From Bacteroidia bacterium (lineage in GTDB: Bacteria > Bacteroidota > Bacteroidia > Flavobacteriales_D > Cryomorphaceae), in the NCBI GenBank assembly GCA_030427905.1, contig JAUICL010000002.1:310001-374000 (forward strand): DNA of 64,000 bases, read 5' to 3'. How positions within the stretch are numbered: position 1 is the first letter of the stretch; each line of letters begins with the position of its first letter. This document shows positions 1 through 64,000 of this stretch, piece by piece. The position numbers and the translations under genes were made by a program. Below the pieces are notes generated by a model. The model saw nothing but the letters and a program-made list of their open reading frames with translations. It was not told the origin of the DNA and made no database searches.

Positions 1-2
1 AG

Positions 3-383
3 ATAGCCAAGCATCCTTTTGGAGTGGGAACGGGAGATATTCAAAACCATATGGATACCAAGTATCGCGAGAATGGTCACCAATTGATGGCTGAGCACAG
101 CTTGAATGTACATAATGCATTTTTACAAATGGCCCTTGCGCAAGGGTGGTTGGCCTTGCTGTGGTTCCTGTTCTCCCTGGCGTATCCACTGCGGATGATA
201 TGGAAAAACAGTTGGTGGATTTACGGTTTTTTCCTCGTACTCATATCGGTCAACTTTCTGGTTGAGTCTATGCTAGAGAAGCAAAGTGGAGTCATATTTT
301 TTGCGTTCTTCAACGCAGTCTTTTTCTTTACCATGAAAGGGCACTCCCCCCGTGCAAGGAGTGTGAACGCGAAGCTTGGATGA
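3..383 (+). CDS. O-antigen ligase/polymerase family protein, C-terminal part only
   Basis: The window opens inside this gene; the frame is open from base 3. The visible 127 residues start with KHPFGVGTGD, the pattern found in the large periplasmic loop of Wzy/WaaL-like O-antigen ligases, followed by HNAFLQMALAQG, a second family hallmark. Three hydrophobic segments and a basic tail follow. By family, the protein joins or polymerises lipid-linked glycan repeat units at the periplasmic face of the inner membrane. The stop overlaps the start of the next glycosyltransferase by 4 bases (ATGA), so it belongs to the polysaccharide operon. Whether it is a ligase or a polymerase cannot be told from the tail alone. 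Confidence 0.8.
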   Translation: MAKHPFGVGTGDIQNHMDTKYRENGHQLMAEHSLNVHNAFLQMALAQGWLALLWFLFSLAYPLRMIWKNSWWIYGFFLVLISVNFLVESMLEKQSGVIFFAFFNAVFFFTMKGHSPRARSVNAKLG

Positions 384-1612
384 AAAAATTACTCATTCTC
401 ACACAATACTATCCACCCGAAACAGGTGCGCCGCAAAACAGGCTGCACGAGCTGGCTTTGCGAATCAAAGACGCTGGTATTGACGTGGAAGTGCTCACAG
501 CCATGCCGAATTATCCTAAAATGGAGATTTTCGATTCTTACAAGGGAAAGCGCTACCTAGAAGAAGAAATCGACGGCATCAGGGTATACCGGTCGCGGAT
601 ATACGTTAGCAAGTCTCGGGGAATGGTGGCTCGCTTACTCAACTATTTTTCATTTGTTTGGACTTCCTTTTTCACGGGAATGGGAAAGCTCGATCGTTAC
701 GACTACCTGATGTTTGAGTCTCCCCCCTTGTTCCTCGGAATGTCGGCCTACCCACTGGCCAAGTTCAAACGCGCGAAGCTAATAATGAATGTGAGTGACC
801 TTTGGCCGGAAAGTGCTGAAAAGCTTGGGCTAGTCACCAATCGCTTCTTTCTTAGGCTGGCCACCTGGCTAGAAGAATTCTTATACCGAAAATCAGTTTT
901 GATCACAGGCCAAACCCAGGGAATTGTTCGGGATATCTCATCTCGGTTTCCCGATAAGAAAACTTACTGGCTTCCAAATGGAGTAGACCTGACGTATTTC
1001 AAAAACGACTCTGTCGAGAGTAGCTGGCGGGTAGATCAAGGATTTGCCGAAGGTGATTTTCTGCTCTTGTATGCCGGAATTGTAGGGCATGCTCAGGGGC
1101 TCGAGATTCTTGTAAATGCCGCAGATCGGCTGAAAGACCAAGCAGGCATTTATATTTTGGTGCTGGGTGATGGTCCAGAAAAAGAAAAGCTTTTGAAAAT
1201 GAAAGCGGATCGAAAACTGGATAATCTTCGATTCTTCGACCCCGTGCTCAAAACCGAAATGCCGGCTATCGTAAAAGCCATTGATGTAGCCGTGGTCCCG
1301 CTGAAGAAGTTACCTTTATTTGAAGGAGCTATTCCTTCCAAAATATTTGAAAACCTAGCTATGGAGAAGCCCATTCTCCTCGGTGTAAAAGGAGAAGCCA
1401 AAGAGCTTTTTATTGATGAAGGGCGGGCTGGTTTGTATTTTGAACCAGAAAATGATGAAGAATTGGCTAATCAAATTCTAGCATTGAAGGATGGTCAAGG
1501 TACAAGAGTGGCAGAGTTAGGAAAAAACGGAAGGGCCTATGTGGAGCGAAAGTTTGACCGAAATAAGATTGCAGAAGCATTTTACAATGAATTAAGAACT
1601 TTGGAAGAATGA
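380..1612 (+). CDS. Glycosyltransferase family 4 (WbuB-like)
   Basis: 410 residues with the two-domain GT-B organisation of GT4 enzymes. The N-terminal LTQYYPPETGAPQNR (7-21), the DLWPESAEKLG stretch (140-150), LPNGVD (198-203), the GDGPEKEKL loop (263-271) and PSKIFENLA (319-327) resemble WbuB/WcaI-type transferases, whose characterised members add N-acetylated deoxyaminosugars to a growing lipid-linked oligosaccharide. It should act at the cytoplasmic face of the membrane using a nucleotide-sugar donor. The start overlaps the preceding stop and its own stop overlaps the start of the epimerase gene, both as ATGA, so translation is probably coupled. Donor and acceptor sugars are inference only. 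Confidence 0.88.
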   Translation: MKKLLILTQYYPPETGAPQNRLHELALRIKDAGIDVEVLTAMPNYPKMEIFDSYKGKRYLEEEIDGIRVYRSRIYVSKSRGMVARLLNYFSFVWTSFFTGMGKLDRYDYLMFESPPLFLGMSAYPLAKFKRAKLIMNVSDLWPESAEKLGLVTNRFFLRLATWLEEFLYRKSVLITGQTQGIVRDISSRFPDKKTYWLPNGVDLTYFKNDSVESSWRVDQGFAEGDFLLLYAGIVGHAQGLEILVNAADRLKDQAGIYILVLGDGPEKEKLLKMKADRKLDNLRFFDPVLKTEMPAIVKAIDVAVVPLKKLPLFEGAIPSKIFENLAMEKPILLGVKGEAKELFIDEGRAGLYFEPENDEELANQILALKDGQGTRVAELGKNGRAYVERKFDRNKIAEAFYNELRTLEE

Positions 1613-2706
1613 AGATATTGACGGTAGTAGGAGCCAGGCCACAGTTTGTGAAGGCCGCGGTGATAAGCAGAGAAGTGGCCAACCATCCCGAAATTGAAGA
1701 AGTGATTGTACACACTGGACAGCATTTCGATTCGAATATGAGCGACGTGTTTTTTGAAGAGATGTCAATTCCAAAACCGAAGTACAATCTGGATATACAT
1801 GGATTGAACCATGGAGCAATGACGGGAAAAATGCTCGAAGGGATTGAAGATTTAATCATCAAAGAGAGACCCGACGTTCTTTTGGTTTACGGAGACACAA
1901 ACTCGACTCTGGCTGGAGCTTTAGCAGCTCGGAAGCTCCACGTACGCGTTGCACATGTGGAGGCCGGTTTGCGAAGCTTTAACATGGCTATGCCCGAAGA
2001 AGTAAACAGAATCTTGACCGATCGAATCTCCAATTTGCTTTTTTGTCCAACCGACTCAGCCGTGCGAAATCTGGAAGCTGAAGGCTACGATGCTTTTGAT
2101 GTTTCGGTGATTAAGTCGGGCGATGTGATGCAAGATGCGGCCTTGTTTTACGCCAAGGAATCGGCCGAAAAGGCCAAGTTATCCAAAGATTTTCTAGATA
2201 GAGATTTTGTACTCTGCACGCTTCACCGCGCTGAAAATACCGACGATCCGAATAGGTTGAAAGAATTGGTGGAAGGATTAAACCGAATTCATTCATCAAC
2301 CCCCGTGGTGCTCCCGCTTCACCCGCGCACAAAAGGGGTGCTCGAAAAACAGGGACTCAAGCTGAATGTGGAGCTTATTGATCCAGTTGGATACTTTGAG
2401 ATGATCGAACTCTTAAAGCATTGCTCCTTGGTGATGACGGATAGCGGTGGACTCCAAAAAGAAGCCTTCTTTTTCAAAAAGAACTGTGTGACTATGCGCG
2501 ATCAAACCGAGTGGATAGAGCTAGTGAATAATGGCTTTAATGTGCTCGCTTCGGCAAATGCGGATGAATTGATAGAGAAATTTGAGCTGATGCGCAGTCG
2601 ATCGAATGATTTCGAAATTGATCTCTACGGTGGCGGACAAGCTGCGAAACGAATCATAGCTGATCTGGTCAAGACCGTGAAATCCACAACGCTTACCAAC
2701 GCCTAG
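1609..2706 (+). CDS. wecB: UDP-N-acetylglucosamine 2-epimerase (non-hydrolysing)
   Basis: 365 residues, the usual length. It interconverts UDP-GlcNAc and UDP-ManNAc, supplying ManNAc-type sugars for surface glycans. VGARPQFVKAA (7-17), GDTNST (95-100), HVEAGLRS (116-123), HRAEN (206-210) and TDSGGLQKEA (277-286) are family motifs. D96, E118, E131 and H206 correspond to the acidic and histidine residues needed by E. coli WecB. It starts inside the stop of the upstream GT4 gene (ATGA). The neighbouring aminotransferase and sugar transferases fit a local nucleotide-sugar pathway. Some relatives act on other UDP-HexNAc substrates (FnlC/WbpI type), so the exact product is uncertain. Confidence 0.9.
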   Translation: MKILTVVGARPQFVKAAVISREVANHPEIEEVIVHTGQHFDSNMSDVFFEEMSIPKPKYNLDIHGLNHGAMTGKMLEGIEDLIIKERPDVLLVYGDTNSTLAGALAARKLHVRVAHVEAGLRSFNMAMPEEVNRILTDRISNLLFCPTDSAVRNLEAEGYDAFDVSVIKSGDVMQDAALFYAKESAEKAKLSKDFLDRDFVLCTLHRAENTDDPNRLKELVEGLNRIHSSTPVVLPLHPRTKGVLEKQGLKLNVELIDPVGYFEMIELLKHCSLVMTDSGGLQKEAFFFKKNCVTMRDQTEWIELVNNGFNVLASANADELIEKFELMRSRSNDFEIDLYGGGQAAKRIIADLVKTVKSTTLTNA

Positions 2707-2728
2707 CAAAATTCAATAAACTCTCTTG

Positions 2729-3991
2729 ATGAGCCGGAAAAAGCGAATCTTATTTGTTTCTGCACTCGACTTTAAAGAGAAGTCAATTCAGGTGATCCGT
2801 AAAACTCCCGAAGCATTTGTAAAAGCCGGATGGGAAGTTGATTATTTACTGGCGAGAGATCAAGCTCAAACTGGAAATTACTTTTACGAGAAAGAATTTG
2901 ATCCAAATGGCGTGAATGTAACACGTATCTACTGGAAGTTTGATGGGGTTCGTAACAACACAAAAGGGACACTCCATACTGTAGCAACGAAGCTGGTGGC
3001 ATATAACACGGCCTGGAGATTGTCGAAAAAGGCCGAAGAAATGGTTCGCACCAAGAAATACGATATTGTTTACGGTTACGAGTTGCACGGAGTCTTGGCG
3101 GTTAGTCGACTTCGAAGAAAGAAGCTCATTTCCGTTGATCAGGTAATTAGTCGTTTTCAAGGAACTTGGCTTGCACTTTATTATCTGCAAAACAATAAGA
3201 AAAAGCTTGCCTTGAACCGAGAGGCCATCATGGCCCTAAAACAGCCTTCGTCCTTGTGCATTATGACCAACGATGGTACCCAAGGCGATCTGGCCATGGA
3301 GAAACTTGGTGACTTATCTGCCCAGAAGAAATTTGTGTTTTGGACCAACGGTGTCGATGAACAAAAATTACCCCCTTCGGAATACCAGGATCTAGTGTTG
3401 AAGTACAAGCCGCAGGATGAATTCGTTTTTCTGACAGTGAGCAGACTCGAATCTTGGAAGCGACTAGATAGGGCTGTTGATTGCTTCGCTAAGGCTATTG
3501 AGCTGAAACCCGATTTGAACGCAAGACTTGTCATTGTGGGTGAAGGTGGAGAACGGAAGACTCTGGAGAAAAGAGCTTCTGACGCGGGCGTTGGAGATCG
3601 GGTGTTTTTTACTGGTGGTGTATCACACGCTGAAGTGAAGAAGTATTTGAATATGGCCGATGCCTTTGTTTCGATGTACGATTTGTCGAATGTTGGTAAT
3701 CCCCTCCTGGAAGCCATTCGTGCCAATAAAGTCATTTTCACACTTAAAAATGGGGATACCGCTTCGTGGATAAAAGATGGTCAAAACGGTTTCATCTATC
3801 CCGTTGACGAGCATTTGGTGAATTCGGCAGCTACTGACTTTGCGCGGATAGTTGGTGACACCGATCTTCAGCAGAGACTTATAGAAGGTGTAAAGCAGAC
3901 TGAATCGGAAAAGTTGTGGACGTGGGATGAGAGATTTAAAGCGGAAGTGAACGCAGTAAATCAGGTCTATGAAAGCCAATCCAATCATTGA
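2729..3991 (+). CDS. Glycosyltransferase family 4
   Basis: 420 residues from the ATG at 2729; a TTG directly before it could add one residue but is less likely. The N-terminus (KKRILFVSALDFKEKS) and the C-terminal domain with TVSRLESWKRLDRAVDCF, VIVGEGGERKTLE and NPLLEAIRANKVI are the phosphate- and nucleotide-binding features of the Glycos_transf_1 domain. A soluble or peripherally membrane-bound cytoplasmic enzyme transferring a sugar in assembly of the same glycan is expected. It lies 22 bases after the epimerase in the same direction. I cannot assign donor or linkage. Confidence 0.85.
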   Translation: MSRKKRILFVSALDFKEKSIQVIRKTPEAFVKAGWEVDYLLARDQAQTGNYFYEKEFDPNGVNVTRIYWKFDGVRNNTKGTLHTVATKLVAYNTAWRLSKKAEEMVRTKKYDIVYGYELHGVLAVSRLRRKKLISVDQVISRFQGTWLALYYLQNNKKKLALNREAIMALKQPSSLCIMTNDGTQGDLAMEKLGDLSAQKKFVFWTNGVDEQKLPPSEYQDLVLKYKPQDEFVFLTVSRLESWKRLDRAVDCFAKAIELKPDLNARLVIVGEGGERKTLEKRASDAGVGDRVFFTGGVSHAEVKKYLNMADAFVSMYDLSNVGNPLLEAIRANKVIFTLKNGDTASWIKDGQNGFIYPVDEHLVNSAATDFARIVGDTDLQQRLIEGVKQTESEKLWTWDERFKAEVNAVNQVYESQSNH

Positions 3992-4021
3992 CAAGAATTA
4001 CATTTGTAGAAACGAATTGAT

Positions 4022-5245
4022 ATGATTCCCTTTTCACCTCCACGCATCGACGAAGCCATCATTGAAGAAGTGAGTAACGCACTGCGCTCTGGCTGGATTA
4101 CCACTGGTCCGCGAACGAAGCAATTCGAACTGGAAATATCTGAGTATGTGCATGCGCGAAAAACGCTTTGTGTAGCTTCTGCAACGGCTGGATTGGAGTT
4201 GATGATGCGCTGGATGGGAATCGCTGAAGGCGATGAGGTGATTATCCCAGCTTACACCTATTGCGCTACGGCCAATGTAGTAGTACATTGTGGTGCCACG
4301 CCAGTGATGGTGGATACCAAACCCGGTGAATTTAATATTGACTCTGAAGCCATCCGAAATGCTATCACGCCAAAGACCAAAGCCATTGTACCGGTAGATA
4401 TTGCAGGGTGGCCATGTGATTATAACGCGATCCGCGAAATTGTCGAAGACCCTGAGATTGTGAAGCAGTTCAAAGCTGAATCATCTATTCAAAAAAAGCT
4501 AGGACGAATAGCGATTATAGCTGATTCGGCTCATGGTTTTGGAGCACAATACCAAAACCAGCCCTTGGGCTCTGTTGCCGATATTACAGTGTTTTCTTTT
4601 CACGCCGTAAAGAATCTGACCACGGCCGAAGGGGGCGCTATCTGTATGAATCTTCCAAATGGTTTTGACGTGGATGAGATTTACAAAGAATTAAACACAC
4701 TGAGTTTGCATGGTCAGAGCAAAGACGCTTTGGCCAAGTCGAAAAAGGGCGGCTGGCGTTATGATGTACTAACTCCAGGCTATAAGTGCAATATGACTGA
4801 TATCCAAGCGGCGATAGGTCTGATAGAGTTGCGTCGGTACAAGAGCGAAACGCTGCCGAGAAGGAAAGCGATTTGCCAACGGTACAACGCTGCCTTTGCA
4901 GGGAAAGATTGGGCGATCTTGCCGACGTTTACCGATCAATCGGGAAGCGAGAGTTCTTACCACCTATACCAATTGCGTATAAAAGGTGCAACTGAACCCG
5001 TTCGAGACGCCATGATACAGTGCATGGCCGACGTAGATATTGCTGTGAATGTGCACTTCCTTCCATTGCCCATGCTCACGGCCTACAAGGATTTGGGCTA
5101 CGATATTTCCGACTACCCCAATACGTACAAGCAATACCAGAACGAGATAAGTTTACCTGTGTATTTCGACCTGACTGATGACCAGGTAGACCAAGTGGCG
5201 CATGCGATTATTTCGGCCTATGAAAAAACAGCGGTCAATGCTTGA
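4022..5245 (+). CDS. DegT/DnrJ/EryC1/StrS family sugar aminotransferase
   Basis: 407 residues; PLP-dependent type I fold. The start region is typical (IPFSPPRIDEAIIEEV, then LRSGWITTGP). The cofactor lysine is K197 in FSFHAVKNLTTAEGG, and D168 in IADSAHGFGA should contact the pyridine nitrogen. This family aminates keto-sugars bound to a nucleotide (for example UDP-4-keto sugars), using glutamate as amino donor. The preceding epimerase and following sugar transferase place it in amino-deoxysugar synthesis for the surface glycan. No 4,6-dehydratase is visible in the window; it would be expected upstream. The ORF is about 20-30 residues longer than common members because of an insertion around residues 130-160. 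Confidence 0.88.
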   Translation: MIPFSPPRIDEAIIEEVSNALRSGWITTGPRTKQFELEISEYVHARKTLCVASATAGLELMMRWMGIAEGDEVIIPAYTYCATANVVVHCGATPVMVDTKPGEFNIDSEAIRNAITPKTKAIVPVDIAGWPCDYNAIREIVEDPEIVKQFKAESSIQKKLGRIAIIADSAHGFGAQYQNQPLGSVADITVFSFHAVKNLTTAEGGAICMNLPNGFDVDEIYKELNTLSLHGQSKDALAKSKKGGWRYDVLTPGYKCNMTDIQAAIGLIELRRYKSETLPRRKAICQRYNAAFAGKDWAILPTFTDQSGSESSYHLYQLRIKGATEPVRDAMIQCMADVDIAVNVHFLPLPMLTAYKDLGYDISDYPNTYKQYQNEISLPVYFDLTDDQVDQVAHAIISAYEKTAVNA

Positions 5246-5828
5246 AGCCCTTTTTAATCGTGGCTCGGCACTTTTGGGAATCATTTTTCTCTTTCCAATT
5301 CTGCTCATTTTCGGAATTGCGATTGCCCTCGATTCACGTGGTGGGGTGTTTTACATCCAACAGCGGGTAGGCTTGAAGGGAAGGCCTTTTGGACTCTACA
5401 AATTCAGGACGATGCGTCCACTTTCAGACCAAAAAGGCAAGCTGACCATCGGCGATCGGGATCCAAGGGTAACCCGAGTCGGTTATTTCCTGAGAAAGTA
5501 CAAACTCGATGAATTACCCCAACTGATCAATGTGCTGAATGGAACCATGAATCTGGTGGGGCCACGTCCAGAAGTGCAAGAGTACGTTGATCATTATACA
5601 CAAGCTCAGATGCGTGTATTGGATGTAAAGCCGGGTATCACGGATTACGCTTCGCTGGAGTATTTTAAAGAAAGTGAGATTCTCGCTCAGAGTTCAGATC
5701 CACAAAGGACCTACATCGAAGAAATCATGCCCGAAAAAATCCGGATAAACCTGGAATACGTGGAACGCAAGTCGATGGGTGAAGACCTACGAGTGATTGG
5801 CAAAACGATAGCGCGGATACTGTCCTAG
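5220..5828 (+). CDS. Initiating sugar-phosphate transferase (WcaJ/undecaprenyl-phosphate glycosyl-1-phosphate transferase family)
   Basis: About 202 residues from the ATG at 5220; 5202 and 5238 are alternative starts. One membrane segment (GIIFLFPILLIFGIAIAL) precedes a cytoplasmic catalytic core with KFRTM, LDELPQLINVLNG and NLVGPRPE, all hallmarks of bacterial sugar transferases. It transfers a sugar-1-phosphate to undecaprenyl phosphate, the first membrane step of the glycan. This is the short form without the extra membrane helices of full WcaJ. It overlaps the aminotransferase gene end, so the two are probably translated together. Its stop TAG shares a CTAG palindrome with the stop of the convergent next gene. 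Confidence 0.9.
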   Translation: MKKQRSMLEALFNRGSALLGIIFLFPILLIFGIAIALDSRGGVFYIQQRVGLKGRPFGLYKFRTMRPLSDQKGKLTIGDRDPRVTRVGYFLRKYKLDELPQLINVLNGTMNLVGPRPEVQEYVDHYTQAQMRVLDVKPGITDYASLEYFKESEILAQSSDPQRTYIEEIMPEKIRINLEYVERKSMGEDLRVIGKTIARILS

Positions 5829-6754
5829 TCCACCTTTTGATCGGTAAACTGAGCCACGGCTTTGTGAAGGATTTTAATTTCTTCCACTTTGTCTGGGTAG
5901 CCAAGGCGATCGTAAGAGAAAATGAGATTGTTGAGCAATCGCACGATCATAGTGCGGTTATCGCATGGTTCCATAAACGCTGGGTCGCTGCCCAAGTTGA
6001 TCTTCTCCAGATAGGTTCTGATCTCGTCCTTGTGGACCATGGTTCCCTGGCTGAATGCGTTGAGGTAAAACAAGATTTTGGAGTCATCGGCTTCCGGATT
6101 GGTCACCTTATCGATGAAGCGCAAAATATTGTACTCGTCGACATATGCGAGTAGAAAGTGGTTGGGAAGATTGACACCGTAGATGGGGACACCAAGACTC
6201 TCGGCAATGGCGATGTAAATGATACTCAAGCTGAGCGGATTCCCTTTTTTGGTCTCCAACACCGTGTTGATGTACGAGTTTTGAGCAGCGTGGTAGTTCT
6301 TTTTGTTTCCTCGGAGCCCATGCACATCATATAGGATGTGATTGAAAATCTTCACCTTCTCAAAAGCCGTGAGCTCATCGTTAAGTTCGAGCCATACATC
6401 TTGCCTGATTTTCATCAGCTGGTCTTTCACCTCCAACTCATCCATGTCGGGGTATTGGTAACGAGCTACGAGCAGTGCACCTTCAAATAGGTCTTTTCCA
6501 CCGTCGCGACTCCAACTGGTAAGGGCTTCGCAAACCGTATCAAACTGGATAATGTGGATGATATCTTCAATTCGCTGCTGAAAAGAATGGCCAAAAGAAT
6601 TGAGCTCCCACATGTTTTCGAGATGAGGGATAATATCAACGCCGAGCGATATGATGCGATCGCGAACGTGTCCATAAACACCCTCGTCTGGATCGTCAAT
6701 CAAGTTGATCAAGGCGTCAATCTGCTCCGTTTTTAAGCTGTCTTTTCTTTCCAC
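5825..6754 (-). CDS. SirB1 family transglutaminase-like protein
   Basis: 309 residues, GTG start. The N-terminal half is helical (INLIDDPDEGVYGHVRDRI). The central region contains GNPLSLSIIYIAIAESLG and LPNHFLLAY, the conserved core of the SirB1/transglutaminase-like family. Members sit in the cytoplasm and their function is poorly known; the fold resembles transglutaminases, but the catalytic cysteine position is not conserved here (the segment reads NPLSLS), so peptidase or crosslinking activity should not be assumed. The 3' end meets the polysaccharide operon tail-to-tail with a shared CTAG. No terminator separates the two. Confidence 0.75.
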   Translation of the reverse strand: MERKDSLKTEQIDALINLIDDPDEGVYGHVRDRIISLGVDIIPHLENMWELNSFGHSFQQRIEDIIHIIQFDTVCEALTSWSRDGGKDLFEGALLVARYQYPDMDELEVKDQLMKIRQDVWLELNDELTAFEKVKIFNHILYDVHGLRGNKKNYHAAQNSYINTVLETKKGNPLSLSIIYIAIAESLGVPIYGVNLPNHFLLAYVDEYNILRFIDKVTNPEADDSKILFYLNAFSQGTMVHKDEIRTYLEKINLGSDPAFMEPCDNRTMIVRLLNNLIFSYDRLGYPDKVEEIKILHKAVAQFTDQKVD

Positions 6755-6824
6755 AACGTTGCTAAAATAGTCTGAGGGCTATCTCTATTAACAACGTAAA
6801 TGGCTATTTATCAGCAAAACTTTG

Positions 6825-7724
6825 TTAATCTGCGGCAAGTGCATCCAGGACGCGCACGATCAAACGGTCGATGTGGGGCTGGTAATCATCGAGAAATTCA
6901 TTCCGCAACCTATTGGCGATAACCGTGCAAACAGTGGTACATTGATGGCCGAGTAGGGCACCGAGTCCGAGCAATCCAGAGCTTTCCATTTCGTAATTAG
7001 CCAGGGGTATTCCCTCAAAAGAAAAGGTGGACATCAGGTTGTTGATTTCTTCAAAGGCGGGGTTTAATCGTAGTTTTCGACCTTGTGGTCCGTAAAAGCC
7101 ATTCGCAGTTACGGTTACTCCAGCTGTGGAGAATGATCGGAAGGCGGTGTCTAAAAAGGAGTGCCCTTTTACAGCGTAGGGTTTAATTCCGTCAATCGGC
7201 CAACGTGTATGGGCCATAAAATCATGTGCGAGTTTTTGCTCATCACTTTCCATCTCATAATCGTAGTAATGTAGCATTCCATCCAGACCTAGTGCGTAAG
7301 CCGTATGTACCGTATCGCCTACGGGAATGTGCTCTTGCAAGGCTCCCGATGTTCCAATACGTACAATTGACAAGTAGTGGGAGCGCTCCTTAATCTGCTT
7401 TGTTTTCAGATCGATGTTCACTAGCGCATCCAGCTCATTCATGACGATATCAATATTGTCAACGCCAATACCCGTACTCAAGGCTGTTATACGGGTTCCG
7501 CCGTAGAGACCCGTGTGGGTCACAAACTCTCTGCTTTCCACGCGATGTTCAACTACATTAAATTTATCAGAAATGCGTTTTACACGCGCTGGATCACCGA
7601 CTACGATTACCTTTTCAGCGAGTTGGTCGGGATGAAGTCCAAGGTGATAGACGGCGCCATCACTATTTAATACGAGCTCTGATGGAAGTAGTGGTTCGCG
7701 AGATTGTCGGGTGGTTGTTTTCAT
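6825..7724 (-). CDS. udp: Nucleoside phosphorylase, uridine phosphorylase-like
   Basis: 299 residues. VIVVGDPARVKRIS near the N-terminus is the phosphate-binding loop of the PNP/UDP family. IGTSGALQEHIPVGDTV and YEMESSGLLGLGALLG (the ribose-contacting MES segment) follow. By family it cleaves a nucleoside with phosphate into base and ribose-1-phosphate in the cytoplasm for pyrimidine salvage. The length exceeds E. coli Udp (253 residues), in line with the Bacteroidota subgroup. Monocistronic by spacing: 70 bases from the SirB1-like start and 64 bases from the next gene. Uridine specificity is inference from overall resemblance. Confidence 0.82.
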   Translation of the reverse strand: MKTTTRQSREPLLPSELVLNSDGAVYHLGLHPDQLAEKVIVVGDPARVKRISDKFNVVEHRVESREFVTHTGLYGGTRITALSTGIGVDNIDIVMNELDALVNIDLKTKQIKERSHYLSIVRIGTSGALQEHIPVGDTVHTAYALGLDGMLHYYDYEMESDEQKLAHDFMAHTRWPIDGIKPYAVKGHSFLDTAFRSFSTAGVTVTANGFYGPQGRKLRLNPAFEEINNLMSTFSFEGIPLANYEMESSGLLGLGALLGHQCTTVCTVIANRLRNEFLDDYQPHIDRLIVRVLDALAAD

Positions 7725-7788
7725 GAAAACGAATATGCGAACTAGGAATTAAACCAACGCTATTCATCACCTTAAAAAAGTCCTTAAG

Positions 7789-8625
7789 CTACTTTGTAAC
7801 TGTTGAGCCCTTCCACCAAAAATAGACTGCCGCGCTAAATAAGATGGCCAAAATGACCCACGGCAATTGTAGCGCGGTGAGTGAAAGGCCATGTATATCG
7901 GTGTTCGGTTGGAAAATGCCGGAAGGGATTGATTGGCTAGCTTGGCCTGGGCGTAAGTCAAATACGCTGATAGTCACAAAATTGGCTCCCGTATGTATTC
8001 CCAGAGCGGCTCCAAGTCTCCCTGTTTTGAAGTAGATAATGCTGAAAAACAAGGTGTGCAATGCTGGAATGAGCATGACGTACATTAAGAGTTCTCCTTC
8101 TGCGCCAGGCGAATAGGAAATCAGCCCTACAAAAAGAACCATGAAAACGATGGCCAGTTTGTGTCCAAATCCATTTTTGAGCGTGGTGAGTGGGTAGCCA
8201 CGGTAATATAGTTCAGTACCCAAATCGGCGATAAAGATGAAAATCAAGCCGTAGACCACCCCAAACAGGCTAAAATCTGGCCTAATGATCCAGCTGAAGC
8301 CCGCAGTAAAGCCTTGCACAAGCGATAGTATTCCCCACAGCCCAATACCCCAGAGCATACCCCAACCGAAGTCTTTACGGTTTTCTGCGGCAAATGAGAT
8401 TCCAAGATCCCTTAAACTCATGCCATCTTTCTGACCAAATTTGCGCGTGAGATAAAGTGCTATAAGTGCAAAGACCAGGTAGAAGAACAGGCCGCTGAAT
8501 TGCTGAGGAAAGGGGAAGGGAAGAAAGTGGAGTAGCAGCCCTTTGCGAAGTGCGATATCTAGGATCAGCAGAATGAGCAGGAAGAAAATGGTTCTAAAGA
8601 GTGAGTGGAGTTTAGTTGAAGGCAA
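7789..8625 (-). CDS. CPBP family intramembrane protease-like protein with altered catalytic motif
   Basis: 278 residues, about seven membrane segments. The region GTELYYRGYPL matches motif 1 (EExxxR) of the CPBP/Rce1 family, but the first glutamate is threonine (TELYYR). The later IPALH and GIHTGANF segments fit motifs 2 and 3 (the HxxxN type). Family members are glutamic-type membrane proteases or accessory proteins for bacteriocin self-immunity and prenyl-protein processing. Loss of the first Glu suggests a weak or non-proteolytic role. TTG start at 8625, overlapping the tspO 3' end by 14 bases; no ATG lies in frame before a stop, so the two genes are likely translationally coupled. Confidence 0.75.
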   Translation of the reverse strand: MPSTKLHSLFRTIFFLLILLILDIALRKGLLLHFLPFPFPQQFSGLFFYLVFALIALYLTRKFGQKDGMSLRDLGISFAAENRKDFGWGMLWGIGLWGILSLVQGFTAGFSWIIRPDFSLFGVVYGLIFIFIADLGTELYYRGYPLTTLKNGFGHKLAIVFMVLFVGLISYSPGAEGELLMYVMLIPALHTLFFSIIYFKTGRLGAALGIHTGANFVTISVFDLRPGQASQSIPSGIFQPNTDIHGLSLTALQLPWVILAILFSAAVYFWWKGSTVTK

Positions 8626-9070
8626 TGATGTACGCGTTTAGGGATGTGGCTATTAGTAGCCAGATTAGGTAGGGGAGAATTAGAATTGACTTAAACTTGA
8701 GTGTGGTTCGGAATACAATGAAAAAGTAGCCTACAAGGAGTGTCAAACTGATGATCGCGACCAGGGCCACGCCAACTAAATGAAGCTTAAAAAAGAGTGG
8801 ATTCCAGGAAATATTGAGAACGAGCTGGAGACCAAAGAGCCAGATTAATTTCGCTCTATGGCTGACTCGAGGCCAGAGATATGCCATGTAGACAGAAAAG
8901 CAAATCATGATGGTAGTCCAGGCAGCACCAAACATCCAGCCCGGCGGTGTCCAAGGTGCTTTGCTGAGCGACGCATACCAATCTGACGAAACACCACTAG
9001 TCGTGAATATGCTGCCAACGGCTAGGGCCGAAAAATTCAATACCAAGAATACGATGATCCGGATTATCAA
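8612..9070 (-). CDS. tspO: TspO/MBR family protein
   Basis: 152 residues, five predicted membrane helices. The N-terminal NFSALAVGSIFTTSG, the SKAPWTPPGW loop and the WNPLFF motif in helix 4 are diagnostic of TspO, the bacterial homologue of the mitochondrial translocator protein, which binds porphyrins and responds to light or oxidative stress. The start is TTG at 9070, since upstream in-frame codons hold no ATG; the resulting N-terminus aligns with the family. It is followed by and overlaps the CPBP-like gene. No carotenoid or photolyase genes, common TspO companions, are visible here. Confidence 0.88.
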   Translation of the reverse strand: MIIRIIVFLVLNFSALAVGSIFTTSGVSSDWYASLSKAPWTPPGWMFGAAWTTIMICFSVYMAYLWPRVSHRAKLIWLFGLQLVLNISWNPLFFKLHLVGVALVAIISLTLLVGYFFIVFRTTLKFKSILILPYLIWLLIATSLNAYIIAFN

Positions 9071-9163
9071 GGTGGTGCGAAGGTTTCTTGTGTCTTGGCT
9101 ATGAATTTAAGAGAAAAACTTCAGAGTCAATTTCTGACTGAGCAAATTGAGTCTAGGAATACG

Positions 9164-9826
9164 TTAGAACCGAATCCCTACTTGCAATCGTAAGTAATTA
9201 TTTGAGAGCTTCTCGAATTTACTGAGTTCACTCGAACTAAAAGCGAGTTTGTAGTCGGGTCTGATCAGGATAGATCGCTCAGCGATAGGTATCTGGAGCC
9301 CTATGCCTATGTAAGCTCCAATAAAACTCGAAACCCCAGCGCGTTCTTCAAAAGTGGAAATTTCGGGATTGGAGCCACTTCCTGAATTGGTTTCACTAAG
9401 CGTCCCAGAGCGAATAGATTGAACCATCAGGTCTGCATAGAGACCAGTTTCCACAAAGTACCGTAGCTCATTTCCGCCTGCAAACCGAATTCCAGCGGGA
9501 ACACTCAGGGCGTTCAAGTAGTAGTCTGTATTTGTCCGCGTCACAAAGTCACTTTCTTTGACTACCTCTTTGAACTGGTGGGTGTAGTTATATTCAAGAC
9601 CAAGAACAAGGCTCAGACGCTCAGACCTTTCAAACTCGTGGTAAGCTCCAATGCCGAACCCTATGTGGTCCTTGGTGTTTGCATCTCCGACGTTTGTTTG
9701 ATTTATTGATACGGCCATTTCAGAAATAAAAGGTTGAGAAGACCCTTGGGCAGACAACCAAGAATTGCTAGGAAGAACCAATACGAGTGTGGCTAATGGC
9801 TTAAGAATAGAACGAAATTTTGACAC
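9164..9826 (-). CDS. Outer-membrane beta-barrel protein (paralogue 1 of 3)
   Basis: 220 residues, GTG start forced by an in-frame TAG four codons upstream. Signal peptide ending near SAQG. The mature part alternates hydrophobic and polar residues and ends in an aromatic residue (YLRLQVGIRF), the C-terminal signature of outer-membrane barrels. It shares the blocks MAVSINQTNVGDANT and GFGIGAYHEFER with the genes at 9844-10521 and 16673-17341, so the three arose by duplication. It sits 17 bases after the 9844 gene and is probably co-transcribed. Function unknown; family resemblance is to small eight-stranded PorT/OmpA-like barrels. Confidence 0.7.
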   Translation of the reverse strand: MSKFRSILKPLATLVLVLPSNSWLSAQGSSQPFISEMAVSINQTNVGDANTKDHIGFGIGAYHEFERSERLSLVLGLEYNYTHQFKEVVKESDFVTRTNTDYYLNALSVPAGIRFAGGNELRYFVETGLYADLMVQSIRSGTLSETNSGSGSNPEISTFEERAGVSSFIGAYIGIGLQIPIAERSILIRPDYKLAFSSSELSKFEKLSNNYLRLQVGIRF

Positions 9827-9843
9827 AGATGACTATTTAAACA

Positions 9844-10521
9844 CTACAGTTGAATCCCCAAATTGATTCTAAAATAATTCAGTTTGATCGTCTCTTCCCA
9901 TCCATCGTCACCAATAGGCTTTTGATTGAAATTGTAGCGGAAATCCGAGCGGAGAATCACGTTCACGTTTTGTACGGGGATTTTTATCCCGACTCCCACC
10001 CAACTCCCTAACAAAGGTCCATTCACAGACTTGTCCTCAAATGTCTTCTCTCGTCTTTCTGGGTTACCAGGTCCACTTGTGTCTAGATAGTTGAGCGTTC
10101 CCTTCTCCGTCGAGTTGACTATTAGGCCAAGGGTCCCTCCAAGGTCTGCTAAAAACTGTGTTTCACCACCGAATTGAAATCGCACACCAATTGGCGATGT
10201 GATTTCATGAAAACGATAGTCGATATTTGATTCATCACTGAGCCGCCCGGTAATCACCCTTTGCTTGAATTGATTGGTTTGGTTGTATTCAAGGCCAACT
10301 AAGAGTCGCGCGGCACTTTGAGTTCTGCTGATGTGGTATGCGCCAAAGCCGAAACCCATTCGGTCTTCAGTGTTATCATCTGCCACGTATGTCTGGTTGA
10401 CGGAGATACTCAATTCAGAAACGAACGGCTGTGATGGTTCTTGAGCGATTGCCCAAAGCGCGCTGAACAATACCAGTACAGCTGTAACACTTGTGTTAAG
10501 TTGAGATTGGATGTTATTCAT
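9844..10521 (-). CDS. Outer-membrane beta-barrel protein (paralogue 2 of 3)
   Basis: 225 residues with a signal peptide cleaved near IAQEP. Blocks SISVNQTYVADDNTEDRM, GFGFGAYHISR and the C-terminal YFRINLGIQL are almost shared with the gene at 16673-17341, which lies on the other side of the DUF3857 operon. The terminal hydrophobic pattern and the alternation of residues indicate an outer-membrane barrel of about eight to ten strands. It starts with ATG and leads a probable two-gene unit with the 9164 gene. No enzymatic motif is visible; a structural or adhesive role is as likely as transport. Confidence 0.72.
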   Translation of the reverse strand: MNNIQSQLNTSVTAVLVLFSALWAIAQEPSQPFVSELSISVNQTYVADDNTEDRMGFGFGAYHISRTQSAARLLVGLEYNQTNQFKQRVITGRLSDESNIDYRFHEITSPIGVRFQFGGETQFLADLGGTLGLIVNSTEKGTLNYLDTSGPGNPERREKTFEDKSVNGPLLGSWVGVGIKIPVQNVNVILRSDFRYNFNQKPIGDDGWEETIKLNYFRINLGIQL

Positions 10522-10816
10522 AGTTCGCGTTTTGAGTCATTAAACCTGCGTGTATTGAAGAAAATAAAAGTTGCTTCATGTCGCTGATGCTCTTCACTTG
10601 TCGATAAGCTTTATTTTCAAAGTTGAATCGGTGAATAGCGTCTCTTATTTCATCTTGTTCAGTTAATTGAATATACGAACTGCACGGGATAAAATGCCGT
10701 TAGGAAAGTTCAACTGGGATTAAAGATGAGCAATAATGGTAATTCTAGCCGAATGAGACTGTATTCAAAACGAAGTTTTGCGTATTTCAGAAAACCTTCG
10801 AAGCATTTCTGGATGC
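10522..10816 (-). other. Gene-free spacer between barrel gene and DUF3857 operon
   Basis: 295 bases without a plausible ORF. It must hold the promoter for the 9844-9164 pair and the 3' end of the operon ending at 10817. A short hairpin (CAAAAC/GTTTTG, 10766-10780) and a second one (AAGCAT/ATGCTT, near 10801-10818) are present, but neither has a clear T-tract. No convincing TAnnTTTG box seen. Confidence 0.4.
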
Positions 10817-11443
10817 TTACTTGTACAAGTAGTGTGTAAAAACAAGTCCGAACTGGTTAGCCCTAATATTAGCGTCACTGAACTGCTCCGATTTAGACCC
10901 CCATACACTCAATGGGACTAATGATGCAGATAAGCGCAAAGAATTCGAACTTTTGAAATGCACTTCAAATCCAGCTTCCAGCATGTCGCTGTTAAGGTTG
11001 GCCAAATTCAAACGGTACCCGAGTAGGACCGCAAAGTCGAAACTTCCACCATACCTACGGTAATAGGCGTATTGAGGTAGCTCAATGTACATTCCTGCAA
11101 GGCCCTTTAAATCATCTTTGGCCATCTGTAGGCCTACTCCCGCATTGAGGTTGAGTCCAATACTCCAATTGAAACTTTTGTAAACAGGTATATTCATTCC
11201 TGCTCGAGCAGTTAGTGAGCTAACATTTCCTTTGGTGTTTGCTGGAATCAAAAATGATTCTGTGTATTCACCCAAAGCGTTTGCTCTTCCACTCACAAAA
11301 ATAGAATCACTGGTCTCGACTAAACTTAGCCCACCAGTCAATCCTAAAGTAAACCCGAAAGTATCTTCTTTTTGGCCGAACAGATTGCTGGTGAATGCGA
11401 GGAGCAAAATTAGGATGAAGCTGTGTTTTGGCGAGTTAGGCAT
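10817..11443 (-). CDS. Outer-membrane beta-barrel protein at end of DUF3857 operon
   Basis: 208 residues; signal peptide (HSFILILLLAFTSNLFGQ). The mature region has barrel-like alternation (FGFTLGLTGGLSLV, WSIGLNLNAGVGLQ, FDFAVLLGYRLN) and a C-terminal strand ending FTHYLYK. It is not an obvious paralogue of the three flanking barrels. It begins 6 bases after the stop of the upstream DUF3857 gene, so it is the fourth gene of the operon 16260-10817. The position suggests that the barrel works with the periplasmic DUF3857 proteins, which is inference. No function can be named. Confidence 0.68.
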   Translation of the reverse strand: MPNSPKHSFILILLLAFTSNLFGQKEDTFGFTLGLTGGLSLVETSDSIFVSGRANALGEYTESFLIPANTKGNVSSLTARAGMNIPVYKSFNWSIGLNLNAGVGLQMAKDDLKGLAGMYIELPQYAYYRRYGGSFDFAVLLGYRLNLANLNSDMLEAGFEVHFKSSNSLRLSASLVPLSVWGSKSEQFSDANIRANQFGLVFTHYLYK

Positions 11444-11449
11444 TAGGCA

Positions 11450-13432
11450 CTACTTTTTCTTGAAATAGTAATTGGTGCTCATAAACCCATAGGCTGCATC
11501 TCGGAGATCCATTATTGATGGCCATTCATCAGGGGTAAATGAATCCTGACTGTAGGTGATTTCAAGGATAGTAGTGTATTCTTGTCCGCTTTGTTCATAG
11601 TTGCGGTATATCCTTCCTAAGTTGTTTTGGACTTCTTTCTTTAAAAGATTGTTCTCAAGCCAAACAAATTCATTCTCACTTACAAATGTGACTTTGTATC
11701 GCGAATTATAAATGTCGTGGAGATAGCCATTCTTCTTTCTAACCTTTCTTAAGTGAAATGGTGTGTAGAAAGAAGACTCAATGAAAAAATGTGGGCTGAT
11801 AGATACAATCCCGGAAGCTACCTTGGGCCTTTGGATTTGGTATGAATAGCTTATTTCGAAACTCAGATCGTCTGTTTGGTACTCGATCGCATACACAGAA
11901 TCGACTCTGTCATAGAGTACCATTTGATTAGAGATAAGGCTTTCCATACTCTCTTCAACTGTGCTTGAGTCGGCTAGTGCATTCGAGATGTAGGCTTTCA
12001 TATCAAGCCAGCTATGCCCGGTTAAAGTCACTGTTTCGTTGATGGTATAGATCAAGGAGTCACCTTGTTCACGATCGTAGGTTATGCGAATATCTTTTGA
12101 ATAAAATCCCGGGTCGAATGATGGAATTTGATCAAAGCGATAAGTACGCTTGCCACGTTCATCCTGAAATATGCTCAGGCAATTGGTCCCTTGGTATTCA
12201 CACCGAATATCGTTGAAACTTGAATAGGGCTCAAGGAGTGGGAAGTAAACCTGCTCTCCCGACTGATCCTTGAATGAGCAAAGAATGTTGCTAAACTGGT
12301 ACAGCGAAACGTATGACGTATCTAATCCACCGAAACTCTTGCTCTCCACGAAATGAAAGTTTATGGGCATATCCAAAACCTTGCAGGTCTCAGATATCAC
12401 CTGGGCATAAGCCCACGCCACATCTATATCGTCCTTTACTTGATCGTAGTTATAAAAATTCTCTTCGATTGGTCTATTGATTTTATCGAGGATCATGTTA
12501 TACCTTTCCCTGATATCTTCAATTTCGTCAAGTTGCCGCTGTGCCTGATAGATCGGTTCTTGGTCAAAAATGTAACTCCGGCTTGCAGCGCGGCGCTTTG
12601 GTTTAAAATCACGAGCAAAGTCTGACCAAGTAATTTCTTCTGCACCTTCATAATTGGATGTGGAATAGACTACACGTGGCTCATCGATGTAGTGACTTCC
12701 ATAGAGTTCATTTGAAGATGGCTCGATATTCTTGAGCTCAATCTTGAGTCCTGATTCATAACTAAAGTCTGTTTTATGATCAATACCGTTATCGAAATTA
12801 TAGGGCCAAAGTTCAATTTCAAAAAGTTCAGAACTGAGAAAAAATGACCTTTCGAGACAATAGTCAGAAGAGCTAAAGTCGATACTTCTCGTTTGGTAGA
12901 AAAAAACCGGATCAATATCGTAGACACGTTTTATTTTATAGATGTATTCTATCTCGTCTCCAATGTTTACATCTCGGAAGGCCAGCATTTTTACATCTCC
13001 TTCTTTCTTATAGTAAAAAGGCGTGTTGGCTGGTAAAGTGGAAGAAACAAAGTGATTTGTATCAGCCGGGACTGATGGCAAATTCTCCTTGTGCGTAATT
13101 GCCTTACAATCGATTAGTTCGAGTCTCTGATGAAGGTCGGTAAACGTTGGAATGTAAAGCTTGTTATACTTCTCAAGCCCGTAAAGCGAATTGATCTTCA
13201 CCTTGCGATGTATAGTCGTGATTACTTCGACAGTAGAAAGAGCCTTTCGGCCTTCTGATCTGGTGTGAACGTATTGCCGATCAAAAATGACCGTAGCATC
13301 ATCGTGTTCGCCCGAGGAAATTTTTTCGAAAGAAGAATTTGCGAAATTGTTCCAAGCATCCACATCTAATTGCGCTATTGCTTCAAACCACGACCCAAGG
13401 GCTAAAAAAACCAGTAATAAATACTTATTCAT
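11450..13432 (-). CDS. DUF3857/transglutaminase-like periplasmic protein, catalytic triad lost
   Basis: 660 residues with a signal peptide (LLLVFLALGSWFEAIAQ). Domains: DUF3857 beta domain (about 30-260), degenerate transglutaminase-like domain (about 300-410), C-terminal DUF3858-like region. Compared with the next gene upstream, the segment holding the catalytic Cys reads YDQVKDDIDVAWAYAQV (no Cys), the His position reads QFSNILCSF, and the Asp position reads VYFPLLEPY. It is therefore a probable pseudoenzyme. The start overlaps the previous stop by 8 bases (translation coupling). The role of DUF3857 proteins is unknown; they are common in Bacteroidota envelopes, often in tandem copies. Confidence 0.75.
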   Translation of the reverse strand: MNKYLLLVFLALGSWFEAIAQLDVDAWNNFANSSFEKISSGEHDDATVIFDRQYVHTRSEGRKALSTVEVITTIHRKVKINSLYGLEKYNKLYIPTFTDLHQRLELIDCKAITHKENLPSVPADTNHFVSSTLPANTPFYYKKEGDVKMLAFRDVNIGDEIEYIYKIKRVYDIDPVFFYQTRSIDFSSSDYCLERSFFLSSELFEIELWPYNFDNGIDHKTDFSYESGLKIELKNIEPSSNELYGSHYIDEPRVVYSTSNYEGAEEITWSDFARDFKPKRRAASRSYIFDQEPIYQAQRQLDEIEDIRERYNMILDKINRPIEENFYNYDQVKDDIDVAWAYAQVISETCKVLDMPINFHFVESKSFGGLDTSYVSLYQFSNILCSFKDQSGEQVYFPLLEPYSSFNDIRCEYQGTNCLSIFQDERGKRTYRFDQIPSFDPGFYSKDIRITYDREQGDSLIYTINETVTLTGHSWLDMKAYISNALADSSTVEESMESLISNQMVLYDRVDSVYAIEYQTDDLSFEISYSYQIQRPKVASGIVSISPHFFIESSFYTPFHLRKVRKKNGYLHDIYNSRYKVTFVSENEFVWLENNLLKKEVQNNLGRIYRNYEQSGQEYTTILEITYSQDSFTPDEWPSIMDLRDAAYGFMSTNYYFKKK

Positions 13433-15314
13433 AAGTCAATGGATAAAAATTGAACGCCTTTACCTGAGCCATAAAATCAAACCAAGGTTCGGTTTCGTAA
13501 ATAGGTGAATGGAGTACGTTCAGGCGTAGCTGCTGACGCACAACTTGTTTGTTGCCTACTACTTCAGTGTAAAATTTTGCCGAGTAGAAATCGTTACCTA
13601 TTGTCGCCATAGGGTAATTAGTCGACGCTAATTTTCCACCGTTGTCCAACTCCAATGTAACATCAATCAATTGTGGGAAATCAATGTAAATAGGTGGGTT
13701 TTTTTCATTGGTCATTTCCAAAGCCAATATGTCGAGAAAAGGAAAAACTGCTGTGTGATCTGAGACAGCAATATTGTAGAACCTACCTTTTATATTAAAT
13801 TTTACACCTTCTGGAGTGAGCGTTGGTTCTGAAACTTCATCTATTTTCACTCCGTCTAAATAGGGTTGAATGAAGTAAAACGGGACGTTTGGCTTTTTTT
13901 CAAGTGATGAATACGTCGAGTAGCTATTGAAGTCACGATAAAAATGACCTGTTAACTCTACATCTATGTCGATCATTGGATCATCAGAAGACAAATCTAT
14001 TTTTCCATTCACCCGTAGCACATTGCTTTCTGGTGGAGATAATTGGACCATGTCCAGTTCGTAAGTATCCCCATTGGCAATCAATACTTCCTTTCCTTCG
14101 ATATGGGCAGGCGCGTGATCCCAACTAGCTGATTTACTGGTACCATCTAGGTAATAGGTTTGGCCATTGAACTTTAGTCCACAGATCATGTGGTTGTCTA
14201 CGATCAATGACGGCATTTTATAGCTGTAGTTATTGCCTCGTGTTCCGACCCAAACATGCCGGGCATCAAAGCCTTCAGCTCTCAATAAGTTGACAAGTAA
14301 GTTTGCCATTCCTTTACAGTCGCCATACTTCAGGTTGACTACATCTTGGGCTTCTGACGGTTTGAATCCTGCGATCCCATCTTCAAATGCTACGTACTGA
14401 ATATTTGCCTGAACCCAGGTAAATATTGCTTGAATCTTTTCTTCATCAGTAGCAAGATTTGAAGTGATTTCTGCAGAGAGTTGCTTCAAAAACACGTCGT
14501 CTGGATGCAATTCTTTGATAAGGGTATTGTACCACTCATACATGGCTGTAGTTGAGTTTAGTACAGGCTGGGTTCTGTTGGGGGTTCTATACTCTTCTAC
14601 AGAGATAACTACGTGCGGTAAGTAGTAGTTTCCCTTAACTGAGTATGATGTAGGTTTGTATTGTCTTAATTTTTTGCCGCTATAGGTTATCGTTGATTCT
14701 GTTTCTTCCTTTTCTATCTCCATCAAGTTGTATTGATAGATGTGGAAATCAACATCCTTATTCTTTTTGAATGAAATTTCGACATCTTCCATCCCCACAT
14801 TATTCTGCTGAAAGAAAAAGCTAGTCAAAAACTTTAAGTCTGTATAGATCACGTCGTAAGAATAGCTTACTACATAGTCTTTCGGAAGGTATACAGAGCA
14901 ATTGAATTGCTTTACTTTAAGGTCGTTGTAGAATATGTTTTCGATAAAGTAGTCCTTTTCATCGGCGTATTTCACTTTAACATTTTCTATTAGGGTTTTC
15001 TCTCCAGCAGAATCCAACTTAAAGTATCTGGCACGCTGTAACTGAACATCCTGCGAGGGGTTAAAAGCAACTTGCGTTAAGCCTTTTGATTGATTACTGT
15101 TAAGATAGAGCTTTTCGTATCTGTGGCTCACCTTGGCATGGTAGGCGTCGTGCGCTTCACTGTAAAAGAATGATACTTTGACTCTCTTTTTAAGCGTTAC
15201 TTCACCTTGTTTATAGACTTTTCTATAATGGTCTATATCTATTTGCCCTATCAAAAAAGTATTTGATAGGACAAATAGAATTAGGAGTACTATTTGGAAG
15301 CGATTAGTTTGCAA
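13425..15314 (-). CDS. DUF3857/transglutaminase domain periplasmic protein, intact triad
   Basis: 629 residues; TTG start at 15314 overlapping the preceding gene by 11 bases. It has a signal peptide (VLLILFVLSNTFLIGQ), a DUF3857 domain (about 35-250), a transglutaminase-like domain (about 280-400) and a DUF3858-type end. The papain-like triad is present: C333 in KYGDCKGMANLL, H375 in VDNHMI and D390 in YYLDGTS. By fold it could be a periplasmic amidase, protease or crosslinking enzyme; no substrate is established. It is the second gene of a four-gene operon and is followed by a homologue lacking the triad, suggesting an enzyme/pseudoenzyme pair. Confidence 0.8.
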   Translation of the reverse strand: MQTNRFQIVLLILFVLSNTFLIGQIDIDHYRKVYKQGEVTLKKRVKVSFFYSEAHDAYHAKVSHRYEKLYLNSNQSKGLTQVAFNPSQDVQLQRARYFKLDSAGEKTLIENVKVKYADEKDYFIENIFYNDLKVKQFNCSVYLPKDYVVSYSYDVIYTDLKFLTSFFFQQNNVGMEDVEISFKKNKDVDFHIYQYNLMEIEKEETESTITYSGKKLRQYKPTSYSVKGNYYLPHVVISVEEYRTPNRTQPVLNSTTAMYEWYNTLIKELHPDDVFLKQLSAEITSNLATDEEKIQAIFTWVQANIQYVAFEDGIAGFKPSEAQDVVNLKYGDCKGMANLLVNLLRAEGFDARHVWVGTRGNNYSYKMPSLIVDNHMICGLKFNGQTYYLDGTSKSASWDHAPAHIEGKEVLIANGDTYELDMVQLSPPESNVLRVNGKIDLSSDDPMIDIDVELTGHFYRDFNSYSTYSSLEKKPNVPFYFIQPYLDGVKIDEVSEPTLTPEGVKFNIKGRFYNIAVSDHTAVFPFLDILALEMTNEKNPPIYIDFPQLIDVTLELDNGGKLASTNYPMATIGNDFYSAKFYTEVVGNKQVVRQQLRLNVLHSPIYETEPWFDFMAQVKAFNFYPLTYE

Positions 15315-16260
15315 GTTCTTGGCGGAATTTGTCTGCTTTAGAGAGAATTTTTCGCTGGGTTTGCTCTACAGCAGAAGATTTAAGTCTTCCCTTTCCCATA
15401 AACACCAAAAGTAGATCATCAGACTCGGTGGATATTAATAGGTTGTAGTGGTAGGTAATTAGCGGGCTTTGGGTGTATACCGGAATTGATCTCCAGAAGT
15501 AGTGATCAGGGTCGCCTTCCACTCTTTTGGCTTCAACTTCTTCATGATCTGTAAACTTTACATTGCTAATTTTCCAGTATTGGATCGCGTCTTGCAAATC
15601 TTCGTTTCTACGATCTCTTTTCTTTTCGTTTTGGTGCTCGCTAGCAGGAACTAAAAAAGTTTTATCAGCGATGTTGTCCGCCCACTCAACAAACTTCATT
15701 TTATAATCTTTTCTGGCAGCAGAACGACTCGTTTTTTGTCCATCAATAGCTGTTTCGGCTGCATCGTTTAACGACTCATTCAGCATGTTGATCATCAATC
15801 GAAGGTCTCCTTTATCAAAAAGGTTGAATCCTGTAATTGGAGCAATTGCTATCGTTCTCTTCTTAGGGCCAGTCACAAACATTGAAACTGTACGGTTTCC
15901 ATAGTCATCTTGCCTATAGGTCAATATGATTGCTTCTTCGTTCTTGCTTTTGATGAGTTGTTTGAGATCGTAACCTTTAATCTCGTAGTCGGTGGCATCA
16001 TAGGATGATTCTGCCATGGCTTCTTTCCAGAGCGTGTTGTAATACTCCACCTTTTGTTCATGGTCAGAAATCTCATCAAATTTTCCCTTTTTGCTCATTT
16101 TATCAATGTATCGTTCACTCGCTTCGAACGTTGGAATATAGAGCACTTTATTCTTGAGTATAGCAGGGTCAAAAGGCTTCACTCCAGCGAGCTGAGCACT
16201 TGCAAGGTTTGTGATTAAAAATGCTCCACAAATGATGAGTAGGTACGACAACTTTTTCAT
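15304..16260 (-). CDS. Exported protein of unknown function, first gene of DUF3857 operon
   Basis: 318 residues with a signal peptide (MKKLSYLLIICGAFLITNLASA). I do not recognise a named domain. Visible features: YIPTFEASERYIDKM near the N-terminus, a lysine-rich middle (res. 85-135) containing KGYDLKQLIKSK, a helical stretch DLRLMINMLNESLNDA, and a basic charged section (SEHQNEKKRDRRNE). No catalytic pattern and no terminal barrel strand, so a soluble periplasmic protein is likely. It is tightly linked to two DUF3857 proteins and a barrel. A candidate promoter lies about 195 bases upstream. Confidence 0.65.
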   Translation of the reverse strand: MKKLSYLLIICGAFLITNLASAQLAGVKPFDPAILKNKVLYIPTFEASERYIDKMSKKGKFDEISDHEQKVEYYNTLWKEAMAESSYDATDYEIKGYDLKQLIKSKNEEAIILTYRQDDYGNRTVSMFVTGPKKRTIAIAPITGFNLFDKGDLRLMINMLNESLNDAAETAIDGQKTSRSAARKDYKMKFVEWADNIADKTFLVPASEHQNEKKRDRRNEDLQDAIQYWKISNVKFTDHEEVEAKRVEGDPDHYFWRSIPVYTQSPLITYHYNLLISTESDDLLLVFMGKGRLKSSAVEQTQRKILSKADKFRQELAN

Positions 16261-16672
16261 GGTCTTCTAGTTTTTCATTTCAATTAATTGGTAAAAGAAT
16301 ATCCGGATCAGTTCAGAATGATTGACCTGAGCACACAGAACTATTGAACGTGTAGAGTAGTATTCCGAACCTGAAATCGGATGACCTATTCGTTTGTAAT
16401 AAGAGTCGATCTCACTAGCTCACTCACTTTCGTAATTCCTAAATCATAGCAGGGCGAAAATAGCTAAATAGTCAAGAGCAGCAAGGGTTTTAACTGGTTT
16501 TTCGAATCGGGGAGACCTACCAAACTGGCAATTAATACTTTAATTTTTGATTGTTACCCGTTTGATCGGCACGAAAAACTCACTACTATTTAGGCGTATT
16601 GATATCAGTCCATTCCGAGAAAGTGGTCCGCATAGAATGATAGTACTTTTTATTGTTGATACGACTACTTTT
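16261..16672 (-). other. 412-base gene-free region upstream of DUF3857 operon
   Basis: No ORF of credible size on either strand. It separates the start of the operon (16260) from the end of the third barrel paralogue (16673). It contains the candidate promoter at 16455-16484 and would give the operon a long 5' leader of about 190 bases. The sequence is AT-rich with no strong hairpin. Confidence 0.5.
16455..16484 (-). promoter_or_regulatory. Candidate Bacteroidota sigma promoter for DUF3857 operon
   Basis: On the minus strand: TTG (16484-16482), 19-base spacer, then TATTTTCG (16462-16455), one mismatch to TAnnTTTG. The TTG-N19 spacing is the textbook one for the phylum. The implied start of transcription is about 190 bases before the ATG at 16260. 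Confidence 0.35.
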
Positions 16673-17341
16673 CTAAATCTGAATCCCTAGATTGATTCTA
16701 AAATACTGGAATCTAATATTCTCTGGGTATAGCCCATCACTTATGGACTTTTTGGTCACATTGCTTCGGATATCTGTTCGGAGAATAAAATCCATTTTTT
16801 CACCTGGGATTTTTACACCAATTCCACCCCAAAAACCGAATAAAAGGCCACCTACAGAATTGTCATCAAATTCATTCACATGATGTTCGAATGTGTTGTC
16901 TTCAGAAAGAGCGTTGGAGTGCGAAGTTCCTTGCTTCCTAGAAGACAAGATGATGTCGAATGAGCCACCGAAGTCGCATAAAAACTGTGCTTTGTTCCCA
17001 ACTTGAATTCTCATACCCGCTGGGATCGTAACGCCATAGAAGGTGAAATCGATGTCTTCATCATGGCTCCATCTACCGTCGTATAGCCATTTCTTGTTTT
17101 GTCGGGTCTGGTTGAATTCAATTCCCGCCAGCAGTCTTGCTACACCTTCCTTTCTACTAATGTGATAGGCCCCAATCCCAAAACCCATTCGGTTTTCGGT
17201 ATTATCGTCTGCCACAAAAGTTGAGTTCACGTTTACAAAAAACTCATTGAAAGGGAACTTTTCTTCCTTTTGCCCAAAACAAATAGTCCCAAAGAGAAGT
17301 GATAGCAGGAGGGTAGAATATTTAGCAATTGTCACCGTCAT
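16673..17341 (-). CDS. Outer-membrane beta-barrel protein (paralogue 3 of 3)
   Basis: 222 residues; signal peptide ending near FGQKE. Closely related to the gene at 9844-10521: both carry VADDNTE(N/D)RMGFG, GAYHISR, a central FLCDFGGS/FLADLGGT strand and the terminal YFRINLGIQ. The two copies flank the four-gene DUF3857 operon on either side. The alternation of residues and the aromatic-rich last strand point to an outer-membrane barrel. The gene stands alone by spacing (412 bases to the next gene downstream). Function unknown. Confidence 0.72.
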   Translation of the reverse strand: MTVTIAKYSTLLLSLLFGTICFGQKEEKFPFNEFFVNVNSTFVADDNTENRMGFGIGAYHISRKEGVARLLAGIEFNQTRQNKKWLYDGRWSHDEDIDFTFYGVTIPAGMRIQVGNKAQFLCDFGGSFDIILSSRKQGTSHSNALSEDNTFEHHVNEFDDNSVGGLLFGFWGGIGVKIPGEKMDFILRTDIRSNVTKKSISDGLYPENIRFQYFRINLGIQI

Positions 17342-17496
17342 GTTTCAACTGTGTTTGAAGTAGGGAAGATAGTAAATTGAACGGGTATAAACTTTGGTTT
17401 CCAAATTGGGGGACTGATCTACTTATCTTTAATGTTGGGATGGAAAAAGGGTTTAAAAAGGACTGAAATTAGTCTCCATCCCGAGCCAATTTTCAA

Positions 17497-17504
17497 TATT
17501 TTTG
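17497..17504 (+). promoter_or_regulatory. Perfect -7 box (TATTTTTG) of cinA
   Basis: TATTTTTG matches TAnnTTTG exactly and ends 4 bases before the cinA ATG at 17509. Transcription from this box would start at or next to the ATG, implying a leaderless message. No TTG is found at the expected -33 spacing, which lowers confidence. Confidence 0.4.
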
Positions 17505-17508
17505 CCGG

Positions 17509-18768
17509 ATGCTTGCAGAGATCATCACCATTGGCGACGAGATACTGATCGGACAGACCGTTGATACCAACTCTGCCTGGATGGGTGAGCAATTGCACTT
17601 AATAGGTGTTAAGCTCAATCGGGTGATCACGATCAGCGATACCCGCGAAGCCATTCTCGAAGCCATAGACGAATCTTTCTCCCGCGCCGACTTGATTCTG
17701 ATGACGGGGGGTCTGGGGCCTACCAAAGACGATGTGACTAAGGAGACCCTTGCTGAGTATTTCGACACCAAGCTGAAGCGAAACCAAGAAGTGCTCGACC
17801 GAATTGAGTCCTATTTTGAGTCGCGTGGTTTTCCAATATTGGAAACCAACCGCCAACAAGCCGACCTACCCGCCGCGGCAGAAGTGATGCTCAACATGCG
17901 TGGTACGGCCATGGGGATGTGGTTTCAAAAGGGAAAAAAGGCCCTGCTTTCCATGCCTGGCGTTCCCTACGAAATGAAGGGAATCATGCGCGATCACGGA
18001 CTCTACCGTATCAAAACGATGTTTGAGCCGAATACCATCATCCACAAAACCGTATTGACCCAAGGGGTGGGAGAGAGTTTTATCGCCGATAAAATGACCG
18101 ATTGGGAAAATCGCCTTCGAGCTGAAGGTCTGGCTTTGGCCTACCTTCCTTCACCAGGAATGGTCAAACTAAGATTAACGGGGTATCCACTCAATGGGGA
18201 GTCGGATGTGGTGGCTCAGCGCATGGAAAACTACATCGATGAACTGAAGGAAGCCTTCCCGGCCAATGTTTATGGAAGAGAGCGCGACAAATTGGCGCAG
18301 GTGGTTGGCGAACTCATGATGCTGGAAGGAGAAACCGTAGCCACAGCAGAAAGCTGCACGGGCGGTACCATTGCTCAAATGTTTACCGAAAACCCGGGCT
18401 CTTCCAATTACTTTCTCGGTGGAGCGGTGACTTATAGCAACCAGGCCAAAGTGGAAATACTCGGCGTAAATCCCGAAATGATCGAGAAACACGGTGCTGT
18501 GAGCGAAGAAGTAGTGAAAGAGATGGCAGCCGGCGCACGTCAGAAATTTGGCGCGACATACGCCATTGCTACTTCGGGAGTGGCAGGGCCCGATGGTGGA
18601 ACGGAGACTAAACCCGTCGGAACAGTGTGGATTGGACTGGCAACGCCAGATGGTGTTCAAGCCCAGAAATGGATCTTAGGAAGAAGCCGTTCCCGAAATA
18701 TCACAGTATCAGCACAAACCGCGCTAAACTGGCTGAGAAACGAAATAATTAAAAGAAGGTTTGAATAA
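17509..18768 (+). CDS. cinA: CinA family protein (nicotinamide-nucleotide amidohydrolase / molybdopterin-binding fold)
   Basis: 419 residues, full length. The N-terminal MoCF-like domain starts with EIITIGDEILIGQTVDTNS and contains MTGGLGPTKDDVTKE. The C-terminal amidase domain (about 260-415) contains ATAESCTGG, GAVTYSNQAKVEILGV and GVAGPDGGTETKPVGTV. In characterised members the C-terminal domain deamidates nicotinamide mononucleotide in pyridine-nucleotide recycling, and the N-terminal domain hydrolyses ADP-ribose in some. The start is well fixed because the family begins almost directly with the EIITIGDE strand. It is divergent from the barrel gene at 17341 and followed by ribosomal genes with their own promoter. 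Confidence 0.93.
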   Translation: MLAEIITIGDEILIGQTVDTNSAWMGEQLHLIGVKLNRVITISDTREAILEAIDESFSRADLILMTGGLGPTKDDVTKETLAEYFDTKLKRNQEVLDRIESYFESRGFPILETNRQQADLPAAAEVMLNMRGTAMGMWFQKGKKALLSMPGVPYEMKGIMRDHGLYRIKTMFEPNTIIHKTVLTQGVGESFIADKMTDWENRLRAEGLALAYLPSPGMVKLRLTGYPLNGESDVVAQRMENYIDELKEAFPANVYGRERDKLAQVVGELMMLEGETVATAESCTGGTIAQMFTENPGSSNYFLGGAVTYSNQAKVEILGVNPEMIEKHGAVSEEVVKEMAAGARQKFGATYAIATSGVAGPDGGTETKPVGTVWIGLATPDGVQAQKWILGRSRSRNITVSAQTALNWLRNEIIKRRFE

Positions 18769-18791
18769 TCGGAATATAATGCCGTAATTTG
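18761..18791 (+). promoter_or_regulatory. Candidate promoter for rpmB operon
   Basis: TTG (18761-18763), 21-base spacer, then TAATTTG (18785-18791), a one-base-short form of TAnnTTTG. The start of transcription would fall near 18798, about 30 bases before rpmB. It overlaps the last codons of cinA. Confidence 0.4.
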
Positions 18792-18828
18792 CACCCACTT
18801 TTTACGACCCTATACAAAGTAAAATAAG

Positions 18829-19068
18829 ATGGCACGAGTTTGTCAATTGACAGGAAAAAAAGCAATGGTTGGAAACAACGTTTCATTCTCACAGAGAAAA
18901 ACGAAGCGTCGCTTCAACCCGAATTTGGTAAAAAAGAAGTTTTACCTCGCTACAGAAGATAAGTGGATCCAGTTGACTATCTCAACTCAAGCGTTGAGAA
19001 CAGTTAATAAAATTGGAATTGAGAAAGCTATCTCAAGAGCGAAAGAAAAAGGTTTTTACGCCGGATAA
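18829..19068 (+). CDS. rpmB: Large-subunit ribosomal protein bL28
   Basis: 79 residues, normal size. ARVCQLTGKKAMVGNNVS at the N-terminus and the basic KTKRRFNPN segment are typical of L28. Only one cysteine remains, so this is the zinc-free (C minus) form. It is a component of the 50S subunit. It is the first gene of the rpmB-rpmG-DUF4295 cluster, 22 bases before rpmG, with a probable promoter inside the end of cinA. No Shine-Dalgarno sequence is visible (ATAAG before the ATG), as usual in this phylum. Confidence 0.96.
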   Translation: MARVCQLTGKKAMVGNNVSFSQRKTKRRFNPNLVKKKFYLATEDKWIQLTISTQALRTVNKIGIEKAISRAKEKGFYAG

Positions 19069-19090
19069 TCCAGCATAATACAGAGTAGAA

Positions 19091-19273
19091 ATGGCAAAGA
19101 AAGGAAACCGCGTACAAGTGATACTTGAGTGCACAGAGCACAAGACGTCAGGCATGCCTGGTACGTCGCGATACATCACGACTAAGAATAGAAAAAACAC
19201 GCCGGATAGAATGGAGTTGAAGAAGTACAATCCTGTACTTAAGAAAATGACTGTTCACCGCGAGATAAAATAA
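19091..19273 (+). CDS. rpmG: Large-subunit ribosomal protein bL33
   Basis: 60 residues: basic, with [14 protein letters not shown] near the start, then [19 protein letters not shown] and a terminal VHREIK. This is the usual L33 fold. It has a single cysteine and therefore is the zinc-independent form. It is a component of the 50S subunit near the E site. It lies between rpmB and the DUF4295 gene (7-base gap), an arrangement widely conserved in Bacteroidota. Confidence 0.96.
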
Positions 19274-19280
19274 TTGAGTC

Positions 19281-19439
19281 ATGGCTAAGAAAACGGTAGC
19301 AACACTACAGACAGGGTCTGGGAAGAACCACACCAAAGTGATTAAAATGGTGAAGTCGCCTAAGACTGGAGCGTACTCTTTCAAGGAAGAAATCGTTACG
19401 AACGACGAGGTAAAAGACTACTTCAAGGAGAGTAAGTAA
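19281..19439 (+). CDS. DUF4295 small basic protein, probable ribosome-associated protein
   Basis: 52 residues starting MAKKTVATLQTGSGK, then KVIKMVKSPKTGAYSFKEE and a charged end (KDYFKESK). It matches the DUF4295 family, found almost only in Bacteroidota right after rpmG and before ftsY. The strongly basic composition and the operon position point to a ribosomal protein. A Bacteroidota-specific large-subunit protein, bL38, was described in the Flavobacterium johnsoniae ribosome structure; I believe this family may be it, but from memory only. The gene starts 7 bases after rpmG and ends before a clear terminator. Confidence 0.88.
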   Translation: MAKKTVATLQTGSGKNHTKVIKMVKSPKTGAYSFKEEIVTNDEVKDYFKESK

Positions 19440-19467
19440 GCCCTATGGGCATTTAAGATATTCGATC

Positions 19468-19502
19468 AGGCTTTTTCCCGTTTTGAGGAAAAGGCCTTTT
19501 TT
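19468..19502 (+). terminator. Rho-independent terminator after DUF4295 gene
   Basis: An 11-pair stem AGGCTTTTTCC/GGAAAAGGCCT (one G-T pair), 8-base loop, followed by a T-run to 19502. It separates the ribosomal trio from ftsY, which begins 17 bases later; partial readthrough or a further promoter is needed for ftsY. Confidence 0.8.
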
Positions 19503-19519
19503 CATTTAAAAGAATTGAG

Positions 19520-20479
19520 ATGGGAATTTTCAATTTTTTCTCTCGGGACAAGAAAGAGAAACTAGACGAAGGTCTGGAAAAAACGAAGTCGAGTGTATTC
19601 TCCAAGCTGACGAAAGCCATTGCTGGTAAGTCGAAGGTCGATGAAGAAGTACTCGACAATCTTGAAGAAGTGCTCATCACCTCCGACGTTGGAGTCAATA
19701 CCACGCTCAAGATCATTGAGCGTATCGAGGAGCGCGTAGCCAAAGACAAGTATCTCGGCACATCTGAGCTCGATGGAATTCTCAAAGATGAAATAGCCGC
19801 CTTGCTCGAAGAAAACAACTCGGGTAGCGAGACTGAATTTACTATCCCAGCCGACAAAAAACCTTACGTCGTAATGGTAGTCGGGGTGAATGGTGTGGGT
19901 AAGACGACGACCATTGGGAAGTTGGCTCACCAATTCAAAAAGGCTGGACTCAAAGTGGTACTTGGAGCAGCCGATACATTCCGTGCTGCAGCGGTCGATC
20001 AGCTTAAAATATGGGCTGAGCGCGTGGATGTGCCGATCGTAGAGCAAGGAATGAATGCCGATCCAGCATCGGTGGCTTACGACACACTCCAATCAGCCGT
20101 TTCGCAAGATGCCGATGTGGTTTTGATCGATACCGCTGGACGTTTGCACAACAAGGTGAACTTGATGAACGAGCTGAGCAAAATAAAGCGTGTGATGATG
20201 AAGATCATCCCGGATGCACCGCACGATGTGCTGCTCGTTTTGGATGGAAGCACCGGACAGAATGCCGTGGAGCAAGCACGCCAGTTTACAAAGGCCACCG
20301 AAGTGACATCTTTGGCATTGACCAAAATCGATGGAACGGCCAAAGGCGGTGTCGTGATCGGAATTTCAGATGAGTTTAAAATCCCCGTGAAATACATCGG
20401 TGTTGGCGAGGGAATGGAGCACCTTCAAGTGTTCAATAAGTACGAATTTGTCGATTCACTTTTTAGTAAAACCGAGTAG
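19520..20479 (+). CDS. ftsY: Signal recognition particle receptor FtsY
   Basis: 319 residues. A short helical N domain (res. 1-105) without the long acidic A domain of E. coli is followed by the NG GTPase: GVNGVGKTTTIGKLA (G1), DTFRAAAVDQL, DTAGRLHNK (G3), TKIDGTAKGG (G4) and GVGEGMEHLQVF. It docks ribosome-SRP complexes at the inner membrane for co-translational insertion. The first residues, MGIFNFFSRDKKEK, form an amphipathic membrane-binding helix. The stop codon is directly followed by the ATG of rimO with no spacer. Confidence 0.96.
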   Translation: MGIFNFFSRDKKEKLDEGLEKTKSSVFSKLTKAIAGKSKVDEEVLDNLEEVLITSDVGVNTTLKIIERIEERVAKDKYLGTSELDGILKDEIAALLEENNSGSETEFTIPADKKPYVVMVVGVNGVGKTTTIGKLAHQFKKAGLKVVLGAADTFRAAAVDQLKIWAERVDVPIVEQGMNADPASVAYDTLQSAVSQDADVVLIDTAGRLHNKVNLMNELSKIKRVMMKIIPDAPHDVLLVLDGSTGQNAVEQARQFTKATEVTSLALTKIDGTAKGGVVIGISDEFKIPVKYIGVGEGMEHLQVFNKYEFVDSLFSKTE

Positions 20480-21790
20480 ATGAAGACCAAGACGCTGAAG
20501 AAGAATAAGGTCAATGTAGTGACCTTGGGCTGTTCGAAGAATATCTTCGACAGTGAAGTGATGATGGCGCAGCTCAAAGCGAACGAGTACGACGTGGTAC
20601 ACGAGAGCGATGATGGAGATGCTTCAGTGGTAATCATCAATACCTGCGGTTTTATCGACAATGCCAAGCAGGAGAGTATCGATACGATTTTGCACTGGGC
20701 CGATGCAAAGGGTCAAGGCTTAGTCGATAAGGTGTATGTGACTGGATGTCTTTCAGAGCGGTACAAACCAGATCTAGAGAAGGAAATTCCCGATGTGGAT
20801 TCTTACTTCGGAACGCGTGAATTGCCGCAGCTTCTCAAGACTTTGAAAGCTGATTACAAGGCCGAATTGGTCGGAGAGCGACTGCTCACCACACCTACGC
20901 ACTACGCCTATTTCAAAATAGCAGAAGGCTGCGACAGACCCTGTTCGTTTTGTGCCATACCATTGATGCGTGGGAAGCACCGCTCGACGCCGATTGAAGA
21001 ATTGGTAGAACGGGCCAAAGGTCTCGCTGCCAAGGGTGTGAAAGAATTGATTCTTATCGCCCAGGATTTGACCTATTACGGGCTGGATCTCTACAAGAAA
21101 CGCGAGTTGGCCAAATTGCTCGACGCCCTGGCTGATGTGGAAGGAATTGAGTGGATTAGACTCCACTACGCGTTCCCTTCAGGTTTTCCGATGGATGTGC
21201 TCGATGTAATGCGCGAGCGAGAAAACGTTTGCCTCTATCTGGATATTCCCCTTCAACACGCTTCTACGCGTATGCTAAAGGCAATGCGTCGTGGAATCAC
21301 GCGAGAGAAAACCACTGAGCTGATCAAGGATATAAGAGAGCGCGTGCCGGGTATTGCTATCCGTACTACATTGATTTCAGGATACCCAGGCGAATCGGAA
21401 GAAGATCACGCTGAGATGTTGGAGTGGGTGCAAGAAATCCGTTTCGATCGTCTTGGTGTTTTCCCGTATTCGCACGAAGAAAATACCCATGCTTACAATT
21501 TCGAAGACGACGTTCCCGATGATGTAAAGCAGGCTCGTGCGGAAGAGATTATGGAAGTTCAGTCTTCGATTTCGCACGAGATCAACCAGACCAAGATTGG
21601 CAAGACATTCAAAGTGCTCATCGATCGAATAGAGGGGACGGATTACTACGGAAGAACCGAGGCCGATTCTCCAGAAGTAGACAACGAAGTCATTATCCCA
21701 AAAACGTCAGGCTACGCCCGCGTCGGTGACTTCGCCGATGTCAAGATCGTGGATGCCGATCCATACGATTTGTATGGGGAGTTTGTTTGA
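20480..21790 (+). CDS. rimO: Ribosomal protein uS12 methylthiotransferase RimO
   Basis: 436 residues. UPF0004 domain with cluster cysteines C18 (VTLGCSKN), C56 and C90. Radical SAM domain with C151, C155, C158 (CDRPCSFC). C-terminal TRAM domain (about 365-436, FKVLIDRIEGTDYYGR). It binds two 4Fe-4S clusters and methylthiolates a conserved aspartate of S12. The VTLGCSKNxxDSE start and AIPLMRGKHRS distinguish RimO from MiaB. It follows ftsY without a gap, as in most Bacteroidota. A weak CTTCAAA/TTTGAAG inverted repeat (21822-21873) follows, not a clear terminator. Confidence 0.95.
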   Translation: MKTKTLKKNKVNVVTLGCSKNIFDSEVMMAQLKANEYDVVHESDDGDASVVIINTCGFIDNAKQESIDTILHWADAKGQGLVDKVYVTGCLSERYKPDLEKEIPDVDSYFGTRELPQLLKTLKADYKAELVGERLLTTPTHYAYFKIAEGCDRPCSFCAIPLMRGKHRSTPIEELVERAKGLAAKGVKELILIAQDLTYYGLDLYKKRELAKLLDALADVEGIEWIRLHYAFPSGFPMDVLDVMRERENVCLYLDIPLQHASTRMLKAMRRGITREKTTELIKDIRERVPGIAIRTTLISGYPGESEEDHAEMLEWVQEIRFDRLGVFPYSHEENTHAYNFEDDVPDDVKQARAEEIMEVQSSISHEINQTKIGKTFKVLIDRIEGTDYYGRTEADSPEVDNEVIIPKTSGYARVGDFADVKIVDADPYDLYGEFV

Positions 21791-21893
21791 TTGTGCTAGA
21801 ATAAGTTCCTGAGTTTGTTTCCTTCAAACCCTTAATCCTGCCGGGAGGCTTTGCTCTTTGGTGGGCTTTGAAGAAATGAATTAGAAATTGTTT

Positions 21894-23462
21894 TTAATAC
21901 TTTACTACTTTTTGGAGTACCCTGTCATGTTTTGTCTCCACTTCCAGGAGATAAACACCTGAGCTTAATATCGAAATGTCGATGACAATGTTTTCAGAAG
22001 TCTTGTCTGATTGAAATAAGGTGTGACCTGTAATGTCGTATAGGGTGACTGATTTAATTTGCTGGCTTGACTGGAGCTGAACATTGTCATGTGAAGGGTT
22101 GGGAAATACTTCGATGCCAGAATCGAACTTTGCATTCGAAGTGGGTAAAAGCATGGATACTTCGTCTACCGCACCATGGGTTTGACCATTCTTGGTAAAA
22201 CCGATCATATAGTAATGTAGATCAGCGAGTCCAGTCATCAAATGCCATGATGTAACACCGAGTCCTTCAATCCATTCGATGCCAAAGGTTGGGATTTCTC
22301 CGAAACAATCTACTTGGTTTTGCATTTTTCGAAGAGTATCTGTTTCAAAGTTGTACACACAACATCCACTTGAAGTGCCAACTAAGTTTAGTTCATCATT
22401 TGGATCTGGGGCAAAACTGCTGCAACAAAGATCGGGCTGAATAAGGGGGCTCTCATTGGTTCTTGAGCTAGAGTAGTTAATTCTAATTCCATCTCTCCCG
22501 AAATAGGTTGACTGATCAACATTCAGAATTGGTTGCTCTTCATTCAGATTTTGGAGATTCAAATTGAAAATGGGTCCAATCCCAACCATAGATTGGACAA
22601 ATTGGTTCGGCAAAACGCCGACAATTTCATTGTTTATGAATGATATTGTTCTTTGAACGTCTAAATTCTGAAGGTCAAACGGTCCAGATCCATCTCCATA
22701 ACTCCATCTACTTGTAATGTCCATCGTCACCTGTGTGGAGTCTTCAAATATTAAAACATCGGTAATATCTACTCGAACTCTCACCTGCTTGTTTGCATCC
22801 ATCTCGATTTCTTCTTCACCGGCAAACATAAATACATCTCCGACTTCAAAATCGTAAAACTCGCGCATGCTTGGAAAGTAAGTTCCCACCTGGAGTTCTG
22901 GAATACCCTTGAGCTCGAATGCAAATTCACCTTCATCAGCAATTTCCATTACCCCAAATGACTTGCTGAGCACGAGCTCAGATCCATTCGAGAATGAATA
23001 CGCTTTTACGCTGTCCATCACATCAAAAATCTCGATCTCTCCTATTGATGATATTTCACCGGTAATATCCCCGTCGCTCCCAGAGTAGGTCCAAGTATCA
23101 TTCAGATCCGCATCAGTATAGATGATCAAATCTCTACCGTGAAATCTGACTTCCGATCCATACACGGAAACACTATCGCCAAGAAGTGGAAGGACTTTTA
23201 CAAACAAAGTATCCTGCATGGTGCCGATACAGTTGTCAGGGTACGTATTACATTCGAGACACTTTTCAAAATGTGGTTGAAAAATGTAATGAGTAGAGTC
23301 GAAGCCTATTTCATCAATGTGTGCGTAACGAATTGAGTTGGTGATTTGATCTGAATTCGTATGGCCATAATGCGGCCCCCAATCTGGGTTTAATACTTCC
23401 CAGTTTTGAGAAAAGGCACAAGTGGTTAAGAACAGAAAAAAGAAGGTCGTGTAATTTTTCAT
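21894..23462 (-). CDS. Secreted protein with T9SS type A sorting domain
   Basis: 522 residues. Signal peptide (FFFLFLTTCAFSQNW). The C-terminal 80 residues (FDSGIEVFPNPSHDNVQL..., ITGHTLFQSDK, SSGVYLLEVET, ending LQKVVKY) form a type A sorting domain for T9SS export. The middle has no domain I recognise; it contains several cysteine pairs (CLECN, LCCSSF, SGCCVYNFE), unusual for this set of proteins and suggesting disulfides or metal binding. The protein should reach the cell surface or medium after CTD cleavage. It converges with rimO across a 103-base gap. Confidence 0.78.
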   Translation of the reverse strand: MKNYTTFFFLFLTTCAFSQNWEVLNPDWGPHYGHTNSDQITNSIRYAHIDEIGFDSTHYIFQPHFEKCLECNTYPDNCIGTMQDTLFVKVLPLLGDSVSVYGSEVRFHGRDLIIYTDADLNDTWTYSGSDGDITGEISSIGEIEIFDVMDSVKAYSFSNGSELVLSKSFGVMEIADEGEFAFELKGIPELQVGTYFPSMREFYDFEVGDVFMFAGEEEIEMDANKQVRVRVDITDVLIFEDSTQVTMDITSRWSYGDGSGPFDLQNLDVQRTISFINNEIVGVLPNQFVQSMVGIGPIFNLNLQNLNEEQPILNVDQSTYFGRDGIRINYSSSRTNESPLIQPDLCCSSFAPDPNDELNLVGTSSGCCVYNFETDTLRKMQNQVDCFGEIPTFGIEWIEGLGVTSWHLMTGLADLHYYMIGFTKNGQTHGAVDEVSMLLPTSNAKFDSGIEVFPNPSHDNVQLQSSQQIKSVTLYDITGHTLFQSDKTSENIVIDISILSSGVYLLEVETKHDRVLQKVVKY

Positions 23463-23599
23463 CGTGCATGAAATATAGAATTATCGATTTGAATTCTCAT
23501 ATGCCAAAGTTGTGATTCTTGGAATCAAAAACCACCGCTGTACGAAGAAATGTGCGAAAACCTCGTCCGCAGTAGTTGGACAGCTGAAGTTCTAACCAG

Positions 23600-24025
23600 C
23601 TACCCCAACACCTTCGCTGCTTCGAATAAAACATCCCGACAACTCATCACAGGAATTTTCGCAAAGTGAAAATCGCCCAAGTCTTCTGTCACGAAATGAG
23701 TACAGTCTGCATAAGTAGCGACGTAGTATTCTAAACCATCTTCGAAGTCCAAAACGGCTGAATCTTCGAGAGTTTCCCTGACAGTCTTCGCATTTAAGTC
23801 TGCTATGGAAAGGTGATTGGTCAGAAGAGCCATTTTTTCCTTGGCCTTGGCCGCACCGCTTTTCTTTTCGGCAAAGTAAAATGCGATGGCCAAACAGATA
23901 GTGGATGTGCAGAGTTCGACTCCTTTTCGCTCTCCTAAGCTGAGAACCCGCGCAGCGGTGTCGAAGAGCGGATATTCTCGATTGAGAACGGTAACCAAAA
24001 CATTGGCGTCGAGAAAGAGCTTCAT
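23600..24025 (-). CDS. PIN domain protein, probable toxin of a type II toxin-antitoxin pair
   Basis: 141 residues. KLFLDANVLVTVLNRE carries the first acidic residue of the PIN nuclease site; further conserved acids are in VLDFEDGLEYYVATY and FVTEDLGDF. PIN toxins (VapC-like) are Mg-dependent RNases, usually cutting tRNA or rRNA. The start overlaps the antitoxin stop by 4 bases (ATGA), the usual antitoxin-first arrangement. The more distant relatives of this subfamily are annotated only as PIN proteins, so the target is unknown. Confidence 0.82.
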   Translation of the reverse strand: MKLFLDANVLVTVLNREYPLFDTAARVLSLGERKGVELCTSTICLAIAFYFAEKKSGAAKAKEKMALLTNHLSIADLNAKTVRETLEDSAVLDFEDGLEYYVATYADCTHFVTEDLGDFHFAKIPVMSCRDVLFEAAKVLG

Positions 24026-24273
24026 TTCTTTGAGCTCATAAACTCGTCCTTCAATGATTTCCTACCACGCTTTCGGTATTCAACTTCCCCTTCTGCTACT
24101 TGCTTAACCCATTCTGAAACTGGAAAATCTTCGAAAGTTTGAAAATCTCCAGATGTGATTTTTTGGTATAGAAACTCCGTAAGCCGTGATAGGCTAATGT
24201 TGTGATCTTGGGCATATTGCTTCGCCTTTTCAATCACATCTTTATTGAATGAAAGGGTGATTTTTGTGTCCAT
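24022..24273 (-). CDS. DUF6364 family protein, probable antitoxin
   Basis: 83 residues from the ATG at 24273 (MDTKITLSF); an ATG 24 bases further upstream is less likely. The N-terminal beta strand KITLSFNKDVIEKAKQYA followed by helices fits a ribbon-helix-helix-like DNA-binding fold, as in DUF6364 proteins. The C-terminal half (EWVKQVAEGEVEYRK, then a basic RGRKSLKDEF) would wrap the PIN toxin. It probably neutralises the toxin and represses the shared promoter. It is immediately upstream of and overlaps the toxin gene. Confidence 0.8.
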   Translation of the reverse strand: MDTKITLSFNKDVIEKAKQYAQDHNISLSRLTEFLYQKITSGDFQTFEDFPVSEWVKQVAEGEVEYRKRGRKSLKDEFMSSKK

Positions 24274-24343
24274 GACACAAATGTACGGCAAAAACAAATA
24301 GTAGTACGTATAAAAAAATAGATGCAGACGAACTCATGGAGAG

Positions 24344-24592
24344 TTACCCATTAACAAGAGAGTTTCTTAAAGGGCCCCTTGCACCAGTGAGCACAAAGCC
24401 TGAATTCATAACCAGATGGTAAGTGAATTGGCTTATTTGTGCTTCACTGGGTTCCATTCTTCTCAGCAGTTCGTCGCGCGCTTTAGCCCCGAAGTCCCAA
24501 AACCATGTAATACACGTAGCGTATCGACTCCGGGTGAGACCTATTGGAACGACGATTAGGCTGTTAATTGAAGAATGGTGGGCATCATCGGA
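24344..24592 (-). other. 82-codon stop-free frame after a T9SS gene, possible gene remnant
   Basis: Directly after the TAA of the 24593 gene and in the same frame, 82 codons stay open down to a TAA at 24346-24344. The translation is protein-like (it contains RSRYATCITWFWDFGAKA and RRMEPSEAQISQ) but no ATG/GTG/TTG start exists before an internal Met that leaves only 37 residues. I do not recognise the product. It could be a decayed gene end, a chance ORF or a mis-called end of the upstream gene. Coding use is unproven. The gene-free stretch 24274-24592 otherwise holds the toxin-antitoxin promoter region, with no clear box. Confidence 0.25.
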
Positions 24593-26008
24593 TTAGAGAA
24601 TTTGAACTGTTGTTACACCCATGTTTGAGCCACTCCGTATTCGAATAATGTACATACCCGACTCAAAGCCGCCAATAGGTGATTGATACTGGGTAGTTCG
24701 CTGCAAGGGCTTTTGAAGCAATATTCGACCTCTTAGATCCACGAGTTCAATTAAACCTTCAAAAGGACGTTGGAAGCCGATGTTGAAGTAGTTATCTCCA
24801 GGGTTGGGGTAAACGTTGAAGTCTAACTGGGCAAAGTCTTTGGTGCTTACCACAAAATCTTCACCATCGCAGTTTTGATCAATGCCATCTCCTTCAATTT
24901 CCTGTGCGTCTGGGTTTATCTCCGGATCATTGTCGTCACAGTCCAGACCATTAGAAGCATAGCCCACAGGCACCTGACAGGCTTGAATGGAATCTGTCTG
25001 AGACCCATATCCGTCCTCGTCGTTGTCTAGATAGAAATAGGGCGCTGTTTCCAGCTGGCTACAAATAATAACGTCTTCACAATGCTGGAAATCACCACAG
25101 GAATTAGTTGCTGTCATACAGACTTCGTAGCTGCCATCCTCTTCAAATTCATACATCAGCAAGGCCTCGGTGCCCACTTCGATGCCATCCACTTCCCATA
25201 AATAAGTGTGAGCTTCCAAATTGGAATCAAATACGCCTGAAGTGAATGAGATGCTGATCTCAAAATCTGGATCAAGTACGCTTTCCGAATCTATCTCCCA
25301 TGAGTTTGAATGGAAGCATTGGTGATTCTCGGCTAGGTAAACGGACACTTGATATTCCCCACTTTCACTAATCTCAATACTTTCAGTGGATTCGTTGGTG
25401 TTCCAAGCCCAAGCATCATACCCAGCTGGAGCACTTATAGTCGTTCCAGTCTCGCTACAGAATACTTCAGGCCCTTCAAGTATAACGGTCTCAATTTCAC
25501 ATTCCAGAAACTCAAACTCAACCCATGAAACCAGCCCCCACATGCCATAGTTGGTCTGAGCTCTCATGCCCAGGTTGTACGTGCCCGTAGTAAGGCCGAG
25601 TGATGAAAGCCAATCGGTGATGACGACTTCTGTGTTTTCTTCTGTCGAAACAAATATGCCTTCACCAATGCCCGGATCGTTTCCGATAAAGTACTCATAG
25701 CCTGCAATTTGATGGTCTTGTGGTTCACTCGTCAATTCCATTTGATGGTAGAAAACTTGTGTGTAGGGCAGGCCCCATTCACCACTTTCATTTTTTGCAC
25801 GTAAAGTGAAACTGTGAAGACCTGTAGGTAAATTGTTTAGTATAGACTCATCAATGGTGACTTCTTCCATCGCTGTAATATCGATCGAAGTTGCATTGCC
25901 GTATCCAGGGTCTTGGTTGATAAAGTACTCTGCTTCAGTAATGTTTGATTGACACAATGCATGCCCTATTGTCGTCAGTGCAATAAATAATGTAATAAGT
26001 GTTTTCAT
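24593..26008 (-). CDS. Secreted T9SS protein with duplicated EYFI-DPG repeats and MopE-like metal-binding segment
   Basis: 471 residues. Signal peptide; two tandem repeats of about 75 residues (ITEAEYFINQDPGYGNA and IAGYEYFIGNDPGIGEG starts, each ending in a RA..S-G-WG pattern); a PKD-like middle (FDSNLEAHTYLWEVDGIEVG); a MopE-type repeat rich in aspartate (DNDEDGYGSQTD... NGLDCDDNDPEINPDA... DGIDQNCDGED), which binds calcium or copper in relatives; and a type A T9SS sorting domain (FNVYPNPGDNYFNIGF to VQIL). It is a surface or secreted protein. It is the second gene of a pair with the beta-helix protein, 9 bases downstream of it. Confidence 0.8.
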   Translation of the reverse strand: MKTLITLFIALTTIGHALCQSNITEAEYFINQDPGYGNATSIDITAMEEVTIDESILNNLPTGLHSFTLRAKNESGEWGLPYTQVFYHQMELTSEPQDHQIAGYEYFIGNDPGIGEGIFVSTEENTEVVITDWLSSLGLTTGTYNLGMRAQTNYGMWGLVSWVEFEFLECEIETVILEGPEVFCSETGTTISAPAGYDAWAWNTNESTESIEISESGEYQVSVYLAENHQCFHSNSWEIDSESVLDPDFEISISFTSGVFDSNLEAHTYLWEVDGIEVGTEALLMYEFEEDGSYEVCMTATNSCGDFQHCEDVIICSQLETAPYFYLDNDEDGYGSQTDSIQACQVPVGYASNGLDCDDNDPEINPDAQEIEGDGIDQNCDGEDFVVSTKDFAQLDFNVYPNPGDNYFNIGFQRPFEGLIELVDLRGRILLQKPLQRTTQYQSPIGGFESGMYIIRIRSGSNMGVTTVQIL

Positions 26009-26017
26009 GGCTACAGA

Positions 26018-27172
26018 TTATTGGTTGCTGCGCAAAGTGGCGTCCAATTGAATGTCTTGGTTTTCCAGAATGATCCCAGGTACAGCCATAGAATGCACGT
26101 AAGGTGCACCGCGTAAATGGTCGTAGTTGTTGAAAGGGTACTCACCTCCAAAAATGCCAATGTCGGTTCCGTCCGAACCAGCCCCCGGTAAGGGAGATGT
26201 ATCGCTCACTTCTAAGTCGAAATCAAAATTCCACCACCCTCCAGGGCTTATGTTTGCTATACCCGGGTCAGAATCTGGAATGTTGCCACTTCCAACATTG
26301 GCGCTACCTGTAGATTCTGGTGGGAATGTACAACTGGTGGTGCAGGCAAAAGTGAGATTATTGGTGAATACGTTTCCGCTTGAGCTACCTGAAATATCAG
26401 GATTCCAATGAATAAAACTGGCAGGAGTTGCTCCATAAAACAAATTGTTGGAAACCAGGCAATCGAGCAAATTAAAAAAGCCGAAATGATTGCTAGGACC
26501 GTAAAACAGGTTGTTCTTGATTTGGGTTTGATTTCCTGCACTGAGACAGCTTTGCGCATTTGTTCCTAAAAAATACTTAGGTGTAATGATGTTATTGGCA
26601 ATAATCACATCCTCAGACATGCCCAATTCTGTCCTTAAGGAAACTGCCGCCCGATATTCCTGGGTATTAGTATTAACTCCCCCAAAAATATTGTTGCGAA
26701 TCAAGATGTTTTTAACGGGAGCGTTTGTCCCTTGAGCAAGTCCAGGAATTAAACAGTTCTTAATCTCGATGTTTCGAAGCGTGTCTACATCTGCACCAGA
26801 AATCCCGAATACCACAGGTATATAATCGTAAAGCGTGACAACAATACCATTCAGGGAAGCGCCATCGGCTGTGGCTGCATCAAATGTGATTGTTCTGATT
26901 TTGCTGGTCATTCCATCCGGCGAATCTGGAACCATCCCAGCACCCACTAAGTGAACACCTTTGTTAAGGGTGATGTCTCCGTAGCCAGTTTCTGAGGGAA
27001 TAATGTGGATGATGTCGCCATCTTCGGCTGCGTCTATGCATGATTGTAAATCGGCATAAACATGATCTCCTTCAGGAGCATTGTCATTATTATTTGCAGT
27101 AAAATAATTCTGTGAAAATGACATTCCACAGGTTAGCACGAATAGTACAGTTAGAATTTTTTTAGGTCTCAT
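26018..27172 (-). CDS. Secreted right-handed parallel beta-helix protein
   Basis: 384 residues from the ATG at 27172 (MRPKKILTVLFVLTCGMSFSQ signal peptide); an upstream start 33 bases earlier would spoil the signal. Starting YADLQSCIDAAEDGDIIHI, it has Asn-rich rungs such as NILIRNNIFGGVN, VIIANNIIT and CLVSNNLFYGA, the pattern of parallel beta-helices seen in pectate lyase-like folds. No catalytic set is evident and no T9SS C-terminal domain is present; the end DIQLDATLRSNQ is short. It is co-directional with and 9 bases from the T9SS/MopE protein gene, so the two are probably made together. Confidence 0.75.
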   Translation of the reverse strand: MRPKKILTVLFVLTCGMSFSQNYFTANNNDNAPEGDHVYADLQSCIDAAEDGDIIHIIPSETGYGDITLNKGVHLVGAGMVPDSPDGMTSKIRTITFDAATADGASLNGIVVTLYDYIPVVFGISGADVDTLRNIEIKNCLIPGLAQGTNAPVKNILIRNNIFGGVNTNTQEYRAAVSLRTELGMSEDVIIANNIITPKYFLGTNAQSCLSAGNQTQIKNNLFYGPSNHFGFFNLLDCLVSNNLFYGATPASFIHWNPDISGSSSGNVFTNNLTFACTTSCTFPPESTGSANVGSGNIPDSDPGIANISPGGWWNFDFDLEVSDTSPLPGAGSDGTDIGIFGGEYPFNNYDHLRGAPYVHSMAVPGIILENQDIQLDATLRSNQ

Positions 27173-27283
27173 GATATTTAGATTTAGTAATAACCCAAAA
27201 GTCATGTAATACCATAAAAAACGACCTAACCACTACGGCTAGTTTTGGTTAAGTGGTTGATGTATAGGTGTTAAAACGTGTGG

Positions 27284-28906
27284 TTAAGCGGCGGTCTCGG
27301 TCCGTGTGGTTAGTGCTTGAACAGCATCTTTCCGGTTGTTTACATCCAATTTCAGATAGATGTTTTGCAAGTGATACTTGATTGTGCTTACCGATACAAA
27401 GAGTTTTTCGCCAATCTCCTTATTTGTTAACCCTTCTATTAAAAGCATGAAAACGTCCAGCTCCCGATCCGACAAATCTTCTTTCAAAAGTTCATTTACG
27501 CTTTCACGACTCAGGGTGAATTGCTTTGATGAAAGGTACTCAGTAGTGCCTTTCTCAATTTGTTCTCGCAATACGTCCAATTCGCGAACGTGTTGCTTTA
27601 ATTTGATTTTCAAAGCGGCCGCTTCACGCAATTTGACTTGCCGGTACACCAAGAACACAATGACGAGAATGGCAAGAATTCCTATGCTTAGATTCAAGAT
27701 AACCCATTGGCGTTTTTCGGCTTCAATATTGGCGTTTTGGAGCTCCAATATTTCCTTTTCCTTCTTTTCAGACTCGTATTTTTCATTGAGTTCAGCAATC
27801 TCGATCCCTACTTCCAAATTGCGAATCGAATCCTTTAGTGCTTTATACTCAACATGGTTTGCATAAGCGAGTTCGTAATTTTTCAGACTAGCCAAGCTCG
27901 ATGCTTTTTGCCCCAAGGCTATGGCCCATTCATTGACCATTCCCTTCGACTCAAAAACAGGAATAGCTTGGTCGAGCAGCGGGATGGCCTTATCTGGTTG
28001 GTTGCTTATGGTGTATACTTTTGCCAAGCTCACACGAAATGTGGCCAACTCAACATGATACGCGGCAGGAAGTCTGTCGAATACCGATAGGGCGTTGAGC
28101 AGCCTTTCTTCCGCATCTTCCACGTCACCTTTGTTTAATTGAATGAGCGCTAAGTTGTGTTCAAGTCTTGCCGCTGTCACCAAATCCCTGTTTTCATACA
28201 ACAACTCGAGAGCTTTCTGCCCATAAAACATGGCACTATCTGTAGCCTCCGATTTCTGGAAGGCAAGAGACAAACTTTGATTCGCGTCGGCAATGCAATA
28301 CGAGTCATTCGATTTCTCTGCCAGACTTTGAGCTCTTCGATAATAATCAAGTGCTTCGGCATATTGCTCCTGATACACGAGAACATTTCCCAGATTTATC
28401 ATACTATAGGCTTGTCCTTTGAGATCACCTAGTTCTTCAAAGATTTTGAGACCTTTTAACTGTATGTCAAAAGCGTCATTGTACGCCCCAAGTTTGTTGT
28501 AAAGCACGCAAAGTGTGCGAGATGTTATACCAACACTCTTTGGCTCATTTGCTTTTTCGAAATTTCGGAGCGCCTTTTCAAACCAAGGAAGAGCTTCTTG
28601 AAAATTCTGCCCAAGGTAGTAGGTGTAGCCTATGTTTTGTTCGAGTTTGGCCTTTGGATAATAGGCCGTGTCAATTCCCGTTAAGCCGAGTCCTTGCTGC
28701 CCGTATTCACGAGATTTTTCTGGATCTGAGCGCTCATACTCCCTCTGCAATTCTATTAGGGCAAAGGCACGATCTCTCATGGCCATCTCCTGATCATTGC
28801 TGACAGCTATCAAACTGTCGACACGAGAGTTGGAAAAGCTGTTCAACTGAAATGTGAAAAGAAAAAGAAAGAAGGAAACAAAGCGAATCCTGTTTCGACT
28901 TAGCAT
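27284..28906 (-). CDS. Membrane-anchored TPR protein with C-terminal LuxR-type DNA-binding domain
   Basis: 540 residues. Signal or anchor segment (FVSFFLFLFTFQLNSFS), then about seven TPR units (res. 50-360, for example ALPWFEKALRNFEKA), a coiled coil (EIAELNEKYESEKKEKE), one membrane helix (VILNLSIGILAILVIVFLVY, about 398-417) and a LuxR helix-turn-helix (about 475-535, LSDRELDVFMLLIEGLTNKE, VSVSTIKYHLQNIY). The TPRs lie in the periplasm and the HTH in the cytoplasm, so it can link envelope state to transcription in one polypeptide. It stands upstream of the secreted protein genes at 27172-24593; the target genes are not known. Confidence 0.85.
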   Translation of the reverse strand: MLSRNRIRFVSFFLFLFTFQLNSFSNSRVDSLIAVSNDQEMAMRDRAFALIELQREYERSDPEKSREYGQQGLGLTGIDTAYYPKAKLEQNIGYTYYLGQNFQEALPWFEKALRNFEKANEPKSVGITSRTLCVLYNKLGAYNDAFDIQLKGLKIFEELGDLKGQAYSMINLGNVLVYQEQYAEALDYYRRAQSLAEKSNDSYCIADANQSLSLAFQKSEATDSAMFYGQKALELLYENRDLVTAARLEHNLALIQLNKGDVEDAEERLLNALSVFDRLPAAYHVELATFRVSLAKVYTISNQPDKAIPLLDQAIPVFESKGMVNEWAIALGQKASSLASLKNYELAYANHVEYKALKDSIRNLEVGIEIAELNEKYESEKKEKEILELQNANIEAEKRQWVILNLSIGILAILVIVFLVYRQVKLREAAALKIKLKQHVRELDVLREQIEKGTTEYLSSKQFTLSRESVNELLKEDLSDRELDVFMLLIEGLTNKEIGEKLFVSVSTIKYHLQNIYLKLDVNNRKDAVQALTTRTETAA

Positions 28907-28968
28907 GGCAATGGTTTGGCCTTCGAATATCTTGAAAAAGAAATTTTATTGAAAGAAAAATCGAAAGC

Positions 28969-29547
28969 TTAAGTCATTTGCGCTTGGTAGGACTTCTTCC
29001 ACTGGATATACCCAACAATGGAAAACACAAAATACACCACTGTAAGAATGGTGTAGAAGTTTAGGTCGCGGCCCCAGTAGAGTGCGATCGTAGCAAAATT
29101 GATCACTATCCAAAAAAGCCATCCTTCCAGTTTTTTCTTGGCCTCGAGGTAGCTCGCTATAAAGCTGAATATCGTGGTAGTCGAGTCGAAGTATGGTGAA
29201 GCGGCATCGGTGTTTTGAGAAAAGAAATATCCCAATCCAAATGAACTGACGATTCCGATTCCTATCCAAATGGGGTAGGATAGGGCCTTCATCCGCGTTA
29301 CGGGAAGCCCATTGCCTTTGGCACCTTTTCGCCAGAGATTATACCCGTAAAAACCGATAACGACGTAGTACACGTAGAGAATAGACTCGGAGTAAAGCTC
29401 CGTTCGGATAAAGAGAAAGATGCTGATAAAGGAAGATGCGATCCCGAAAAACCAACAGAGAATATTCTCCTTGATCATCAAGATTAAATAGATAAGGCCG
29501 AGTCCAACGGCCGACAATTCGAGAATGAGATCTGTGCTTAATTCCAT
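28969..29547 (-). CDS. pnuC: PnuC-type nicotinamide riboside/vitamin transporter
   Basis: 192 residues with about seven membrane helices. The N-terminal LSAVGLGLIYLILMIKENI, then CWFFGIASSFISIFLFIRTE and YYVVIGFYGYNLWRKG, are typical of PnuC, a facilitator of nicotinamide riboside (some relatives carry thiamine or riboflavin). The final KKSYQAQ is cytoplasmic and basic. The start overlaps the stop of the oxygenase gene by one base (TAATG), so the genes are translationally coupled. No nadR kinase is visible nearby, and no TPP riboswitch signature precedes the operon, so the substrate stays open. Confidence 0.85.
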   Translation of the reverse strand: MELSTDLILELSAVGLGLIYLILMIKENILCWFFGIASSFISIFLFIRTELYSESILYVYYVVIGFYGYNLWRKGAKGNGLPVTRMKALSYPIWIGIGIVSSFGLGYFFSQNTDAASPYFDSTTTIFSFIASYLEAKKKLEGWLFWIVINFATIALYWGRDLNFYTILTVVYFVFSIVGYIQWKKSYQAQMT

Positions 29548-30299
29548 TAAAACAGGGAAAGGTAATTATCGTAATACGTCTGTGGTTGGTGCTGAACACC
29601 CTTCCAGGCAAAAGGCGCTTCGGGCTTTACAAGCGAAAAGCTGGCAAAAGACCAGCGCTCACTGGCCGTATCAGTTTCCACACGATGGTTCAATCCTTTG
29701 AGCTCACCATCCGTCAGCCACTCCAGCAGATAGCCCGGGAAAATGACAAAGTTGTCAACCTGTCCGAGCGATTCAAACTCCCCATCTTCCCGCTCGAAAA
29801 TGAGCCCTTCGGGATTTCCAAAGGCAAAAACGGTGAAGAGAGAAACATCGCTGTGGTTAGTCAGTCGGGGTGAGGAATTGTAAAGACTCGATGCATTTTT
29901 CTCAGCAGGATAAAAATTGCAAGAGATCATGTGGCCGATGTGATTTTCGTAAACATCTTTGAGTCCAGGTAGGGCTATGGACTCGATGGCTTTGAGTTCT
30001 AGTTCGCGGATTTCTTTCTTTATCGATTTCCAATCCTTCTTGAGAAAAGATTGAAACTCATTGGGGAACCGATCGGCAGGCTCCAGATCGGAGAGTACAA
30101 AGGAGTGGAGTTTGTCTTCGGGATATTGATTCAAGCTATCGCTTTGGCCTTGAAACGAATAGCCGTCGAAGGCGCAGTTCATCTGCTTCTGCAAATACTT
30201 CTCTTTGTAGGATTCGGGCTTTGACATAAAGCTGCGAAAGCTGTCGATCAAGCTATCTGGTTCAAAGGCTTTTTTACTCGTTTTATACGGAAACTCCAT
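29547..30299 (-). CDS. 2-oxoglutarate/Fe(II)-dependent oxygenase, isopenicillin-N-synthase type
   Basis: 250 residues from the ATG at 30299; a TTG 9 bases upstream is possible. The double-stranded beta-helix core has the iron triad H-x-D...H: H and D in RLTNHSDVSLFTVF and the distal H in GLNHRVE, plus an arginine/serine pair in ERWSFASFSL for the co-substrate. Such enzymes hydroxylate or cyclise small molecules or sugars with O2. Neighbours are a GT90 glycosyltransferase (stop 1 base before this ATG) and PnuC. The combination is unusual; an action on a glycan or on a natural product is inference. Confidence 0.8.
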   Translation of the reverse strand: MEFPYKTSKKAFEPDSLIDSFRSFMSKPESYKEKYLQKQMNCAFDGYSFQGQSDSLNQYPEDKLHSFVLSDLEPADRFPNEFQSFLKKDWKSIKKEIRELELKAIESIALPGLKDVYENHIGHMISCNFYPAEKNASSLYNSSPRLTNHSDVSLFTVFAFGNPEGLIFEREDGEFESLGQVDNFVIFPGYLLEWLTDGELKGLNHRVETDTASERWSFASFSLVKPEAPFAWKGVQHQPQTYYDNYLSLF

Positions 30300-30300
30300 A

Positions 30301-31239
30301 TCAATCAAACTTCAAGGCATTTTTCTGGCCGCTCATTTCCGCGTAGCGTTCCAGCACTTTTAGGCAGAGCAGGTCCTCGAGCAGCCGATCTTGAAACTGC
30401 GCTACGAATGCATGCGCCTGATCGATAATCGCCTTAGCCGCATCGGGGTGAGCCAGGTAGTACTCAATTTTTTCAGGAAGATCCGAAAAGTCCGGTTTGA
30501 CTTCCACGTAGTGTTTTTCAGGCTCTAGCCGTCCTTCCATAAACCAGGTCTCACAAGTTGGCCGCGGCATGATGCAAAGCGAATTTGAACTCATGGCCCA
30601 TTTCAAATTAGTGGCCACATCGTTTCCTTCCGGACAGGCGATAAATTTATAGTCCAATTGTTCCTTTATCGGCATCGGCTCTTTCTGCCAGGCCACATCT
30701 TCGGCTGGCTTATTGGTTTGGCCCACATCCGTCAGCGGGTGATCCCAATACATCTCCACAAACTCCCTGCGCAAAGGCCAGTAGGCACCACCGCGCCACA
30801 CGAGCTTGTCCTTTTTGTTTTCGTAAGGTACCGTGTCTTTCACCCATTGGAAATGCCGTTTTTTATTGAGCTTAAAGAGAATGGAGTTGGCGTTGTCTTT
30901 GGTGAGTGGACGCGCCTTGAAGAGCGTGGGATAGGCATATACATCCAGATCGTCGCCAAACTTGTAGGCAAAACGGGTATCCTTTTTGAAATAGTGGAGA
31001 AACTCCTTCAAATCGAGAAAGTAGCCCGTGCCTTTGGTCTTTTTGAAATCTTTGACGGCCACAGCTTTTTCGGGAATGGGGAAGTGGTTATTGACCTTGA
31101 AATAGTAATCGAGTCGGTCTGTGATTACCTGCTGGTCAATTGATTTCTCGTATGCGCGAAGCTTTCGGTAGTAGCTTCGAAAATAGCTCACCGGCAAGGC
31201 ATTTCTTCCATATCCCGAGATGTAGTAAAAAAGCTTCAT
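30301..31239 (-). CDS. Glycosyltransferase family 90 (CAP10/LpsA-like)
   Basis: 312 residues from the ATG at 31239 (MKLFYYISGYG). Conserved blocks LVWRGGAYWPLRREFVEMY, LDYKFIACPEGNDVATNLKW and the downstream MPRPTCETWFMEG match the GT90/lipopolysaccharide-A core, whose members add xylose or other sugars to glycans or to lipid A outer core. It is expected in the cytoplasm or membrane-associated. It is the first gene of a three-gene unit with an oxygenase and PnuC (gaps of 1 and -1 bases). It diverges from pepD across a 70-base gap. Confidence 0.8.
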   Translation of the reverse strand: MKLFYYISGYGRNALPVSYFRSYYRKLRAYEKSIDQQVITDRLDYYFKVNNHFPIPEKAVAVKDFKKTKGTGYFLDLKEFLHYFKKDTRFAYKFGDDLDVYAYPTLFKARPLTKDNANSILFKLNKKRHFQWVKDTVPYENKKDKLVWRGGAYWPLRREFVEMYWDHPLTDVGQTNKPAEDVAWQKEPMPIKEQLDYKFIACPEGNDVATNLKWAMSSNSLCIMPRPTCETWFMEGRLEPEKHYVEVKPDFSDLPEKIEYYLAHPDAAKAIIDQAHAFVAQFQDRLLEDLLCLKVLERYAEMSGQKNALKFD

Positions 31240-31283
31240 GGCAGGTTGACAAATTAACGCCTTTTTTCTTCGATTGGGCCTAT

Positions 31284-31291
31284 TAACTTTG
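31284..31291 (+). promoter_or_regulatory. Perfect -7 box (TAACTTTG) upstream of pepD
   Basis: TAACTTTG matches TAnnTTTG exactly; predicted transcription start about 12 bases before the pepD ATG at 31310. No TTG lies at normal spacing upstream. Confidence 0.4.
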
Positions 31292-31309
31292 CCCTTCAAA
31301 ATAAAGAAC

Positions 31310-32767
31310 ATGAGCCAAGAAGTACGATCACTCCAACCCGAATCTTTGTGGAACCATTTTGCCGATCTGAACGCCGTGCCGCGGCCGAGTAAGAAGGAAG
31401 AGCGCGTGAGAGCCTTTATGGTCGACTTCGGAGAGAAGCTCAATCTCCCAACTCGTGTAGATGAAATCGGTAATGTGATTATCACCAAGCCCGCTTCGGC
31501 TGGGATGGAAGATCGTGCCACTATCGTGATGCAGAGTCACATCGATATGGTTCACCAGAAAAACAACGATACCGACTTTGATTTTGACACCCAAGGAATC
31601 CAGATGTATGTGGATGAAGACTGGGTGAAGGCAAAAGGGACCACCTTGGGCGCCGACAATGGAATTGGCGTGGCCACGATCATGGCTATCCTTTCGAGCG
31701 ATACCATCGCACACCCACCTATCGAAGCCCTGTTCACCATCGATGAAGAAACGGGAATGACGGGAGCGCTTGGCTTAAAAGGCGGCGAGTTGACGGGAAA
31801 ATACCTGCTAAACCTGGATACCGAAGACGACGATGAATTGAGCATTGGATGTGCTGGTGGGGTGGATATTACCATTTCGGGTACTTACGAATTGAGCGAT
31901 GTTCCAGCAGATTCAACTCGCTTGAAATTGACCGTGAAAGGCTTGAACGGTGGACACAGTGGGATGGATATAAACAAGGGGCTCGGAAATGCGAACAAGC
32001 TCTTGAACCGGATTCTCTGGGTGGCCAACAAGAAATTCGATATTGCTCTGATCTCATTTGATGGCGGTGGATTGCGAAATGCCATTCCACGCGAAGCCCA
32101 AGCGGAAATTGCCGTTTCTGACAAGGCTTCCTTCAGCGCCTGGCTTGCCGAATTGACCCAAACCATCAAAACCGAATACAGTACAACCGACCCCAATTTG
32201 ACTATCGTTCTGGATGAGTCTGGAGCGGGTGGAAAGGCCGTTAACGGAAAGTTTGCCACGCAAATTTTGAACGCCATATACGCCTGTCATAATGGGATCT
32301 ACCGAATGAGCCCTGATATTGCTGATTTGGTACAGACGAGCAATAACCTGGCTCGTGTTTTAATCAAAGAAGGAAATTGCGAGATCCTTTGCCTGACTCG
32401 TGGTTCAGTTGACTCAGAAAAGGACGATTTGGCTCAAGCCATCACAGCCAATTTTGAGAACATCGGTGGCGCGGTAAAGCTATCGGGATCTTATCCCGGC
32501 TGGACGCCACAGCCCGAGTCTGATCTTGTGAAAATCATGAGCGATCTATACCGTGAGATCAACAACGAAGAGCCAAACGTACTGGCTTGTCACGCCGGCT
32601 TGGAGTGTGGAATTCTCGGAACGAACTACCCAGAAATGGAGATGATTTCTTTCGGTCCGAACATCCGCGGCGCCCACTCACCCGACGAGAAAGTTCAGAT
32701 TAGCTCGGTTCAGAAGTACTGGGATTTTACGCTCGAAGCTTTGAAGCGGATTCCTGTGAAGGAGTAA
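31310..32767 (+). CDS. pepD: Aminoacyl-histidine dipeptidase (Xaa-His dipeptidase)
   Basis: 485 residues, normal for PepD (M20 family). Metal-site residues: H77 and D79 in MQSHIDMVHQ, D116 in GADNGIG, E146/E147 in IDEETGM, D170 in LNLDTEDDDE, and a C-terminal histidine in GAHSPDEKV. CHAGLECGILG is the PepD-specific C-terminal block. It is a cytoplasmic dinuclear Zn dipeptidase that splits Xaa-His and related dipeptides. The upstream ATG at 31274 would add 12 residues of no family similarity, so 31310 is chosen; it fits the -7 box. Confidence 0.94.
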   Translation: MSQEVRSLQPESLWNHFADLNAVPRPSKKEERVRAFMVDFGEKLNLPTRVDEIGNVIITKPASAGMEDRATIVMQSHIDMVHQKNNDTDFDFDTQGIQMYVDEDWVKAKGTTLGADNGIGVATIMAILSSDTIAHPPIEALFTIDEETGMTGALGLKGGELTGKYLLNLDTEDDDELSIGCAGGVDITISGTYELSDVPADSTRLKLTVKGLNGGHSGMDINKGLGNANKLLNRILWVANKKFDIALISFDGGGLRNAIPREAQAEIAVSDKASFSAWLAELTQTIKTEYSTTDPNLTIVLDESGAGGKAVNGKFATQILNAIYACHNGIYRMSPDIADLVQTSNNLARVLIKEGNCEILCLTRGSVDSEKDDLAQAITANFENIGGAVKLSGSYPGWTPQPESDLVKIMSDLYREINNEEPNVLACHAGLECGILGTNYPEMEMISFGPNIRGAHSPDEKVQISSVQKYWDFTLEALKRIPVKE

Positions 32768-32797
32768 GGGCAATGCTGCCCAACCATGGGGATTAGA

Positions 32798-34204
32798 TTA
32801 TTCCACCACCACCTTCCCGCTACTCAACAACTGACCAGCCGCTGTAAGTTGATAGATATAGAGACCTGTCTCGAGATGGTCGCGTTGAATTTTTGTGGAC
32901 TCTTGTCTGATGATCTCCGTTTTGATCAAACGGCCAGAACTATCATAAAGCGAAAACAACACGTTTTCTGAAGGGACTTCTTCCAAATAGAGCCAAGACT
33001 CATTTATCATGGGGTTGGGCGAGAAATGTGACTTGATCAAGTTCGGATTATCTACCGACAAAACCGGCGTATAGCAGAAGTTTGGCTCTTGTGTGGTATC
33101 GTAGGCCCAAAGTGCGTCGTATATATCGTTTTCGATATCGAGAAAATAGGCCTTCGCAATAATCAAGGTATCTCCGTAAAACGTTAATCCTTGGAACGGT
33201 TGATAAAACTCAATATCCTGAATAAAATCCTGAGTGTAAAGCTCACACCATTGCACACCATCCCACCGAGCTACTCCGTGAATGGGCTGATCGTTGATAT
33301 AGTAGTAATCTCCCAGTGCATAGAGGTAATCTCCATGCTTTGCAATTGTTGTTCCTGTACCTGAAAATTGCCCCGTTTGCCCAGATTCTCCATAAAAGAT
33401 GGTTCCATTCAGCCCAGAAAGTACTTCTCCATTATACTTGATGATATTAGATCCAGGGTTTCCTTGAGCAGCATCAATCCCTCCACTCAAATAGAGTTCT
33501 CCTAGAAATTCTTCCATCCATAAAACTCCCGCCGGCCCAATAATTGGTTGCCCCGCTTGGACTAACATACCATTTTCGACTTTTCCAAAATAGTCAGGTT
33601 CTGACACTGAAAAGAGACCGGAGATATAATAGTCTCCGTTATAAAACGCGATATCTTTGATTTTAGGGTACCATTCATCTAATTCAGTCGCATCAGGTAT
33701 AACAGGCTCCCATACATCACCAGCAAGTTTGCTAACATAAGGGTTTTCGATACCGTCTATTTCAGAAAATGATCCTATCGCAAATAGCGTGTCATTAACT
33801 ACCTTCAGCTTCCGGACAACATTATTAAACTCCCAAGGATAAGTCCAAGTATTACCATCGTAATAAGCAATACGCGGCATTGTTTGGTCACCAACATATG
33901 CTAAACTTCCTCCTACTAGAATACCGTCTTCCCAATCAACGAAGGTGAACATGCCATAGGTTATTGAATCTGACAAAATATGCCAGCCTTCCGAATTAAA
34001 TCCGGCGAGTACAAAATTCCCATCTTCATGGTTCATTCCCCATAAATAAATAACCAAATCAAGATTTTCTGAATATCCGATTTGCTCAAAACCAGCCATT
34101 TCACCTGGTTCTGAAATGCCCTCCCATTGCGCAGGTTGAGCTATCGCTAGGATAGGAAGAAAAAGGCAAGCAAAGTAGAATGTCAGGGTTCTCATCTTCA
34201 TCAT
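32798..34204 (-). CDS. Secreted T9SS type A protein, beta-propeller-like
   Basis: 468 residues from the ATG at 34204 (MMKMRTLTFYFACLFLPILAIAQ); a TTG 12 bases upstream is possible. The middle shows repeated units of the type YDGNTWTYPWEF, FYNGDYYISGLF, YNGEVLSGLNG, WDGVQWCELY, as in beta-propeller proteins that contain a series of W/G-rich blades. The C-terminus (SHFSPNPMINESWLYL, LYDSSGRLIKT, ETGLYIYQLTAAGQ) is a T9SS sorting domain. It converges with pepD across 30 bases. A surface or secreted role; ligand unknown. Confidence 0.75.
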   Translation of the reverse strand: MMKMRTLTFYFACLFLPILAIAQPAQWEGISEPGEMAGFEQIGYSENLDLVIYLWGMNHEDGNFVLAGFNSEGWHILSDSITYGMFTFVDWEDGILVGGSLAYVGDQTMPRIAYYDGNTWTYPWEFNNVVRKLKVVNDTLFAIGSFSEIDGIENPYVSKLAGDVWEPVIPDATELDEWYPKIKDIAFYNGDYYISGLFSVSEPDYFGKVENGMLVQAGQPIIGPAGVLWMEEFLGELYLSGGIDAAQGNPGSNIIKYNGEVLSGLNGTIFYGESGQTGQFSGTGTTIAKHGDYLYALGDYYYINDQPIHGVARWDGVQWCELYTQDFIQDIEFYQPFQGLTFYGDTLIIAKAYFLDIENDIYDALWAYDTTQEPNFCYTPVLSVDNPNLIKSHFSPNPMINESWLYLEEVPSENVLFSLYDSSGRLIKTEIIRQESTKIQRDHLETGLYIYQLTAAGQLLSSGKVVVE

Positions 34205-34613
34205 ACTAAGGTTCAATTTAAGAAGAATTCAAGTATCAATTAGCCTATGACCCCAGATTCTCGAGTCTTGAATCGAATCAATACTATCCATTCCCACTAA
34301 AAAAATAAATTTCAGGTGACATCTCTGTCAACTCTATTCATCATAGGTCAACTCAGTATCAATCGTAGCATTATAAAGACCCCGAAACATTATGTGGCCA
34401 CCCAAGACTCATGAACCATAAATGACTAGGTCACTTTAGGACAATTGCCGTCCATCCCCGATGATCTGAGGTATCGGGACAGGCTCGATACAAATTTTCT
34501 TCCTTACGTTCAGAAAATTCACTCGATGTGACTTTGTTCTATCCGTAAATTAACCGACTCAAGACCCATTACCACTACTATTTTTCCGATATTCGCAGTC
34601 CAAAATTTTCCCC
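34205..34613. other. Gene-free region between T9SS gene and ettA
   Basis: 409 bases with no plausible ORF. Divergent promoters for the T9SS gene and ettA must lie here; TATTTTTC (34587-34594) is a one-mismatch -7 candidate for ettA. A structured repeat (34471-34519) lies in the middle of the ettA-proximal half. Confidence 0.4.
34471..34519. repeat. Double-hairpin element, candidate interspersed repeat
   Basis: Two adjacent inverted repeats: GTATCG/CGATAC (34471-34476 with 34486-34491) and AATTTTCT/AGAAAATT (34493-34500 with 34512-34519), followed by CACTCGATGTGAC. Sequences of this form occur between genes in other Bacteroidota as far as I recall; copy number cannot be measured here. Confidence 0.45.
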
Positions 34614-36302
34614 ATGAGCGAAGACAAAAAAGTCATATTCTCCATGGTGAAGGTCAATAAGACCACACCAACTGGAAAGCACATTCTCAAGGACATTTAC
34701 CTGTCCTTTTACTACGGCGCCAAAATCGGTATTCTCGGTCTCAACGGAGCTGGTAAGTCAACGGTGATGAAAATCATCGCTGGGCTCGATAAAGCCTATC
34801 AAGGCGAAGTGGTTTGGAGCCCCGGTTATTCGGTGGGATACCTCCCGCAGGAGCCTAAGCTCGACGAGACCAAAACGGTAAAGGAAGTGGTGATGGAAGG
34901 TGTAAAGGAAATCACCGATGTACTTGCCGAGTACGAAGACATCAACAACAAGTTCATGGACGAAGAGATCATGAACGACCCTGACAAAATGCAGAAGTTG
35001 ATTGATCGTCAGGCCGAGGTGCAAGACAAGATCGAAGCGCTAGGAGCCTGGGATCTCGATACCAAGTTGGAGATTGCCATGGATGCCCTTCGCACCCCAG
35101 AAGGCGATACGCCGATCAAAAACCTATCGGGTGGTGAGCGCCGTCGTGTGGCTCTATGCCGTCTTCTGCTTCAGCAGCCCGATGTACTTCTGCTCGATGA
35201 GCCTACCAACCACCTCGACGCCGAGTCGGTGCAGTGGCTGGAGCAACACTTGCAGCAATATAAAGGAACGGTACTGGCTGTAACGCACGACCGTTACTTC
35301 CTCGACAATGTGGCCGGATGGATTCTCGAGCTCGATCGTGGAGAAGGTATTCCGTGGAAAGGAAACTATAGCTCTTGGTTGGATCAGAAATCTAAGCGAT
35401 TGGCTCAGGAAGAGAAGCAAGAGAGCAAGCGAAGAAAGGAATTGGAGCGTGAGCTCGATTGGGTTCGGATGAATCCAAAAGGTCGTCACGCTAAGAACAA
35501 GGCGCGTTTGAACAACTACGAGCAAATGCTCGGTGAAGAAGCCAAGGAGAAAGAAGCGCGATTGGCGATTCCGATTCCAAACGGCCAGCGATTGGGTAAT
35601 GAAGTAATCGATGCCATCGAAGTGTCAAAAGGATTTGGTGACCGACTCCTTTATGAGCACCTAAACTTCAAACTTCCACCGGCAGGTATCGTTGGAATCA
35701 TCGGGCCTAACGGAGCTGGAAAATCGACGCTTTTCAAAATGATCATGGGGCAGGAAACGCCCGACAGTGGAGAGATTAAAATCGGTGATACGGTTCAGAT
35801 CGGATACGTTGATCAAACCCACGCCGACCTCGACCCGGAGAAAACAGTCTGGGAAGTAGTTTCTGGTGGAACAGAAGTGATGGACATCGGTGGTGCCCGT
35901 GTTAACTCGCGAGCCTACGTGTCGAAGTTTAACTTCAATGGTTCTGACCAAAACAAGAAGGTGGGCGTGCTCTCAGGTGGAGAGCGAAACCGACTTCACT
36001 TGGCCATGACCTTGAAGACCGAAGCTAACGTGCTACTTCTCGATGAGCCAACGAACGATATTGACGTGAACACGCTCCGTGCGCTCGAAGAAGGAATTAT
36101 GAATTTCGCGGGATGTGCCGTGGTCATCTCTCACGACCGTTGGTTCCTCGACCGAATTTGTACCCACATTCTCGCTTTCGAAGGCGACTCACAAGTCTAT
36201 TACTTCGAAGGTACGTATAGCGAATACGAAGAAAATAAGAAGAAACGCCTTGGCGATGTTGGACCAAAGCGAATCAAATACCGCAAACTAGTACGCGGCT
36301 AA
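34614..36302 (+). CDS. ettA: Energy-dependent translational throttle protein EttA (ABC-F)
   Basis: 562 residues. Two ABC domains with Walker A GLNGAGKST (42-50) and GPNGAGKST (about 365), signatures LSGGERRRVAL and LSGGERNRLHLAM, Walker B LLLLDEPTNHLD and LLLLDEPTNDID, and the linker (P-site tRNA interaction motif) rich in charged residues between them. No membrane segment. The ATPase binds the ribosomal E site and gates the first peptide bond depending on ATP/ADP. The length and the linker sequence around WVRMNPKGRHAKNKARL identify EttA rather than Uup or YheS. Confidence 0.94.
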   Translation: MSEDKKVIFSMVKVNKTTPTGKHILKDIYLSFYYGAKIGILGLNGAGKSTVMKIIAGLDKAYQGEVVWSPGYSVGYLPQEPKLDETKTVKEVVMEGVKEITDVLAEYEDINNKFMDEEIMNDPDKMQKLIDRQAEVQDKIEALGAWDLDTKLEIAMDALRTPEGDTPIKNLSGGERRRVALCRLLLQQPDVLLLDEPTNHLDAESVQWLEQHLQQYKGTVLAVTHDRYFLDNVAGWILELDRGEGIPWKGNYSSWLDQKSKRLAQEEKQESKRRKELERELDWVRMNPKGRHAKNKARLNNYEQMLGEEAKEKEARLAIPIPNGQRLGNEVIDAIEVSKGFGDRLLYEHLNFKLPPAGIVGIIGPNGAGKSTLFKMIMGQETPDSGEIKIGDTVQIGYVDQTHADLDPEKTVWEVVSGGTEVMDIGGARVNSRAYVSKFNFNGSDQNKKVGVLSGGERNRLHLAMTLKTEANVLLLDEPTNDIDVNTLRALEEGIMNFAGCAVVISHDRWFLDRICTHILAFEGDSQVYYFEGTYSEYEENKKKRLGDVGPKRIKYRKLVRG

Positions 36303-36343
36303 ACCCCAATACTCCATTTATCCGCCTCAGGCGCAGATGGCGG

Positions 36344-36420
36344 AATACCCAATACTCAATACCCAATACCCAATACTCAATACCCAATACCCAATACTCA
36401 ATACCCAATACTCACTACTC
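36344..36420. repeat. Heptamer tandem repeat AATACYC, ten copies plus a decayed eleventh
   Basis: Ten exact units AATACCC or AATACTC at 36344-36413 in order C,T,C,C,T,C,C,T,C,T (Y positions), then ACTACTC (36414-36420). A 21-base super-period (CCC-CTC-CCC) is visible. An isolated fragment CCAATACTCC lies at 36307-36316, and an imperfect palindrome TCCGCC/GGCGGA (36321-36344) precedes the array. It lies between ettA and hisS in the hisS leader. The other strand carries GGGTATT runs. Confidence 0.95.
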
Positions 36421-36443
36421 TATACCAACTACCACACCCACCC

Positions 36444-37787
36444 ATGAAACCATCCACTCCCAAGGGAACCAGAGATTTTTTACCACCGGTCGTTCAGCGT
36501 CGAAACTACATTTTTGGCACCATCAAATCAGTGTTTGAAAAGTACGGGTACCAGCCTATTGAGACCCCGGCTATGGAAAACCTGGAGACCTTGACAGGTA
36601 AGTATGGTGAAGAAGGAGATCGGTTGATTTTTAAGATTTTGGCTCGGGGCGAGAAATTGACGAAAGCACTTTCTTCTGATAATGCTTCCGGATTGGCCGA
36701 CGGAGCCCTCCGCTATGACCTAACCGTGCCATTTGCGCGATTTGTGGTCCAGCACCGTAACGATATTGAGTTTCCGTTTCGGAGGTATCAGATACAGCCG
36801 GTGTGGAGAGCCGATCGTCCGCAGAAAGGGCGGTACCGGGAGTTTTTTCAATGCGATGCCGATGTGGTTGGCACCGATTCACTGCGCTGTGAGATCGAGT
36901 TTGTGGAGATATTCGACGCGGTTTTTACCCAGCTCGATATTCCAGTAACGATTCGCATCAACAACCGGAAAATCCTGGCCGCACTTGCCGACTTGGTGGG
37001 TGAAGCCGACCGTATGATGGCGCTGACCATTGCCATCGACAAGCTCGACAAAATGCCGCTCGACAAAGTTCTGGAAGACTTGAAAAATCAGGGATTCTCA
37101 GATCAAGCCTGCGCCACACTCGAGAATGTGCTCACCACCGCCAAAGAAGATGTTCCATGGGCGGAGCGATCCAATGCTTTGAAAGATATTTTCGCCAACT
37201 CGGCTGAAGGACTGAAGGGGATTGAAGAGCTCGACTTTATTTTTGAGCGCGTGGAGAAGGCTGGCTTGGATACTGCAAAACTCCAATTCGACTTGAGCTT
37301 GGCGCGCGGATTGAATTACTACACGGGAGCCATTTTTGAAGTGGTACCCAATACGGAGCATCAGGTGGGCAGCATTTGCGGTGGTGGACGCTACGACGAT
37401 CTCACCGGTATTTTCGGAATGCCCGGCGTATCGGGCGTTGGGATTTCGTTTGGTGCCGATCGAATTTACGATCTTCTCGAAGCCCTCGATGGATTCGATA
37501 AAACATCTGCCGCGAGCACGCAGGTCCTATTTGTGAATTTTGGTGATACAGAAGCCGATTACTGTCACGAATTGGTTTCTGCACTCAGAAAGAACGGTGT
37601 CAAGGCCGAGCTTTACCCTGACTCTGCCAAGATGAAGAAGCAGATGAAATACGCCGACGACAAGCGCATTCCCTTTGTGGCAATGGTGGGCGAAGATGAA
37701 ATGGCCGAAGGTCTTGTCAAATTGAAAGATATGGCCACTGGCGAACAGGAGCAATTGTCGAAAGACGCGCTTCTCCAGAAATTTTAG
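36444..37787 (+). CDS. hisS: Histidyl-tRNA synthetase
   Basis: 447 residues, class II. KGTRDFLPP at the start is the characteristic HisRS N-terminus; motif 2 is YQIQPVWRADRPQKGRYREF; the histidine-binding HisA motif is LARGLNYYTGAIFEV; motif 3 is GVGISFGADRIYDLLE. The C-terminal anticodon domain (about 345-447, LFVNFGDTEADYCHELVSAL) follows. It charges tRNA-His. The leader holds the heptamer repeat. hutH starts 3 bases after its stop, so charging and degradation of histidine are in one unit. Confidence 0.95.
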   Translation: MKPSTPKGTRDFLPPVVQRRNYIFGTIKSVFEKYGYQPIETPAMENLETLTGKYGEEGDRLIFKILARGEKLTKALSSDNASGLADGALRYDLTVPFARFVVQHRNDIEFPFRRYQIQPVWRADRPQKGRYREFFQCDADVVGTDSLRCEIEFVEIFDAVFTQLDIPVTIRINNRKILAALADLVGEADRMMALTIAIDKLDKMPLDKVLEDLKNQGFSDQACATLENVLTTAKEDVPWAERSNALKDIFANSAEGLKGIEELDFIFERVEKAGLDTAKLQFDLSLARGLNYYTGAIFEVVPNTEHQVGSICGGGRYDDLTGIFGMPGVSGVGISFGADRIYDLLEALDGFDKTSAASTQVLFVNFGDTEADYCHELVSALRKNGVKAELYPDSAKMKKQMKYADDKRIPFVAMVGEDEMAEGLVKLKDMATGEQEQLSKDALLQKF

Positions 37788-37790
37788 ACT

Positions 37791-39287
37791 ATGACACACG
37801 AAATTGATCATCATCGACTGAGTATAGCTCAGGCCAATGAATTGGTAGAAACCGGAGCCACGCTTCAACTTTCGGAAGCGGCCCGCACCAAGATTCAAAA
37901 ATGCCGCGAATTTCTCGATGATAAGATCGCTCGTTCGGAGCACCCGATATATGGGATCAATACGGGATTTGGATCGCTTTGCAATACGCCGATTGGCAAA
38001 GAGAGTTTGGAGCAGCTTCAGAAAAATCTGGTCATGTCGCACGCCTGTGGTACGGGAGCCGAAGTGCCTTCGCACTTGGTGAAGATGATGCTTCTCCTGA
38101 AAATCCAGGGACTTTCGTACGGCCATAGCGGTGTCACCGTTACTACTGTCGAAAGACTGATTTGGCACTTCAACAACGATATTCTCCCGGTGGTATATGA
38201 GCAGGGGAGCCTTGGCGCTTCTGGCGATTTATCACCATTGGCGCATATGTCGCTTCCACTTCTTGGTTTGGGAGAAGTTCGCGTGGATGGCGAGATACGT
38301 CAGACTAGCGAAGTTTTGGCAGAGCGAAATATGGAGCCGATTGCCTTGCGCTCGAAGGAGGGTCTAGCCCTTCTGAACGGTACACAGTTTATGAGTTCAT
38401 ACGGTACGTGGCTCTGTCAGAAAGCCGAGCAACTTCTCGATATGGCCGATTTGATTGGAGCTGTGTCGCTAGAAGCCTACGATGGCCGTCACGAGCCGTT
38501 TAAAGACGAAGTTCACGCCATTCGAAATCATGCTGGGCAGCGCCAAGTAGCAGCCAATATTAGGGCCATTTTGGGCGACAGCGAAAATTTCCATAAGCAA
38601 AAAGCCCATGTACAGGATCCATACAGCTTTCGGTGTATGCCACAAGTGCACGGTGCATCACGCGATGCTGTAGCGCATATTCGCTCAGTGCTCGAAAACG
38701 AGATTAACGCTGTGACGGATAATCCAACCGTTTTCCCCGATTCTGACGATGTGATTTCAGCGGGTAATTTCCACGGACAGCCACTGGCTATTTCCCTTGA
38801 TTTCCTTTCCATCGCTATGGCTGAATTGGGAAGTATTTCGGAGCGAAGAATCTATAAACTGGTAGGTGGGGAACGCGGTTTACCTGCATTCCTGGTCGCT
38901 AATCCGGGACTGAACTCCGGCTTTATGATTCCGCAATACACGGCAGCATCGATTGTGAGCCGAAACAAGCAGCTTTGTACGCCAGCTTCTGTCGATACCA
39001 TAGACTCGTCAAACGGGCAGGAAGATCACGTAAGCATGGGTGCCAACGCGGCGGTGAAAGCGCTTCAGGTGGTCAATCACGTTGAAACGATTTTGGGAAT
39101 TGAGCTTTTCAATGCTATGCAAGGGCTTGACCTACGCGGCTTGGATGGTGTGGCTTCTAAAATCAAAGATCTTCATACCGCTTACCGAGCATCGGTTCCT
39201 TACTTGAAAGAAGACGCGGAAATGTCGCCACTGATGGAGAAATCGCGAGTTTTTGTTTCGAAATACAAGCCAGCGATACATGGCTAA
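37791..39287 (+). CDS. hutH: Histidine ammonia-lyase
   Basis: 498 residues. The Ala-Ser-Gly triad that cyclises to the MIO cofactor is A143-S144-G145 in GSLGASGDLSPLAH. The selectivity pair S83-H84 in NLVMSHACGTG matches histidine lyases rather than the HL of tyrosine or FL of phenylalanine lyases. Y53 in PIYGINTGFG is conserved. It removes ammonia from L-histidine to give urocanate, the first step of histidine use. No hutU, hutI or hutG lie in the window. It follows hisS by 3 bases and overlaps the next gene by 8 bases (ATGGCTAA). Confidence 0.92.
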   Translation: MTHEIDHHRLSIAQANELVETGATLQLSEAARTKIQKCREFLDDKIARSEHPIYGINTGFGSLCNTPIGKESLEQLQKNLVMSHACGTGAEVPSHLVKMMLLLKIQGLSYGHSGVTVTTVERLIWHFNNDILPVVYEQGSLGASGDLSPLAHMSLPLLGLGEVRVDGEIRQTSEVLAERNMEPIALRSKEGLALLNGTQFMSSYGTWLCQKAEQLLDMADLIGAVSLEAYDGRHEPFKDEVHAIRNHAGQRQVAANIRAILGDSENFHKQKAHVQDPYSFRCMPQVHGASRDAVAHIRSVLENEINAVTDNPTVFPDSDDVISAGNFHGQPLAISLDFLSIAMAELGSISERRIYKLVGGERGLPAFLVANPGLNSGFMIPQYTAASIVSRNKQLCTPASVDTIDSSNGQEDHVSMGANAAVKALQVVNHVETILGIELFNAMQGLDLRGLDGVASKIKDLHTAYRASVPYLKEDAEMSPLMEKSRVFVSKYKPAIHG

Positions 39288-39741
39288 ACGAACCACGTTT
39301 TTACGCGTGCTATGCGGACTCAGTGGTTTTAGCGCCATGTACGGGATGCTTTCTGGTGCGAGCACAGCTTTGTCGCCGCCCGAAGTCGATGCCGAATACC
39401 TGGAGCAGCTCTACAGCCAGCTCGATCAGTTTACCGTTCCAATCGAAGGCTTCAAAGAAATGGTACACGATTACTACCGGAATCTCTCCTTGAACATGGG
39501 AAACTTTGGCGCTTCGAACTTTCTGTTCAGCGGAATTCAATTTGTAGGCGTTATGCTGATGTACCGACTCAATAGAATCGGATTTCCGCTCTATGTCCTC
39601 GCTCAGTTGGGCATGGCTTTTTCCTCCGCCTATTTCGGAATCTTCAACACTTTTGGCCAGATCGTTACGGCCTTTAACCTAATCTGGAGTCTCATCTGGA
39701 TTGGAATGTACGCTACGCAGTTGAAGTACTTTTTTAAGTAG
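39280..39741 (+). CDS. Small membrane protein of unknown function, coupled to hutH
   Basis: 153 residues from the ATG at 39280, which overlaps the hutH stop by 8 bases. One hydrophobic segment near the N-terminus (FLRVLCGLSGFSAMYGML), a soluble 50-residue stretch (EVDAEYLEQLYSQLDQF), and three more hydrophobic segments from about residue 76 to the end. I do not recognise a family. The overlap with hutH argues for co-translation, not a shared function. An upstream in-frame start at 39253 would sit further inside hutH. Confidence 0.75.
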   Translation: MAKRTTFLRVLCGLSGFSAMYGMLSGASTALSPPEVDAEYLEQLYSQLDQFTVPIEGFKEMVHDYYRNLSLNMGNFGASNFLFSGIQFVGVMLMYRLNRIGFPLYVLAQLGMAFSSAYFGIFNTFGQIVTAFNLIWSLIWIGMYATQLKYFFK

Positions 39742-39806
39742 CTGACCTTTAGTTTGTTCAAGTGGAAGTTCTCTTCAAATGATTATCTTGTAGATTCTCA
39801 AACACG

Positions 39807-40934
39807 ATGATCATGCAGAAAATCTACTTTTTACCTATCCTTTTTACTTTCCTAATCGCTCCATTTGCAGCGACAAGTCAAATAGAAGTGAATCAAGACT
39901 TCACTGCTGAAGAGACTATTCTCGACTTTTTTGATAGCGGAGTTTTGACTGAAGTTTCCAACATCACATTCAATGGCATGAGCGGCGATCAGATCAGCGC
40001 ACAAATTGGTGTGTTTTGGGGAGGTTATTCAACTGACTTTAATATTGACGCAGGCTTGGTTATGGCTACGGCAAATGCAAGTGAATCTTTCGAAGGGCTG
40101 GAATACGAATTCCAGATTTTTGATAATTATCCAGACCAGGATATCATTGATTTAACAAATGGTGCCAATGTGAACGACTGCGCTGTGATAGAATTTGACG
40201 CTGTGATATCTGGCGATGCCGTTGTCTTTAACTACGTTTTTGGCTCAAATGAGTATGAATCATTTACTTGCTCTGTGTTTAATGATGCCTTCGGACTTTT
40301 TATTAGTGGGCCTGGGATAAATGGCCCTTTCGCGAATAATGCGAAAAACATCGCCATTGTTCCCGATACAGATAGCATTCCTGTGGCAATTAATTCCGTT
40401 AATGGAGGGGTTCCAACTGGTGTGGGTAGTGAAGCGACTTGCGCGGAGATGGATCCGAATTGGCAAGACAACGCAGTATACTTTGTTGAAAATCTAAATC
40501 CAGATACGGGAGACGTTGCATTTAATGGATATACAACAATGTTCGAAGCATACAGCGAAGTTGAATTTGGTGAAGTTTACCACTTCAAATTTGCCATTTG
40601 TGATGTCTTAGACGGTGCATTAGATTCAGGAGTATTCCTTGAAGCCGGCTCTTTCAAAGGGATTATGATATCTGACACAGAAGAACCAGATGCCTACGAT
40701 CTAAATCTTTTCCCCAACCCATCAAGCAATGGACTGGTAACGATAAAAGATGAAAACCTTCTCGGTAGCCAGATTCAAGTGATAGATCTTCAAGGTAGGG
40801 TGGTTTTTCAAGAACAAGTGAACACAGAACTTCAATACGACCTCGATATCTCAGGTCTGAGTTCTGGGGTATACTTAACCAGTCTTACCAAAGATGGCCG
40901 TGCTATTGCTCGAACGAAGTTGGTGGTGGAATAA
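39807..40934 (+). CDS. Secreted choice-of-anchor L domain protein with T9SS sorting domain
   Basis: 375 residues; signal peptide (FLPILFTFLIAPFAATSQ). The choice-of-anchor L domain spans about residues 30-290 (LDFFDSGVLTEVSNITFNG, GLVMATANAS, NYVFGSNEYESFTCSVFND, ISGPGINGPFANNAKNIA), an adhesin-type beta domain; variants of it are found with several anchor types. The C-terminus (LNLFPNPSSNGLVTIKDE, DLQGRVVFQEQ, SSGVYLTSLTKDGR) is a T9SS sorting domain. A surface or secreted protein. The terminator at 40959 follows. A start at 39813 is equally plausible. Confidence 0.85.
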   Translation: MIMQKIYFLPILFTFLIAPFAATSQIEVNQDFTAEETILDFFDSGVLTEVSNITFNGMSGDQISAQIGVFWGGYSTDFNIDAGLVMATANASESFEGLEYEFQIFDNYPDQDIIDLTNGANVNDCAVIEFDAVISGDAVVFNYVFGSNEYESFTCSVFNDAFGLFISGPGINGPFANNAKNIAIVPDTDSIPVAINSVNGGVPTGVGSEATCAEMDPNWQDNAVYFVENLNPDTGDVAFNGYTTMFEAYSEVEFGEVYHFKFAICDVLDGALDSGVFLEAGSFKGIMISDTEEPDAYDLNLFPNPSSNGLVTIKDENLLGSQIQVIDLQGRVVFQEQVNTELQYDLDISGLSSGVYLTSLTKDGRAIARTKLVVE

Positions 40935-40958
40935 GGGATTGAAGTATTTATTTGAATT

Positions 40959-40990
40959 CCCGAATGTTATCATTCGGGATTTTTTGTTTT
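40959..40990 (+). terminator. Rho-independent terminator
   Basis: Stem CCCGAATG/CATTCGGG (40959-40966 with 40971-40978), loop TTAT, then A and a T-rich tail (TTTTTTGTTTT). Ends the choice-of-anchor gene transcript. Confidence 0.85.
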
Positions 40991-41180
40991 ATAGTGGATG
41001 CAGTACGTCTTGATTTACAGTTAATACCCTGCACTTACCACTCATCTACTCAATGATTCCTTTCATCCTTTATCAGTGTTTGTTTTTTTCATTTTGAAGA
41101 AATTTGCGTCGCCAATGCAACCTTTAAAGATCGCGTGGTCATTAAACCAAAATCAATCAAAAACGAAACACGCTAAACCA

Positions 41181-43535
41181 ATGCGCTTTATCACAGCACT
41201 TTTCTTGCTGATCGGAATTAGCTCCCAAGCCCAGAAGGTAACCCTGAGTGGTTACATTAAAGATGGCAGTACGGGTGAAGGTCTGATCGGAGCCACCGTT
41301 TACGTCGACGAAATAAAGTCGGGAACGGTGACCAATGTCTATGGGTTCTACTCAATCTCTCTTTCGCCGGGTACTTACAATGTGACCTACAACTTTTTGG
41401 GTTACCAGGCTATTCAAAAGACAGTGGAACTCACAGAGAGCACGACCCTTGAAATTGAAATGAGTTCGGATGAACAACTCCTCCAAACCGTTGAAATCAC
41501 CGCCGAGAAAGAAAACCAAAACGTAACAAGTCTCGAAACGGGGGTAGAGCGCCTAGACGCAAAACAGGTGAAAGAAATCCCGCAGTTTATGGGCGAAGTT
41601 GACATTATTCGAAGCATTCAGCTCCTACCGGGTGTATCTACTGTTGGTGAAGGAGCCACAGGATTTAATGTGCGTGGTGGAAACATTGACCAAAACCTTA
41701 TCCTTCTCGATGAAGCTTCAGTTTTTAACTCATCTCACCTTTTTGGTTTTTTCTCGGTATTTAATGCCGACGCCGTAAAAGATTTGACCTTATACAAAGG
41801 TGGAATTCCTTCCAAGTATGGTGGTCGTTTGTCGAGTGTACTTGACGTCCGTCAGAAAGAAGGAAACAGCAAGAAATTTGGTGGTACCGCAGGTCTTGGT
41901 CTCGTTTCAAGTCGTTTGATGTTCGAAGGGCCCATAGTCAAAGACAAGGCTTCGTTTATGGTCGCTGGTCGACGCTCTTATGGTGATATCTTTCTTCCTA
42001 TCGTAAACAACGATTTGAAAGGAAATCAGCTCTTCTTTTACGATGTAAACGGAAAGGTCAATTACAAAATTGATGACAAAAACCGGGTTTTCCTTTCGGG
42101 GTATATTGGCAAAGACGTCTTTAATTTCGATGACGAGTTTAAGTTTGCATGGGGAAATACCACGGCCACAGCAAGGTGGAACCACTTGTTTGGCCCTCAG
42201 CTCTTTTCGAACTTTACCGCTGTATATAGCGACTACAATTACTCGCTCGGAATACCCAACGGAACCACAGCGTTTGAATGGGGCGCCGGTGTTCAAAACA
42301 CCAACTTAAAGGCAGACTTCACTTACTTCCCGAACGTCAATAACACACTTGATTTTGGTGCGCAGGTTACATTCTACCAATTTTCGCCAGGAAAGGCTGA
42401 AGGTACGGGCTCTGAGTCTATTTTTGACGTGATCGAAGTCCAGAAGCAATATGCTACCGAAGTGGCTGCATATATTGGAAATGAACAGAAAATCGGGAAG
42501 AAGTTTTCCATTCAGTACGGATTGCGTTACAGCTACTTTATGAACAAGGGAGCTCGAGATGTATATGAGTATGATGGTGTCCGTACCGATGACAACTTAA
42601 CCGATACCATCCACTATGGCAAAGGTGATAAGATTGCCGACTTTGACGCCTGGGAACCGCGATTGGCCGTGAACTATAGCTTCTCTGATGAAGTTTCTAT
42701 TAAGGCTAGTTATAACCGCATGCAGCAGTACCTTCACCTGGTATCAAACACTACGGCAGCGACTCCAATAGATATTTGGATGCCTGCTGGAGAATACATT
42801 GAGCCTGCTATCGTAGATCAAGTTTCGCTTGGGTATTTCCGAAACTTCAAGGAAAATACCTACCAGCTTTCTGTAGAAGGTTATTACAAAGATTACAGAG
42901 ACTTGCTCGACTACAAAGATGGAGCTGAGCTACTTCTAAACGATAATATCGAAACGGAGCTTACTCAAGGAATTGGACGAGCTTATGGATTGGAGTTTCA
43001 ACTTGAAAAAGTGAAAGGTCGTTGGACTGGTTGGATCAGTTATACCTTGAGTCGGTCAGAGCTAAAAGTAGATGGGATAAACCGAAACGATTGGTATTCT
43101 TCGAATTACGATAAAACTCACGACCTTTCTGTGGTGGCCTTGTACAAACTCAATGAGAAGTGGAAATTCGGAGGAAACTTTGCGTTTATGACCGGTAGAC
43201 CGGCTACATACCCTGATTCGCGTTATATGTATGAGGGAACAGTCGTTCCAAACTACACAAACAGAAATGGGGCCAGAGGGCCGGCGTATCACCGTATGGA
43301 CCTGTCGGCTACCTTGACTCCGCAAAAGAAAAAGGAGAAGTTCCTATTCTTCATCGACCGACCTGATCACTGGGAAAGTTCGTGGACCTTTTCGCTGTAC
43401 AACGTGTACGGCCGAAGAAACGCCTACAGCGTTTTCTTTAGACAAGACGAAGATAACCCAACACAGACAGCTGCTTACCAGCTGAGTATTTTCGGATCCA
43501 TAATCCCCGGTGTAACCTTTAACCTTAACTTCTAA
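41181..43535 (+). CDS. TonB-dependent receptor with N-terminal carboxypeptidase-like domain
   Basis: 784 residues from the ATG at 41181 (MRFITALFLLIGISSQAQ signal peptide). A longer N-terminus from 41076 has no signal character. A CarboxypepD-regulatory domain (about 20-105, VTLSGYIKDGSTGEGLIGA), a plug (SIQLLPGVSTVGEGATGFNV, RGGNIDQNLILLDEA) and a 22-strand barrel ending FGSIIPGVTFNLNF follow. It takes up an unknown substrate across the outer membrane with TonB energy. The DUF4249 lipoprotein gene begins 5 bases later; such pairs resemble the SusC/SusD organisation, but SusD itself is not present. Confidence 0.9.
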   Translation: MRFITALFLLIGISSQAQKVTLSGYIKDGSTGEGLIGATVYVDEIKSGTVTNVYGFYSISLSPGTYNVTYNFLGYQAIQKTVELTESTTLEIEMSSDEQLLQTVEITAEKENQNVTSLETGVERLDAKQVKEIPQFMGEVDIIRSIQLLPGVSTVGEGATGFNVRGGNIDQNLILLDEASVFNSSHLFGFFSVFNADAVKDLTLYKGGIPSKYGGRLSSVLDVRQKEGNSKKFGGTAGLGLVSSRLMFEGPIVKDKASFMVAGRRSYGDIFLPIVNNDLKGNQLFFYDVNGKVNYKIDDKNRVFLSGYIGKDVFNFDDEFKFAWGNTTATARWNHLFGPQLFSNFTAVYSDYNYSLGIPNGTTAFEWGAGVQNTNLKADFTYFPNVNNTLDFGAQVTFYQFSPGKAEGTGSESIFDVIEVQKQYATEVAAYIGNEQKIGKKFSIQYGLRYSYFMNKGARDVYEYDGVRTDDNLTDTIHYGKGDKIADFDAWEPRLAVNYSFSDEVSIKASYNRMQQYLHLVSNTTAATPIDIWMPAGEYIEPAIVDQVSLGYFRNFKENTYQLSVEGYYKDYRDLLDYKDGAELLLNDNIETELTQGIGRAYGLEFQLEKVKGRWTGWISYTLSRSELKVDGINRNDWYSSNYDKTHDLSVVALYKLNEKWKFGGNFAFMTGRPATYPDSRYMYEGTVVPNYTNRNGARGPAYHRMDLSATLTPQKKKEKFLFFIDRPDHWESSWTFSLYNVYGRRNAYSVFFRQDEDNPTQTAAYQLSIFGSIIPGVTFNLNF

Positions 43536-43540
43536 TCGCG

Positions 43541-44404
43541 ATGAAAATTTTAAAATCAATCAAAACGATATTCTTGCTGGCTGTTGGGGTAGTGGCCATG
43601 AGCTCTTGTCAAGACAAAATAGACTTGGATATTCCTGATGGAGAAACCTTTCTAGTAGTAGAAGGGTGGCTTACTAACTTTGACACAGTCCACACTGTAA
43701 ATCTGACCTACACCACACCATACTTCGACGATACGCCCCCACCAGTAGCTTCCAATGCAGAAGTGATTTTGATGGATGATGAAGGCAATGAGTTTGAACT
43801 TCTTGAAACGGATCCTGGTGTTTACACTTACGAGGGTGCTGGAGTGGAAGGAAGACTCTACCAATTGTCTATCATACTCGATAATGGTGAGCGATACCTG
43901 AGCGATCCTGAGGAAATGTACGATGTGGTGCCCATTTTTGATATTTATTGGCAGCTATCAGAAGAAGAGCCTGACCCAGACAATGATCAAAATCCCGATG
44001 ATATTTACGATGTGCTGATCGATACGCAGGAAAAGCCCGGAGTTGGCGATTACTACCGATGGCGTTCGTTCTTGAATGGGGAGGAGTATCTCGGTCCGGA
44101 TGAGCTTTTCGTGGCTGCTGACGAGTTTGTGGATGGAAATGAGATACCGGAATTTAACGTTACGGAAGAGCTGTATTCAATTCCCGATACAGTGACCATT
44201 ATCCAAGAACACATTTCACGCGAAGCGTACGAGTTTTTCCTATCAATCATCCGACAGACTTCGGATGTTGGGGGGCCATTTGATGCACCACCTGCACCAG
44301 TGCCAGGGAATGTGAAGAACCTTACTAACCCGAACAAGCCAGCGGTTGGATTCTTTGGAGTGGCAGCCCAAAGTGTAGCGACTGTGGTGGTTGGTGATGA
44401 ATAA
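43541..44404 (+). CDS. DUF4249 family lipoprotein
   Basis: 287 residues. Lipobox at MSSCQDKIDLD (signal helix FLLAVGVVAM); the mature part is beta-rich (LVVEGWLTNFDTVHTVNLTY). DUF4249 proteins are found next to TonB receptors in Bacteroidota and are thought to be surface or periplasmic partners, with function unproven. The acidic residues after the lipid cysteine are compatible with outer-leaflet export. Co-transcribed with the receptor (5-base gap); the perfect 16-pair hairpin at 44423-44460 ends the unit. Confidence 0.88.
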   Translation: MKILKSIKTIFLLAVGVVAMSSCQDKIDLDIPDGETFLVVEGWLTNFDTVHTVNLTYTTPYFDDTPPPVASNAEVILMDDEGNEFELLETDPGVYTYEGAGVEGRLYQLSIILDNGERYLSDPEEMYDVVPIFDIYWQLSEEEPDPDNDQNPDDIYDVLIDTQEKPGVGDYYRWRSFLNGEEYLGPDELFVAADEFVDGNEIPEFNVTEELYSIPDTVTIIQEHISREAYEFFLSIIRQTSDVGGPFDAPPAPVPGNVKNLTNPNKPAVGFFGVAAQSVATVVVGDE

Positions 44405-44422
44405 TACTATCCTTGTTTAAAC

Positions 44423-44460
44423 AAAATCGCCCGACTAGTTCATTCTAGTCGGGCGATTTT
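44423..44460. terminator. Bidirectional terminator between DUF4249 and DUF4159 genes
   Basis: Perfect 16-pair stem (44423-44438 with 44445-44460, AAAATCGCCCGACTAG and its complement) with loop TTCATT. The A/T ends serve as T-tract in both directions. It lies between convergent genes. Confidence 0.92.
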
Positions 44461-44485
44461 ATATTGGATGAAATCCAAATTGAGT

Positions 44486-45157
44486 TTAGGGCTTAGGGTC
44501 AGGCTCACCGGTAAATGCGTATTGGACCAAATTGGCTCCCATCTGGAGTGCTTTCATTCGCACTTCGGTAGGGTCGCCGTGTACCGATTCGTCTTCCCAT
44601 CCATCACCTAGGTCGCTCTCGTAGCTGTAGAATAGCACCATTCTTCCTTCGTGAAAAATCCCAAACCCTTGCGGCGAGTTATCGTCGTGGGCATGTACTT
44701 TCGGTAAGCCCTGATTGAAATCATATCGTTGGTGGTATATGGGATGGTCGAATGGTACTTCCACCAATTCATTTTCTGGAAAAACGCGTTGAAGCTGGGT
44801 GCGCACAAAAGCATCCATCCCGTAATTATCGTCGATGTGCAGGAACCCACCACCTAAGAGGTAAGCGCGCAAATTTTCGATGTCGCTAGAACTAAACACC
44901 ACATTTCCGTGTCCCGTCATGTGCACAAAGGGATAGTCGAATAGGGTAGGGCTCCCCACTTCCACGTATTCAGTTTCACCGAGATTCATTCCCAAATTGT
45001 CGCGGCAAAATTGTGTGAGATTCGGGACCGCTGTAGGGTTTGCATACCAATCTCCACCACCTTTGTATTGCAGCACTGCCAAGGCGTAAGAGCTTTGATT
45101 CTGTGCAAAAGAGAAGCTACTGAAAAGTGCAAACAAGATGAATGTGAGTATGCGCAT
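44486..45157 (-). CDS. DUF4159 family exported protein
   Basis: 223 residues from the ATG at 45157 (MRILTFILFALFSSFSFAQ signal peptide). Contains MTGHGNVVFSSSDIENLR and YLLGGGFLHIDDNYGMDA, then FPENELVEVPFDHPIYH and HEGRMVLFYSYESDLGDGWE, the conserved DUF4159 blocks. DUF4159 proteins are related in fold to flavodoxin/glutamine amidotransferase-like domains and often occur with MoxR ATPases; no partner is visible here. Function unproven. Only 47 bases separate its start from the rsmE stop, so the two may be co-transcribed. Confidence 0.82.
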   Translation of the reverse strand: MRILTFILFALFSSFSFAQNQSSYALAVLQYKGGGDWYANPTAVPNLTQFCRDNLGMNLGETEYVEVGSPTLFDYPFVHMTGHGNVVFSSSDIENLRAYLLGGGFLHIDDNYGMDAFVRTQLQRVFPENELVEVPFDHPIYHQRYDFNQGLPKVHAHDDNSPQGFGIFHEGRMVLFYSYESDLGDGWEDESVHGDPTEVRMKALQMGANLVQYAFTGEPDPKP

Positions 45158-45204
45158 GTGCCAAGTTTCCAACGAAAATAGGCCTTTCGATTCACATGGC
45201 GAAG

Positions 45205-45909
45205 TCAATTGGTGAGATGAGCAGACCAAAGGGCCGAAGTGTAAATGCCGGCCGTTTCGGTGCGGAGTCTGTTCGGGCCTAGAGCCACTGGCTGAAATCC
45301 ATTCGCAATGAGTTTTTGGATTTCGGTTTCTGAGAAGTCTCCTTCCGGGCCTATTAAAACCATGGCGTCGCCATTTCCTTTTTCTAAGGCGTGTTGAAGT
45401 TCGGTTTTGGATTCATCGTCCAGGCAGTGAGCCAGGAATTTATTGGGAATTTCAGACTTGATAATTTCGTCAAGTTCTGTAATCTCTTCAATTCTTGGAA
45501 TAAACATCCGAAGGCTTTGCTTCGAAGCTCCGGTAGCAATTCGCTTGAGCCTGTCAGCCTTGATGCGTGGCCTTTCCGAGCGCTCGGTGTTGATAGGAAT
45601 GATACTCCATATTCCCATTTCCGTAGATTTCTCTACAAACCATTCAAAACGGGAAGGGTTCTTAGTTGGAGCTATGGCGATAAACAGCTTTTGCTTTGGC
45701 TCATCACATGTGGAAGTATGGGTGACGTCGAGCCTGATGCCCCGCTTCAGTACCTCTGCCACGGTGCAGGTGTAGAGCTCTCCCTTCCCATTTGCAACTT
45801 CTATTTCATCACCTTCCTTCACCCGCAGAGATTTTACCGCGTGGCGGGCTTCGTCCGGATCAAGGAGTCCAGTGTTGGGGTCAAAGTCAGGGTCGAGGAA
45901 TCGATGCAT
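45205..45909 (-). CDS. rsmE: 16S rRNA (uracil-1498-N3)-methyltransferase RsmE
   Basis: 234 residues. N-terminal PUA-like domain (ARHAVKSLRVKEGDEIEVAN), C-terminal SPOUT trefoil-knot domain with VLIGPEGDFSETEIQKL and LGPNRLRTETAG, the SAM-binding knot motifs. The protein acts on 16S rRNA U1498 in the decoding region. The domain length is typical. It follows the pckA terminator on the same strand, so it has its own promoter, not identified. Confidence 0.94.
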   Translation of the reverse strand: MHRFLDPDFDPNTGLLDPDEARHAVKSLRVKEGDEIEVANGKGELYTCTVAEVLKRGIRLDVTHTSTCDEPKQKLFIAIAPTKNPSRFEWFVEKSTEMGIWSIIPINTERSERPRIKADRLKRIATGASKQSLRMFIPRIEEITELDEIIKSEIPNKFLAHCLDDESKTELQHALEKGNGDAMVLIGPEGDFSETEIQKLIANGFQPVALGPNRLRTETAGIYTSALWSAHLTN

Positions 45910-45920
45910 GGCGTAAAAGT

Positions 45921-45953
45921 AAAAAGCCCCGACGATTTACGTCGGGGCTTTGA
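45921..45953 (-). terminator. Rho-independent terminator after pckA
   Basis: Stem AAAGCCCCGAC/GTCGGGGCTTT (45923-45933 with 45941-45951), loop of 7 bases. On the minus strand the stem is followed by a T-rich tail. It lies 20 bases downstream of the pckA stop and just before the rsmE start region. Confidence 0.9.
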
Positions 45954-45971
45954 ATGAATTATTGCCTTCGC

Positions 45972-47585
45972 TTAAGCGTCTTGATTCACTGTTGGCGCGG
46001 CGGCTATGATCTCTTCAGAACATCCTTCTTCAAACTTCTTAAAGTTTGCCACGAACTTAGCAGCCAGATCATTGGCTTTGGTGTCGTAGGCATCTTTATC
46101 AGTCCAAGTGTTCTTAGGATTCAAAATTTCATCTGGTACATCTGGACATGTGGTAGGCATAGCCAATCCAAAAATCTCATGATTTTCAAAATCTACATTG
46201 TCTAGCTTTCCTTCCATGGCAGCGTGAATCATAGCACGCGTGTACTTCAGTTTTATTCGGCTACCTGTTCCGTAAGCTCCGCCAGACCACCCGGTGTTGA
46301 TCAACCATACATTTGCATTGTTAGCCTTCATTTTATCGGCCAACATTTCAGCATAAACTCCTGGGTGAAGCGGCATAAATGGCGCTCCGAAACAAGCAGA
46401 GAATACCGTTTGTGGCTCTGTTACACCTGCTTCTGTACCGGCTACCTTGGCAGTATAACCCGAGATAAAGTGGTAAGACGCTTGCTCTGGAGTGAGTTTC
46501 GAAATTGGAGGCAATACACCTGATGCATCGGCAGTCAGGAAGAATACATTCTTAGGGTTTCCGCCACGCGATGGTGATACAGCATTGTCGATATGCTCGA
46601 TCGGATAGCTAACACGAGTGTTCTCAGTTTTCTTTCCGTTGGTGTAATCTGGTACAGATGTGTGATCATCGAATACGATGTTTTCGAGCATCGAACCAAA
46701 CTTGATTGCGTTAAAAATCTGTGGCTCTTGCTCTTCGGTTAGGTTAATGCACTTGGCATAGCAACCACCTTCGAAGTTAAAGACACCATCATCGGCCCAA
46801 CCGTGCTCATCATCACCGATCAATCCTCTTTCAGGATCCGATGACAAGGTCGTTTTTCCAGTACCAGACAAACCAAAGAAAACAGCTGTGTCGCCATCCT
46901 TTCCGATGTTTGCTGAACAGTGCATCGATAGTACGTTTTTCTGGTGAGGAAGAACGAAATTGAGTACGCTGAAAATTCCTTTTTTGATTTCTCCAGTGTA
47001 TCCTGTACCACCTACGATGGCCATTTTACGTGAGAAGTTCAAAATGGCAAAATTGTGTTGACGGGTTCCGTCAATCTCTGGATCAGCCATAAATCCAGGT
47101 GCGCAAACCACGGTCCATTCCGGATCGTTAGTCATGATTTCCTCCTGGGAAAGGCGCTGGAACATGTTGTTGGCAAACAAGTTACTCCAAGGATACTCAG
47201 TAATAACTCGCAAGTTCATTCGGTGGTCGTCGTGATCGCAAACAGCCGCATCACGCACGTAGATTTCTCGATTGGTCAGATACGCACACATGCGGTCGTA
47301 GAGCTTGTCAAATTTCTCAGCTGAGAATTTGATATTGATGTCGCCCCACCAAACAGCGTCTCGTGTGATATCGTCTTCTACAATAAATCGGTCTTTAGGA
47401 GAACGGCCTGTGAACTCACCCGTGTCAACAGCTAGCGCTCCTGTATGCGTCAGTGCACCTAAGCCTTGTGAAACTGTCTCTTCGATTAATTCTGCTGGGC
47501 TTAAATTCCAGTAGGCAACTGCCACATTCTTTAAGCCAATTTTTTCTAGATCGTTATTTTCTGGAACGATTCCGAAATGATTCAT
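45972..47585 (-). CDS. pckA: Phosphoenolpyruvate carboxykinase (ATP)
   Basis: 537 residues. Walker A-type P-loop GLSGTGKTTLSSDPERGLIG near residue 239, preceded by the kinase-1a motif MHCSANIG and followed by DDEHGWADDGVFNFEGGCYAK; substrate-binding RSPKDRF near residue 55. It converts oxaloacetate and ATP to phosphoenolpyruvate, CO2 and ADP in gluconeogenesis, in the cytoplasm. It is a single-gene unit with a perfect -7 box (47619-47626) and a strong terminator. Confidence 0.96.
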   Translation of the reverse strand: MNHFGIVPENNDLEKIGLKNVAVAYWNLSPAELIEETVSQGLGALTHTGALAVDTGEFTGRSPKDRFIVEDDITRDAVWWGDINIKFSAEKFDKLYDRMCAYLTNREIYVRDAAVCDHDDHRMNLRVITEYPWSNLFANNMFQRLSQEEIMTNDPEWTVVCAPGFMADPEIDGTRQHNFAILNFSRKMAIVGGTGYTGEIKKGIFSVLNFVLPHQKNVLSMHCSANIGKDGDTAVFFGLSGTGKTTLSSDPERGLIGDDEHGWADDGVFNFEGGCYAKCINLTEEQEPQIFNAIKFGSMLENIVFDDHTSVPDYTNGKKTENTRVSYPIEHIDNAVSPSRGGNPKNVFFLTADASGVLPPISKLTPEQASYHFISGYTAKVAGTEAGVTEPQTVFSACFGAPFMPLHPGVYAEMLADKMKANNANVWLINTGWSGGAYGTGSRIKLKYTRAMIHAAMEGKLDNVDFENHEIFGLAMPTTCPDVPDEILNPKNTWTDKDAYDTKANDLAAKFVANFKKFEEGCSEEIIAAAPTVNQDA

Positions 47586-47618
47586 TATTTATGGTTTAGG
47601 ATCATTGAATTACGGTTG

Positions 47619-47626
47619 CAAAGTTA
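47619..47626 (-). promoter_or_regulatory. Perfect -7 box (TAACTTTG) of pckA
   Basis: On the minus strand TAACTTTG matches TAnnTTTG exactly, 33 bases before the pckA ATG, giving a leader of about 27 bases. A TTG appears only at 25-base spacing, which is long for the consensus. Confidence 0.5.
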
Positions 47627-47741
47627 AGGCTTTTTCCGCCAGATGGTAGGTCAAAATATCCCCAATTATCCGCGTCTCGATAAAGCCAAAATATTGACTA
47701 ACAGTAATTAAACGCAGGGTTGTTGAATTTATTGAAAGTGT

Positions 47742-48149
47742 TTAATTGACACTTTTATGTCTTATGAACGAAAGGCCTAAGAGCAACCAGCCTGCGATAA
47801 GCAGTAATCCGCCCATAGGTGTAATCGGACCTAATACAGAGGCCATAGAATCGATCCCTAAAATAGACCGGCACGAGAGTAGGTAGATGGACCAAGAGAA
47901 GAAAATGATCCCGAGAACAAATAGAAGGGTGATGGATTTTTGGGCTCTTTCGCTTATGAACTGGCTGCCAGAACTGAGTACAAATAATAGCGCCAAACTG
48001 TGCCACACCTGGTAGCGCACTCCCGTTTTGAAGGAGTCGAGTTGATTGGGGTCTAGTGCGCCTTCGAGGGCGTGTGCGCCCAATGCGCCGAGAATTACAG
48101 CAATGGCCATGGAGAAAGCTGAAACTGCGAGGAAGGCTTTTTTGTTCAT
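47742..48149 (-). CDS. DUF423 family membrane protein
   Basis: 135 residues, four membrane helices. AVILGALGAHALEGALDPNQ and GVRYQVWHSLALLFV are the family hallmarks; SRSILGIDSM and APITPMGGLLLIAGW follow. DUF423 proteins are small inner-membrane proteins with no assigned activity. It is a single gene. A seven-pair hairpin (47735-47755) overlaps its last codons; it lacks a good T-tract. Confidence 0.9.
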   Translation of the reverse strand: MNKKAFLAVSAFSMAIAVILGALGAHALEGALDPNQLDSFKTGVRYQVWHSLALLFVLSSGSQFISERAQKSITLLFVLGIIFFSWSIYLLSCRSILGIDSMASVLGPITPMGGLLLIAGWLLLGLSFIRHKSVN

Positions 48150-48162
48150 ACCCCAAAATTAA

Positions 48163-48193
48163 AAAGGCCCGAAGGAATTTCCCTCGGGCCTTT
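48163..48193 (-). terminator. Rho-independent terminator of the lipoprotein operon
   Basis: Stem AAAGGCCCGA/TCGGGCCTTT (48163-48172 with 48184-48193) plus inner GG/CC pairing. On the minus strand it is followed by TTTTTAATTTT. It lies 20 bases after the stop of the 48214 gene. Confidence 0.88.
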
Positions 48194-48213
48194 CAAATAT
48201 ATTTAAGCTTGGA

Positions 48214-48810
48214 TTAGTTTCCTTCGCGGAGCTTTTCCATTTCCTTTTCAAAAGTTTCCTTGAACTTCTCGTAGTCGTAGTCGATTTTTAGACGCTCGTC
48301 ATCACCAAGACGTTCGTTCATTTTCGTCAACATATCTTGACCGCTCAATTCAATAGCTACATAGTATTTGAAGTTTCCAGTCTCAGTTACTTTTACAACT
48401 TTCTGGCAAATGGTTTTGGTGCCTTTAAGTTCTTGATCGATCACCTCTCTGGTCAATCCTTCAAAACGCTCTTCCACTTCTTCTACGTTGTTGAATTCAC
48501 GTGAATTCACATAGTTGTCAATGGTTCCTTTGATTGTTGTGTTAACAGCCGAAGCTAGATCGGCACGCGCATTTGAAAATGCTTTTTTCTTGGCTGTGGC
48601 CTGGTCCATGCTTTCTCCAATACCGTTGCTTCTGAAGAATTTGTTGTCGCTGAAAAAATCCGGTCCCGAGCAATACTCTTCGATAAGTACTTCTCCAGCA
48701 GGTGGAGCTTGTAGGTCTTTCTTTTTACACGATACTGCTACCATAGCAATTCCCGCTACGATCAGTGCCATTCGGCCCATTCTTTTTGTTGAGGTTAGAT
48801 CAAATTTCAT
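48214..48810 (-). CDS. LPP20-like lipoprotein (short)
   Basis: 198 residues. Lipobox VAVSC with the lipid cysteine at residue 28. The mature domain (ATAKKKAFSNARADLASAVN, NFKYYVAIELSG) resembles the LPP20 domain: a compact alpha/beta fold in which stacked repeats of helix and sheet occur in Vibrio FlgP and Helicobacter Lpp20. A coiled and very charged C-terminus (FKETFEKEMEKLREGN). It follows the 48868 gene by 57 bases in the same direction and ends at a strong terminator. Function unproven. Confidence 0.78.
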   Translation of the reverse strand: MKFDLTSTKRMGRMALIVAGIAMVAVSCKKKDLQAPPAGEVLIEEYCSGPDFFSDNKFFRSNGIGESMDQATAKKKAFSNARADLASAVNTTIKGTIDNYVNSREFNNVEEVEERFEGLTREVIDQELKGTKTICQKVVKVTETGNFKYYVAIELSGQDMLTKMNERLGDDERLKIDYDYEKFKETFEKEMEKLREGN

Positions 48811-48867
48811 ATCCGTTGTTTTTACGTGATTGTGTTTTCAGAAATTGTGCCAAAAACGTATTGGCGA

Positions 48868-50241
48868 TCAATATAAGTGGTTTTTTAGTTTGGAAACGAT
48901 CTCAAAATCAATATTTTTTGACAAGTTGCTGTAGGCCTTCAATTCGGCTTTCTCAGCGTCAACATCTACACCTTTTACGCCGGTATTGGCAATAGTCATT
49001 TTTGAATCTCCAGTGAGTACATCCACTACTTCTATTTCGTAGTCGAGGTATACAACGACAAAATCGTAAGCAGAGTTACCAGGCCTGGTATCCGTTTCTA
49101 CCAAGAGCTTGACATCGGCTTTGGACACTTGGTCAACAATGTGAACCCCTTTGCCTGAAAGTGATGATTTTAGGGCATTGGAAAGCTGGTTACTCGAAGC
49201 TTTTTTGCCTTGGCTCATTTCCGAACTTTCTATGTATGTGGCAGCGGGTATGTATCCGATATCTTCGGTGTATTTAGCCGGATTGAGATCATCGATAATG
49301 CGTTTGAGGAATAGATCAGAGTAAAAAGGTGCAAAGAGCTTGTCTTTGTCTATAGCCACGTTCAGTTTCATCTCTCCACGCGACTTGGCATCTGCCATTC
49401 TGATGTCGATAGTACCATTCGAAAGGGTTTCAACACGACCGCTTGATTTCCCGTCATCCGTATCATATTCGTAGCGAAGCGGAACATTGCTGTACTTGAG
49501 CTTCACGTTTTCACGCGGAGTGGCGAGAATTGATCTGGAAGGGATAAACCCATTGTGATACGTGCGCTGCCCACCACCATTGAAGCTCAATTGGGTGTTG
49601 GAAATTAGATCCACGAGATTGGAATAGAGCGCGTTGTCGAGCTGAATATCTTTCCCGTCAATCACCACCGTATTTTCTTCGCTCCAGAATTTTTCTAGGG
49701 CTTGAAGTCCCTTCATGTAGAAGTGTACCCCTTGCGAAAAGGAACCTGTTTCGATCGCTCCAATTCCTTTTTCGTAGTAATCTAAGGCTGCGGTCTGAGC
49801 TTCTTTTTTGCGCAATGCTACTTGGCGCGCATATTCTGCCTTGTCGAGTCGGTAGTAGGTGTAGTACGTTTTTCCGTCTTGATATGAGTCAACCAATTCG
49901 AAGCCTTCCAGATCGAGGTTCGATCGCGCTTGAATTGTCTCCTTGTATTCTTGCTCGAATTTGTTTGTACGCTCAAGGGTGTAGAGCAAGGAGTTTGAGT
50001 TGACGTTGACCTTAATTTCTGATGCCAAATCGCTCAATGCGTTTTCCTTGGCGGTTTTCATATACTGGGTGCCCGAAGTTATTGGCGCTGAGCCCACACC
50101 TACGTAGTAGCTGCTCGACATGGGCCGGTCTACTACCCACGAAGGAGCAGGTGCCACCACTACGGGTTCTTCTTTCGCAATTTGTTTTTGACTTGAACAC
50201 CCAAACAAGGCAAGGATAAACAGAAGGTATACTAGTCTCAT
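48868..50241 (-). CDS. LPP20 family lipoprotein (long)
   Basis: 457 residues. Lipobox LFGCSS (cysteine 15). An LPP20 domain at 30-150 (WVVDRPMSSSYYVGVGSA, KTAKENALSDLASEIKVNVN), a helical middle (DYYEKGIGAIETGSFSQGV), then a beta-rich second half with a C-terminal domain (LSGKGVHIVDQVSKADVKL...) similar to the LPS-assembly/TolB-N folds. The start overlaps the CsgG-like gene stop by 4 bases (ATGA), so the two are coupled. An outer-membrane lipoprotein is likely. FlgP of the Vibrio flagellum has this domain, but there is no flagellum here. Confidence 0.78.
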   Translation of the reverse strand: MRLVYLLFILALFGCSSQKQIAKEEPVVVAPAPSWVVDRPMSSSYYVGVGSAPITSGTQYMKTAKENALSDLASEIKVNVNSNSLLYTLERTNKFEQEYKETIQARSNLDLEGFELVDSYQDGKTYYTYYRLDKAEYARQVALRKKEAQTAALDYYEKGIGAIETGSFSQGVHFYMKGLQALEKFWSEENTVVIDGKDIQLDNALYSNLVDLISNTQLSFNGGGQRTYHNGFIPSRSILATPRENVKLKYSNVPLRYEYDTDDGKSSGRVETLSNGTIDIRMADAKSRGEMKLNVAIDKDKLFAPFYSDLFLKRIIDDLNPAKYTEDIGYIPAATYIESSEMSQGKKASSNQLSNALKSSLSGKGVHIVDQVSKADVKLLVETDTRPGNSAYDFVVVYLDYEIEVVDVLTGDSKMTIANTGVKGVDVDAEKAELKAYSNLSKNIDFEIVSKLKNHLY

Positions 50242-51578
50242 AGGTTGTCAAGGTGCGACTCGATGTCGTGAGCCAGTTGATTAGATATTGATTGAAACCC
50301 CTCGTTTGCAAGCTGATCAACGCTTCGTAAAGTCCGGTTTGAACGAATGAGACTTTGAAGCTCATTTCGGTCACTTCTTGAAGTGGAGACTCCTTCTGCG
50401 TTTGCAGGGAAAAGCTTCTTTACTTCGCCGTCGTAAGAGGCGTAATTCACCGATGATTTCAAATTCTTTTCAATGACTTCAGAGAACAACACTTCACCCG
50501 ATTCGAGTGAAACGCATTTGTACTGAAACGAAATAGATACTTTGTTCTCGCCTTGGTGCGTTTTATAGGTGACGGGTTTATAACGCGTTTCGTAGTAAGT
50601 CCGATCATTTTCGCGATCGTATTTCTTGACCTGGTAGCTCTCGTACCCACGCTTTTCTTCTGTTCTAATCCTGCCTTTGGTTGGCGTGTAGGATAGAACC
50701 GTTCCCGTGATCATGATTTTGGCTCCGAGTAGATTTCCTGCTTCAGCTGCGGTCTCTTCATCTACCACACCACTCATCCCCAGTCTTTGTTCAGCTAATA
50801 TCGCATCCATCTGGGCGCGGTCTACCACTTTCAAAAATGGGTTGTCGATATTGGCGAGTTCTGTGATGACATAAGCATTCACCCGTTTCTCCACATCTTT
50901 TTGCCCGCTCGCATTCTCAAATGGACTTATTGCCACGGGGTATTTTCCTTTTACTAAGCAGTTTGAGCGGTATATGTTGACTTCCTTATATGTGTCGTCT
51001 GTCTGGTACACCTTGTCAAACTCGTAGTAAGCCTTCCGGTACATTCCTTTTTCAAAAAGCGCTTTTCCTTCTAAGTAGTGCGGCTCGTTCACAGCTGTGT
51101 TTAGGAGGTCAGAGGCATCTTTGTATGACTTTTCTAGGGAGAGTAACTCCTTCAGAAATTTCTCTGCTTCGGGGAAGTTTTTTTCATCCAGAAAGCGCTT
51201 TCCTTCGCGGTATAAGTGATCGGCGTAGACTAGTTTGGCTTCTTCAAAATCATCGGCCATATAAGAAGGTGACTCGAGCTTAACACCCACACCTTCGAGT
51301 TTCACTTTATAGTCTAAAGCATCTTTGTAGGCGTATACGGCTTGTTTGTGTTCACCCATCGCCTTGGCCTTGGTAAACACATCCAGTTTCTCGTCGTAAA
51401 CGCGTTGCCCGGTATTGGTCAAGCCGAGTTTGGCATCTATATTGTCTCGCTTTCTGAGCAGGGCATTGTAGTAATAAAGTGCCGCTTCAGAATACATACC
51501 GGCTTCGAGAAGCTGATCGCCTTTTTTTGTCATCTTTTTTGAACCAGAACAGCCCGATAAGATCAGTACGATGCCCAA
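50238..51578 (-). CDS. CsgG/HfaB-like lipoprotein with TPR-like N-terminal region
   Basis: 446 residues from TTG at 51578. Lipobox ILSGCSGSKK; helical TPR-like part (GDQLLEAGMYSEAALYYYN to about residue 200); then a CsgG-type domain: YPVAISPFENASGQKDVEK, LKVVDRAQMDAILAEQRLGM, AGNLLGAKIMITGTVLSY and SISFQYKCVSLESGEVLF. CsgG-family proteins form outer-membrane secretion rings or act as adaptors. The family needs its own longer signal peptide; in-frame codons upstream encode KPYRLYTSRALAAFFLGIVL but have no ATG, GTG or TTG, so the start may be ATC (51626) or CTG (51611). Confidence 0.8.
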   Translation of the reverse strand: MGIVLILSGCSGSKKMTKKGDQLLEAGMYSEAALYYYNALLRKRDNIDAKLGLTNTGQRVYDEKLDVFTKAKAMGEHKQAVYAYKDALDYKVKLEGVGVKLESPSYMADDFEEAKLVYADHLYREGKRFLDEKNFPEAEKFLKELLSLEKSYKDASDLLNTAVNEPHYLEGKALFEKGMYRKAYYEFDKVYQTDDTYKEVNIYRSNCLVKGKYPVAISPFENASGQKDVEKRVNAYVITELANIDNPFLKVVDRAQMDAILAEQRLGMSGVVDEETAAEAGNLLGAKIMITGTVLSYTPTKGRIRTEEKRGYESYQVKKYDRENDRTYYETRYKPVTYKTHQGENKVSISFQYKCVSLESGEVLFSEVIEKNLKSSVNYASYDGEVKKLFPANAEGVSTSRSDRNELQSLIRSNRTLRSVDQLANEGFQSISNQLAHDIESHLDNL

Positions 51579-51858
51579 AAAAAACGCCGCAAGGGCCCGA
51601 GAAGTATACAGTCGATATGGCTTGATCGAATTTTCGATAGTGAATAGTTTTGGTTACTAATTGGTTGATAAATGTAGTATATCACAGGAATCAATCCCGA
51701 ACTCGCTAAAGTTTTTTCATACAAAATGCAATGCTTGGGCGAAGAGATTACAAGGCCTATGCCAAACTAGGAGATCAATATTCTGTGGAAAAGAAATTAT
51801 CCATTCCCTTGCCTCTAGCTTTTTCAGAGTGATAACTTCGCTGGCAATTTTGATTGAT
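51579..51858. other. 280-base region between CsgG-like and saccharopine dehydrogenase genes
   Basis: Divergent intergenic region. The first 50 bases (minus strand) encode an in-frame extension of the CsgG-like protein without an ordinary start codon. No consensus -7 box convincingly placed for either gene; CAATTTTG (51846-51853) is a one-mismatch candidate 6 bases before the plus-strand ATG. Confidence 0.35.
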
Positions 51859-53223
51859 ATGAAGAACATTCTCGTTATCGGAGCTGGAAGATCAGCTGTT
51901 TCGCTGATTGACTATCTCTTGGACAATGCCGAAAAAGAAAATTGGAAAATCACAGTTGCAGAAGCCAACGTAGCAGGTGCAAAAGCCTTGGTGGGCGATG
52001 CTGCATGTGCTACCGTGGTAGCGCTCGATGCCCGAAACGCCGATGAGCGAGCTGCTCTGATCGAGTCACATGATTTGATTATTTCCATGCTTCCTGCATT
52101 TCTTCATATTGATGTAGCCAAAGATTGTCTCAGACTCAAGAAAAACTTGATCACGCCAAGTTATATCAGTCCAGAAATGAAGGCGCTTGCTCCTGAAGTG
52201 GAAGCTGCAGGGCTTACTTTTTTGAATGAGTTAGGTGTAGATCCAGGTATCGATCACATGTCGGCTATGCGCTTGCTCGATGAGCTTCGCAAGGACGGAG
52301 CAGAGATTACCAATTTTGAGAGTTTTACCGGTGGACTTGTGGCTCCTGAGAGCGATGACAATCCTTGGAACTACAAGTTTACCTGGAATCCGCGAAACGT
52401 GGTCTTGGCATGCCAGGGTGGAGCCGTTCAGTTTCGCCACAACGGCCGCTTTAAGTACATCCCTTACCAAAAGGTATTCAGAAGAACAGAGATTATTGAT
52501 ATCCCGGGCTATGGGAAGTTTGAAGGGTACGCCAACCGAGATTCCCTTAAGTACCGAGAGCTCTATGGCTTGATGGATGTGCCGACAATTTACCGCGGAA
52601 CACTTCGCCGAGTTGGCTTCTGCCGCGCTTGGGACACCTTTGTTCAGCTAGGAATGACAGACGATTCGTACATCATGGAAGAGAGTATGAATATGACTCA
52701 CCGCCAGTTTGTGAATTGCTTCTTGCCTTATAGCGTGCACGATACCGTAGAACTCAAACTCATGCACTACATGAAGTTTGATCAGGACGACACCATCATG
52801 GATAAGCTCGAATGGCTCGACTTATTTAAAGAAGAACCGATAGGACTTGATAAACCGTCTACGCCAGCACAAATCCTTCAGCGAATCTTGGAGAAGAAGT
52901 GGACGCTAAATCCTGGTGACAAGGATATGATTGTGATGTGGCACCGAATCTGTGCGAAATCTAAAGGAGAAGAGCACGAACGAGAGATTCATTCGAGTTT
53001 GGTTGTAATTGGTGATGACGAACCACGTACCGCCATGGCCAAAACCGTGGGGCTACCTGTAGCTATTTCGGCTAAGCTGTTGCTCTCTGGAAAAATAGAT
53101 CGCAAGGGTATTCACGCGCCGATGTATCCAGATCTTTACAATCCAATACTGGATGAGCTGGAAGCATATGGAATCAAATTCGTGGAGCGAGAAATTCCGG
53201 TGGAAGAGCAGCGGCCAAGGTGA
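51859..53223 (+). CDS. Saccharopine dehydrogenase family protein
   Basis: 454 residues from ATG 51859 (MKNILVIGAGRSAVSLIDYL, a Rossmann GxGxxx loop). Conserved downstream blocks ELGVDPGIDHMSAMRLLDEL, SFTGGLVAPESDDNPWNYK and NRDSLKYRELYGL fit saccharopine reductase/dehydrogenase (Lys9-like). Family members convert saccharopine and aminoadipate semialdehyde in lysine breakdown or related reactions. A longer start at 51661 lacks family similarity. It is a single gene; no aminoadipate partner genes are in the window, so the direction of the pathway is inferred. Confidence 0.88.
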   Translation: MKNILVIGAGRSAVSLIDYLLDNAEKENWKITVAEANVAGAKALVGDAACATVVALDARNADERAALIESHDLIISMLPAFLHIDVAKDCLRLKKNLITPSYISPEMKALAPEVEAAGLTFLNELGVDPGIDHMSAMRLLDELRKDGAEITNFESFTGGLVAPESDDNPWNYKFTWNPRNVVLACQGGAVQFRHNGRFKYIPYQKVFRRTEIIDIPGYGKFEGYANRDSLKYRELYGLMDVPTIYRGTLRRVGFCRAWDTFVQLGMTDDSYIMEESMNMTHRQFVNCFLPYSVHDTVELKLMHYMKFDQDDTIMDKLEWLDLFKEEPIGLDKPSTPAQILQRILEKKWTLNPGDKDMIVMWHRICAKSKGEEHEREIHSSLVVIGDDEPRTAMAKTVGLPVAISAKLLLSGKIDRKGIHAPMYPDLYNPILDELEAYGIKFVEREIPVEEQRPR

Positions 53224-53400
53224 TAGCTTTCGATGCGAATCGAAATAGGGTAGGTGTTTGAGATTACGGCTCTTAAAGTGAGAAGTGATAAACGAATGAC
53301 GCAAAATACTTGTGTCACGTTTTAATCCAATGACCAATCGGAGCGCATCGAGAGTACCCTAATCAAGGCCGTACTATACTTTGTACTTAATACTTAGGAA

Positions 53401-54198
53401 TCACGGCAGCGCGATAGACTGAATAGCTCCAACGCTAAGCGAAGTGTTTGGGAAAACTGGAAGCCCTGTACTGGGATCTGTATCGTTGTAGTCAAAATTG
53501 GCATCGCCGTAGAGGGCGCAACCAAGCACATCGCCTGATGTGACACCGAACTCATTGAACCATTCATCGGGAAACTCGATCACAAAGTCAGCATCAGTAG
53601 AAGCGTAGAAACGTTGGTCGATAAAGTTTGATTTTGAAACCATGTCGTCAGTGCCCATAAAGATGCGGTAGCCCTTGCTCTGACCAGTTGGTGGAGGTGG
53701 CGGATTCATGGTACCAGTTACGGTCAGATTGTAAACGGTATCGATCACCATCCCTGTTCCGTCAGTTACTTCCGTGATCTGAAGATCCATTTCTACATTT
53801 TCGAAAGAAGTAACAGGTAGTTTCGTTAGTGTAACAGTCGGCAGTCGTTGAGCTCCATTGTACACCGGAAATTCGGGGTTGGTATCGCTTACCTTCAAGT
53901 TCTTCGAATACACGGTTCCACATCCAGCTTTAGAATAAGTGCCCGTATACGTTCCAACAGGGGCACCGCTTAGCTGGTACTTACCTATAGCATCGGCGGC
54001 AAGCCCAAAATCTTGAAAGCCTACTTTCAGGTCAACAGAAACACCATCTCTTTCATCGTATAGCGGTTGCTGAAACTCGTTTTGAACCAGAACGCTTCCC
54101 TCTATCACTACTACATCGGAGAAATCGCCTTCATCGTCGTCATTACAACCCCAGATCAAAGCACAACTCAAACAAAGAAAAAGAGATAATTTCTTCAT
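53401..54198 (-). CDS. Lipoprotein of unknown function with acidic surface-export motif
   Basis: 265 residues. Lipobox LIWGCNDDDEGD: acidic residues right after the cysteine resemble the lipoprotein export signal described for Bacteroidota surface lipoproteins. A beta-sandwich-like domain (VVIEGSVLVQNEFQQPL, SVDLKVGFQDFG, GKYQLSGAPVGTYTGTYS), a poly-proline turn (NPPPPPTGQ) and the last YDNDTDPSTGLPVF region follow. I cannot assign a family. Surface exposure is inference. Confidence 0.7.
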   Translation of the reverse strand: MKKLSLFLCLSCALIWGCNDDDEGDFSDVVVIEGSVLVQNEFQQPLYDERDGVSVDLKVGFQDFGLAADAIGKYQLSGAPVGTYTGTYSKAGCGTVYSKNLKVSDTNPEFPVYNGAQRLPTVTLTKLPVTSFENVEMDLQITEVTDGTGMVIDTVYNLTVTGTMNPPPPPTGQSKGYRIFMGTDDMVSKSNFIDQRFYASTDADFVIEFPDEWFNEFGVTSGDVLGCALYGDANFDYNDTDPSTGLPVFPNTSLSVGAIQSIALP

Positions 54199-54308
54199 GG
54201 ACTCTATGGATAGTGTTTACCGAATTTTCCGCAAGATAAAATAATTCTTATGATCCGTGTTAATCAGGTTTTAACGGATAATAAGAATGGTATCTTAATA
54301 ATTTGAAA

Positions 54309-55010
54309 TCAATGTTTTAAGTAGAAGTATTTTGTCAAATTAATGTACTCTGGACTGTATTGGTGTCTGCCATTGGATTCGATAATGAGCTCATTTTCTT
54401 TATGTTGGGATGGCTTTTCTCTTGTTAATTCGAAAAGTACGCGGTTTGCGGGTTTGGAAGGAGTTGGTTTAACGAAGGTGCACCGACTCACGTTCAGCTC
54501 ACCAAGTTCTTTTTCTAGCTCTTCGAAAATGGACATGGGATAAATTCCGGCCAGAATGCCTTCGGGTTTTAGGAATTTACTCGCACCCAGAAAAGATCGG
54601 TAGTCGAAAGCGGCTGCATGACGAGCCATGTTTCTTCCTGCTTCCGGGGCCGAAAGATCACCGTGAAAGAAGGGTGGATTACTGATGATGAGATCGTATT
54701 GAAGCGTTGGTTTCCACTCAGGCCAAGATCCTTCCACCAGACTGATACGTTCACTCCAGTCAGATGCATCAATATTGGCTTTCGCGTCGATTAGCGCAAG
54801 CTCGTTGGGCTCTAGGGCGTCCACATGCAATTGGGCATTGCGTTGTGCTAGCATCAAGGCGATTAGTCCAGTACCCGTGCCGATGTCGAGGGCAGAATTC
54901 GCACCCTGTACATTTGCCCAAGCTCCGAGCAAGACTCCATCGGTGCCCACTTTCATTGGCGCATTGGCCTGGCGAATGGAAAACTGCTTAAATCGGAAAT
55001 CGCGACTCAC
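54309..55010 (-). CDS. trmN6: tRNA1(Val) (adenine-37-N6)-methyltransferase family
   Basis: 233 residues, GTG start at 55010 overlapping the rimM stop (GTGA). SAM-binding DIGTGTGLIALMLAQ, and the adenine-N6 signature NPPFFHG in DLIISNPPF. Rossmann class I. In E. coli (YfiC/TrmN6) it methylates A37 of tRNA-Val. The position after rimM within a translation operon supports a role in RNA modification. A related ribosomal or tRNA target cannot be excluded from sequence. Confidence 0.85.
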   Translation of the reverse strand: MSRDFRFKQFSIRQANAPMKVGTDGVLLGAWANVQGANSALDIGTGTGLIALMLAQRNAQLHVDALEPNELALIDAKANIDASDWSERISLVEGSWPEWKPTLQYDLIISNPPFFHGDLSAPEAGRNMARHAAAFDYRSFLGASKFLKPEGILAGIYPMSIFEELEKELGELNVSRCTFVKPTPSKPANRVLFELTREKPSQHKENELIIESNGRHQYSPEYINLTKYFYLKH

Positions 55011-55540
55011 GATTGGTTTACTTCAATCAGGCCTTCTGGAAGATCGACGTGGATGCGTTTGGCCGCCTTATCTACCTTCACTAAAAAGGGTTTTAGGATT
55101 GGTATAAGAATTTCATCTCCGCCTTTTACGACCTGAATTAATGGGTTTCTGGCGTAGTCTAGTACCCTGTCCACTTTTCCCAAATCGCCTGCTGTGGCAT
55201 CTTCTACTGTCATTCCTACGAGGTCGTGTAGGTAGTATTCATCATCGGGAAGCTTAGGTAAATCGGTAAGTGGCAGATATAGCTCGTTACCAGCTATATT
55301 GACCGCTTCATCCCTTGAGTTAACCCCTTCAAGCTTCATGTGGGCAAAGCCTTTATCCTTTAGGTTGATGCTCTCAAGGAAGAAAGGGGTCAAGATGCCA
55401 TTCATATCGATCAATACACGGCCGAGTTTTTTGTACTGGGCTGGGTTATCGACATCCAAAAAACTAATTACCCCGCCTTTAAAACCCTGTGTTTTTGAAA
55501 CGTATCCCAGGTAGTAGCATTCGTCTTTTGATATGTTCAT
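55007..55540 (-). CDS. rimM: 16S rRNA processing protein RimM
   Basis: 177 residues. N-terminal beta-barrel with GYVSKTQGFKGGVISFL and a C-terminal PRC-barrel (YYLHDLVGMTVEDATAGDLG, VLDYARNPLIQVV, ILIPILKPFLVKVD). It helps maturation of the 30S head by binding S19 and is usually next to rpsP. It starts 84 bases after the rpsP stop, with a terminator in between, so it is transcribed partly from its own promoter or by readthrough. Confidence 0.93.
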   Translation of the reverse strand: MNISKDECYYLGYVSKTQGFKGGVISFLDVDNPAQYKKLGRVLIDMNGILTPFFLESINLKDKGFAHMKLEGVNSRDEAVNIAGNELYLPLTDLPKLPDDEYYLHDLVGMTVEDATAGDLGKVDRVLDYARNPLIQVVKGGDEILIPILKPFLVKVDKAAKRIHVDLPEGLIEVNQS

Positions 55541-55554
55541 AGTTTGAACGGATT

Positions 55555-55595
55555 AAAAAACCCCTGACGAATCATCCGAAGATGGCGCCAGGGGT
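55555..55595 (-). terminator. Terminator/attenuator after rpsP
   Basis: Stem ACCCCTG/CAGGGGT (55560-55566 with 55589-55595) with a few inner pairs; on the minus strand a run of six T follows (55560-55555). Placed between rpsP and rimM. Confidence 0.8.
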
Positions 55596-55624
55596 CAATA
55601 AAGGGGAATCTTTATTTAAGGAGA

Positions 55625-56392
55625 TTATTCTCCTTCTTTTTTCTCTTCTTCTTTTGCAGGAGCTTCTTCCTTTGCTTCTTCAGCAGGAGCAGCTTCGGCT
55701 TTAGGCTCTTCTTTTGCTTCTTCTTCAGAAGCCGTAGCTTCAGCAGCTGGCGCTTCTTCTACTGGAGCAGCTTCGGCTTTAGGCTCTTCCTTAGCTTCTT
55801 CCGCTTTCGGCTCTTCTACAGGAGCTTCTTCGGTAGCAGCTTCAGCAGCTGGCGCTTCTTCTTCAGTTGCGGTAGCTTTTTCAGACGCCGTAGCTTCTGT
55901 AGCAGCTTCTTCAGCTGGAGCTTCTTCAACAAGCTCAGAGTTAGCAGCAGCAATTGCAGCAGCTCTTGTCTTGTTTACTTCAGCTTCAGCAGCAAGTCTG
56001 TCTGCGCTTTCTTTCTCTTTTGCCGAAGCAATGTTCGAGATTTTTCCTTCAATCTTAGCTTGCTTTTCTTCAAGCCATGCGTTGAATCGCTTTTCAGCTT
56101 CATCTTCGCTAAATGCTCCTTTCTGAACTCCTTTCAAAAGGTGGTTCTTGTAAAGAACTCCTTTGTAAGAAAGAATAGCTCGAGCAGTGTCAGTTGGCTG
56201 TGCTCCGTTGCCCAACCATTTTACGGCACCGTCTACATCGATTTCGATGGTAGCAGGATTCGTGTTTGGATTGTAAAATCCAAGACGCTCAATGTACTTT
56301 CCGTCACGCGGCGCGCGAGCGTCCGCCACTACAATGTGGAAGTAAGGTCTTCCTTTTTTACCGTGGCGCTGTAGTCTAATTTTTGCTGGCAT
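55625..56392 (-). CDS. rpsP: Small-subunit ribosomal protein bS16 with long Ala/Glu-rich tail
   Basis: 255 residues, about three times the 80-90 of E. coli S16. Residues 1-85 are an ordinary S16 ([46 protein letters not shown]). Residues 86-150 form a charged helix ([20 protein letters not shown]), and 150-255 are Ala/Glu/Pro/Lys repeats, including [13 protein letters not shown] twice. Bacteroidota S16 often has a shorter extension of this kind. The tail is expected to protrude from the 30S subunit. First gene of the rpsP-rimM-trmN6 unit. Confidence 0.94.
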
Positions 56393-56409
56393 ATTGCTTT
56401 ATTAAATTT

Positions 56410-56451
56410 GGAGTACGAAACTCCGGTCGTTAATTTAGGGCTGCAAATATC
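56410..56451 (-). promoter_or_regulatory. rpsP promoter box and leader hairpin
   Basis: GATATTTG (56451-56444) is a one-mismatch TAnnTTTG box on the minus strand. Downstream in the leader, GGAGT/ACTCC (56424-56420 and 56414-56410) forms a five-pair hairpin 18 bases before the ATG, a possible site of ribosomal-protein feedback, unproven. Confidence 0.35.
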
Positions 56452-56589
56452 GCCTTTTTTTCGGTTTCTTAAAGGAAAACCTGCGATTTTATTTGATCGA
56501 GTGATATGTCGAATTCACTCGCTTCCAGTTAGTTGGAAAACGGCCATAAATTTATAATTTAGGTTCGAAACCATTTTAATACCTGCATT

Positions 56590-57486
56590 ATGAAAATTAT
56601 ATCGTCTCTCAGCGCGATTGCAATCGCTTTCGTGCTACTCACATCCTTTTCAAAAAAGGACTCTAATCCAGAAAAACTGCCTAAGCTGATCGATAAATCC
56701 TTTGCCTTTGTTCCAAACGGTGCCGTAGAGCTTGAAGGTAATTCAGTTGATGTCAGCGCACTCTATATGAGTCGGTATGAAGTGACCAATCGGCAGTACG
56801 CTGAATTTATCCAGGACTTGAAGAATGAAGGGAAAGCGGATGCTCTCCAAGTAGCTATGCTTGATACGGCCGCATGGATTAGTGGGAGAGGCTTGAACGC
56901 ACCATACGCCGAACACTATCACAAGCACCCGGCTTACGCCGAATATCCCGTGGTAAACGTGACCAAAGAAGGAGCTGAGCTCTACTGTGAATGGCTAGAA
57001 CAAAAGTTGAATGCGGCTCAAGCCAATTCGGAGTTTCAATATGAAGTGCGACTACCGACACGTGCGGAGTGGGTGCGTTCTGCCAATGCCGATTTGAAAA
57101 ACTCGCCTTACGCCTGGGGCGGACCTTATTTGCAGAATGCCAAAGGACAAGTGCTTTGCAACTACATGGCTATTGGCGATGCGAGTATCTCGTACAACGA
57201 AGAAAGTGGAGCTTATGAAGTAATTCCAGGCCAGCCATCGATGGGCGTAGCGGGGTATTTGAACGATGCCGCCGACGTAACTTGTCCAGTTACGGGGTAT
57301 GCGCCAAGTAATTTCGGTCTTTATAATATGAATGGAAATGTGGCTGAGCTCACGTCGGAAGGCCTTGCTTGTGGTGGAAGCTGGAAGTCGCCTGGATACG
57401 ATGTCCGAAATTTAAGTTACTTCGAAACCCAAGGTGCGGCTCCAAATGTGGGTTTCCGGCCTATGCTGACATTGGTGAAAAAATAA
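56590..57486 (+). CDS. Exported FGE-sulfatase fold protein without copper-site cysteines
   Basis: 298 residues; signal sequence (SALSAIAIAFVLLTSF region, residues 1-21) with no lipobox. The formylglycine-generating enzyme fold spans about 38-298 (ALYMSRYEVTNRQYAEFIQD, YPVVNVTKEGAELYCEWLE, VRLPTRAEWVRSA, YNMNGNVAELTSEG, GGSWKSPGYDVR, VGFRPMLTL). The cysteine pair after GGSW that true FGE needs is absent (SWKSPG), so it is a family member such as gliding/GldK-type or binding protein, not a sulfatase activator. It ends 0 bases before the HD protein gene. Confidence 0.8.
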   Translation: MKIISSLSAIAIAFVLLTSFSKKDSNPEKLPKLIDKSFAFVPNGAVELEGNSVDVSALYMSRYEVTNRQYAEFIQDLKNEGKADALQVAMLDTAAWISGRGLNAPYAEHYHKHPAYAEYPVVNVTKEGAELYCEWLEQKLNAAQANSEFQYEVRLPTRAEWVRSANADLKNSPYAWGGPYLQNAKGQVLCNYMAIGDASISYNEESGAYEVIPGQPSMGVAGYLNDAADVTCPVTGYAPSNFGLYNMNGNVAELTSEGLACGGSWKSPGYDVRNLSYFETQGAAPNVGFRPMLTLVKK

Positions 57487-58152
57487 ATGACTGAAATTTC
57501 TGAATTGACCGATCTCATTCGAAGAGTAGAAGACCGCGTCCGATCTCATTTTGATGGTGAAGGCACAGGCCACGATTGGCATCATATTGATCGGGTGCGG
57601 AATGTGGCGCTGACCCTTGCAAAGCAAGAAGGTGCCGACCTAGAAATTGTGGAGCTCGTGGCCTTGCTCCACGATATAGCCGATCACAAATTTCACAACA
57701 ACGATTTGAGTGAAGGCCCGCGACAAGCCAGGGCTATTGTTCTGGAATTTGGTGGAAGTGAATCCATCGCTGAAAAGGTGGCTAAGCTCGTGGGGGAAAT
57801 CAGCTTTAAAGGAGCGGGAGTCCCCACACCTGTGTCGTGCGTAGAAGCGGCATGCGTTCAAGACGCCGATCGAATGGATGCTATTGGGGCCATTGGGGTG
57901 GCTCGGGCATTCGCCTATGGCGGGAGCAAAAACCGCCCGATCTATACGCCCGGTACAAAGCCCACTATGCACACCGACTTTAAATCTTACGCCACCGACG
58001 AAGGGCACACGATCAATCACTTTTACGAGAAACTTCTCTTGCTTAAGGATCGGATGAATACAGAATCAGGTAGAAAAATGGCGGAAGATAGACACAGGTT
58101 TATGGAGGGGTTTTTGGCTCAATTCTACGCTGAATGGTCTGGCGATAAGTGA
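57487..58152 (+). CDS. HD domain phosphohydrolase (YpgQ-like)
   Basis: 221 residues. Metal ligands follow the HD pattern: H33 in HDWHHIDRV, H62-D63 in LLHDIADHKF, and a distal D in QDADRMDAIGA. Near relatives (YpgQ/YedJ) hydrolyse (deoxy)nucleoside triphosphates or related compounds in the cytoplasm. ATG follows the stop of the FGE-fold gene directly (TAAATG), so the two share a transcript, though the product of the first is exported. Confidence 0.85.
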   Translation: MTEISELTDLIRRVEDRVRSHFDGEGTGHDWHHIDRVRNVALTLAKQEGADLEIVELVALLHDIADHKFHNNDLSEGPRQARAIVLEFGGSESIAEKVAKLVGEISFKGAGVPTPVSCVEAACVQDADRMDAIGAIGVARAFAYGGSKNRPIYTPGTKPTMHTDFKSYATDEGHTINHFYEKLLLLKDRMNTESGRKMAEDRHRFMEGFLAQFYAEWSGDK

Positions 58153-58219
58153 TCTAAAAACTTCCAATTTTGACTTTTCAATTCTTATCAACATGGCTGG
58201 CTCAGTCCATCGAAATCGG

Positions 58220-58227
58220 TAGTTTTG
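58220..58227 (+). promoter_or_regulatory. Perfect -7 box (TAGTTTTG) of dnaE
   Basis: TAGTTTTG matches TAnnTTTG exactly, 31 bases before the dnaE ATG; leader about 25 bases. The -33 TTG is not found at normal spacing (TGG at 19 bases). Confidence 0.45.
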
Positions 58228-58258
58228 TTAAGGCGTAAACAGCGCTTTTCACCTGCCT

Positions 58259-61200
58259 ATGTTTTTGATTTTTGATACGGAGACCACTGGTCTTCCCCGC
58301 GATTGGAACGCTCCCATAACTGACTCGGAAAACTGGCCCCGCGTCGTACAGCTCGCCTGGCAGTTGCACGATGAAAGTGGGAACTTGATTTCTGCTAAGA
58401 ACATGATTGTGAAACCCGATGGGTTTACCATTCCATTCAACGCGGCAAAAATCCATGGAATTTCTACCGAAAGAGCACTCGAAGAAGGGTTGCCGCTCGA
58501 AGAAGTACTGGCAGCGTTTGAGAAAGACCGAGCCAAAGCTCGTTACGCTGTAGGGCACAACATCGGTTTTGATATCAATGTGGTGGCAGCTGAAAACCAC
58601 CGACTCGGGCAGGCCTATCCTGTGGCTGAGATGGATGAGCTCGACACCAAAGATCTCGGGACAGACTTCTGTGCCATTCCGGGTGGACGCGGTGGGAAAT
58701 TCAAGTGGCCAACGCTTACGGAGCTCCACCAAAAGCTATTTGGCGAAGCCTTCGCTGACGCCCACGATGCCGCCTACGACGTAGATGCTACAGCTCGATG
58801 TTTCTTCGGGTTGCTGACGCGGTCGGTATTTCAAGTAGAAGAAGTTAAGGACCCATCGGCAGTGGTTTATGAAGCCCCCAAATTGGATGCAGCCAATTTT
58901 GCGAAGCCAATTGACTCGTTGAGTCCCGAAATAGACTTGGGAGAACCCGAAGGCGATATAGAAGCCGTTTCTGATCTCCCGTTTGCGCATCTCCACTGTC
59001 ACACGCAGTTTTCTATCCTACAGGCTACTTCTACCGTAGGTGAGCTGGTGAGCAAAGCCAAAGAATTTGGAATGCCAGCCGTAGCCATGACCGATCACGG
59101 AAACATGATGGCGGCTTTCCACTTCGTTAGAGAAGCACTCGCGCAGGATGTGACACCGATTTTGGGATGCGAATTTAATCTCTGTCCCGATCTCACCGAT
59201 AAGTCGCGCCAAGACAATGGGTTTCAGACACTCCTGCTAGCCAAAAACAAGAAGGGCTATCACAATCTGGCCAAACTTTCATCCATCAGTTTTACTGAAG
59301 GATTCTACTACGTGCCACGGATCGATAAGGAAGCGCTCGTCAAATACAAGGGCGACATCATCGCCACCACTGGTGGGCTTTGGGGGGAAGTTCCCTTTCT
59401 GATTTTGAACGTTGGAGAAACGCAAGCCGAAGAAGCTTTTCTCTGGTGGAAAGAGCAGTTTGGAGAGGACTTTTACGTGGAGCTCAACCGCCATGGAATC
59501 GAAGAAGAGCAGATCGTAAACGAGACGCTGATCAAGTTTGCCCAGAAGCACAACGTGAAATTCTTCGCGGGAAACAACACGTATTACACCGAGCAAAAGG
59601 ACGCTCAGACCCACGATATTCTGCTATGTGTTCGAGACAGTGAGTCGGTGCACAAGCCAAAGAAATACATCGGAAAGCGCGGACGAGAATACCGATACGG
59701 CTTTCCAAACGACAATTTTTACTTCAAGTCGGCGGATGAGATGAAGCAACTCTTTGCTGACTACCCCGAAGCCATCGAAACGGTAGGGGAGATCATATCG
59801 AAGATTGAGCGCTACGAATTGGCCCGCGATGTTCTACTTCCCAAATTTGAAATTCCGGAGCAGTTCATCCACCCAGAAGATGACGAAGACGGGGGTAAGC
59901 GGGGTGAAAATGCCTACTTACGCCACCTGACCTACGAAGGAGCAAAGCAGCGATACGAGGAGATCACTCCTGATATCGAGGAGCGATTGGATTTTGAGCT
60001 TCAGACCATTGCCAATACCGGTTATCCCGGTTACTTCTTGATCGTTCAGGACTTTTGTAACGTAGCTCGGGAGCGGGGCGTTTCGGTAGGTCCAGGTCGG
60101 GGTTCGGCGGCTGGTTCGGCCGTAGCCTATTGCATCGGAATCACAAACGTAGATCCGATTAAGTACGATCTCCTTTTTGAGCGTTTCCTAAATCCAGATC
60201 GTGTATCCCTTCCCGATATCGATATCGACTTTGATGACGAAGGGCGCCAGAAGGTTATCGACTATGTAATCGATAAGTACGGAGCCAATCAGGTAGCGCA
60301 GATCATCACATACGGTACCATGGCGGCGAAGTCGTCGGTGCGCGATGCCGGACGTGTGATGGAGCTTCCGCTTTCAGATACGGACCGCATTGCTAAGCTC
60401 GTTCCGAATACCAAGCTCCAGAAGCTGTTCGGTATGGACGACAAGGAGATGAAGGCGAAGTTTCGCGACAACGAGTACGCCGGTGCCTTGGAGTTGATCA
60501 AAGTGTCGGGTGGAACGGGGCTCGAAGCCGAAGTGGTCAACCAGGCCAGAAACATCGAAGGCTCGGTTCGGAATACGGGAATTCACGCCTGTGGAGTTAT
60601 CATTACCCCCGACGATATTACCAAGTATGTGCCTGTGGCCCTGGCCAAGGACAGCGACATGTGGTGTACGCAGTTTGATAACTCGGTGGTAGAAGATGCC
60701 GGGCTGCTCAAGATGGACTTCCTGGGTCTGAAAACGTTGACCCTGATCAAGGACGCCATAGCCATTGTGAAAGAGCGGTACGGGACTGATATCAACCCCG
60801 ATGAGATTCCGCTCGACGATTTAAAGACATACGAGCTCTTCCAACGCGGTGAAACGGTTGGAGTATTCCAATACGAATCGCCCGGGATGCAGGCGCACAT
60901 GAAGGATCTCAAGCCGACGACCTTCGACGACTTGATCGCCATGAACGCGCTCTACCGTCCGGGGCCGATGGAATACATCCCGAGTTTTATTCGCCGAAAG
61001 CACGGAGAAGAAGAGATTACCTACGACCTTGAAGCATCGGAAGAGTACCTGAAGGAAACCTACGGAATTACGGTGTACCAAGAGCAAGTTATGCTACTGT
61101 CTCAGAAGCTGGCCGGGTTTACCAAGGGTGAAGCCGACGTACTCCGAAAGGCGATGGGTAAGAAGAAGAAGGACGTACTCGATAAGATGAAGCCGAAATT

Positions 61201-62530
61201 CATCGAGCAGGCCAAGGAGAAAGGTCACGATGAAAAGATTCTAGAAAAGGTTTGGACCGACTGGGAAGCCTTTGCGAGTTACGCCTTCAACAAGTCGCAC
61301 TCTACCTGCTACGCCTGGGTTGCCTTCCAAACGGCTTACCTGAAAGCCAACTACCCGCCAGCCTATATGGCTTCGGTGTTGAGCAACAACATGAACGACA
61401 TCAAGCAGGTGACCTTCTTTATGGAAGAGTGCCGCCGGATGGGAACCGAAGTGTTGGGGCCGAGCGTGAACGAATCCAATTTGAAGTTTACTGTCAACGA
61501 GCAAGATCAGATTCGATTTGGTTTGGGGGCGATTAAAGGAGTAGGTGAAAACGCCGTAAAGTCGATCGTTCTGGAGCGCGAGACCAACGGTGAGTTTAAG
61601 GATGTGTACGATTTTGTAGAGCGCACGGATAAGCGTCATGTCAACCGTCGCTGTCTCGAAAACCTGGCGCTCGCAGGGGCGCTCGATTGCTTTCCGGAGC
61701 TTCACCGCTCGCAGTATTTCGCCGATGGCGGTGGGGGAGTACCTTTCTCAGAAACCCTTGTAAAGTTTGGGGGAGCCTTGCAGACATCAGCCGACGCACC
61801 ACCAGATTTATTTGGCGGTGATGTAGCCATAGAAGTCCAAAAGCCGGTACCCCCTGTGGTGGAGCGATGGACCAATATGGAGCGCTTGAGTAAGGAAAAA
61901 GAAGTCGTGGGGATTTACATCTCTGCGCACCCGCTCGACGACTTCCGATTGGAGATGGAGCACTTCTCGAGAGGTGACCTTCGCCTGCTGAAGGATATGA
62001 ACGCCATAGCCCACCACGAGCTCTCCTTGCCGGGGATGGTGACCAGTGCCGAGCACCGAATGACCAAAACGGGAAAACCCTTCGGCTCCTTCGAGTTAGA
62101 AGACTTTTACGACGTCAATAAGTTCTTCCTTTTCGGGGAAGACTATTTGAAGATGAAGCACTTTTTGGTGCCGGGTTCATTTCTGTTTGTGAGAGGGAAG
62201 GTGGCACCGCGGAAGTGGTCGAAGACCAATGAAATGGAGTTTAAGATCACCACGATGGAGTTGCTCGCCGATGTTCGCGAAAAACTGACTAAGAAAGTGA
62301 TCTTTGAATTGCGACTTAAGAACGTCACTGACAACTTGGTAGCCCAAGTCGAGGAGATCTTGTCGAAAAAGACCAAGGGAGCTACATGTCCAGTGGAATT
62401 CAGGATCTTAGACCCCGACCGAAAGTTGGCGATTCGGATGCCTTCCAGATCGCGAAAAATAGATTTATCAAATGAAACGATAGAGCAATTAGATAGCCTT
62501 CATGGGGTGAAATACGCCTTTAAGAGCTAA
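58259..62530 (+). CDS. dnaE: DNA polymerase III alpha subunit with N-terminal DEDDh proofreading exonuclease
   Basis: 1423 residues. Residues 1-190 are a DnaQ-type exonuclease: D6 and E8 (FDTETTG), D105 (VGHNIGFDI), H169 and D174 (DAHDAAYDVDAT), all intact. PHP domain from 240 (HLHCHTQFSI). The polymerase palm has PDIDIDFDDEGRQKV with D653, D655 and D657. The C-terminal part carries helix-hairpin-helix, the beta-clamp region and an OB fold (LPGMVTSAEHRMTKTG). It is the main replicative polymerase. The fusion supplies proofreading in cis, as in other Bacteroidota DnaE proteins; no separate dnaQ is needed for this function. Confidence 0.95.
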   Translation: MFLIFDTETTGLPRDWNAPITDSENWPRVVQLAWQLHDESGNLISAKNMIVKPDGFTIPFNAAKIHGISTERALEEGLPLEEVLAAFEKDRAKARYAVGHNIGFDINVVAAENHRLGQAYPVAEMDELDTKDLGTDFCAIPGGRGGKFKWPTLTELHQKLFGEAFADAHDAAYDVDATARCFFGLLTRSVFQVEEVKDPSAVVYEAPKLDAANFAKPIDSLSPEIDLGEPEGDIEAVSDLPFAHLHCHTQFSILQATSTVGELVSKAKEFGMPAVAMTDHGNMMAAFHFVREALAQDVTPILGCEFNLCPDLTDKSRQDNGFQTLLLAKNKKGYHNLAKLSSISFTEGFYYVPRIDKEALVKYKGDIIATTGGLWGEVPFLILNVGETQAEEAFLWWKEQFGEDFYVELNRHGIEEEQIVNETLIKFAQKHNVKFFAGNNTYYTEQKDAQTHDILLCVRDSESVHKPKKYIGKRGREYRYGFPNDNFYFKSADEMKQLFADYPEAIETVGEIISKIERYELARDVLLPKFEIPEQFIHPEDDEDGGKRGENAYLRHLTYEGAKQRYEEITPDIEERLDFELQTIANTGYPGYFLIVQDFCNVARERGVSVGPGRGSAAGSAVAYCIGITNVDPIKYDLLFERFLNPDRVSLPDIDIDFDDEGRQKVIDYVIDKYGANQVAQIITYGTMAAKSSVRDAGRVMELPLSDTDRIAKLVPNTKLQKLFGMDDKEMKAKFRDNEYAGALELIKVSGGTGLEAEVVNQARNIEGSVRNTGIHACGVIITPDDITKYVPVALAKDSDMWCTQFDNSVVEDAGLLKMDFLGLKTLTLIKDAIAIVKERYGTDINPDEIPLDDLKTYELFQRGETVGVFQYESPGMQAHMKDLKPTTFDDLIAMNALYRPGPMEYIPSFIRRKHGEEEITYDLEASEEYLKETYGITVYQEQVMLLSQKLAGFTKGEADVLRKAMGKKKKDVLDKMKPKFIEQAKEKGHDEKILEKVWTDWEAFASYAFNKSHSTCYAWVAFQTAYLKANYPPAYMASVLSNNMNDIKQVTFFMEECRRMGTEVLGPSVNESNLKFTVNEQDQIRFGLGAIKGVGENAVKSIVLERETNGEFKDVYDFVERTDKRHVNRRCLENLALAGALDCFPELHRSQYFADGGGGVPFSETLVKFGGALQTSADAPPDLFGGDVAIEVQKPVPPVVERWTNMERLSKEKEVVGIYISAHPLDDFRLEMEHFSRGDLRLLKDMNAIAHHELSLPGMVTSAEHRMTKTGKPFGSFELEDFYDVNKFFLFGEDYLKMKHFLVPGSFLFVRGKVAPRKWSKTNEMEFKITTMELLADVREKLTKKVIFELRLKNVTDNLVAQVEEILSKKTKGATCPVEFRILDPDRKLAIRMPSRSRKIDLSNETIEQLDSLHGVKYAFKS

Positions 62531-62626
62531 TTTTGCATTGCAATTTTAAGTGGAAAACTTCTGAAATAGGACAGCGGTAACGAAGCTTGAAACCTTACTT
62601 TAGTCAAATAATACAATAGAAATAAA

Positions 62627-62944
62627 ATGGCAGTAGAATTCACAGAAGCAAACTTCGACGAATTGGCATTGAAATCAGATAAGCCAGTATTGGTAGATTT
62701 TTGGGCTGAGTGGTGTGGACCATGTCGCATGGTTGGACCAGTAGTAGAAGAGATTGCAAGCGAGTACGATGGGAAAGCGATCATCGGAAAAGTAAACGTA
62801 GATGAGAACCCAAACATCTCAATGAAATACGGAATCCGTAATATCCCAACAATCCTTTTCCTTAAGAACGGAGAGGTAGTTGACAAATCGGTAGGAGCAG
62901 TTCCAAAGAACGTGCTTACTGAAAAACTCGACGGGCAGATGTAA
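62627..62944 (+). CDS. trxA: Thioredoxin
   Basis: 105 residues with the active-site WCGPC (C30-C33) in VDFWAEWCGPCRMVG and the cis-proline motif NIPTILFLKNG. It reduces disulfides in the cytoplasm with NADPH via thioredoxin reductase. It lies 96 bases after dnaE and is closed by a perfect hairpin terminator. Confidence 0.97.
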   Translation: MAVEFTEANFDELALKSDKPVLVDFWAEWCGPCRMVGPVVEEIASEYDGKAIIGKVNVDENPNISMKYGIRNIPTILFLKNGEVVDKSVGAVPKNVLTEKLDGQM

Positions 62945-62972
62945 TTCTGAGGAGAGAGAAGATTTTAAATAG

Positions 62973-63006
62973 AAAACGCCCCGAAGAAATTCGGGGCGTT
63001 TTTTTG
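62973..63006 (+). terminator. Rho-independent terminator after trxA
   Basis: 13-pair stem AAAACGCCCCGAA/TTCGGGGCGTTTT (62973-62985 with 62990-63002), loop GAAA, then T-run TTTT. It ends trxA; its far side is also a convergent end of ssb. Confidence 0.93.
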
Positions 63007-63027
63007 TGCGATTTATTCTCGCCGAGT

Positions 63028-63369
63028 TTACTCCCCTTTCTTCCCAAAGAGCAAGAACTGGTCTACCCGCACTTCGGTAGCGTATCGCTTGTTGCCGTCT
63101 TTGTCTTCGTAAGAGCGGCTGGTCAGCTTCCCTTCGATGGCTACTTCTTTTCCTTTGGCGAGGAGTTTCTGCGCCAGTTCGGCTGTCTTGTTCCAAGCCA
63201 CGAGGGTGTGCCATTGGGTGTCTTGCACTTTTTGTCCGTCGGCACCTTTGTAGGAGTTGTCTGTGGCGAGCGAGAATCGCGTCATCACGGTTCCGTTGTC
63301 AAAATTGCGCGTTTCAGGATCCATTCCTAGTCTTCCGATGAGTTGTACTCTGTTTACTAAATTTTGCAT
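63028..63369 (-). CDS. ssb: Single-stranded DNA-binding protein, short form without acidic tip
   Basis: 113 residues; one OB fold (NRVQLIGRLGMDPETRN, FSLATDNSYKGADGQK, WHTLVAWNKTAELAQKL, VAIEGKLTSRSYEDKDGNKR). It ends QFLLFGKKGE and so lacks the flexible linker and the acidic DDDIPF-like tip of housekeeping SSB, which recruits repair proteins. It could be an accessory SSB, in addition to a longer one elsewhere, or a specialised form. It binds ssDNA as a tetramer by family. The upstream region has the phased CGTTT array. Confidence 0.92.
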   Translation of the reverse strand: MQNLVNRVQLIGRLGMDPETRNFDNGTVMTRFSLATDNSYKGADGQKVQDTQWHTLVAWNKTAELAQKLLAKGKEVAIEGKLTSRSYEDKDGNKRYATEVRVDQFLLFGKKGE

Positions 63370-63521
63370 GTCTTCAACAATTTAAGCGCGGGCTTTACTC
63401 AGTGATTGATTGGCATCACCCGCAGATGATTAATGGTTTTGATTTTTGATTTTGTTTTGTCTTTCGGTCAGGCCTGTTTTCGATCGACATGACAAAGGTG
63501 GGGTGAGTGGGAAGGGCTATC

Positions 63522-63578
63522 CGTTTATTAGGCGTTTACTTGCGTTTATTAAACGTTTGTAAACGTTTAGAAACGCTT
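63522..63578. repeat. Six CGTTT boxes at helical spacing upstream of ssb
   Basis: CGTTT begins at 63522, 63533, 63543, 63554 and 63564, with a variant CGCTT at 63574: steps 11, 10, 11, 10, 10 bases, close to one DNA turn. The consensus unit is CGTTTATTAA. AAACGTTT at 63551-63558 and 63561-63568 are perfect palindromes. The pattern is like iteron or operator arrays that put bound proteins on one face of the helix. Confidence 0.75.
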
Positions 63579-63797
63579 ATTTGGTTGGTTTTGCTGGGGA
63601 AGTACTCGTTAATGGGTTGTGGATGATTTGATAGCCATCTATTAATAACTAGGCACATCGAAGCTTGTCCTGATGGGAGTAGCGGAATGGCTGAAAGTGT
63701 GAAAGGTGTATGAAGTGTGAAAACGATCTGGTGCAACCGCGAATTGCGGGATTTCATATTCCGATCACCAGTATTCATAGGTTTGAAGTTTTCATTT

Positions 63798-63985
63798 CCC
63801 TTTTGTCTTGATACAAAAGGGACAAAAGATCATGGCTGTAATTTTATTTCTTGAAACTCTGAAAAACGCTTCAGCGCCTTACCCAAACTCGGAAACGGCA
63901 TTCGCGAAAGCATAGCTTCCGATGCCTGACCTCTACATGGGTGCGGCGGACTTTCGCTTTTTTTCGTGTTTCTCAGAAATAAAAT
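63798..63985. repeat. Nested inverted-repeat element
   Basis: Three nested pairs: a short hairpin CCCTTTTGT/ACAAAAGGG (63798-63806 with 63813-63821, loop CTTGAT); outer arms ATTTTATTTCT..GAAAC (63841-63857) and its near-complement (63968-63985); inner GCGAAAG/CTTTCGC (63904-63910 with 63951-63957). Intergenic Bacteroidota elements with the TTTTGTCTTGA motif resemble the first part as far as I recall. No coding capacity. Confidence 0.6.
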
Positions 63986-64000
63986 AAAGGCCGGCGTTTG

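Follow-up and report, generated by a model that had tools for sequence, protein, structure and literature searches.

Why should a bacterium encode a transglutaminase-like protein directly beside a paralogue of it that has lost all three catalytic residues, and do the genes on either side of these two belong to the same system? Both questions are raised by an operon on the minus strand of the window, the whole 64,000-nucleotide stretch of Bacteroidota DNA analyzed here. The operon consists of four genes in the order U-E-P-B:

15304..16260 (also 16260-15304), minus strand: U, 318 aa, ATG start, first gene of the operon
13425..15314, minus strand: E, 629 aa, TTG start, transglutaminase-like, export predicted
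11450..13432, minus strand: P, 660 aa, ATG start, Cys-less paralogue of E, export predicted
10817..11443, minus strand: B, 208 aa, ATG start, export predicted, possible outer-membrane beta-barrel

The original prediction of four near-touching genes with spacings of -11, -8, and +6 bases is confirmed by these coordinates: U and E overlap by 11 bases, E and P by 8 bases, and a gap of 6 bases lies between P and B. The TTG start of E sits within the 3′ end of U. All four proteins carry N termini that resemble signal peptides when judged by eye, and export is accordingly a prediction from sequence for U, E, P, and B alike. Consensus scans for an operon-specific promoter or terminator gave no excess over shuffled sequences.

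The block differs from its surroundings in base composition. At 0.39-0.40, the GC content of U, E, and P is below every value in a comparison set of 39 other window genes (mean 0.464, sd 0.025), and an AT-rich stretch at approximately 11000-17000, covering these three genes, has a GC content of about 0.39-0.41 versus 0.453 for the window. Neither U, P, nor B had a match in the seven other genomes of the family, and matches to E were weak there. In one of these seven (L160), the flanks are conserved on both sides while two small unrelated genes occupy the place of the block, which is probably a lineage-specific insertion adjoining a cinA-like gene. Several other genes of the window deserve mention in passing. 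A Transglut_core2 gene (PF13369; 5825-6754, minus strand) lies about 4 kb away; it belongs to a different family, and its proximity is probably a coincidence. A PIN-domain gene (PF13470; 23600-24025, minus strand) possibly encodes the toxin of a toxin-antitoxin pair, and a close relative of it is found near the cinA-like gene at another locus (L163).

E matches the Transglut_core profile (PF01841) at 50.2 bits against a cut-off of 23. The predicted residues C333, H375, and D390 are borne out by this match and by the triad motifs KYGDCKGM, VDNHMIC, and YYLDGTS in which they respectively reside, and all three are invariant across nine aligned relatives of E. Their codons are located as follows:

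14316..14318, minus strand: catalytic C333 codon of E, TGT in GGCGACTGTAAAGGA
14190..14192, minus strand: catalytic H375 codon of E, by residue assignment in E
14145..14147, minus strand: catalytic D390 codon of E, by residue assignment in E

The designation of E and P as a DUF3857 pair applies to the two proteins in different ways. P passes the Pfam cut-off for DUF3857 (PF12969; 28.6 bits versus 24.6), whereas E falls below this threshold in the profile search and was assigned to the wider DUF3857 family through its relatives by iterative HMM. P also matches the family HMM with an E-value of 3e-32. In the family alignment, its catalytic columns hold a gap instead of Cys, Asn instead of His, and Pro instead of Asp, and the profile search detected no Transglut_core match in P; the triad loss originally ascribed to this protein is thereby upheld.

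To what extent this arrangement is a peculiarity of the window can be judged from two sets of loci, those surrounding relatives of E and those surrounding DUF3857 matches in a phylum-wide genome sample, at which genes were called and family members were identified by iterated HMM. Of 395 Bacteroidota genomes in this sample, 150 had a DUF3857 match. In 67 of 67 multi-member clusters, from a set of loci whose early batches were picked partly for visible tandems, exactly one member carries the Cys-His-Asp/Glu triad and is accompanied by one or two Cys-less members. For the final 20 loci, list order decided the choice regardless of pairing, and all 21 clusters from them obey the same rule (21/21), as do three later clusters assessed by motif. 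Neither an active-active nor an all-dead cluster occurs among the 67 tandem clusters surveyed, and a motif check of the surveyed clusters revealed no GDCK-like sequence in any dead member. The window itself fits: E and P are encoded by adjacent genes on the same strand, and exactly one of them has the triad. Pairing is kept even though lineages differ in whether the active or the dead gene comes first: the orders are active-dead in 29 clusters, dead-active in 29, active-dead-dead in four, dead-dead-active in four, and dead-active-dead in one. The presence of exactly one live member in each cluster favors a working partnership. On the other hand, active members also occur alone (six in the survey and two more seen later), and the fold therefore need not always have a partner.

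The survey also yielded observations on variation within the family. Each three-member cluster (L097, L119, L128, L133, L139, L140, L141, L143, and L084) combines one active with two Cys-less members, which suggests repeated duplication of the dead partner alone. In active members from the dead-first layout (survey loci such as L086-L108), the third triad residue is Glu (WLECTS), while the window type has Asp (YFLDATS). Two additional active/dead pairs reside in the genome of the window itself, one on contig G000:C5 at ~410.6-414.7 kb (L033:7578-11715) and one on contig G000:C1 at ~719-723 kb (L034:4403-8211); the dead member of the latter has Ser and Tyr at the Cys and His positions.

Selection and tree analyses point in the same direction. 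Among close pairs that could be measured, dN/dS amounts to 0.10 and 0.06 in dead members versus 0.11 and 0.05 in their active neighbors; dead members are thus not decaying. With 67 of 67 clusters following the rule and with dead members under purifying selection, the predicted coupling of an enzyme to a pseudoenzyme is not only correct for the window, it is far more general than had been proposed. Distances among active members correlate strongly with those among their dead partners: Mantel r is 0.92 in the 18 window-type pairs and 0.90 in a set of 48 other pairs, with 0 of 2000 permutations as high. In the tree, the window E groups with the E of a distant, uncultured Flavobacteriales MAG (L051), the window P groups with the P of the same MAG, and the window-type clade falls into two halves that are mirror images. 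Mirrored trees say that pair members travel together, although vertical inheritance of neighboring genes would by itself account for much of this. In the window type, divergence is faster for dead members, whose mean tree distance is 3.56, than for the active partners, with 2.77. A single ancient loss of the Cys is not rejected (AU p 0.43); the tree takes three changes, and long branches meet in it. Since one loss is compatible with the data, the 67 clusters do not represent 67 independent events.

Taken together, E is probably a periplasmic thiol enzyme of the transglutaminase fold, with P as its dead paralogue and fixed non-catalytic partner. The alternative that competes best with this reading, and that we nevertheless regard as unlikely, is that P and the other dead members act apart from the enzyme, for instance as periplasmic binders of peptides or glycans, and that adjacency reflects a common pathway or tandem duplication. 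Stand-alone inactive transglutaminase domains with binding or scaffold roles are indeed described in the available parts of two publications (PMC3482391, PMC12239564), and the trees permit one old tandem duplication. Furthermore, a fusion of E and P was sought among relatives of ~1250 aa, each of which turned out to contain one family domain; this search thus gave no Rosetta-stone evidence for contact. A live member is, however, present in every tandem cluster surveyed, and the pairing outlasts changes in gene order. Loose neighbors should also part more often than is observed, since just one solitary Cys-less member without a partner nearby (L122) was found. As for the ~1250-aa proteins themselves (L167:1868-5578, L168:3552-7388, and L169:3757-7530), the family domain is located at the C-terminal end and preceded by a 650-residue N-terminal part of unassigned nature; a regular-expression search found no GDCK-like motif in these three proteins.

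The only structure solved for the family bears on the identity of the partner. PDB entry 3KD4 (BDI_1141 from Parabacteroides distasonis), deposited as a 'putative protease', resembles E and P in its layout of DUF3857, transglutaminase-like core, and DUF3858, and is the sole credible solved-structure match of the E-family profile (0.00012). At the catalytic motif it reads YGTPLEIA where active members carry YGDCKxxA. Lacking the Cys, 3KD4 models P and not the enzyme. Its close homologue L085_5 is encoded directly downstream of an active relative (L085_3). 3KD4 thus appears to be of the dead-partner type, and its 'protease' label is unsupported by its own active site. Prediction of the structure of P alone was less informative: the AlphaFold model, computed from a two-sequence alignment, is poor (mean pLDDT 40), and its best Foldseek match is again 3kd4 (E-value 3.4e-8 over 535 columns). 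The models of P and U, both built from two-sequence alignments, are too poor for placing residues.

The genes flanking the pair show a much narrower distribution. U has no Pfam, NCBIfam, or credible solved-structure match, in agreement with its original description as an exported protein of no known family, for which export is read by eye from the N terminus; its AlphaFold model is likewise poor (pLDDT 45). A PADLOC cyclase match was set aside as weak (E-value 0.0025) and covering 58 residues. Matches to U occur in three of 299 genomes of the order, including its own genome, and one of the three is weak. A homologue with 53% identity is located upstream of an E-P pair in L051, a locus identical to L054. 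There, the U-E-P order and the 11-base U/E overlap are the same as in the window, with identities of 53% for U, 34% for E, and about 30% for P; the contig ends inside P, so that the downstream position of B lies off the contig. In the collection scanned, U-E-P was found nowhere beyond the window genome and L051, and U was not seen beside other E-P pairs surveyed. B has no Pfam or NCBIfam match, and this includes profiles of barrel families; the predicted beta-barrel is plausible for B and finds no counterpart among known families. One relative of B was detected in 298 genomes of the order, and neither U, E, nor P is encoded beside it. In a third genome carrying a P fragment (L052), the next gene encodes an unrelated 885-aa protein (valyl-tRNA synthetase-like by eye) rather than B. 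Paralogues resembling outer-membrane barrels flank the operon at 9164-9826, 9844-10521, and 16673-17341, all on the minus strand, with 29-46% identity in the searches made. B was considered as a further paralogue of these barrels and rejected, given that no relation was detectable.

These distributions bear on the suggestion of a dedicated envelope system built from the four genes: E together with P would cross-link or process U and present it through B. In its favor, all four genes are tightly spaced, U-E-P recurs with an identical overlap in L051, and U, with its export-type N terminus and many lysines, might serve as a substrate. Against it, the one relative of B that was found is away from U, E, and P, the gene after the P relative in L052 differs from B, and U was not found beside other E-P pairs surveyed. 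The idea of a dedicated system is weaker than that of the pair: U-E-P occurs in two genomes, B is unlinked in the two testable cases, and we consider the four-gene version improbable. U and B rather look like lineage-specific additions to the pair. Finally, that P is no pseudoenzyme at all and is catalytically competent via residues elsewhere is very improbable: some presumed pseudoenzymes are active through migrated catalytic residues (PMC10211241, in its available part), the model of P is too poor for judging, and C192 is the sole Cys of P conserved in the one long relative of P, as far as the latter's available sequence extends, where H75 is conserved as well, but both lie in the N-terminal half of P, outside the transglutaminase core region, and the residues that stand in for the Cys in dead partners across the phylum (Ser, Val, Ala, Gly, Asn, and Glu, among others) include no shared new nucleophile.

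For the favored pairing of an enzyme with a fixed non-catalytic partner, the following mechanism can be proposed. First, Cys333 of E would attack an acyl group, either a peptide bond or a glutamine side chain, to yield a thioester. This thioester would then be resolved by water or by an amine. From general knowledge of bacterial members of the family, we lean toward hydrolysis over cross-linking, and the fold of E would equally allow a protease or an amidase. P would most likely bind E as a heteromer and either activate it or present the substrate. Physical contact, activation, the reaction, and the substrate are all what we infer for E and P from their genes. Each pair in Bacteroidota would represent a single functional module in which a live member is joined by one dead member or by two, and here the module would have gained U, and perhaps B as well. 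Confined to this branch and coupled to E in translation, U is the first candidate for a substrate or adaptor. It is quite possible, albeit tentative at this stage, that the pairs constitute a widespread two-subunit envelope enzyme of Bacteroidota whose transglutaminase-like subunit works only together with a dead paralogue, that this partnership is old and has been kept through deep divergence and changes in gene order, and that the solved 'protease' is the dead subunit. The rule of one live member per cluster translates into a testable hypothesis, namely a heteromer with the dead subunit as activator. It also implies that assays of single proteins, or the annotation of a dead member as a 'protease', may mislead.

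With Transglut_core enzymes (PF01841) such as TgpA, factor XIII, and tissue transglutaminase, E has in common a papain-like core with a Cys-His-Asp/Glu triad. In factor XIII-type enzymes, beta-domains flank this core on both sides. E differs from Transglut_core enzymes in being of the DUF3857 type, in its predicted export, and in being encoded beside a dead paralogue; at the position of its triad Asp, Glu is found in the active members of many other pairs. In the searchable literature, which omits most subscription journals, no description of live/dead DUF3857 pairing was found; DUF3857 is mentioned once, incidentally, with no functional paper found, and DUF3858 is absent. Catalytically inactive transglutaminase domains have precedents. 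One has been proposed as a peptide-binding anchor in polymorphic toxin leaders (PMC3482391), RloB of Pseudomonas contains one of the binding or scaffold type (PMC12239564), and others are found in EPB42, XPC/Rad4, and C2D2A (PMC10318531). Like P, these proteins have kept the fold for another role after losing catalytic residues; in contrast to P, none is accompanied by a same-family tandem active partner in the Bacteroidota envelope in the available parts of these accounts. With respect to the partnership, the available text on AdoMetDC/prozyme reports that a dead paralogue activates the live one (PMC5201418), and that on the metformin hydrolase MetCaCb describes a heterohexamer of two related subunits (PMC11271267). 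Both are comparable in the way they work only, their folds being unrelated to those of E and P, and their complexes have been demonstrated according to these texts whereas that of E and P is deduced from genes. Each of the two ingredients, a transglutaminase fold without activity and an enzyme paired with a dead paralogue, is already known; what appears new, as far as the searchable literature goes, is that the two are combined as a constant pair in the Bacteroidota envelope.
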